This document shows positions 1 to 26,194 of a DNA stretch of 26,194 nt, one piece after another. The notes under the pieces are model-generated. The model was not told the origin of the DNA and did not search any database. It saw only the letters and a list, made by a program, of their open reading frames with translations. Both the position numbers and the translations under genes were made by a program. How positions within the stretch are numbered: position 1 is the first letter of the stretch; each line of letters starts with the position of its first letter. Origin of the DNA: a virus; the IMG/VR virus record IMGVR_UViG_3300034018_000164, positions 1 through 26,194 of that record. One strand, given 5' to 3'.

Positions 1-317
1 TCCTCAAGGGAGCCAGGCAAACAGTTGGCACGCGCTTGGGTGGCGGTGCAATAGAACTGCGTCAGGGTGTGGTCGGTCTGACAGATGTACCACAGGATCA
101 ACCGCTCAAACGCGGCGTTGTGTGCGCGTATCTGCCCACGGAAATTCGCCACCCGCTCGGGGAACGGGATGTGCGGAAGCCATGTCGTGACGGGTTCATC
201 GTCAAAGGCGTAGGACATGCACAGCACTTCGGTACTGGCATCCTGCGCGTAGTTGTAGACCCCTGCGCTAAAGAGGTCGCACCGGCTACGGGTTTCAAAG
301 TCAAGCCATAGGGTCAT
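1..317 (-). CDS. DNA polymerase, family A, N-terminal 3'-5' exonuclease part (cut off by window edge)
   Basis: This is a complete 5' end of 105 codons that runs off the left edge. Translation on the minus strand starts MTLWLDFETRSRCDL, which carries the Asp-x-Glu pair (D6, E8) of exonuclease motif I of DnaQ-like proofreading domains. Further on, AHNAAFER matches the exonuclease II motif (Asn then Phe in an AHNxxF context). The last visible residues, QARANCLPGSLE, resemble the linker seen in phage polymerases of the DNA polymerase I family. The ATG overlaps the stop of the methyltransferase gene (ATGA), so translation is probably coupled. The product would replicate phage DNA. The polymerase domain lies outside the window, so a free-standing exonuclease cannot be excluded. 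Confidence 0.8.
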   Translation of the reverse strand, partial: MTLWLDFETRSRCDLFSAGVYNYAQDASTEVLCMSYAFDDEPVTTWLPHIPFPERVANFRGQIRAHNAAFERLILWYICQTDHTLTQFYCTATQARANCLPGSLE

Positions 318-904
318 GGCGCGCCACCCCATTGCGCGGCCATAGCATCCGCGATACCTTGATAGGTCACGCTACGCAACTTCCACCGATCCGGCGACGG
401 AGGCAATTTGTTTTGGCCGCTTGCCGTTTGATTGGCACGCCGCGATTTGCGGTCGCCGGGCAGAACATCCGTAGGCTGCAACAAAGGCAAACCTTTAAGC
501 CACAGGCACGTCGCTTTAGATGCGTCGTGGCCAAAATGCCACGGCTGAATAATCTGGTCAGGCTTGCGTATGCGCGACGAAATACAGCCTATTGGGTTTT
601 CAACGGCGATCCGCGTAATCGGCGCATTCAAAAGCAACCGGACAAACGCAAGCGCCCGCTCAGTGTGCGCCGCGCGATCTGGCCGACGCTTGTTCCAATG
701 CAGCCCGCTTGACGCCAAGTACGTGCAGGGAGGATGCGCAATCATCAAATCCCACCCTTGACGGAGTATGTCAGAAACATCCCCTTGATGATGTGGCCCT
801 GGCGATTCGCTCGGAAGCAAATCGCACGACACAGCCTTATGGCCTGCGCTGCGAAAAGCATCCCGCACTACGCCCGAAAACTCACAAGCAATCAAAACGC
901 GCAT
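314..904 (-). CDS. Small cytosine-DNA-methyltransferase-like protein
   Basis: The protein is 196 residues. Its N-terminus, MRVLIACEFSGVVRDAF, matches SAM-binding motif I of C5-cytosine methyltransferases, followed by CDL at 27-29 (motif II-like). PPC at 58-60 is the catalytic motif IV with C60 as the nucleophile, and VENP at 101-104 stands for the usual ENV motif. It is much shorter than bacterial C5 enzymes (300-400 residues) and has no room for a normal target-recognition domain, as is common in phage homologues. I chose ATG 904 over GTG 964: a GAGGGTG ribosome site precedes 904, and the longer start would read through the hairpin at 925-954. The likely role is modification of phage DNA; specificity is unknown. 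Confidence 0.8.
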   Translation of the reverse strand: MRVLIACEFSGVVRDAFRSAGHKAVSCDLLPSESPGPHHQGDVSDILRQGWDLMIAHPPCTYLASSGLHWNKRRPDRAAHTERALAFVRLLLNAPITRIAVENPIGCISSRIRKPDQIIQPWHFGHDASKATCLWLKGLPLLQPTDVLPGDRKSRRANQTASGQNKLPPSPDRWKLRSVTYQGIADAMAAQWGGAP

Positions 905-916
905 ATTCGCACCCTC

Positions 917-954
917 AAGAAGAAGGCCGGGAGCGGCGCGAACCGCCCCCGGCC
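917..954 (-). terminator. Hairpin terminator or attenuator between two early genes
   Basis: Read on the minus strand just past the stop of the 217-residue gene, GGCCGGG pairs with CCCGGCC (948-954 with 925-931). After one A/C mismatch, GCGG pairs with CCGC around a six-base loop. The 3' arm is followed directly by TTCTTCTT (917-924). A GC-rich stem followed by a T-rich run is the form of an intrinsic terminator. The T run is interrupted by C, so some readthrough into the methyltransferase and polymerase genes is likely. Confidence 0.6.
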
Positions 955-960
955 AGTTGC

Positions 961-1614
961 TCACGCCCCGCGACGACGACGACGGCCAGGAGCCGCGTCC
1001 TCACCCGCAGGAGCCTCAACCGCTTCGCCGCTTGTGGCGTTGCCGTCAAGGTTCACCCACCCGACGATCTCAAAGATCGGCGTGAAGATGCGCCCGTACA
1101 TCTTGTGCTGGTAATGCTCCTTCTTGAGTCGCACGACCGGCACCGGCTGTTCGGAGTTGGTTTCGACCTGTGCGGCAATCGCTGCCGCCAAGCCCTGCAC
1201 CGCACGCTTGCCGCCCACGCTCGTCACGGTGTAGCGGGCTTCAAGACCCGCATCCTCACCGTTGACGCACTTGAGCGAGAAGCCCACCTGCGTCTCCCAC
1301 CCCTTCTTGGCGGCCTCGGGCGCCGGGCCAATCTCAGGGAGCGGCTGCGTAACCGGCCCCATCTTCTCGCCCAACACCTCGCCCGCACCCCAAGCGATGA
1401 AGCCGTGGATAAAGCTGAACGGGTTGACCGCCCAAGTGGAGTCATCCTCCACTTCGGTTTGATCGGCACCGAACACCCAATGGCCGGTCTTGTCCATCTT
1501 CAAGATGGTCACACCGACCGTACCTACCGCCGTGTCCAACGACTTGAGAGCGGTGGCGAGGGTGGTGGGCGCCGGTAGACCGGCCTTCTGGAACAACGAG
1601 ATTTCATTCGACAT
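961..1614 (-). CDS. Hypothetical early phage protein, 217 residues
   Basis: I do not recognise this family with certainty. The protein is soluble, has no membrane segment, and ends in a negatively charged stretch (EAVEAPAGEDAAPG) followed by RRRRRRGA. It lies between a Cas4/RecB-like nuclease and the methyltransferase/polymerase genes, a place where many phages carry single-strand DNA-binding or recombination accessory proteins, so such a role is an inference from position only. AGGAG lies 11 bases before the ATG and overlaps the stop of the upstream nuclease gene (TAAGGAG), which suggests coupled translation. A hairpin follows its stop codon. Confidence 0.7.
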   Translation of the reverse strand: MSNEISLFQKAGLPAPTTLATALKSLDTAVGTVGVTILKMDKTGHWVFGADQTEVEDDSTWAVNPFSFIHGFIAWGAGEVLGEKMGPVTQPLPEIGPAPEAAKKGWETQVGFSLKCVNGEDAGLEARYTVTSVGGKRAVQGLAAAIAAQVETNSEQPVPVVRLKKEHYQHKMYGRIFTPIFEIVGWVNLDGNATSGEAVEAPAGEDAAPGRRRRRGA

Positions 1615-1629
1615 GACTATTAATACTCC

Positions 1630-2751
1630 TTACACAAGTTTAGAAAGAGCCGCAGTCAACTGCTGCCCGATTTGCAACACCGCCGGTCGGGAATCGCTTT
1701 CCGACGCGAGGGTGGTGCCTGACGACGCCATGACGGTCAAGCCTTCCGGCAGAACCTTCTTGGCGGCTTTCAGCTTTTTCTCCGCCTGCGCCGGAGAAAC
1801 AAGCTCCGTCACAAGCGGGTCGATTCCGAGGCCGACAAGGGCGATTTCAGCCGCCTTCTCGTCAACCCATTTCCGGGTGCCGCGCTTCTGTACGAGCTTG
1901 AAGCCCGGCACCGGATTGCCGGACTCTAGCACTTGCAGCGCCAGTGCGCGCAAGTCGCTGATCCAGCCTTCCAGGATGTCCGCGCGTTGGAGCATGACGC
2001 CAAGCTGCGTAGCGTCTAGTTCCTTCACGGTCTTTTGCAGCGCCCGGTCAACCGCGCCGGTCATCTGCGGACAGATAGGCTTGGCGGCGCACCAGCGGCA
2101 ATGATCGCCCACCGCAAACGCCGCATCGGGTCGCAACGCGGTGTGGACGGCAAGCGTCAGGTCAGCCTCAAAGCGCCGGATGCGGTCGGGCGTTGTGACC
2201 CATCGCTTGGGGTCGGCGGGCGGTTGAGCGATAACAAGCTCAATTTCGCTCACGCCGTCAAACACCCACTTGGTTGCGGGCGTGCGCATGGCGGCGGCGG
2301 CGTAAAACATGAGCTGTTCGTTCTCAACGGGCGACACCGGCACGCCGTCACCAAACTTCCAGTCCCACACGATGGCGCGCTTGCCGATGCGGCCAAGCAG
2401 GTCAGCCGATCCGAACACGCCGGGGAGCAAGTCACCGAACCCTACTTCGGCTTCGATGGCAAACTCCATCTGCTTGTCGGGGTCGATGGCGTCAAGCATC
2501 GCCAACGCAGGCAGAATTTTGGTTTCCATCAGTTCGGGCGTAAGTTCCTCGCCCTCGTAGGCTGCGCCCAAAAAGCTCGCGGCGGGTTCGTCATGCTCCA
2601 GAATGTGCGCGATGACATTGTGAAGCAAAGTACCGCGCAGGGCATCCTTGGATGCGGGCTTGGGCGGGACTTGCTGAACCAACTTGACGCTGCCAGGGCA
2701 GGCCATGACGCGCTTGGCGGTTGACCCGCCGACAATAGTGCTGTGTGCCAT
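1630..2751 (-). CDS. Cas4/RecB-like nuclease with predicted iron-sulphur cysteines (DUF2800 type)
   Basis: The protein is 373 residues. It has the order expected of PD-(D/E)xK RecB-family nucleases: H44 in GTLLHNVIAHI, D117 in VFGSAD, D130-W-K132, and the Q146-x3-Y150 motif (QLMFY). Four cysteines, C18 in MACPGS and C218, C221, C227 in CRWCAAKPIC, are placed as in Cas4 and AddB proteins, where they hold a 4Fe-4S cluster. It probably acts as an exonuclease in phage recombination or replication. I chose ATG 2751 (MAHSTIV) because GGAG precedes it and a strong promoter lies just upstream. A longer open frame up to 3021 would run through the promoter and antisense to the neighbouring nuclease gene. 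Confidence 0.85.
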   Translation of the reverse strand: MAHSTIVGGSTAKRVMACPGSVKLVQQVPPKPASKDALRGTLLHNVIAHILEHDEPAASFLGAAYEGEELTPELMETKILPALAMLDAIDPDKQMEFAIEAEVGFGDLLPGVFGSADLLGRIGKRAIVWDWKFGDGVPVSPVENEQLMFYAAAAMRTPATKWVFDGVSEIELVIAQPPADPKRWVTTPDRIRRFEADLTLAVHTALRPDAAFAVGDHCRWCAAKPICPQMTGAVDRALQKTVKELDATQLGVMLQRADILEGWISDLRALALQVLESGNPVPGFKLVQKRGTRKWVDEKAAEIALVGLGIDPLVTELVSPAQAEKKLKAAKKVLPEGLTVMASSGTTLASESDSRPAVLQIGQQLTAALSKLV

Positions 2752-2784
2752 ATCAGACTCCGATAGTGGATTGAACGAACCGTG

Positions 2785-2813
2785 AGCATACGGGCAACAA
2801 ATCGGGTTGTCAA
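2785..2813 (-). promoter_or_regulatory. Strong sigma70-type promoter for the leftward early operon
   Basis: On the minus strand the -35 hexamer is TTGACA (2808-2813, a perfect match). It is followed by a 17-base spacer and the -10 hexamer TATGCT (2785-2790, four of six). Transcription would start near 2778, leaving a leader of about 27 bases that carries GGAG before the ATG at 2751. This is the best promoter match I found in the window and implies use of the host's housekeeping RNA polymerase. Confidence 0.75.
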
Positions 2814-2835
2814 GCATTACCTTTTCAGATAGTCT
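2807..2835 (+). promoter_or_regulatory. Candidate divergent promoter for the rightward early operon
   Basis: TTGTCA at 2807-2812 (five of six to the -35 consensus) is followed by a 17-base spacer and TAGTCT (2830-2835, a weak -10 match). With a 15-base spacer, GATAGT is the alternative -10. The -35 overlaps that of the leftward promoter. The next gene starts at 2842 with no clear ribosome site before it, so the transcript may be nearly leaderless. Confidence 0.35.
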
Positions 2836-2841
2836 AGCGGC

Positions 2842-3120
2842 ATGAAAGAGTCCGAACTGGAAACGCATTTTGATTGGGCGGTGCAGGTCGCCGGGGGCAA
2901 GACCTACAAGTTCCGATCTCCGACGCAGAACGGCGTGTCCGACCGCATCGCCTGCTTCCCGGATGGCAGCACTTGGTTTGTGGAGCTGAAGGTCAAGGGC
3001 GGGCGCATTGACCCGCTGCAAGCCATGTTCGCTGCGGACATGAAGCGTCTGAATCAGTCATACGCCGTGATTTGGAACAAGGAGGATGCCGATGCTTTCG
3101 TTGCGGCGGCAACACAATGA
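2842..3120 (+). CDS. VRR-NUC domain nuclease
   Basis: The protein is 92 residues, the usual length of a stand-alone phage VRR-NUC domain. E6 near the start, D34 in GVSDRI, and E48-L-K50 in FVELK form the PD-(D/E)xK catalytic set, and Q60 follows in DPLQ. Such proteins cut structured or branched DNA. Its stop overlaps the start of the HAD-like gene (ATGA at 3117-3120), and an SNF2-type helicase follows, a pairing often seen in phage replication modules. The bases before the ATG show no good ribosome site, although no other start looks better. Confidence 0.85.
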   Translation: MKESELETHFDWAVQVAGGKTYKFRSPTQNGVSDRIACFPDGSTWFVELKVKGGRIDPLQAMFAADMKRLNQSYAVIWNKEDADAFVAAATQ

Positions 3121-3362
3121 TTATTGCGCTTGACTACGACAATACGTACACAGTAGACCCTAAATTGTGGGCGCGGTTTGTACGTGACGCAAAAGTTAAC
3201 GGTCATACCGTCAAAATCGTGACTATGCGATATCCGCATGAGCCAATTGTGGGCGTGCCTTGCGAAGTGGTTTACACAAGCCGCCAAGCAAAAGTTAAAA
3301 CTTTCCGCGCAGATGTTTGGATTGACGATTCGCCGCACTGGATTTATCAGGACGCTATCTGA
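3117..3362 (+). CDS. HAD-like phosphatase, small
   Basis: The protein is 81 residues. It begins MIIALDYDNTYT, the HAD motif I (D6-x-D8-x-T10). VTMR near residue 36 fits motif II, K61 could be the motif III lysine, and WIDDSP at 69-73 carries the motif IV aspartates (D70, D71). It lacks a cap domain and so would suit a nucleotide or DNA 3'-phosphate substrate; the substrate is not visible from sequence. A longer frame from 3072 overlaps the nuclease gene, and the ATG at 3117 puts the motif at the N-terminus as usual. The gene is lower in GC (28 of 60 bases at 3121-3180, 30 of 60 at 3301-3360) than the genes beside it. Confidence 0.8.
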   Translation: MIIALDYDNTYTVDPKLWARFVRDAKVNGHTVKIVTMRYPHEPIVGVPCEVVYTSRQAKVKTFRADVWIDDSPHWIYQDAI

Positions 3363-4702
3363 TGAATCTGCGGCCATATCAAGAAACGGCGGCTGACTTC
3401 CTCTACGAGCGCGACCGGGCGATGGTGCTGGCGCCGATGGGCGCGGGCAAGACCGCCACGGCGCTTACCGCCATGCGTGACGCGGTGCGCGACAAGGTGG
3501 TTGCGCGGTGGCTAGTCATTGCGCCCCTGCGCGTCTGCCGCTATGTGTGGCCTGTAGAGGCGACCACTTGGGCGCCTGACATCAAGGTAGCCCTCGCCAT
3601 TGGCACCGAACCGACGCGCTATAAGGCGCTTCATGCGCCTGTGCAGGTGGTCGTGACTAACTACGACAGCCTTCAATGGCTAGCCAAGCAGCAACTGGAT
3701 TTTGATGGCGTGGTGTTTGACGAGCTGACGCGGTTGAAAAACCCTTCCGGCAAGCGGTTCAAGGCGTTTTTGAAGGCCATTGAACACATTGGCATCCGGT
3801 GGGGGCTAACCGGCAGCTTTACCTCCAACGGCCTTGAGGACGTGTTCGGCCAGTGCAAAATTATCGACCAGTCGCTACTTGGCCGCTCCAAAGGCGCGTT
3901 TCTGCAACAGTACTTCCACTGCATCAACCGCGACCACGGCCAGTGGGAGCCAGCGCGCGGATCGTTGGAACAGGTCATGGCGCGCATCAAGCACGCAACC
4001 TTCGTGCTAGAGCCTGGCGAGTACGCCGACACCCTGCCGCCGCTGCACATCACCGTGCTGCGAACCGACTTGGGCGACCGAGCGCCTTACGAGAAGATGA
4101 AACGGGACTTCGTAGTGCAGTTTCCCGACGCGCAAGCCGTTGCGGCCAACGCGGGTGCCGTCACGCAGAAGCTCCAACAGATGTCTTGCGGGTGGGTGTA
4201 CGACACCCGTAAAACACCCAACCCCGCCAAGCCGGGCAAGTTCATCGTCACGCAGACGCCAGTGTGGTTTTCCGCCCACAAGTTTGATTTGCTAGAGGAA
4301 GTCCTTGACGGCAACCAACGGGCAAACACTATCGTTGCGTACACCTATGTCGAAGAACAAGCAGAGTTGTTGCGCCGCTACCCTCATGCCGCCACAATAG
4401 ACCAGCCAGGCGTAGTGGATCGGTGGAACCGTGGCGAGGTGCCGTTGCTGCTGATTCACCCCCGGTCGGCGGGTCACGGCCTCAACTTGCAGCACGGCGG
4501 GTGCCGGATGGTGTTCCTGTCCCTGCCGTGGTCGCTAGAGGAATACGAGCAGACCGTTGGCCGACTGCATCGCAGCGGGCAGCGGCAGGATGTGTGGGTC
4601 TATGTCTTGCTTGCCAATCAGACGATTGACGAGCGTATCTGGTCGGCGCTACACGACAAGCGTGCGGTGTCCGACATTGCCATGAAGGAGTTGACGGAAT
4701 GA
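3362..4702 (+). CDS. SNF2-type superfamily 2 helicase
   Basis: The protein is 446 residues and starts MNLRPYQETAADF, with the usual Q-like motif. Walker A is PMGAGKT at 25-31. Walker B is VFDEL with D120 and E121. Motif III is TGS at 150-152, SAGHGLNLQ is motif V, and QTVGRLHRSGQR is motif VI, typical of SNF2 proteins. It is an ATP-driven DNA translocase likely to work with the nucleases in replication or recombination. Start and stop codons overlap with both neighbours (TGATG at 3360-3364 and ATGA at 4699-4702), which marks a single operon. Confidence 0.9.
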   Translation: MNLRPYQETAADFLYERDRAMVLAPMGAGKTATALTAMRDAVRDKVVARWLVIAPLRVCRYVWPVEATTWAPDIKVALAIGTEPTRYKALHAPVQVVVTNYDSLQWLAKQQLDFDGVVFDELTRLKNPSGKRFKAFLKAIEHIGIRWGLTGSFTSNGLEDVFGQCKIIDQSLLGRSKGAFLQQYFHCINRDHGQWEPARGSLEQVMARIKHATFVLEPGEYADTLPPLHITVLRTDLGDRAPYEKMKRDFVVQFPDAQAVAANAGAVTQKLQQMSCGWVYDTRKTPNPAKPGKFIVTQTPVWFSAHKFDLLEEVLDGNQRANTIVAYTYVEEQAELLRRYPHAATIDQPGVVDRWNRGEVPLLLIHPRSAGHGLNLQHGGCRMVFLSLPWSLEEYEQTVGRLHRSGQRQDVWVYVLLANQTIDERIWSALHDKRAVSDIAMKELTE

Positions 4703-4890
4703 ACTGGACACAACTGAACGCCACCATGAAGGGCTTGGGCGAGGAACAGGTGCTTGAACTGCTGGTAGCCGAACGCGGCGGCCCGCGCCGCAAGGTGTTC
4801 CTTGAGCGGCTGCATCAGCGGTATTCGGCCTTGCGTGCCGAACGCGAACGCGCTGAGATTATGGCGGAGGCGCGTCAGGCGCGAGGTTGA
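4699..4890 (+). CDS. Hypothetical small charged protein, 63 residues
   Basis: I do not recognise it. It is mostly helical and strongly charged (RLHQRYSALRAERERAE), without cysteines or membrane segments. Its ATG overlaps the helicase stop by four bases, so it is probably translated by coupling and may assist the helicase. Its last 32 bases overlap the 3' end of the spanin gene on the other strand, which places it at the end of the rightward operon. I see no strong terminator downstream. Confidence 0.6.
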   Translation: MNWTQLNATMKGLGEEQVLELLVAERGGPRRKVFLERLHQRYSALRAERERAEIMAEARQARG

Positions 4891-5338
4891 CCCACCCCTG
4901 TAGGGCGCGCAACCTAGCGCTTATGGTGTCACAGGAGGCGGCGAGGTTGCGGAGGTCGGGGCCGATGTCTGGCCCTTCTCCAGTATCCGCTCCAAGCGAT
5001 CCTGCATCGCTCCTGGCGGCGGGGGCGGCACCATCAGCTCCTTCGGCGGGCGGCTTGAGGCTGCGCACGGGGGATGTACGGCACAGCCGGACAGGAGTAG
5101 CAGGCTGAGTCCGGCTAGCAAGGCCATCCAGCTCCGAGCGGTAGGCGTCGAGGGCAGTCTCGGCACGCGCGCGATCAGCGCGTTCAGTCCGTAGTTCAGT
5201 CTCCAGACGGCGAATTTCCGGTTCCAATTCATCACGCACCCCCTCACGGATCTTGTGGACGCCCCACGCGGCAGCCGCCACGACGGCAACGGCGGCAATC
5301 AGGTGGGGCAGATAGCGAAGCAGCCAAACGGGCATCAT
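4859..5338 (-). CDS. Rz: Inner-membrane spanin (Rz-like)
   Basis: The protein is 159 residues. One N-terminal membrane segment (about 5-30, ending AAAAWGVHKI) is followed by a charged coiled coil (about 31-75, EIRRLETELRTERAD), then a Pro/Ala/Gly-rich linker and a C-terminal helix (SARLRALQGWV). This is the layout of inner-membrane spanins, which join the outer-membrane lipoprotein Rz1 to fuse the two membranes at the end of lysis. A second frame inside it encodes Rz1. Its ATG overlaps the stop of a tiny Cys-rich gene (ATGA). The first or second Met (5338 or 5335) could be used. Confidence 0.85.
   Translation of the reverse strand: MMPVWLLRYLPHLIAAVAVVAAAAWGVHKIREGVRDELEPEIRRLETELRTERADRARAETALDAYRSELDGLASRTQPATPVRLCRTSPVRSLKPPAEGADGAAPAARSDAGSLGADTGEGPDIGPDLRNLAASCDTISARLRALQGWVNLAPDAPPP
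4921..5127 (-). CDS. Rz1: Outer-membrane spanin lipoprotein (Rz1-like), nested in Rz
   Basis: The protein is 68 residues in a different frame wholly inside the Rz gene. It starts MALLAGLSLLLLSGCAVHPP: a hydrophobic signal with a lipobox (L-S-G-C), so C15 would be lipidated and the mature part would be about 54 residues. The mature part is proline-rich (VPPPPPGAM), typical of Rz1. The ATG at 5127 is preceded by CGGAG at a good distance; the open frame extends upstream to 5298, but the longer start would bury the signal. With Rz it forms the spanin complex that disrupts the outer membrane. Confidence 0.85.
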   Translation of the reverse strand: MALLAGLSLLLLSGCAVHPPCAASSRPPKELMVPPPPPGAMQDRLERILEKGQTSAPTSATSPPPVTP

Positions 5339-5496
5339 GGCCGCAAGTCTGTCTCAAACGCTTTCCCGCCGCAAGCCGCTGCGTCGGTCATCCACCCATG
5401 ATGAACGGCGTGACTGCACCACACCCGGTCATCCTTGCGGGTGAGGAACGCCGACCAGAAGCACAACCGACAGGGGAGGGTTGATGGGGTGTCCAA
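5335..5496 (-). CDS. Tiny Cys/His-rich protein, possible zinc binder
   Basis: The frame is 53 codons from a TTG start, with C9-x2-C12 (PCRLC), then W26-C27-S-H29, H32, H33 and C42 (AAACGGK). Paired Cys/His ligands at this spacing suggest a small zinc-binding fold, and small Cys-rich proteins of this kind occur in phages. The evidence that it is real is its fit: it fills the gap between the phosphoesterase stop (5500) and the Rz start, and its TGA overlaps the Rz ATG as ATGA. The weak points are the TTG start and only a GGGTGA-like ribosome site. No function can be assigned. Confidence 0.5.
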   Translation of the reverse strand: MDTPSTLPCRLCFWSAFLTRKDDRVWCSHAVHHGWMTDAAACGGKAFETDLRP

Positions 5497-5499
5497 GAG

Positions 5500-6270
5500 T
5501 CACCCAAACTTGCGGCGCAAATAGTCCATAGACAACGGCATCAGGTCGTAGTTCCCGTTTCGCACTTCGTTGAGTACAACGATGCCAGACCATTCCGACC
5601 GCTGCACATCGTCCGGGCGGTAGCCCTCATGGTCGATGTAGAACCGCCCGCAGACCAGGCCGTGCTTCACATGGTCGGGGTACTGCTTCGACCCGTACAG
5701 GAACCCCTGCTGGTGCCCCTGCACGAAACTCGACCCGATATGCCCGAGTCGGCTTGTGATGGTGCCGCCAATGGGTCGACCGGAAAACGGGTTCGGGAAA
5801 TAATGGGAATACTTAATCCCGTCAATCTCGACGATCTCAAGGAACTTTGACCGCTCCCAGTCAAGCGTCTGGCAGTTGTGCGACCCGATGGTGCCTTGCC
5901 ACTTGGGTTCGCGCTTGGCTACACGGTCGGCACGGGCCTCGTGGTTGCCGGTGATAAAGACCTTGCGAGGTGTCCAATACTTGCGCTTGCCTCGGATGCG
6001 CCGGTCAATCTCGGCTTGCATGGGTGCGCATAGGCGTCGGAACGCCTCGTTGCCCGCCTCAACATCCTCCTGGTACCGCGTACCCTCAAGCTCCGCCGAT
6101 CCCGGCTCGCTATGCGAGTTAAGCGATGGAAAATCCCACCAGTCTCCGATGCAGACGATGACATCTGGTTGGTACTCAACAATCGCCCGCGCCGCCCAAT
6201 CTACATGCTCTGTGTTGACACCCGGCCTAATCTGGGCGTCGGGGATGATTAGGTGCCGCTTGGGAGTCAT
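5500..6270 (-). CDS. Calcineurin-like metallophosphoesterase
   Basis: The protein is 256 residues. Motifs in order are PDAQ with D11, GDWWD at 42-46, GNHE at 108-111, H156 in YSHYF, and GHQQG with H186. These match the two-metal metallophosphoesterase core, except that Gln stands at positions 13 and 188, where the common family form has His (DxH and GHxH). Phage members of this type often start with IPDxQ, so the change may be a family trait. It could cut nucleic acid or nucleotides; the substrate is not shown. Its start overlaps the stop of the metallopeptidase-like gene by four bases. It sits within the lysis module between endolysin and spanins. Confidence 0.8.
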   Translation of the reverse strand: MTPKRHLIIPDAQIRPGVNTEHVDWAARAIVEYQPDVIVCIGDWWDFPSLNSHSEPGSAELEGTRYQEDVEAGNEAFRRLCAPMQAEIDRRIRGKRKYWTPRKVFITGNHEARADRVAKREPKWQGTIGSHNCQTLDWERSKFLEIVEIDGIKYSHYFPNPFSGRPIGGTITSRLGHIGSSFVQGHQQGFLYGSKQYPDHVKHGLVCGRFYIDHEGYRPDDVQRSEWSGIVVLNEVRNGNYDLMPLSMDYLRRKFG

Positions 6271-6587
6271 TTTGTAGTCGTGGAAAACGTAGTAAGGGAC
6301 TGATGGAGCAAACTTGCATGGTTGTCCACGAATACCTCGTCGTGCGATAGGGGATGGTTCATCTCATCAAGCAAAGCATGAGTCCACTCGTGACAGAAGG
6401 TGTGGACAAGTTCGGTATCGCCTTGGTCGCCCCGCAAGTCAATGCGGTGACGACTTGGAACCCACATTCCGATGGCGTTCTTGCTGTGCGGCCAGCGACT
6501 ACGGGGGATGATACGGACGGTAATAGTATGCGCGTGCAGTTGAAACTGTTTCGGGATCTGTAGCCGGACGTGACGGCACGCGCGCAT
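6267..6587 (-). CDS. SprT/ImmA-like zinc metallopeptidase, putative
   Basis: The protein is 106 residues. H66-E67-W-T-H70 (FCHEWTHALLDEMNH) is an HExxH zinc-peptidase motif, and the later SHDEVFVD (81-88) could give the third ligand. Before it, IPKQFQLHAHTITVRIIP looks like the short beta-rich start of small phage SprT/ImmA-like proteins. It has no signal peptide and so would act in the cytoplasm or in the virion. It lies nine bases after the endolysin stop. The target is unknown: either a protein or a peptide is possible. The start is the only one that leaves the N-terminal strands intact, although its ribosome site is weak. Confidence 0.65.
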   Translation of the reverse strand: MRACRHVRLQIPKQFQLHAHTITVRIIPRSRWPHSKNAIGMWVPSRHRIDLRGDQGDTELVHTFCHEWTHALLDEMNHPLSHDEVFVDNHASLLHQSLTTFSTTTK

Positions 6588-6596
6588 GACAGCGAC

Positions 6597-7100
6597 TTAC
6601 GCTTCAATGTCGCTAGATGACAGCCCGTTGCTAGCCAACAGCGGCAAACCGTCCGTCTTGGGCGGCGGCGCGTCTGCTGGCCATCGGTAGCCCAACACAC
6701 GGCTCTTGGCGAAGGGGGCGATGGTGACGGCGTTGCTTTGGTTGCCGCCGAGAACCATCAGCCGATTCTGGTAGTCCTGCGCTACGACGAAGCCCACATG
6801 GCCGCCGCCAGGGCGCTTGGCACCACCGTTAAACACTACGATGCAGCCCACCTCGGGCTTACGCAGCGGGTAGCCGTAGTCAAGATACGCCCGCGCGCGG
6901 TACCAATTCTTGGGTTTGGCGAGGCCGATGTCGGTGAGACACCCGCCGACAAACGCGCCGCACCACGGCGTCTCATCATCCGCCCACCAAGCGTTAAGCC
7001 GCCGCAGCCACTTGGCGATGACGGGGGCGGTCGTCTTGCCGGGGATCTCCCGCATACCCATGAATTGTCGCGCGTGGGTCAGCCAACGGGGGTCGGTCAT
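6597..7100 (-). CDS. Endolysin, CHAP/NlpC-like peptidoglycan hydrolase (TIGR02594 type)
   Basis: The protein is 167 residues. ETPWCGAFVGGC gives the catalytic C47, GGGHVGFV gives H101, and LGGNQSN gives the polar third residue (N120). This is the pattern of the small cysteine-peptidase family TIGR02594 used as lysins. It has no signal peptide, so release through a holin is expected, and a holin and a TM protein lie directly upstream. Its ATG overlaps the stop of that TM protein gene (ATGA). It would cut peptide stems or amide bonds in the cell wall. Confidence 0.85.
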   Translation of the reverse strand: MTDPRWLTHARQFMGMREIPGKTTAPVIAKWLRRLNAWWADDETPWCGAFVGGCLTDIGLAKPKNWYRARAYLDYGYPLRKPEVGCIVVFNGGAKRPGGGHVGFVVAQDYQNRLMVLGGNQSNAVTIAPFAKSRVLGYRWPADAPPPKTDGLPLLASNGLSSSDIEA

Positions 7101-7387
7101 AGTTTGACTCCGGTGACGAAGTAGAACACAAGGCTCGCAAGCGCCGCAATCAACAATACCATACCCCCGACAATTCGCAACCCAATATGTAGCAGCGTCT
7201 TGTTGAGGGCGGCCATACCCGCATCCAAGTGCCGCACTTGCACGGTCAATTCTGACACGGCAACCGCTGTCACCCGGCTGCGTTCGGCGCAGTCTACCAG
7301 ATGGTCATTGAGCGCCGCCGAGGTGCCAAGCGCTAGCCGCTCGACCGACCGCAGCCGGTCATCCTGCGTCTCCGTAAGCCCTGACAT
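7097..7387 (-). CDS. Single-pass membrane protein of the lysis module (holin-accessory-like)
   Basis: The protein is 96 residues. A soluble helical part with coiled-coil character (about 1-65) is followed by one C-terminal membrane segment at 69-91 (GGMVLLIAALASLVFYF). The layout resembles XhlA-like or holin-accessory proteins, but I cannot assign a family. I chose ATG 7387 (MSGLTETQ), one base after the holin stop; an upstream start at 7441 would overlap the holin gene by 53 bases. Translation is probably coupled to both neighbours. It may tune the timing of lysis with the holin. Confidence 0.7.
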   Translation of the reverse strand: MSGLTETQDDRLRSVERLALGTSAALNDHLVDCAERSRVTAVAVSELTVQVRHLDAGMAALNKTLLHIGLRIVGGMVLLIAALASLVFYFVTGVKL

Positions 7388-7388
7388 G

Positions 7389-7592
7389 TCACTTATCACG
7401 CAACGGCGTCGTGGTGGCGGCACGCAATGCGAGGTTGGCAAGCGCGCCTACGGCAAGGATGGCCGCCGCCACCTTAGCACCGAACAACGTGGTCAGATGC
7501 CCGCCGATTAGTTCCAGGCCGCCCAAGACGGCGAGCAGGATGTTCCACCAGACGGTGCGCGACTTGAACGCGCCTTTGAACAGGTCGGTCAT
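7389..7592 (-). CDS. Holin, putative
   Basis: The protein is 67 residues. It has two hydrophobic segments, about 13-33 (TVWWNILLAVLGGLELIGG) and 38-58 (AAAILAVGALANLAL), joined by a short turn and followed by a charged tail (RDK). Size, two helices and its position just upstream of an endolysin fit a small holin that opens the inner membrane. The family is not certain. It follows the large ejection-type protein gene by 12 bases. Confidence 0.75.
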   Translation of the reverse strand: MTDLFKGAFKSRTVWWNILLAVLGGLELIGGHLTTLFGAKVAAAILAVGALANLALRAATTTPLRDK

Positions 7593-7604
7593 TGTGGCCT
7601 CGTG

Positions 7605-9212
7605 TTAAAGTCCAAGCCGGTTAAGCATTTCCGCTTCCGGTGAAGCATAGGGAGCTTGCGTTGGTGACAGCGCATTTGACCCAGTGAGTGTACCCAAACC
7701 AACCGCATACGGAGGCAGTTGCCACTTCCGACCACCACGCATTTCAAGCGCCGCCTGTTGCGCGCGTTGCGTGGCAAGTGCGTTAGCTGTGCGGCGCGCA
7801 GCGGAGCCTGTAGCGCCTACGCCAAGCGCTATTGCAGCAGCGGTCTTTGCGTCTACTTGCGGGAGGTACATACCGACACCCGCACCAGCGTACAAACCGC
7901 CGCCAAGTACGGATCGGACGCGCAAGGACTCCCCAAAAGAAGTCAGCGACGACGCTAGTTTGCCGCCTTGCACTACCTGTTCAATAAACTGGCGTTCTTC
8001 TGGCGTAAACAGCCGCATCTGTCGCGGGTTGCGAGCGACGTTCAGAAACTCCCGTCGAACTGCGTCGTCAAGCGGTTGCCGCGACAACTTGGCGCGGCGG
8101 AGCAATTCTTCCATGCGCTCGCTTTTGCTGACGGACGCATACAACTGCCGCGCCTGCTGCAACGAGGCCACCGCATCGGGATAACTGCCCGACATGACCG
8201 ACGAAGGCGGGGCGTTCAACACGAAATCGTCGATTTCGTCGGCCAATTCGCTGCCAAGGCGTCGGATGTTCGGGTCGGTGCTTTTGCCTAAACGCTTTTT
8301 GATGTTGCTGCGAGCCGTATCCAACTCGCTAATAGTGCGCGCTTGCCCTGCGGACTGCTCCAACTGCCGGATTTCAAAATCGACTGCACGGTGCTGGTCG
8401 GGGTCAAACCCGGTCAGACGCCCCCGAACACCCGCAAGAAAACTGCCATACGCCGCAGGGTCAAAAGCTACGCCCGACGCATCCACATTCGCATAGGCTT
8501 GCGCGGCTTGCGCTTTCATCTTAGGTAGCGTCGGCGCGCGCACCCCGCCGACATTCGCCGCTTTAGCGGTACCCGCACCCGCAAGCACGCCGCCAAGCAC
8601 GCTCGCCACACCGTACACGTAGGGATCGCGCAAGACCGAATCTTCGTCGGTCAGGTCGTAGATGGCTTGCGGTGTCGTGGCGGCACCAACCGCCGCACCC
8701 GTCTGCGTGACCGGACTCTGCCCTAGATTCTGCAGCACATTCTGCGCGGTGCCAGGTCGCACTTGCCCCGCCAACGACCGCAGCGCGTTAGCTTGCGCGC
8801 CTGCGCCCGTCGCGGCTTCGGCGCTTAGCGCCAAGTACCGCTGCCCGGAAGTGGTCGGCTCACGAAATACATTGGGTGCTACGCTAGTCAACCCTTGCCG
8901 GATGGTGTCGGACATAACAGGCAACCGGCTTTCCGACCCAAGCGCGTTAGCACCAAGGTTGTATAGCGTAGCCGTAAGATCCGTTACGCCAAGCGCAAGC
9001 GGAGCCGCTACCGCCCCGAAAGGCCCGCCGACCGCCGCACCGCCGCCAGCGGCGAGAGCATACGGCGCGACGGCGCGGTTCAATACGCCTGCGTATTGCC
9101 CTACAACTCCCGCGTCCGATGCAGGCTTGGGCTTTGCCGCCGCCGTGCGAAGCCGCGCGCGAGCAAGCGCAAGCGCCTGCTGTTGCTCTAGCGTTAAGGC
9201 TTCTTCTGCCAC
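7605..9212 (-). CDS. Large internal virion or ejection protein, putative
   Basis: The protein is 535 residues from GTG 9212. It is rich in Ala and Gly, with several hydrophobic glycine-rich stretches, for example near PYALAAGGGAAVGGPFGAVA, VYGVASVLGGVLAGAGTA and SVLGGGLYAGAGVGMY, separated by charged helical parts. That pattern suits proteins that leave the capsid and cross membranes during DNA entry (P22 gp7/gp16/gp20, T7 gp14-gp16). I chose GTG 9212 (MAEEALTLEQQQ) because AGAGGA precedes it; the longer GTG at 9245 has no comparable site. It overlaps the previous gene by 19 bases. No enzymatic motif is visible. Confidence 0.65.
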   Translation of the reverse strand: MAEEALTLEQQQALALARARLRTAAAKPKPASDAGVVGQYAGVLNRAVAPYALAAGGGAAVGGPFGAVAAPLALGVTDLTATLYNLGANALGSESRLPVMSDTIRQGLTSVAPNVFREPTTSGQRYLALSAEAATGAGAQANALRSLAGQVRPGTAQNVLQNLGQSPVTQTGAAVGAATTPQAIYDLTDEDSVLRDPYVYGVASVLGGVLAGAGTAKAANVGGVRAPTLPKMKAQAAQAYANVDASGVAFDPAAYGSFLAGVRGRLTGFDPDQHRAVDFEIRQLEQSAGQARTISELDTARSNIKKRLGKSTDPNIRRLGSELADEIDDFVLNAPPSSVMSGSYPDAVASLQQARQLYASVSKSERMEELLRRAKLSRQPLDDAVRREFLNVARNPRQMRLFTPEERQFIEQVVQGGKLASSLTSFGESLRVRSVLGGGLYAGAGVGMYLPQVDAKTAAAIALGVGATGSAARRTANALATQRAQQAALEMRGGRKWQLPPYAVGLGTLTGSNALSPTQAPYASPEAEMLNRLGL

Positions 9213-10504
9213 AGCTTCTTTTCCTCTGCCGTAAGCGCGGCCCACACGTCTGCCGGGACATTAGCGGGTTTGCCGCCCGAAGGTGCGGCGCTAGACGGCG
9301 CGGTGCGAACAGGGGCGCTAACCTCCGCTTTAGGCCGCCCAGTGGCTTTGAAAAACTTGTCAAGCTCACCGCTGCTGACGCGCTGGTTGAACTTTTTGAT
9401 TGCGCGCTCTTTCATGAGCGCGCGGATTCGCGTCATTTCAGTAAGCGTCTGTTGATTAAGTGCGATAGTACCCGACACGACTTCGCGCAGGTATTCGCGC
9501 TCGGCAGGCGTATCCAAGCCTCGCGCACCGATGCCCAAAGCCTGGATATTGGCAAACACGTCTTGACCAAGAAGCGCGTTGAGCAATTCCGTGTCGCGGA
9601 CTTTGGCAGCTGCCGTTTTGTCGCCCTTGACGCTTGCGATGATGCGGTTGAACTCCAACGCGATTGGCGCGGTAATGCCGGTAGCCGGTTGCCCTTGCTC
9701 CAACAGATCCAACGCCGCGTTGTCCCGCTCCAAATCTGCCGCCGCTTTTTCAGCCGCCGCAAAAGCGGTCAAGTCGGCTTCACCCTGCCCCTTACCGACC
9801 GTTTTGGCGTACTCGTTTTCAGCGGTAGGCAAGAACGTGTTGACCGTAGTGCGCGGCGCGTTGGGCGACGGCGTGGTGGCGGCAACCGATCCCGGCACAA
9901 CAGTTGCTGGCCCGCCGCCAAGGTCGTCCATTTCAAGGAGGCGCTCGTATCCGCCCAAAGACTGGCTGACGCGATATTTCCGCATCTGCTGTTCCGGCGT
10001 CAACCCCGCCGTTTGCATCTGACCCAAAACGCCCGAAATAACTTTAGAGTCGTCAGGCAGATTATTAAAAAACGCGACTTCTTCCGGGTTAAGCAGTCCT
10101 ATACCGCTCATGCTTGACACCCACGGTGCAAGCGCCGCCTTGTTCAATTCGCCGGGCGACCGCAAAAGCGATCCTGCAAGTTGAGCAAAAAACTCCGTTC
10201 GCTTAACGCGCGCCTCAAGGTCTTTGGTATCTGCACCGACACGCTCGCCGCGCGCCTTGTGCATGGCCGCCACATAGTCGGCGCCCCCAGGCGTGCGCAT
10301 CAACTCATCCTCTGGCGCATTGCGCGCAAGCGCCTGCTGCAACGCCATCGCGTTCGACTGCTCCCGCTCGGCGGCCTGCAATTTCAGAGCGTTGAACTGA
10401 TCGGCCTGCTCGTTCATACGCCGTCCGCGCGCGAACTCCTGCCCTCGCATGTACTGCTCAAGGAAGTTGACCGGCTGAATCTGCGTGTCACCGATGATAG
10501 GCAT
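9194..10504 (-). CDS. Helical structural or ejection protein, putative
   Basis: The protein is 436 residues and mainly helical. It starts MPIIGDTQIQPVNFLEQYMR, continues with Gln/Ala-rich charged helices, and has a Pro/Thr/Ser linker near the middle (VPGSVAATTPSPNAP). It ends with a Pro/Ala-rich linker and a short motif, PADVWAALTAEEKKLWQKK. No membrane segment is visible. It lies between two ejection-type genes and follows the first by nine bases. I infer that it belongs to the internal-protein set (gp15-like by position), but there is no direct homology that I recognise. Confidence 0.65.
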   Translation of the reverse strand: MPIIGDTQIQPVNFLEQYMRGQEFARGRRMNEQADQFNALKLQAAEREQSNAMALQQALARNAPEDELMRTPGGADYVAAMHKARGERVGADTKDLEARVKRTEFFAQLAGSLLRSPGELNKAALAPWVSSMSGIGLLNPEEVAFFNNLPDDSKVISGVLGQMQTAGLTPEQQMRKYRVSQSLGGYERLLEMDDLGGGPATVVPGSVAATTPSPNAPRTTVNTFLPTAENEYAKTVGKGQGEADLTAFAAAEKAAADLERDNAALDLLEQGQPATGITAPIALEFNRIIASVKGDKTAAAKVRDTELLNALLGQDVFANIQALGIGARGLDTPAEREYLREVVSGTIALNQQTLTEMTRIRALMKERAIKKFNQRVSSGELDKFFKATGRPKAEVSAPVRTAPSSAAPSGGKPANVPADVWAALTAEEKKLWQKKP

Positions 10505-10513
10505 ACCGAATCC

Positions 10514-11260
10514 TCAACCGTAGCCCAAGTAGCGCGGCCCTTGGTAGTTGACCGCCATCATGTTAGACCCGCCTGCCGCTGGTGTGCGAGCGCCGCCCCC
10601 ACCGAACATCCCGTACCCCATAGCCGCTTGGCCGAGGGCGTTGGAGATGGCGTTGGCCGAACCGATGTAGCCCGACGCGCGTGCGCGACCCGACTCCATC
10701 ATCATGTTACCGGCGTTGACGCCGTACTGCCCTGCGGCGTTGGACACCTGATTGGTGGCCATCTGCCCGGCGCCGTAGAGGCCGCCAAGCGCGCCGATGC
10801 GCTCGCTCTTGAGCGCCTGTGCGCGATTGAAGGCGTTCATGTACTCCTGCGAAGCCATATCCTGGCCGAAGCGTCCGGCTGCTTTGAGCGCAGCCCCCGA
10901 CATCATGCCGCCGCGTGCCGCTGCGGTGCGGTCGAGCGCCTTCATGCCTTCGGACAGCCGGAATCCGTAGCCGGGATCCATTTCAAGGTCGGCCATCGTG
11001 TAATTGCGGCCAAGGCTGCCGTATCCCGACGATGCGGGGTCGCCGCCAATGCCAAGCATCCGCATCAATTCGTTCTGACTGGTAATGCCCGCCTGCCGGA
11101 ACGGCTCTTGCAGCTCCGTCTGGCGGTTGAACATCTCCCGCTGCAACTGCGCGGACTGATCAGCCGATTGCTGCTGCGCGCGGGATGCTCTGCGCGATGC
11201 GCGGGAGGACATGCCTCCACCGATAAGCGCGGAGCCGATGATTGCCGTTTCAATGCCCAT
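10514..11260 (-). CDS. DNA transfer/ejection protein (p32-like, T7 gp14 position)
   Basis: The protein is 248 residues. A short hydrophobic start (ETAIIGSALIGGGMSS) is followed by a basic and Gln-rich helix (RASRRASRAQQQS) and the segment MDPGYGFRLSEGMKALDR, then AAARGGMMSGAALKA. I recognise that segment from podovirus proteins annotated as DNA transfer or injection proteins. The C-terminal third is Gly/Ala/Met-rich. It should be carried in the head and ejected with the DNA. It overlaps the upstream GNAT-like gene by 11 bases. Confidence 0.75.
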   Translation of the reverse strand: MGIETAIIGSALIGGGMSSRASRRASRAQQQSADQSAQLQREMFNRQTELQEPFRQAGITSQNELMRMLGIGGDPASSGYGSLGRNYTMADLEMDPGYGFRLSEGMKALDRTAAARGGMMSGAALKAAGRFGQDMASQEYMNAFNRAQALKSERIGALGGLYGAGQMATNQVSNAAGQYGVNAGNMMMESGRARASGYIGSANAISNALGQAAMGYGMFGGGGARTPAAGGSNMMAVNYQGPRYLGYG

Positions 11261-11615
11261 TTGCGTGACCTCTTACATACAAGCCGTCATGGGCTTTAAA
11301 CCCCAAGCGGCGCAAAATGCCGTGCATATAGTCGTGTCCGTCCGCTACGCGGGTGACAACCCGTTCACGGTCAAACAGCTTGGCTAGCAAGCCCTTCGTC
11401 GCCCACCGCCGCCGCCAAGACGGCAGCACGGATACATGCAGCTCGTCGCCGTTGAAGTACACCGCACCAATGCACTCACCGTTGCGGACAAGCGCCTTGA
11501 TGTCCCAATCTTCCATTGCGGCGGCGTAACTGTCAAATGAGGGGCGGTCGTTCCAGTCGGTCGCGCGATAGCCGACCTGCAACGCTTGCGCCCGGTCGTC
11601 TACCAATTCCGTCAC
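11250..11615 (-). CDS. GNAT-fold-like internal virion protein (T7 gp13 position)
   Basis: The protein is 121 residues. The order of elements (an early helix, then ALVRNGECIGAVYFNGDELHVSV as strands, written here only in outline, and a C-terminal GILRRLGFKAHDGLYVRG) resembles the N-acetyltransferase fold, as in T7 gp13. I see no clear acetyl-CoA loop, so enzyme activity is doubtful. Its place just before the ejection proteins matches T7 gene 13. The GTG start at 11615 overlaps the previous stop (GTGA), so translation is coupled. Confidence 0.6.
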   Translation of the reverse strand: MTELVDDRAQALQVGYRATDWNDRPSFDSYAAAMEDWDIKALVRNGECIGAVYFNGDELHVSVLPSWRRRWATKGLLAKLFDRERVVTRVADGHDYMHGILRRLGFKAHDGLYVRGHANGH

Positions 11616-11947
11616 GACACTTCTCTGCCCGAGCAGCGGATGTTGATGGCCGACGCCGTACCGGCGATGGTCGAAATAAACCCGCCAGGTGCCAAAATGT
11701 GGCCGACCAGTTCGGGGAAGGTGTAGGTTTCGTTCGGCAGCAAGGTCTTGGTCTTGACAATCAAGTTCTGGTTGCCTGCGGTATCGGAAACCGACACCAA
11801 GTTGACCGACAGCGTAGCCGCCGCCGCGCTGTAGTTGGTCGCCGTGAACTTGTCGATGATGGCCGACACCCCCGCAGCCACATACTGCGTGGTCTGCGTA
11901 TTAAGCGCCGTGCGGGACGAAATCAGCACTTGGACTGCGATGCTCAT
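11612..11947 (-). CDS. Minor structural protein, beta-rich, 111 residues
   Basis: It starts MSIAVQVLISSRTALNTQ and consists of alternating Thr/Ser/Val-rich strands (ATLSVNLVSVSD, LLPNETYTFPELVG). This is typical of small beta-sandwich virion proteins that sit among fibre genes. I chose ATG 11947 because GAGGT precedes it; a start at 11971 would overlap the glycine-rich gene more. It probably serves as a fibre-associated or surface protein. No enzymatic motif is visible. Confidence 0.65.
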   Translation of the reverse strand: MSIAVQVLISSRTALNTQTTQYVAAGVSAIIDKFTATNYSAAAATLSVNLVSVSDTAGNQNLIVKTKTLLPNETYTFPELVGHILAPGGFISTIAGTASAINIRCSGREVS

Positions 11948-11954
11948 AGGTACC

Positions 11955-12953
11955 TCAAGGCGCCGAGTCAACCGATACCGTTATGGTACAGAAATTAACG
12001 ACCGCTTGTGTGGCTGCAAGACGAATCCGTATGTACAGCTCCCGCTGCACGCTGATGTTGGTCGCCGTCAGCGTGAAATCGCGGGTGGTGCCCAGGCCGA
12101 GCCAAGTGCCCGCCGCCGCGCCACCCGTAGTGCCCCCGCCCGACCCCCATTCCGCATACACCTCGTAGTTGGCGGCAGTGCCGCTTGTCAGCCACTCCCC
12201 CGCGATAGCGGTCAAAACGCCCGCAGAGTTTGTCCGCGAAGCCACACCCGAACTGGCAAGACGATATGTTGCGGTAGCCGTACCGCCGATACCGGCCAAA
12301 GAGTTGTTCAGTGCCGACTGATTGGACACCACCACGTTGGAGGGGTATGTCCAGTAGAAGCACACGCTACCGTCGCCACCTCGGAAGCCGAAGCCGCCGG
12401 TAGTTCCGCTATCGTTGCCACCGCCGCCAGGCGTGTTGCCCGGCGCACCGTTCGTGCCGCCGCCGCCTGCCACGTTTCCGGCGTTACCGCCGAGGCTGAC
12501 ACCGCCCGCTGTAGGCGCCACGCCGAGATCCCACGGGATGCCGCCGGTCATGCTAGTCGTACCCGCTGCACCCGGCGCGGTCGTCTGCCCGCCCTTACCG
12601 CCACCCGCCGTCAAAGTGATGGTGGGGGATGTAGGCGGGACGTTGATGACGGAGTTGGCGCCGTCTACCCCGTTGCTGTACGGGCCGCCGCCCTGCCCGA
12701 ACTCGCCCACCGTGTAGCCAATCTGTGTGGTGCCGCCCGTAACCGAGAATGACCGCTTTACGAACGCCGCACCACCACCGCCATAGCCTGCTAGGCCGGG
12801 GTTGGAGCTACCCCCGCCACCCCCGCCCCACAACTCCACTGTGCAGCCCGTAGCGCCCGTAGGGGCGGTTATGGTGCCGGTCGTACCCGGCGCCATGCAC
12901 TGCGAGGCCAAGCCGTTGCTGCCCGTGAGCAGGACTAGAGCGATGTGAGCCAT
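11955..12953 (-). CDS. Glycine-rich fibre or surface protein
   Basis: The protein is 332 residues. A beta-rich N-terminal part contains the marker CTVELWGGGGGGSS, which I know from glycine-rich tail or fibre proteins. A long Gly-rich body follows, with runs such as GNAGNVAGGGGTNG and PGGGGNDSGTTGG. The C-terminal 100 residues look like a beta-sandwich (RDFTLTATNISVQRELYIRI). The poly-Gly body may form a polyglycine-II bundle as in other phage adhesins. It probably contributes to host binding. Its stop lies eight bases before the next gene, and its start overlaps the preceding stop by one base (TAATG). Confidence 0.7.
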   Translation of the reverse strand: MAHIALVLLTGSNGLASQCMAPGTTGTITAPTGATGCTVELWGGGGGGSSNPGLAGYGGGGAAFVKRSFSVTGGTTQIGYTVGEFGQGGGPYSNGVDGANSVINVPPTSPTITLTAGGGKGGQTTAPGAAGTTSMTGGIPWDLGVAPTAGGVSLGGNAGNVAGGGGTNGAPGNTPGGGGNDSGTTGGFGFRGGDGSVCFYWTYPSNVVVSNQSALNNSLAGIGGTATATYRLASSGVASRTNSAGVLTAIAGEWLTSGTAANYEVYAEWGSGGGTTGGAAAGTWLGLGTTRDFTLTATNISVQRELYIRIRLAATQAVVNFCTITVSVDSAP

Positions 12954-13753
12954 TAGCTAACGCCCGGCCCGCCAATCAGCCAAGAGGTAGTGCCGATCTT
13001 GTGCAGCACCGCCATGCCGTTACGCGCCACGGATCGGGTGCCCGTCGTGGTGCTGTTGGCCAAGGTGAGCGTGTCGGTGGTAATGGCGACCGAAAGCGTA
13101 GTGGTGTTGGTGTTGACAACCAAGATGACCGTGCCAATCGGGAACGCCACCGTGCCGTTGGCGGGGATTGAAAGCGTCAGGCTAGTGCCGTTCATCAGCA
13201 CCGACTTGCTCGCGTCCGAAAGGATAAGCGTGTAGTTAGTCGTCTTGGAATTCTGCGGCGCGTCCCGATAGCCGACCGGATAGTTGGTGCTAGACGGGGC
13301 GTTGTCGGGAATCTGCGCGGTGCCGGTGAAAGTCGGGCTAGCGATGGGGGCGTAGGTTGCCGCTGCCGTCGCCGCCGTGATGCCGTTGGTGATGCCGTAA
13401 CCCGCGAGCGTTGTCGGGGTGCCGGTGATTTCCGACCACGGCACGCCTGCGATGGACAGGTCGTTGATACCCGTCAAATCGTCGTAGGTGCCAATAGTCA
13501 CGTTGGTGGCGGTGGTCAACACAAACTTGTACGCCGATCCGGTGTCGAGCCAAATGGACTGCGGAACGCGCCCCGCCGAGTCAAGGATGATGGGGTTGGC
13601 GTGCGGGGTTGCGCCCGTGGCCGAAGTGTAGGTGGCAAGCGGGGTGGTAGTGCCTGCGGTGTAAGTCAGGATTTTGCCGCCCGCCAACGGGTTGCCGCTG
13701 TTGTCAAAGAACTGCGCGCCAGCACCCGCCAGCGGGGAGAGATGAACGGTCAT
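12953..13753 (-). CDS. Tail fibre or tailspike protein with head-binding N-terminus
   Basis: The protein is 266 residues. The first 60 residues contain QFFDNSGNPLAGGKI and TYTAGTTTPLATYTSA, then ILDSAGRVPQSIWLD. I recognise this as the common phage fibre or spike head-binding domain. The middle has SEITGTPTTLAGYGIT and TAQIPD, a fibre shaft repeat type often seen in adhesins. The C-terminal part is a beta-rich Thr-rich domain. It is short for a tailspike with an enzyme domain, so it may be a receptor-binding fibre or an adaptor for others. The start codon overlaps the previous gene by four bases (ATGA). Confidence 0.75.
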   Translation of the reverse strand: MTVHLSPLAGAGAQFFDNSGNPLAGGKILTYTAGTTTPLATYTSATGATPHANPIILDSAGRVPQSIWLDTGSAYKFVLTTATNVTIGTYDDLTGINDLSIAGVPWSEITGTPTTLAGYGITNGITAATAAATYAPIASPTFTGTAQIPDNAPSSTNYPVGYRDAPQNSKTTNYTLILSDASKSVLMNGTSLTLSIPANGTVAFPIGTVILVVNTNTTTLSVAITTDTLTLANSTTTGTRSVARNGMAVLHKIGTTSWLIGGPGVS

Positions 13754-14448
13754 ATATACACCTGCGTCATGGTGAGAATGGCAGAGGGAATCCCAGGGAC
13801 AACCCCCGCCGCCGCCTTAGATTGTACCTGTACGGACGTGTCATCGACCGCCCACATCAACTGAAAGTAGTCGCCGTCCGACATGGACACGAACAGATTG
13901 GCGGCCACGAATACCTCGGCGTTGTTGCCTTGGATACGAACTTCGGAGGCAGAGTCCGCGATGTTGGTGCCGTTAATGCGCCCCCACACCCAAAAGATGC
14001 CGGTGCCGCCTGCGGTCTTGTCCAACTGCAACGAGAACTGCATGTTGTAGACCGCCGGGCGTGTGACCTTGATGCGGGTAGAATCGCCCGGATCGACATA
14101 CACGCCATAGCGGTTGGACGACGTGTTGAACTTCATGCCGTAGGCCGTGTTGATGGCCGCCGCCGTCTGCGTAGTCGTGTCGTAGAACTGCCCGTAGTTG
14201 ATGGGGTTCGGCTCAAACCGTGGCGTGCCGACCGCAAGATCTTGGATAGCGGTTTGAAGCGTGGCGACTTCCGCCGCAGCGCCCGTAGGCGGGGTGAGCG
14301 CAAGATCAGCCAAGGTGATGTCCGTGGCGCCGCCGCCCGTCAACTGGAACTGGTTGTTGAGGTAGCGGAACCACTCACGCGAAATGAGGCCGGTGCGCTC
14401 GTCAATCAGCGGCACGCGCGGGGCGGGGATGTTGGTGACGTTAGGCAT
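13750..14448 (-). CDS. Minor structural protein, fibre-associated, 232 residues
   Basis: The N-terminus, TNIPAPRVPLIDERTGLIS followed by REWFRYLNN, is a short motif I associate with podovirus structural proteins near the gp10 gene. Residues from about 85 on form a beta-rich domain (VYVDPGDSTRIKVTRPAVYN, ending VFVAANLFVSM) that looks like a jelly-roll. It overlaps the gp10-like gene by eight bases and the fibre gene by four. It is probably part of the tail tip or a fibre connector. The exact role is inferred. Confidence 0.6.
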   Translation of the reverse strand: MPNVTNIPAPRVPLIDERTGLISREWFRYLNNQFQLTGGGATDITLADLALTPPTGAAAEVATLQTAIQDLAVGTPRFEPNPINYGQFYDTTTQTAAAINTAYGMKFNTSSNRYGVYVDPGDSTRIKVTRPAVYNMQFSLQLDKTAGGTGIFWVWGRINGTNIADSASEVRIQGNNAEVFVAANLFVSMSDGDYFQLMWAVDDTSVQVQSKAAAGVVPGIPSAILTMTQVYI

Positions 14449-15874
14449 CGGTCTGCTCCACCGTCAACTCCGCGCCCATCAGCGCGATGATGACCGGATC
14501 GGCACCCGACACCTCGTACACCCGGTCGCGGGACTTGAGCGTAGCGCCCAAGCGGTTCCACAGCACGCGGGTTTCGGTGCGCCCGATGCGCCCCATCGAC
14601 CGCCAGTATTCGTAGCTCCAAGTGTGGCCGCCATCGTCCGACCACCGCAGCATCATCTGCGGGTCTTGCGCAACGCCAGAACCCGACAAGCCAACGCCCG
14701 TCTGGCAATCCAACTGCAAGCGGCGGTGCAACGTGCGCTTCATGTCGTTCTGGCCAGGCGCAAGCGCGCGCCACGACCGCAGCCACTTCTGCTCGGCGCC
14801 GTTGTCGTTGAAGCGCGCAAGGTCAAGAGCGTACAGGTTGCCGTTTTCAAAGTCTCCGACCAACGGGGCGGCATTGAACCGCGCTTGGCAGTTAGATCGG
14901 TGCCGACGAAATTGGCCGTCTACAAGCGCGGCGCGTTCGTGCCAAGCGTTGGTCGCGGCGTCAAACACCCACGTTGTCTCGGCGCTCGGGAAGATAAGCA
15001 CGTAGAAGGCGTGGCCGTCCTGCTGATAGGTGTACGCCAGCGCGTCCGACATGTCGGCGTAGCCTTGGATGGCGAACTCAACGGCGTGGGTTGACACCCG
15101 CACGCCCTGATAGCCCTGCGCCCGGTAGACGATGCCCTGACCGCGCGCGTCGGCGCCAAGCCAAAACACGCTGTTGTCAAGCTTGGCGACCGAGTACGGC
15201 GCGATGCAGCCAATCTCGTTGTACGCGCCTTGGATGCGCGTCAACGGGAAGTCGGGGTCGCCTGAGTTGTACCAGACCTCAACCGAGTTAGTGCCGAACA
15301 GCCACACCTCGCGGTGATCAACTATGAGCGACACCAAGCCGTCCGGCGAACCCTCGGCGCTTGCAAAGTCCAACGGGTCTACGGAAAGCCCGTCAAGCAA
15401 ATCCGTCACCCACACCTTCTGGCTGTTTGGCTCGTTGAACACGAAGTAGCCGTCAAGGTAGCCAACGTTGACCGCGCCGGGAAAGTCCGGGTCGGTAATC
15501 TTGGCGAACGCCGCCGTGTTGAAGTTGTAGATGAACCCGTCCGGGTTGCACGCGATGAACAACTGCGTGCCGTTGTCGGCCATTGACACCGGGCCAAAGC
15601 CCGTGATGTCGCCCAACTTGGTCTGCGTCAGGTTAGCGGCGACTTTGTAGAACTCCGTGCCGGTGGCCACATACACATCCGTGCCGTGCGCCCACAGCCC
15701 CCGGATGGGGCCGCTGCCGACCGTAGCGACCAGACGCAGCCCAGGGCAGCGTTGCAAGTACGCCGGTTCCTTGCCGCCCTCGGGGATAGCCTCGGGGTAC
15801 AGATTGACCATCCGGTTGTCGGCAGCATTGGGGCTACGCAGGACGTAGCTGCTTCCGAGAAACGGGGTTTTCAT
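14441..15874 (-). CDS. P22 gp10-like tail accessory, packaged DNA stabilisation protein
   Basis: The protein is 477 residues, near the 472 residues of P22 gp10. It begins MKTPFLGSSYVLRSPNAADN and NLYPEAIPEGGKEPAYLQR, which is characteristic of the gp10 family. It continues through beta-propeller-like repeats such as DNGTQLFIACNPDGFIYN and VDHREVWLFGTNSVEVWYN. In P22 this protein seals the packaged head below gp4 and holds the needle and fibres. Its place directly after two gp4-like genes and before fibre genes supports the call. It overlaps its upstream neighbour by one base (TGATG). Confidence 0.85.
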   Translation of the reverse strand: MKTPFLGSSYVLRSPNAADNRMVNLYPEAIPEGGKEPAYLQRCPGLRLVATVGSGPIRGLWAHGTDVYVATGTEFYKVAANLTQTKLGDITGFGPVSMADNGTQLFIACNPDGFIYNFNTAAFAKITDPDFPGAVNVGYLDGYFVFNEPNSQKVWVTDLLDGLSVDPLDFASAEGSPDGLVSLIVDHREVWLFGTNSVEVWYNSGDPDFPLTRIQGAYNEIGCIAPYSVAKLDNSVFWLGADARGQGIVYRAQGYQGVRVSTHAVEFAIQGYADMSDALAYTYQQDGHAFYVLIFPSAETTWVFDAATNAWHERAALVDGQFRRHRSNCQARFNAAPLVGDFENGNLYALDLARFNDNGAEQKWLRSWRALAPGQNDMKRTLHRRLQLDCQTGVGLSGSGVAQDPQMMLRWSDDGGHTWSYEYWRSMGRIGRTETRVLWNRLGATLKSRDRVYEVSGADPVIIALMGAELTVEQTDA

Positions 15875-16659
15875 CAGTAGTTGCCAGCGAAGATGTTGAA
15901 GCGGTTGCGCCGCGCCATGAGGCTGTACGGCATCGCCATGATGTCACGCGGGTTGTTGATACGCTTGAGCGTGCGCTTGCTCACCATCGCAATCCGGCGC
16001 ACATCTGCCGCCGGATCGACGTTGAACTCCGGCGCCAACTCAAGCGCCAAGTTGTACCGGAACGCGCGCAAATATCCTGGCGGGAACAACAAGTCTGTCT
16101 CAAGCCCCGCCGCCGCAGTCAACGGCGCTACCGATACAAAGTGAAACTCTAGCGTGCGCGACGGCACCGGGTACACCGCCAAGGTGATGTCGGGGTAGGT
16201 CATGTTGACCCACATGACCTGCGGGAAGGTGCTAGTGACCGTCTTGACCGCGATGTTGTTGTACTGCAACTGGTTCAAGAACTTGATGCCGAACGACACG
16301 TTCGTAGTCGGGTCGCGGAAGAACGTCGAGTCTTGAAGCAGAATCGGGCGCTGCGTGGCGTACCCGTTCGGCACAAGCACATCGTCGTTTTCCGTCGCTA
16401 GCGGATCGCCGCCCTCCGTACTCAACGGGTACAGGAAGTCGCCAGACGGGCCAAGCGTGCGGACGCGGTTGCCCGCTTCCCAAGTAAACACTTGGTCTTG
16501 CGTGCAGAACACTGCAAGGCTCTCCGCACTCCAACTATCAAGCATCTGGTTGAGCGCCAGAATGTTGTCTTGGTAGACCGCTTCGGGCAATACGTTACCC
16601 GAAGCGGTCAGCCCCAACAGCCGGTGCGCCCCGTTCAGCAATTCCCTGACGGTGGCCAT
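15874..16659 (-). CDS. P22 gp4-like tail accessory factor, copy 2
   Basis: The protein is 261 residues. The N-terminal helix pair VRELLNGAHRLLGLTASG and NQMLDSWSAES, and the later FPPGYLRAFRYNLALELAPE, are the conserved marks of the gp4 adaptor family. It is longer than P22 gp4 (166 residues) because of a beta-rich middle (about 60-190). gp4 binds the portal after packaging and gives a seat for gp10. It is paralogous to the gene just upstream and starts directly after that gene's stop (TAAATG). Which copy takes the gp4 role is not known. Confidence 0.8.
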   Translation of the reverse strand: MATVRELLNGAHRLLGLTASGNVLPEAVYQDNILALNQMLDSWSAESLAVFCTQDQVFTWEAGNRVRTLGPSGDFLYPLSTEGGDPLATENDDVLVPNGYATQRPILLQDSTFFRDPTTNVSFGIKFLNQLQYNNIAVKTVTSTFPQVMWVNMTYPDITLAVYPVPSRTLEFHFVSVAPLTAAAGLETDLLFPPGYLRAFRYNLALELAPEFNVDPAADVRRIAMVSKRTLKRINNPRDIMAMPYSLMARRNRFNIFAGNY

Positions 16660-17394
16660 TTAGCCCCCCATTGCCGCTTGCGGGACAGCCCCCGTGTCGG
16701 TGTAGATGTTGGAGTTGGGCACGTTGCCGACCTTGGAGTTCGGCAACTTTTGGATGTTGTTGCGGATGAGCGCGTCTAGGTCAATCTTGAGGTTAGCCAC
16801 CACTTCCTGCGAAATGCGGGCACCAAACTCCGGCGCTACTTCAACCGCAAGCGACAGCTCAAGCAACCGCTGGTAGCCCGGCGGGAGGTACTGCGTTGTG
16901 GTAAGCGTGGCATACTGACCAATCATCTTCTCGGCCTTGAGGAAGATGGACACCGCAGCGTTCGGCGTCGGGTAGAGGATGACGCGGCCATACGGCGTGT
17001 CTGGCCGATAGAGCAACTTGGTCGGCGTACCCGTAGTCGCCTTGGTGGCGATGTTCGTCCAGAATTGCTCAGTGATAAGGCCAAGCGGCGTGTCCACGTT
17101 GCTGATGCGGACGAACGCGCCGACGATACGGATGGGGCGGTTAGTGACGAAATCAGCCGCAGGCACCACACCTGGCTCGTTGCCGATGGTATAGGTACTT
17201 TGCCCGTTGACCGTGGTGAACTGCTCCGCCAGCGTGGCGAAGTAGTATTGCGGGTTGGCGGAATACGAGTCGATGACGGAGTTGAGGCTGTACAGGGAGT
17301 CCTGTGCCTCCGCAGCCGTGGGCGCCTCGCCCGAAGCCAACACCCCCAAAAGCCGCATGGACTTGTAGATGATGTCCTGCGCGTTGACAGCCAT
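16660..17394 (-). CDS. P22 gp4-like tail accessory factor, copy 1
   Basis: The protein is 244 residues, with DIIYKSMRLLGVLASGE and LNSVIDSYSAN at the N-terminus and LPPGYQRLLELSLAVEVAPEF later. It aligns along its length with the next gene (for example LLGVLASG against LLGLTASG, and PPGYQRLLELSLAVEVAPEF against PPGYLRAFRYNLALELAPEF). Residues 60-190 form the beta-rich insert that short gp4 lacks. It probably acts at the head-tail joint. It lies three bases after the stop of the 60-residue gene. Confidence 0.8.
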   Translation of the reverse strand: MAVNAQDIIYKSMRLLGVLASGEAPTAAEAQDSLYSLNSVIDSYSANPQYYFATLAEQFTTVNGQSTYTIGNEPGVVPAADFVTNRPIRIVGAFVRISNVDTPLGLITEQFWTNIATKATTGTPTKLLYRPDTPYGRVILYPTPNAAVSIFLKAEKMIGQYATLTTTQYLPPGYQRLLELSLAVEVAPEFGARISQEVVANLKIDLDALIRNNIQKLPNSKVGNVPNSNIYTDTGAVPQAAMGG

Positions 17395-17397
17395 AAA

Positions 17398-17580
17398 TCA
17401 AACCTCCGGGGATCGGCGCCTGCGCTTACCCTCAAGATTGTTGGCAACCTCGCCTTCCGTTTCCGGCAGCGGGTCGTCGGGATTGTACTGCTGCCACCCT
17501 TGGCGCAAGTCGGCGGCCATCTCCAATTCGGAGATGGCCACCTTGTTGCCGTGCCTAGAGTGGCGCAGGTAGAAGTGCAT
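17398..17580 (-). CDS. Small hypothetical protein near head-tail joining genes
   Basis: The protein is 60 residues, starts MHFYLRHSRHGNKVAISELE, and ends with a basic tail (GKRRRRSPEV). I know similar short proteins with MHxYLRHxxHG starts next to phage head-tail genes, but no function is known to me. The basic tail could bind DNA or the portal rim; this is a guess. It overlaps the previous stop by one base (TGATG). Confidence 0.65.
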   Translation of the reverse strand: MHFYLRHSRHGNKVAISELEMAADLRQGWQQYNPDDPLPETEGEVANNLEGKRRRRSPEV

Positions 17581-18083
17581 CAGACCGGAGCGATGACGAG
17601 CGCGTAGACCGGGACAGTCACCGTGTTGGCGAGCGTGCCGGTAGCAGCAGCGCGAACACGCAGCCGATCACCGCGCGCGACGACAAGGTTCGCCGCCGTG
17701 CCGTTCAGCACCAAGTCGCGGCGACCGTTGGCGACCAGCGCCGAACCGCCCGTAACCTGCGTGGTGTTCGCAGCCGTAGCCGCAAGCACCGCCGTCGAAC
17801 CCGCGCCAGCTTGGCCCAAGTTCGTGATGCTGAACGTGATGTAGTTGGTGTTGTTGGCCGCCAACGCATCCGCGCCCGAAAACAGCGCCGCCGTAATCAC
17901 GCCGTTGAAGGGCGCGATGATGGCATTGTCGGTGTTGCCGGTCGTGGCTACGGTGATGCTGTGCGTCTGCACCACCGCACCCGCATACAGACCGTTCTCG
18001 GTCAGCGCAGCGGGGGCGATAGTGGTGCCAGACTCAAGTGCCGGGTCAGCGTATGCAACGCCAACAGGCTTGGAATTGGGCAT
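17580..18083 (-). CDS. Decoration or head-surface protein, putative
   Basis: The protein is 167 residues of low complexity, rich in Ala, Thr and Asn. Its beta pattern (TVATTGNTDNAIIAPFNGVI, FSITNLGQAGAGS) continues to VTVPVYALVIAPV. Such proteins next to the coat gene often decorate the capsid. TAGGAG precedes the ATG. A hairpin lies in the 59-base gap upstream, so its level may differ from that of the coat protein. The function is inferred from position and composition. Confidence 0.65.
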   Translation of the reverse strand: MPNSKPVGVAYADPALESGTTIAPAALTENGLYAGAVVQTHSITVATTGNTDNAIIAPFNGVITAALFSGADALAANNTNYITFSITNLGQAGAGSTAVLAATAANTTQVTGGSALVANGRRDLVLNGTAANLVVARGDRLRVRAAATGTLANTVTVPVYALVIAPV

Positions 18084-18103
18084 CGAAGTTCTCCTAGAAA
18101 GGT

Positions 18104-18136
18104 GCGGCCCCCGCGTCGGTCAGACGCAGGGGCCGC
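18104..18136 (-). terminator. Strong hairpin after the coat-side decoration gene
   Basis: The arms GCGGCCCC and GGGGCCGC (18104-18111 with 18129-18136) pair perfectly. After one C/A mismatch, GCGTC pairs with GACGC around a five-base loop, giving 13 base pairs. On the minus strand it lies six bases after the stop of the 132-residue gene. It is followed only by ACCTTTCT, a poor T tract, so partial termination or mRNA end protection is more likely than full termination. It would lower expression of the tail genes relative to the coat gene. Confidence 0.55.
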
Positions 18137-18142
18137 AAGCCG

Positions 18143-18541
18143 TTACACGCGGTAGGCGATCCACGAACCATCCGACACCTTGCGAGCGCGGTAGCGCCCC
18201 GAAGTGCTGATGGCAACCGTGGCCGAACCCACAACCGAGAAGCCCGTGCCGCCGTTGAGCGTCACCGCACCCGAGGCCGAACCCAGGTTGACGATGACGA
18301 ACTCAAACGCCGAGTTAGCGCCCATGTTCGGCTCCGCCGCATCCATCAGCGCAGCAGTGGGCAGCGTGAAGCCGACCGCCGAAGCGTTGGTAGACGTGAT
18401 GAGGCCGTTGACGAGATCGCTCGACACAAGGGTGACAGTCGTGCCGGTGTAGGCGACGGGAGCCGCCTGCGGCGAAAACTGCACTTCGTCGAAGTTGCCG
18501 TTACCGATCTGGTAGCCACCAGTTCCGTTTGCGATAGGCAT
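18143..18541 (-). CDS. Small virion protein beside the coat gene, putative decoration
   Basis: The protein is 132 residues with no membrane segment. It starts MPIANGTGGYQIGNGNFDE and has a beta-rich core (VTLVSSDLVNGLITSTNASA, GAVTLNGGTGFSVV) that ends YRARKVSDGSWIAYRV. AGGAG precedes the ATG. It follows the coat gene by 30 bases and carries a hairpin after its stop. Its position suggests a capsid decoration or cement role, but I do not recognise a family. Confidence 0.65.
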   Translation of the reverse strand: MPIANGTGGYQIGNGNFDEVQFSPQAAPVAYTGTTVTLVSSDLVNGLITSTNASAVGFTLPTAALMDAAEPNMGANSAFEFVIVNLGSASGAVTLNGGTGFSVVGSATVAISTSGRYRARKVSDGSWIAYRV

Positions 18542-18571
18542 GATTGAAAATCTCCTGGAAAGGGCGGTGAA

Positions 18572-19777
18572 TTAGCCCCAGACGCGAGCGGCGAGCTGCG
18601 GACGGATGACTCCGTAACCGTACAGCACGTCGATGCGGCAAGGCATCCGGTCGTTGTTGATGTCGTACTGGCGCACGATACGCAGGCTAATGCCGTTGTG
18701 AACCTGCCGCGAGGCCATGTCAACGCCCTGCGGGAGCAGGAGGTCGGCGGTGGCAAACGAAATCGCGTCCTTGTGGTACGCGAGGTTCTGCGGGTAGCTG
18801 GTGCTGGCGGCACCAACGAAGGTCACGACGGCGCTGTTCTGCGGGAACGAGTCCACGGTGGCAAGCGGGTGCGACGAGGTGTAGATCGCCGGGCTGATCC
18901 GCACGTTCGTGAACGCACTCGCCGCAGCCGTATTGGCTTCGGTCACGACGAACTGCTGGAGCGAACCAGTCGATTCGCGGGTCTGCGGGTTGACCGCAAA
19001 CACGCCCGCGATGGTGAACACATCACCCACCGCAAGCGTCTGAGCGGTCGTACCGTTGAACGAAATGGTAGTCGCGCCCTGCGCCGTCACCGTGCCGTTC
19101 ACCGTGATGCTACCCGAACGGGAGCCGGTGGTGAACTGCTTGATGGACTGCGACATGCCAATCTCGTCAAAGCCGAGGATGCCCTCGCCCATCATGCCAC
19201 CCTTGAACTGCTTGCTCACGGTGCTGACGGGGTTGAACAAGCCCTTCATGCCCTCGACCAGTCCGGCGTTGGCAGCCGGGTTGACCGTGAGGTAGCGCGG
19301 CGACATCGGCGCGGCAGCCTCGTTGAGCTTCTGGTTGGCCTGGAGAAGAACCAGCGAGGTCGCAGGCGTGGTGCCGGGGGTGCCGACCGACTGGTAGATG
19401 CCGTTGTAGGCGTTGGCCACATCAGCGTCCACGCTTGCAGCAAGCTGCGAGATACGCGGCTTGAGGACGCGCTCCGCGAAGTCGTCCAACGACAGCGCGA
19501 GTTCGGCGGACGTGAAGTTCACGCCGACATGCTTCTGGCTGGACACGGTGAGCGAGGTGAACTGCTCGTTGTCGGACTGCACCTGCAGGGCGGCACCGTC
19601 CGTCACCAGCGCACGATCCGGGAGACGGATGCGCAGGGTCGAGCCGATCTTAGCGCCTTCGACGGCGAACGAGTCGTCGTACTGGCGGTTGACGTTGCGG
19701 GTGATCACCAGGTTGTTCTCAAGGATCTCAAGAGCCTTGCGGGTGATCATGTCGATTGTAAGAAGTGAATTAGCCAC
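18572..19777 (-). CDS. Major capsid protein, P22 coat family
   Basis: The protein is 401 residues (P22 gp5 has 430). It starts MANSLLTIDMITRKALEILE, with the early strand-helix pattern of the HK97 fold in P22-type coats. FTSAELALSLDDFAERVLKP and NPAANAGLVEGMKGLF follow. A beta insert at about 222-325 (ITVNGTVTAQG, VGDVFTIAGV) corresponds to the I-domain of P22 coat. NLAYHKDAISFATADL at 331-346 completes the fold. The start is GTG at 19777 with GGAG before it. It lies next to the scaffolding gene, as expected. Confidence 0.9.
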   Translation of the reverse strand: MANSLLTIDMITRKALEILENNLVITRNVNRQYDDSFAVEGAKIGSTLRIRLPDRALVTDGAALQVQSDNEQFTSLTVSSQKHVGVNFTSAELALSLDDFAERVLKPRISQLAASVDADVANAYNGIYQSVGTPGTTPATSLVLLQANQKLNEAAAPMSPRYLTVNPAANAGLVEGMKGLFNPVSTVSKQFKGGMMGEGILGFDEIGMSQSIKQFTTGSRSGSITVNGTVTAQGATTISFNGTTAQTLAVGDVFTIAGVFAVNPQTRESTGSLQQFVVTEANTAAASAFTNVRISPAIYTSSHPLATVDSFPQNSAVVTFVGAASTSYPQNLAYHKDAISFATADLLLPQGVDMASRQVHNGISLRIVRQYDINNDRMPCRIDVLYGYGVIRPQLAARVWG

Positions 19778-19798
19778 GGATGTCTCCGAAAGTAAGGG

Positions 19799-20569
19799 TT
19801 AGCGGTTCCGCGCGTCCCACATCTTCTGCTGCCGCAGGCGCTCGGCTTCAATCCACTCCGACGTACTCATGTCCTTGATGGAGCGAGGGTCGGTCGTGTC
19901 TCTTGCCGGAGCACCTGCCGCCCGAGCCGTTACCGGCTTGATGGGGGGTGGCGCACTAGTCGTCTTGCGAACCGGGGCGGGGTTGTCAGCCAACTTCGCC
20001 TCAATTCGCCCAATCTCTTTGGCTTGCAGAAATGGTGCCAAGCGGGAGATACGGTCTGCTTCCTTGGGGTTAGACCCAAGGTAGTAGGCCACATCGGGGC
20101 CGACATCGGACGCTTGAATCGTCTCGGCCATCATGGTCGTGATTCGCAGCGAGGGGTTGTAGGCGACTTGCTCGAAGTCGTCGTACTTGTCCCTCGCCGA
20201 TTCCTCACGCTCCTGATACGCCGAAAGCCGGTCAAGGCGCTCGCGGTCAGCCTCGCGTTGGGTGAGCATCTCGGCGGCTTTGCGTTCGGCCAGAGCCTCC
20301 GCATACGCCTCGGGATCCTCATCCTTGGGCGGCAATGGCGCGTCGGCTCGGGGAGCCTCGGGTGCCTTCACCGCCTGTTCGCGTTCCCACTTGCGCCGTT
20401 CACGCGCAAGCCTCTTACCTACCGCCGCGTCCAGTTCCTCTTGGGTAAAGGTCTTGGGGGCAGGTGTTTCTTCCGGCTTTGCCGCCTCGGGGGCAGCTTC
20501 AAGTTCCGGGGTCGCCGTGACTTCCGGTTCCAGCGCGGGTGTTTCCGCTACAATTTCGGTTTCAGACAT
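19799..20569 (-). CDS. Scaffolding protein
   Basis: The protein is 256 residues. The N-terminus is acidic and Pro/Glu-rich (about 1-40). FTQEELDAAVGKRLARERRK and long charged helices follow (about 75-140). The C-terminal part contains DMSTSEWIEAERLRQQKMW, with basic residues that fit coat binding. Composition, length and its place just before the P22-type coat gene make a scaffolding role likely. AAGGAT precedes the ATG. A gap of 76 bases upstream may hold a promoter for the capsid genes. Confidence 0.85.
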   Translation of the reverse strand: MSETEIVAETPALEPEVTATPELEAAPEAAKPEETPAPKTFTQEELDAAVGKRLARERRKWEREQAVKAPEAPRADAPLPPKDEDPEAYAEALAERKAAEMLTQREADRERLDRLSAYQEREESARDKYDDFEQVAYNPSLRITTMMAETIQASDVGPDVAYYLGSNPKEADRISRLAPFLQAKEIGRIEAKLADNPAPVRKTTSAPPPIKPVTARAAGAPARDTTDPRSIKDMSTSEWIEAERLRQQKMWDARNR

Positions 20570-20616
20570 GGTGTGATCCTTACGAATCCCTGGTCAACCG
20601 GGCCAGTACGGGGGCA

Positions 20617-20645
20617 ATACTATGCCACTTGCGGCACAGGTGCAA
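20617..20645 (-). promoter_or_regulatory. Weak candidate promoter before the scaffold gene
   Basis: On the minus strand TTGCAC (20640-20645, three of six) lies 17 bases from TAGTAT (20617-20622, four of six), in one of the largest gaps of the late operon. It would drive scaffold and coat. The match is poor, and I only list it because of its position and exact 17-base spacing. Confidence 0.2.
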
Positions 20646-20780
20646 CTAGTATGCAGATCCAACGCCAGCTTCGGGCGTCCTAAAATACTGCCCGACGCCG
20701 ATAGCTACGAAAGTGGCCCCCACCAGAATAGCGACGGAGGGGCAAAGGTCGGTATCAAATGCGCGTATGAACGTTTGCAT
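20646..20780 (-). CDS. Tiny hydrophobic protein, partner of the fibre-like gene (cassette copy 2)
   Basis: The frame is 44 residues: MQTFIRAFDT, then a hydrophobic stretch of about 20 residues (PSVAILVGATFVAIGV), ending TPEAGVGSAY. GGGAG, coded by the last residues of the upstream gene (W-E-stop), lies at ribosome-site distance from the ATG. Its C-terminus resembles that of the other tiny gene at 21723-21893 (PDPGIGFAY), and both follow a copy of the same larger gene. The repeated arrangement makes it more likely to be real than length alone suggests. It may be a membrane or virion-surface peptide. Confidence 0.6.
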   Translation of the reverse strand: MQTFIRAFDTDLCPSVAILVGATFVAIGVGQYFRTPEAGVGSAY

Positions 20781-20783
20781 GGG

Positions 20784-21713
20784 TTACTCCCAAATCATCG
20801 CAAGGCGGTATATCGGCGTGGTAGACCCGGTTGATGGGTCATTAACCGCGCCACTAGCGTTGCACGCGGGGAGGGCTATAAAAGTTCTTAGCGCCGCGCC
20901 AATCGGGTTAGCCGAAAAAGTGACGCCCGACGCAATTTCAGAAACAACCACCGTGCAAATCCCAAACTGCGGGACAACTCTAGGGACGGATGTAGACAAC
21001 GGCACCCAATGCGTAAAAAACTGCGGCAGCCCTCCGATAAGCGAAGATGTTATCGTGAACGGCACATAGCAAAACGCTTTATCTGTAGTTAAGGTAGTTG
21101 AAACATTGTTCGGTATGTCAACGCCTTGGCATTGCGTAAGTTGATTCGCCACATTTGTGGATTTCCCATACACCGTATACCCAAGCGTTGTAGGGTTAGT
21201 GTTGGCGTCTACGGTGCGAGACACACAAAATAATGCTAGTGAACCCGCAACGCTAGTAGGGTTTGCATCGGGGTTAGCAACAGCGGCATACCCAACAAAC
21301 CCAAAAAACGCGTTGTTAGAAGTGCGGCTAAGAAAAGACCGACGAGAACTTCCGTTTGGGATGCCTGCGGCAGCAATGCCACCTATAATTGTAGCTGATG
21401 AAGTAGCCCCCGTTAGCGTGCCTGATCCGTTGCTCCCTGTACCTACCTGCACGCGAATTGCTATGTTGGTGGCATTACCGCCGGTACCGTACTCCCATTT
21501 CATAAACAATGACGAGTCGGAAAAACGCCAAATTTCATATCCGGCGTATGTGTTAATTGCCGGGCGCAAAACCGTCGTCCAGTTGATTTGTCCCGTGTCG
21601 GCGGTCTGTACGAGGCCAACTTGCGCAAGGGACGCAGACAAATCCGAACCCCACGCCCTAAAGTCGGCGTCGTTGGCGTGGTTAATCGGGAAATCCCATT
21701 GTTTGACGGGCAT
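20784..21713 (-). CDS. Fibre-like structural protein, cassette copy 2
   Basis: The protein is 309 residues. Its first 55 residues, including FRAWGSDLSAS and QTADTGQINWTTVLRP, match the start of the copy upstream (21897-22772), while the middle and C-terminal parts diverge and both end in an A-M-[IL]-W-E pattern. The body is beta-rich with Thr/Asn/Ser runs, as in fibre or decoration proteins. GAGG, placed over the stop of the tiny gene before it, provides the ribosome site. The gene is AT-richer than the coat region (23 of 60 G/C at 21061-21120). It is probably a surface protein with a shared base and a variable exposed part. Confidence 0.65.
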   Translation of the reverse strand: MPVKQWDFPINHANDADFRAWGSDLSASLAQVGLVQTADTGQINWTTVLRPAINTYAGYEIWRFSDSSLFMKWEYGTGGNATNIAIRVQVGTGSNGSGTLTGATSSATIIGGIAAAGIPNGSSRRSFLSRTSNNAFFGFVGYAAVANPDANPTSVAGSLALFCVSRTVDANTNPTTLGYTVYGKSTNVANQLTQCQGVDIPNNVSTTLTTDKAFCYVPFTITSSLIGGLPQFFTHWVPLSTSVPRVVPQFGICTVVVSEIASGVTFSANPIGAALRTFIALPACNASGAVNDPSTGSTTPIYRLAMIWE

Positions 21714-21722
21714 ATCAAATCC

Positions 21723-21893
21723 TCAGTACGCAAAGCCGATGCCGGGATCGGGCTGGAAGAACAGATACGACACCGGCAAGACGATGCTCCAGTAGGTGTA
21801 CGCCGAGGGGTCAGCTCCGCCAAGTATTGGGCTAGCCGCCGACTGCGGTTGGGCAGGAGCGGTAGCGAGGTTGAACGCGGCGAGCATAGCCAT
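21723..21893 (-). CDS. Tiny hydrophobic protein, partner of the fibre-like gene (cassette copy 1)
   Basis: The frame is 56 residues: MAMLAAFNLATAPAQPQSAA, then SAYTYWSIVLPVSYLFFQ, ending PDPGIGFAY. The hydrophobic stretch near 32-46 could form a short membrane segment. The TGGGAG that codes the last residues of the upstream gene lies at ribosome-site distance from the ATG. The next gene begins ten bases after its stop. The C-terminal match with the other tiny gene supports it. No function is known. Confidence 0.65.
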   Translation of the reverse strand: MAMLAAFNLATAPAQPQSAASPILGGADPSAYTYWSIVLPVSYLFFQPDPGIGFAY

Positions 21894-21896
21894 CAC

Positions 21897-22772
21897 TTAC
21901 TCCCAGAGCATAGCAAATGAGTAGGCACTACCAAGCGCGCTCCCTTCCACGGCACTATCGGGGACAAGATATGTGCGCGGTGTAGTGCCTATTAGCGTTG
22001 TGGTAAACGTGCTGCCCGCAGGAACTTCGGAAGTAATTGTCGTGGCCGCGTAAGGATTGGGCAGCACCAATGGAAGCGCAGTCCAATGGATAAAACATTG
22101 CGTATCGCTGCCGACGATAGACGAAGTAATGCCCATAGGAATTACTACAAAACTGCCGCCAGTGTTTACGGGGCTAGCAACACCTGTCTGAAAATTGACG
22201 GCCTGTACAACCGGATGCCCGTTAAGACTAGTTGTTTTCCAGTATACGGTGACGCCGCGTGAGTCTGGCGCACCGGAACTGTTAGTAGTTCTGGCAACTG
22301 CCATCATAGCTACAGGGCCAGCACCACCCGTGCCAAGCCCAAACCTATACCCAACAAACCCAAAAAAACCGTCTTTGTAGACAAGAAAAGACTGGCGGCT
22401 TGTTCCGGGGTTATTTAGCGTGCTAGTACTGCCGCTAGCACATACGGTGCGAGCGGATACCGCACCTGTTAGCGTACCCGAACCGTTGCTGCCCTGCCCT
22501 ACTGTAAGCCACAAACCGGGCGTGCCGGAAGAGTTTCGCGTACCGTACTCAATTTTTAGAAATACGGTTGAGTCGGTATACCGCCAAATCTCGTACCCCG
22601 CCGCAGTATCTGTAGTAGTCGGTCTAAGAACCGTAGTCCAATCAATCTGCCCCGTGTCCGCAGTTTTAACCAAGCCTACCTCGGCAAACGATGCGGACAA
22701 ATCCGAACCCCACGCCCTAAAGAAAGCGTCAGTAGTGTGCTGGATCGGGAAAAACCACGCTTTCGTCGTCAC
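21897..22772 (-). CDS. Fibre-like structural protein, cassette copy 1
   Basis: The protein is 291 residues, starting from GTG 22772, which overlaps the stop of the previous gene (GTGA). The start, FRAWGSDLSAS and KTADTGQIDWTTVLRP, is shared with the copy at 20784-21713. The rest is beta-rich, with GYEIWRYTDSTVFLKIEYG and FFGFVGYRFG also conserved between copies. Both end with W-E before the stop. It is probably a virion surface or fibre protein. I see no enzymatic motif. Confidence 0.65.
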   Translation of the reverse strand: MTTKAWFFPIQHTTDAFFRAWGSDLSASFAEVGLVKTADTGQIDWTTVLRPTTTDTAAGYEIWRYTDSTVFLKIEYGTRNSSGTPGLWLTVGQGSNGSGTLTGAVSARTVCASGSTSTLNNPGTSRQSFLVYKDGFFGFVGYRFGLGTGGAGPVAMMAVARTTNSSGAPDSRGVTVYWKTTSLNGHPVVQAVNFQTGVASPVNTGGSFVVIPMGITSSIVGSDTQCFIHWTALPLVLPNPYAATTITSEVPAGSTFTTTLIGTTPRTYLVPDSAVEGSALGSAYSFAMLWE

Positions 22773-23266
22773 GGGATTTCTTCGACAATCAACTGAAAGT
22801 TAATGGCCGTAAAGACGCTTGAGGACTGGAGGTAGAACGTCACCAAGTCCCCGGCCTCAAGGATGGTCGAAGTCCAACCCGTAAAGTTGGTGTTGAACAG
22901 CGACGTGCCGCTAGTGATGGTCGGCTTGACCGTCGCACAAATAGACTGCGCAACGGTCGGAAGCACCGGCTTTTGCCGACGCCACACGTCAATCACGCAC
23001 GATCCGGTGCCGCCCTGCCCGATGATGTTGAGCGAAATAATCTGGCTTCGGTTTGCGATTTCAGTCGTGGCGGCAAGCGGCGCGACCACCGCACCGCCCA
23101 ATGAAGTCGCCCACACAGCCCCGTGCGAACGACGGCGAACCGGCGTCCACACATCGTTGATCGTCGCCTGTTTGGTCGTGCCGCCCTGCACTACGGCGAT
23201 GATTTCCGACCCGGTAAGCGGCGTGGTGGCCGCTGGCAAAGAGGTGATCAGGATAGGGTTGCTCAT
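22769..23266 (-). CDS. Fibre-associated structural protein, 165 residues
   Basis: The N-terminus, ITSLPAATTPLTGSEIIAVV and QGGTTKQATINDVW, is the short head seen in many phage fibre proteins. The C-terminal part (about 60-165) is a beta-sandwich with IDVWRRQKPVLPTVAQSI and GDLVTFYLQSSSV. It is probably a small tail or surface fibre. GAGGGGG precedes the ATG. It overlaps the next gene by four bases (GTGA). Confidence 0.65.
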   Translation of the reverse strand: MSNPILITSLPAATTPLTGSEIIAVVQGGTTKQATINDVWTPVRRRSHGAVWATSLGGAVVAPLAATTEIANRSQIISLNIIGQGGTGSCVIDVWRRQKPVLPTVAQSICATVKPTITSGTSLFNTNFTGWTSTILEAGDLVTFYLQSSSVFTAINFQLIVEEIP

Positions 23267-23269
23267 GGC

Positions 23270-23761
23270 TTACCCCCTCATCCGGGCGGCCATGTCCTGG
23301 AAGGACGCGACCTTGGCGTTAAAAGCCGTGCGCTCTACAGCGAGTTTGTCCGCAGCGTCAGCCAACGCCTGCTCCTTGGCGGCAGCGGCAGACTCTCGGG
23401 CAGCGACATCGCGCTCCCGACCGACGGCGGCAGTTTCACGTGAAGCAAGCACCGCTCGGGCGTCAGCCTCGGCGCGGTCTAGCTCCTTCGCGCGCGCCTC
23501 CAAATCAGCGGCCTTGGCCTTGCTCTTGGCCTCCGCTGCCTTGGCGTCAGCGACCAGTTTGGCCGCCTGCTCCTTGGCTTCAGCAAGCTCCGCCGCCGCC
23601 GCCTCACGGTCTTTCAGTGCATCGTCAACGGCGGTCATAGCGCCCTGGCGCTTGCGCAGTTCGTCGCGCAATTCGGTCAGACGAGCCAAGTCCAGCGGAA
23701 GCTGCTTGGTGTAGTAGTCCACCGGGTCAAAAGCGGCGGTATCGTTGGCCATGCTAGGCAT
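23270..23761 (-). CDS. Long coiled-coil protein, Ala/Glu/Lys-rich
   Basis: The protein is 163 residues. After a short head (AAFDPVDYYTKQLPLDLARL), nearly all of the protein is a heptad-like Ala-rich helix (EAKEQAAKLVADAKAAEAKS, ELDRAEADARAVLA). I see no enzyme or membrane motif. AGGGTG precedes the first ATG at 23761; a second ATG at 23752 is possible. It lies between fibre-type genes, so it may be a rod-like spacer or chaperone. The function is unknown. Confidence 0.65.
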   Translation of the reverse strand: MPSMANDTAAFDPVDYYTKQLPLDLARLTELRDELRKRQGAMTAVDDALKDREAAAAELAEAKEQAAKLVADAKAAEAKSKAKAADLEARAKELDRAEADARAVLASRETAAVGRERDVAARESAAAAKEQALADAADKLAVERTAFNAKVASFQDMAARMRG

Positions 23762-23769
23762 GATGCACC

Positions 23770-24075
23770 CTATGCGTAGTAGCTGATGTTGAGGGTGGCG
23801 CTGGCGGTCTGCTGGATGAAGCGAATCCGCGAGAGATCCCCGTCATACTGCAAGGTCACACCAGAAGCCAGCGGCATACCGACCGTCGTGGTCGGATCGG
23901 TGCCGTCATCGCGCCAACGCACGCCAGCCCCCTCGGGGGTGATGATGGCAAGCGTCGGCTTGGCCGACAGCCCGTTAGCGTCCCGCGTGGGGACGGTAAG
24001 CGAAACCGCACCGGACAGCGAAGTGATCTGCTGGTAGCCGATGCAGGAAGTGATTGCTTTGAGATTGATCGCCAT
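23770..24075 (-). CDS. Small structural protein, 101 residues
   Basis: It starts MAINLKAITSCIGYQQITSL and is beta-rich throughout (GAVSLTVPT, GVTLQYDGDLSRIRFIQQT). I associate this start with small phage virion proteins found next to fibre genes, but no role is known to me. It starts two bases after the stop of the repeat protein gene and precedes the coiled-coil gene by eight bases. Confidence 0.65.
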   Translation of the reverse strand: MAINLKAITSCIGYQQITSLSGAVSLTVPTRDANGLSAKPTLAIITPEGAGVRWRDDGTDPTTTVGMPLASGVTLQYDGDLSRIRFIQQTASATLNISYYA

Positions 24076-24077
24076 AG

Positions 24078-24476
24078 TCAGATTCTCCTGCGTTCTGTGA
24101 ACGAACGCAACTCTATAAAGTATATGTCAACCCCTACCGGCGGGGGAGGGGGGCCGCCCGAATATATCAGGTCGGCGTTGTTGCCGACATAGGAATATGT
24201 CCCGCCGTCAGCCAAAAGGATTCTGTTTACGCGGAGGTTGGCATTGTTGCCGCTGTACGAGTAAACGCCGCCATCAGCCGCCAAGACGCGGTTGAAAAGC
24301 AGGTCGGCGTTGTTGCCCGTGTAGGCGTAAGTCCCGCCGTCTGCCGACAGGACAAACGCCCCGGCGGTCGTATAGGTCAGCGTGGCATTGTTGCCGCTAT
24401 ACGAGTAAACGCCGCCGTCAGCCGAGAGGGTGAACGCTGCGGCTGCCGGTTGGTTGAATAGCAGCAGAAGGCTCAT
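24078..24476 (-). CDS. Repeat protein with four ADGGxYxYxGNNAxL units
   Basis: The protein is 132 residues. Four 17-residue units sit at about 17-33, 43-59, 65-81 and 87-103. Units one and three share GGVYSYSGNNA, and units two and four share GGTY and GNNADL. After them come a poly-Pro run (PPPPP) and a short C-terminal part (DIYFIELRSFTERRRI). Related repeats occur in phage proteins of unknown function near fibre genes. It is probably a beta-structure with a stacked turn. The start overlaps the previous stop by four bases (ATGA). Confidence 0.65.
   Translation of the reverse strand: MSLLLLFNQPAAAAFTLSADGGVYSYSGNNATLTYTTAGAFVLSADGGTYAYTGNNADLLFNRVLAADGGVYSYSGNNANLRVNRILLADGGTYSYVGNNADLIYSGGPPPPPVGVDIYFIELRSFTERRRI
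24168..24428 (-). repeat. Four in-gene repeats of a 51-base unit
   Basis: The units lie at 24378-24428, 24300-24350, 24234-24284 and 24168-24218, with spacing of 78, 66 and 66 bases. They encode the ADGGxYxYxGNNAxL units. The pattern alternates between two types, which suggests duplication of a two-unit block. Confidence 0.75.
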
Positions 24477-24649
24477 TCAGCCTCCGTTTTCATCGGCACA
24501 GCGAAGCCGCCGCGCTCGTCCTCCGTCAATGCAACCGCTACACCAAGCGCAATCAGCGCCGCGCCGTCAGCGTCAGAAACGATGGCGAGCTGACCCGCAC
24601 TCAGCGGCTCGCCATGCAGGTTCGTGTCTATGGCGATGAGCACCTTCAT
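24473..24649 (-). CDS. Small protein, 58 residues, late-operon linker
   Basis: It starts MKVLIAIDTNLHGEPLSAGQ and continues with AIVSDADGAALIALGVAVAL, a pattern (GQ, then D-x-x-A-x-x-LIALG) found in short phage proteins near head-tail genes. The ATG lies two bases after the stop of the upstream 512-residue gene, and its TGA overlaps the repeat-protein start (ATGA). The ribosome site is weak, so coupling seems likely. Its function is unknown. Confidence 0.6.
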   Translation of the reverse strand: MKVLIAIDTNLHGEPLSAGQLAIVSDADGAALIALGVAVALTEDERGGFAVPMKTEAE

Positions 24650-24651
24650 GT

Positions 24652-26190
24652 TTACGCGAAGAAGATATCGCCCACAATGTCGTTAAGACCCACCGCCGTG
24701 TTGTCCGCATCAGCCGCGCCCGTGACCGTGGTCAGCCCGATACCCGTGGCGAATGCAATGCCGCCTTCGATGTTGAATGTGTTGACGTTGTTGGGCGGAA
24801 TTGCAATCGTTCGCACAACGCCAGTGCCAGCCGTGGGCGTCGTCGTCTGATTGTGTAATTTGACGTATCGCCACGCCGCGTTCGTATTCGCCAGCGACCA
24901 GCCAATTACGCGACCGGGCGATCCTTTGACAATCGTCGCATTCGTCGTGGCGGCAGAGACGAGGTGCGTGCCGGATGCCGCGCCCGTGGCGTTGGCGCGA
25001 TACTGCTGACCGACGTCGCCAATCGCCGCCGTGCCTGCCGCAATTGTGGCGTTGGCAACAGTTGCCGTAACCGTGCCGGAAACCGGCTGCGTCGGGCCAG
25101 CGGAAGTCTGCACGACAGGTAGCGGAGCAGCACTACCCAACGGCCTTACGCCAGCGATATAGGTCGGGACGTTGCAGTTGTCCTCAACCGCCACAAAGCC
25201 GACCGTCCAAGTGGTCGTACTGGCCGGAGCCGTCGAGCCGTTGAACGACCACAAATAAAAATACAACTCTGTGTCGTCGTCGGGAATGTTCTCAATTCTG
25301 CTAGCACGCACAACGACGTTTGGTACCGTGCCGGAGGCCACTACCGTATCAGCAAAATTTATGTTTCTCCCGTCTGCGTAGGTCTGCATGACGTGACCCG
25401 GCGAGGCCGTCGTGTTGATGGTTGCCACCGTATCGCCCGAGTTCCAGCCGCGCCGCTGCGCGTCCACCGAGGCGTTGGTCGCCGTCGTGCCGGAATAATA
25501 GGTGCGTATCCAATTCCAGCCGAACAAATCTACCGTGCAAGAACCGGAAGCAGGCCAACCCGCGACTGTGAAGGTAATGGTATCCACGCTCGGGATCGAA
25601 GCGATAGCAGCACGCGTAGGCACGCCCGCCGCGCCATTGATGGCGCCCACAAACATGGATTGCCCGACATTTGTGGCCGTGAAGCCGTGCGCTACTTTGG
25701 TAACTGTGATGGACGTGGCGCTGTTGATCGTGCAGGCCAAACCTTCACCAATCATGTCGGCCAACATCACAACGAAATTGTTGTTTACGATGCGCTGCGA
25801 GAGAATCGTCTTGTGCCGCGCCGTCAGCGACCCACGGAACGAAGTCGTAGAACGCGCAAGGAACTCGCTGTTTGCCGTCGTGCCAGTCGTGACGAGCAGG
25901 TTGCTTGACCCCTGCGTGACGCCCATGCCGGTGCCGAGCCGCCGCTGCGTGAACTCGGACGCAAGCAGGCTTGACCCGGTATTTGCAAAACCGACAGACC
26001 AGATATCGGCGGGAGACTGACGCACGACCGCGCCACCGTCACCGAACAACGGGTGGCTCGTCCGAACGCGCATATGCGTGGTCGAGCCGTCAAGCCCGTC
26101 CGACATTTTCATGCGTTGGTATTGGTTGCCACTTACATCGTCAGTTGCAACCGATTCGCCAGTACCCGGCAGGATTACGTTGTCGGTCAT
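24652..26190 (-). CDS. Large virion-type protein, 512 residues
   Basis: It starts MTDNVILPGTGESVATDDV and QYQRMKMSDG, a start that I know from phage structural proteins of unknown role, often placed near fibre genes. The middle is beta-rich (TINSATSITVTKVAHGFTAT), and a Gly/Ala/Thr-rich linker (QPVSGTVTATVANATIAAGT) precedes the C-terminal part. The C-terminal part (about 400-512) has VIGWSLANTNAAWRYVKLHN, a beta-sandwich-like stretch. The gene is complete, but its promoter and ribosome site lie beyond the window edge. It probably forms part of the virion surface or tail. Confidence 0.7.
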   Translation of the reverse strand: MTDNVILPGTGESVATDDVSGNQYQRMKMSDGLDGSTTHMRVRTSHPLFGDGGAVVRQSPADIWSVGFANTGSSLLASEFTQRRLGTGMGVTQGSSNLLVTTGTTANSEFLARSTTSFRGSLTARHKTILSQRIVNNNFVVMLADMIGEGLACTINSATSITVTKVAHGFTATNVGQSMFVGAINGAAGVPTRAAIASIPSVDTITFTVAGWPASGSCTVDLFGWNWIRTYYSGTTATNASVDAQRRGWNSGDTVATINTTASPGHVMQTYADGRNINFADTVVASGTVPNVVVRASRIENIPDDDTELYFYLWSFNGSTAPASTTTWTVGFVAVEDNCNVPTYIAGVRPLGSAAPLPVVQTSAGPTQPVSGTVTATVANATIAAGTAAIGDVGQQYRANATGAASGTHLVSAATTNATIVKGSPGRVIGWSLANTNAAWRYVKLHNQTTTPTAGTGVVRTIAIPPNNVNTFNIEGGIAFATGIGLTTVTGAADADNTAVGLNDIVGDIFFA

Positions 26191-26194
26191 GGTT

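Follow-up and report, generated by a model that had tools for sequence, protein, structure and literature searches.

We propose that two adjacent two-gene units on the minus strand of an uncultured viral genome are cassettes, each encoding a virion adhesin (the large protein) and an accessory structural peptide (the small protein) that latches or wraps the adhesin onto a carrier protein encoded upstream, and that such cassettes are exchanged whole. We put the probability of this reading at roughly 55%. The adhesin role of the large protein is well supported, as its predicted fold, its gene position in other phages and the domain encoded upstream agree. We infer a location in the virion, docking on the carrier, host binding and a latch role for the small protein. 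In what it does, the large protein would be of a known kind, namely a receptor-binding or fibre protein of a phage. The large family, the trailing peptide and the three-part order appear to be absent from the family libraries used; our literature search was brief, and an earlier description is possible.

The window analysed here is the entire IMG/VR record IMGVR_UViG_3300034018_000164 (26,194 bases). It holds a gene matching the P22 coat protein family (PF11651, E 1.9e-39, positions 18572–19777), as well as a scaffold gene, head-closure genes and ejection genes. Judging by the coat match, the phage is of the P22-like podovirus type. Among its other genes are a CHAP endolysin (6597–7100), a nearby 67-aa hydrophobic, holin-like protein (7389–7592, minus strand) and a pair of frames resembling nested spanins of the Rz/Rz1 type (4859–5338, minus strand, with 4921–5298 in another frame); neither the holin-like protein nor the spanin-like pair had a Pfam match. 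Further along, a 132-aa protein (24078–24476, minus strand) contains about four repeats of the ADGGxYSYxGNNAxL type, which differ between relatives, as seen from shifted blastn matches.

The genes of interest run along the minus strand in the order carrier, large A, small A, large B and small B, followed by the scaffold gene. The carrier (22769–23266, 165 aa) combines a tail-spike-like N-terminus with a recurrent C-terminal domain of about 118 aa, and matches phrog_35197 at residues 57–154. Large A (21897–22772, 291 aa), the candidate adhesin with a modelled fold like that of JBD30 gp47, begins with a GTG codon that overlaps the stop of the carrier gene. It is followed by small A (21723–21893; 56 aa from an ATG, or 57 from an in-frame GTG), which ends in PDPGIGFAY. 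Large B (20784–21713, 309 aa) and small B (20646–20780, 44 aa, ending in PEAGVGSAY) repeat this order, and the coordinates of the reading frames thus bear out the side-by-side units described in an earlier note on this DNA, together with the PxxGxGxAY end common to both small proteins. In each unit, 3 nt separate the large gene from the small one. Both large proteins end in A-M-[LI]-W-E-stop, and the terminal TGG-GAG-TAA provides a GGGAG six bases before the ATG of the small gene in both units, so the note was also right that the last W-E codons and the stop form the ribosome site of the small gene.

Large A and large B share 44% identity over their full length (308 residues aligned), with conserved blocks in the middle of the protein (GSNGSGTLTGA, FFGFVGY and ITSS). 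The earlier impression that they resemble each other only at the N-terminus and at the very end therefore does not hold. On the tree of the large family, large A forms a clade (support 97/100) with one copy of L016 and the only copies of loci L007, L008 and L009; large B falls outside it. By this tree, the two are old paralogues; the word "duplicated" fits the gene order and not a recent event. Large B and small B are missing as a block from L007/L014, L008/L015, L009 and L010, as defined by blastn breakpoints and junction sequences, which delimit a mobile unit at 20655–21726 (minus strand). The switch from presence to absence lies in the A-Y-stop codons with which the small gene ends. Since the block is missing as a whole and the switch falls at the end of a small gene, large B and small B were gained or lost as one unit, in either direction.

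Searching with ten relatives as queries, we found 79 related loci in IMG/VR viral contigs, some of them near-duplicates, and two further loci in genome bins. These bins, assigned to Thermosynechococcaceae (L089) and Armatimonadota (L088), possibly hold prophages or viral contigs binned with their host, and may give a hint of host identity. Among 50,697 named phages, the large family was detected in Tunturi_5 only, and the small proteins and the carrier matched none of them. The family spans podo-, sipho- and myoviruses, that is, three tail types. Pfam, PHROG and NCBIfam profiles gave no convincing match to the large family (two single weak PHROG matches among 88 members), and a sequence search of the PDB gave no usable match.

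We then considered the genes on either side of the large gene across these loci. We seeded an iterative HMM on the carrier's C-terminal part (type 1 domain), and it matched 33 of 880 ORFs from related loci; of the 33, 29 are the gene directly upstream of a large gene, and four are other ORFs. The proteins that carry the domain are 163 to 1057 aa long, and in most of them it lies at or near the C-terminus. In another branch, the upstream genes end in a second domain family (type 2), for which no relation to type 1 was found. The type 2 model was trained on 13 upstream genes, and independent matches are therefore limited to L085, L076_0 and L089.

Downstream, the check proposed in the earlier note came out mixed. 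No more than about 21 bases ever separate a large gene from the start of the next one. In 21 of 91 cases, this gene is another large paralogue and not a short frame; in the rest it is a partner with a very variable and unrelated body, ranging from 43-aa peptides up to proteins with LamG, Ig-like or CarboxypepD_reg domains (L088:6859–7701, L082:5871–6674, L075:6005–6352 and L083:5903–6307). Despite this variation, the partners often keep a C-terminal motif. The GxGxAY end that the earlier note expected is confined to the close kin of the window, and the other branch has a related-looking end, GQxxPRG. The partners in L088 and L082 end in PTTGQxWPRGNW; a GQxWPRG peptide, a short query, found no match among the named phages. 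All 14 partners that have a type 2 carrier contain GQxxP near the end, as against none of 27 with a type 1 carrier and 2 of 825 other ORFs. We framed this pattern once the partners had been read, and later derived the type 2 carrier set from the upstream genes. About half of the type 1 partners, some with PDPGTGTAY ends among them, do not fit the loose motif pattern. On the large-gene tree, carriers switch type only twice, and shared descent alone could therefore yield the association between carrier and motif. With only two independent changes, we dropped this association as proof of contact. One further small partner, of 85 aa (L018:5889–6143), has a weak match to the uncharacterised 74-aa phrog_1634 (E 0.009), a possible link to known small phage proteins.

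A large gene followed by a small one, with translational coupling, is a typical arrangement of fibre/chaperone pairs. This order and coupling are seen here, and the main rival to our reading makes the small protein an assembly chaperone dedicated to the large one, with no place in the virion. We consider this unlikely. The 21 cases in which one large gene directly follows another argue against it, since they imply that one partner can serve an array, as do the LamG, Ig-like and CarboxypepD_reg bodies of some partners, which are typical of virion or surface proteins. The small proteins also had no usable match in Pfam, PHROGs, NCBIfam or the PDB, chaperone families included, although searches with such short sequences have little power.

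The adhesin reading draws on the predicted structure of the large protein. The AlphaFold2 model of large A, built from an alignment of 84 sequences, is of high confidence (pLDDT 93.7, pTM 0.92). Comparing it by VIA-align to chain K of the JBD30 baseplate (8rk3_K) gave a Z score of 15.7 and an rmsd of 3.7, with 249 of 291 residues aligned (range 2–291), and the next-best unrelated chain scored 4.5. This match was found by VIA-align alone, as a Foldseek search of the model against the PDB gave no significant match. We take 8rk3_K to be gp47 because its numbering, which runs to 318, fits this protein (318 aa; chain 8rk3_c bears its sequence) and not gp48 (307 aa). In JBD30, the fibre arms built of gp47 and gp48 attach to the type IV pilus, with residues 2–74 of gp49, a long N-terminal loop, wrapped around them (PMC11445458). 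The large proteins thus resemble gp47/gp48 (phrog_687, PDB 8rk3) in fold over nearly the whole chain, in length and in having paralogous neighbours, and in JBD30 it is the next gene that supplies the wrapping segment. Unlike this likeness in fold, there is no sequence similarity: the phrog_687 profile matched none of 88 large members, and an hhalign comparison of gp47/gp48 to the large family returned a probability of 1.6, with a poor large alignment that mixes two subfamilies. The gene slot also differs, and JBD30 is a phage of another type than the window phage with its P22-like coat. At the level of fold, two uncharacterised BFVD proteins are also similar to the large protein, from Stenotrophomonas phage Mendera (E 4.5e-9, TM 0.72) and Agrobacterium phage Atu_ph07 (E 6.4e-5), although they share only 16% and 10% identity with it.

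The position of the large gene in other phages points in the same direction. A siphophage contig (L037) has the order gp47, gp48, a gp49-like gene, a protein in the gp50 position, the tail hub (phrog_1101), the large gene and a 60-aa partner. Its gp47 and gp48 occupy their own slot between the tape measure and the distal tail gene, and the large gene lies elsewhere; the large protein is therefore not gp47 itself. Following the hub as it does, it sits in the slot of the JBD30 receptor-binding protein gp54, into which the C-terminus of the JBD30 hub docks (PMC11445458). The likeness to gp54 concerns this slot; by its description, a tripod with a helical bundle thigh, a knee and a foot, gp54 has a different fold. 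In another locus (L049), two baseplate wedge genes (gp25- and gp6-like) and one short gene precede the large gene. Tunturi_5, a phage of Tunturiibacter and a myovirus by electron microscopy (PMC11924767), encodes true sequence homologues of the large protein, gp30–gp33 (PP885688), which are annotated as hypothetical proteins; the four genes lie one behind another, preceded by two genes with a tail fibre annotation. Unlike the window, it has no short gene between the copies; a single 105-aa partner follows the array and ends in PTTGQLFPLGRN.

In the window itself, the large genes have the carrier gene on one side and the scaffold and coat genes on the other, a neighbourhood that would suit capsid decorations or head fibres. 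We regard such a head role as quite unlikely, given that the neighbours of the large genes elsewhere encode tail hub, baseplate wedge or tail fibre proteins, and that the fold match is to a baseplate fibre protein. The suggestion that the units form a swappable surface or receptor module gains support from the tail-fibre fold match, from the hub and baseplate neighbours in other phages and from gain or loss as a unit.

The small proteins are less easily recognised. Pairwise BLASTP found no similarity between small A and small B, but when aligned with their relatives the two have 12 invariant columns in common. No globular fold was detected, and when large A was modelled by AlphaFold together with small A, as the fusion that in-frame read-through would naturally yield, the small part came out disordered (pLDDT below 50), so no docking is visible there. 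Both had been described as hydrophobic; a strongly hydrophobic stretch is confined to small B, with a maximum Kyte–Doolittle hydropathy of 2.09 over 19 residues, against 1.08 in small A. The stretch in small B would fit a peptide acting on membranes, such as a holin-like protein, an anchor or a pore. As a general role for the partners this is very improbable: of the 58 downstream partners no longer than 135 aa, only 7 have a transmembrane-like stretch (mean hydropathy of at least 1.6), small A falls short of this value, and the window carries its CHAP endolysin (6597–7100), with a holin-like frame beside it, elsewhere. Of the roles offered in the earlier note, that of an anchor may still apply as a latch within the virion.

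At the codon level, selection on the small genes is purifying, and the codon test suggested for them thus came out in favour of real genes. Differences between small A and three relatives fall mainly at the third codon position (4/4/16, 5/1/16 and 8/5/17 for the three positions). The dN/dS of small A is 0.11–0.24 across all usable pairs and 0.11–0.18 against relatives of the window copy; small B gives 0.13, from one usable relative and ten differences. Unrelated 68-aa partners in L031, L032 and L040 have similar values (0.10–0.16). The large A pair from L008 and L009, which had been compared without aligning internal gaps, was left out. That the small frames are translational spacers whose products have no function, as their shortness and varying bodies might suggest, is highly improbable given dN/dS of 0.10–0.24 in two unrelated sets and the excess of third-position changes.

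Returning to the adhesin cassette, we suggest the following mechanism. The large adhesin would dock on the C-terminal domain of the upstream carrier, a place that the tail hub itself would take in a related siphophage. The small protein would be an extended peptide with its conserved C-terminal motif as the working end, and would latch or wrap the large subunits onto the carrier. JBD30 offers a close parallel in the loop at the gp49 N-terminus, which winds around the fibres of gp47 and gp48. The gp49 analogy, a motif kept across unrelated bodies and the absence of a fold of its own are what suggest such a role. The ribosome site, set within the end of the large gene's coding sequence, would couple translation and keep the two proteins in step, and the exchange of whole cassettes would change the adhesin set. 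More tentatively, podo-, sipho- and myoviruses whose hosts are uncultured might possibly share a three-part plug-in, in which a carrier socket holds one to four exchangeable adhesins and a trailing peptide, the motif being read by the socket so that unrelated bodies could be mounted on the same site.

If our reading holds, it gives a name to a receptor-binding module that present annotation overlooks altogether, there being no family model that matches it, and that is nonetheless present in 79 viral loci and three tail types. It would also provide a starting point for predictions of host contact by uncultured viruses. The finding points to very short conserved genes that are lost to length cut-offs. 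The soil host of Tunturi_5 is in culture, which makes the module testable.
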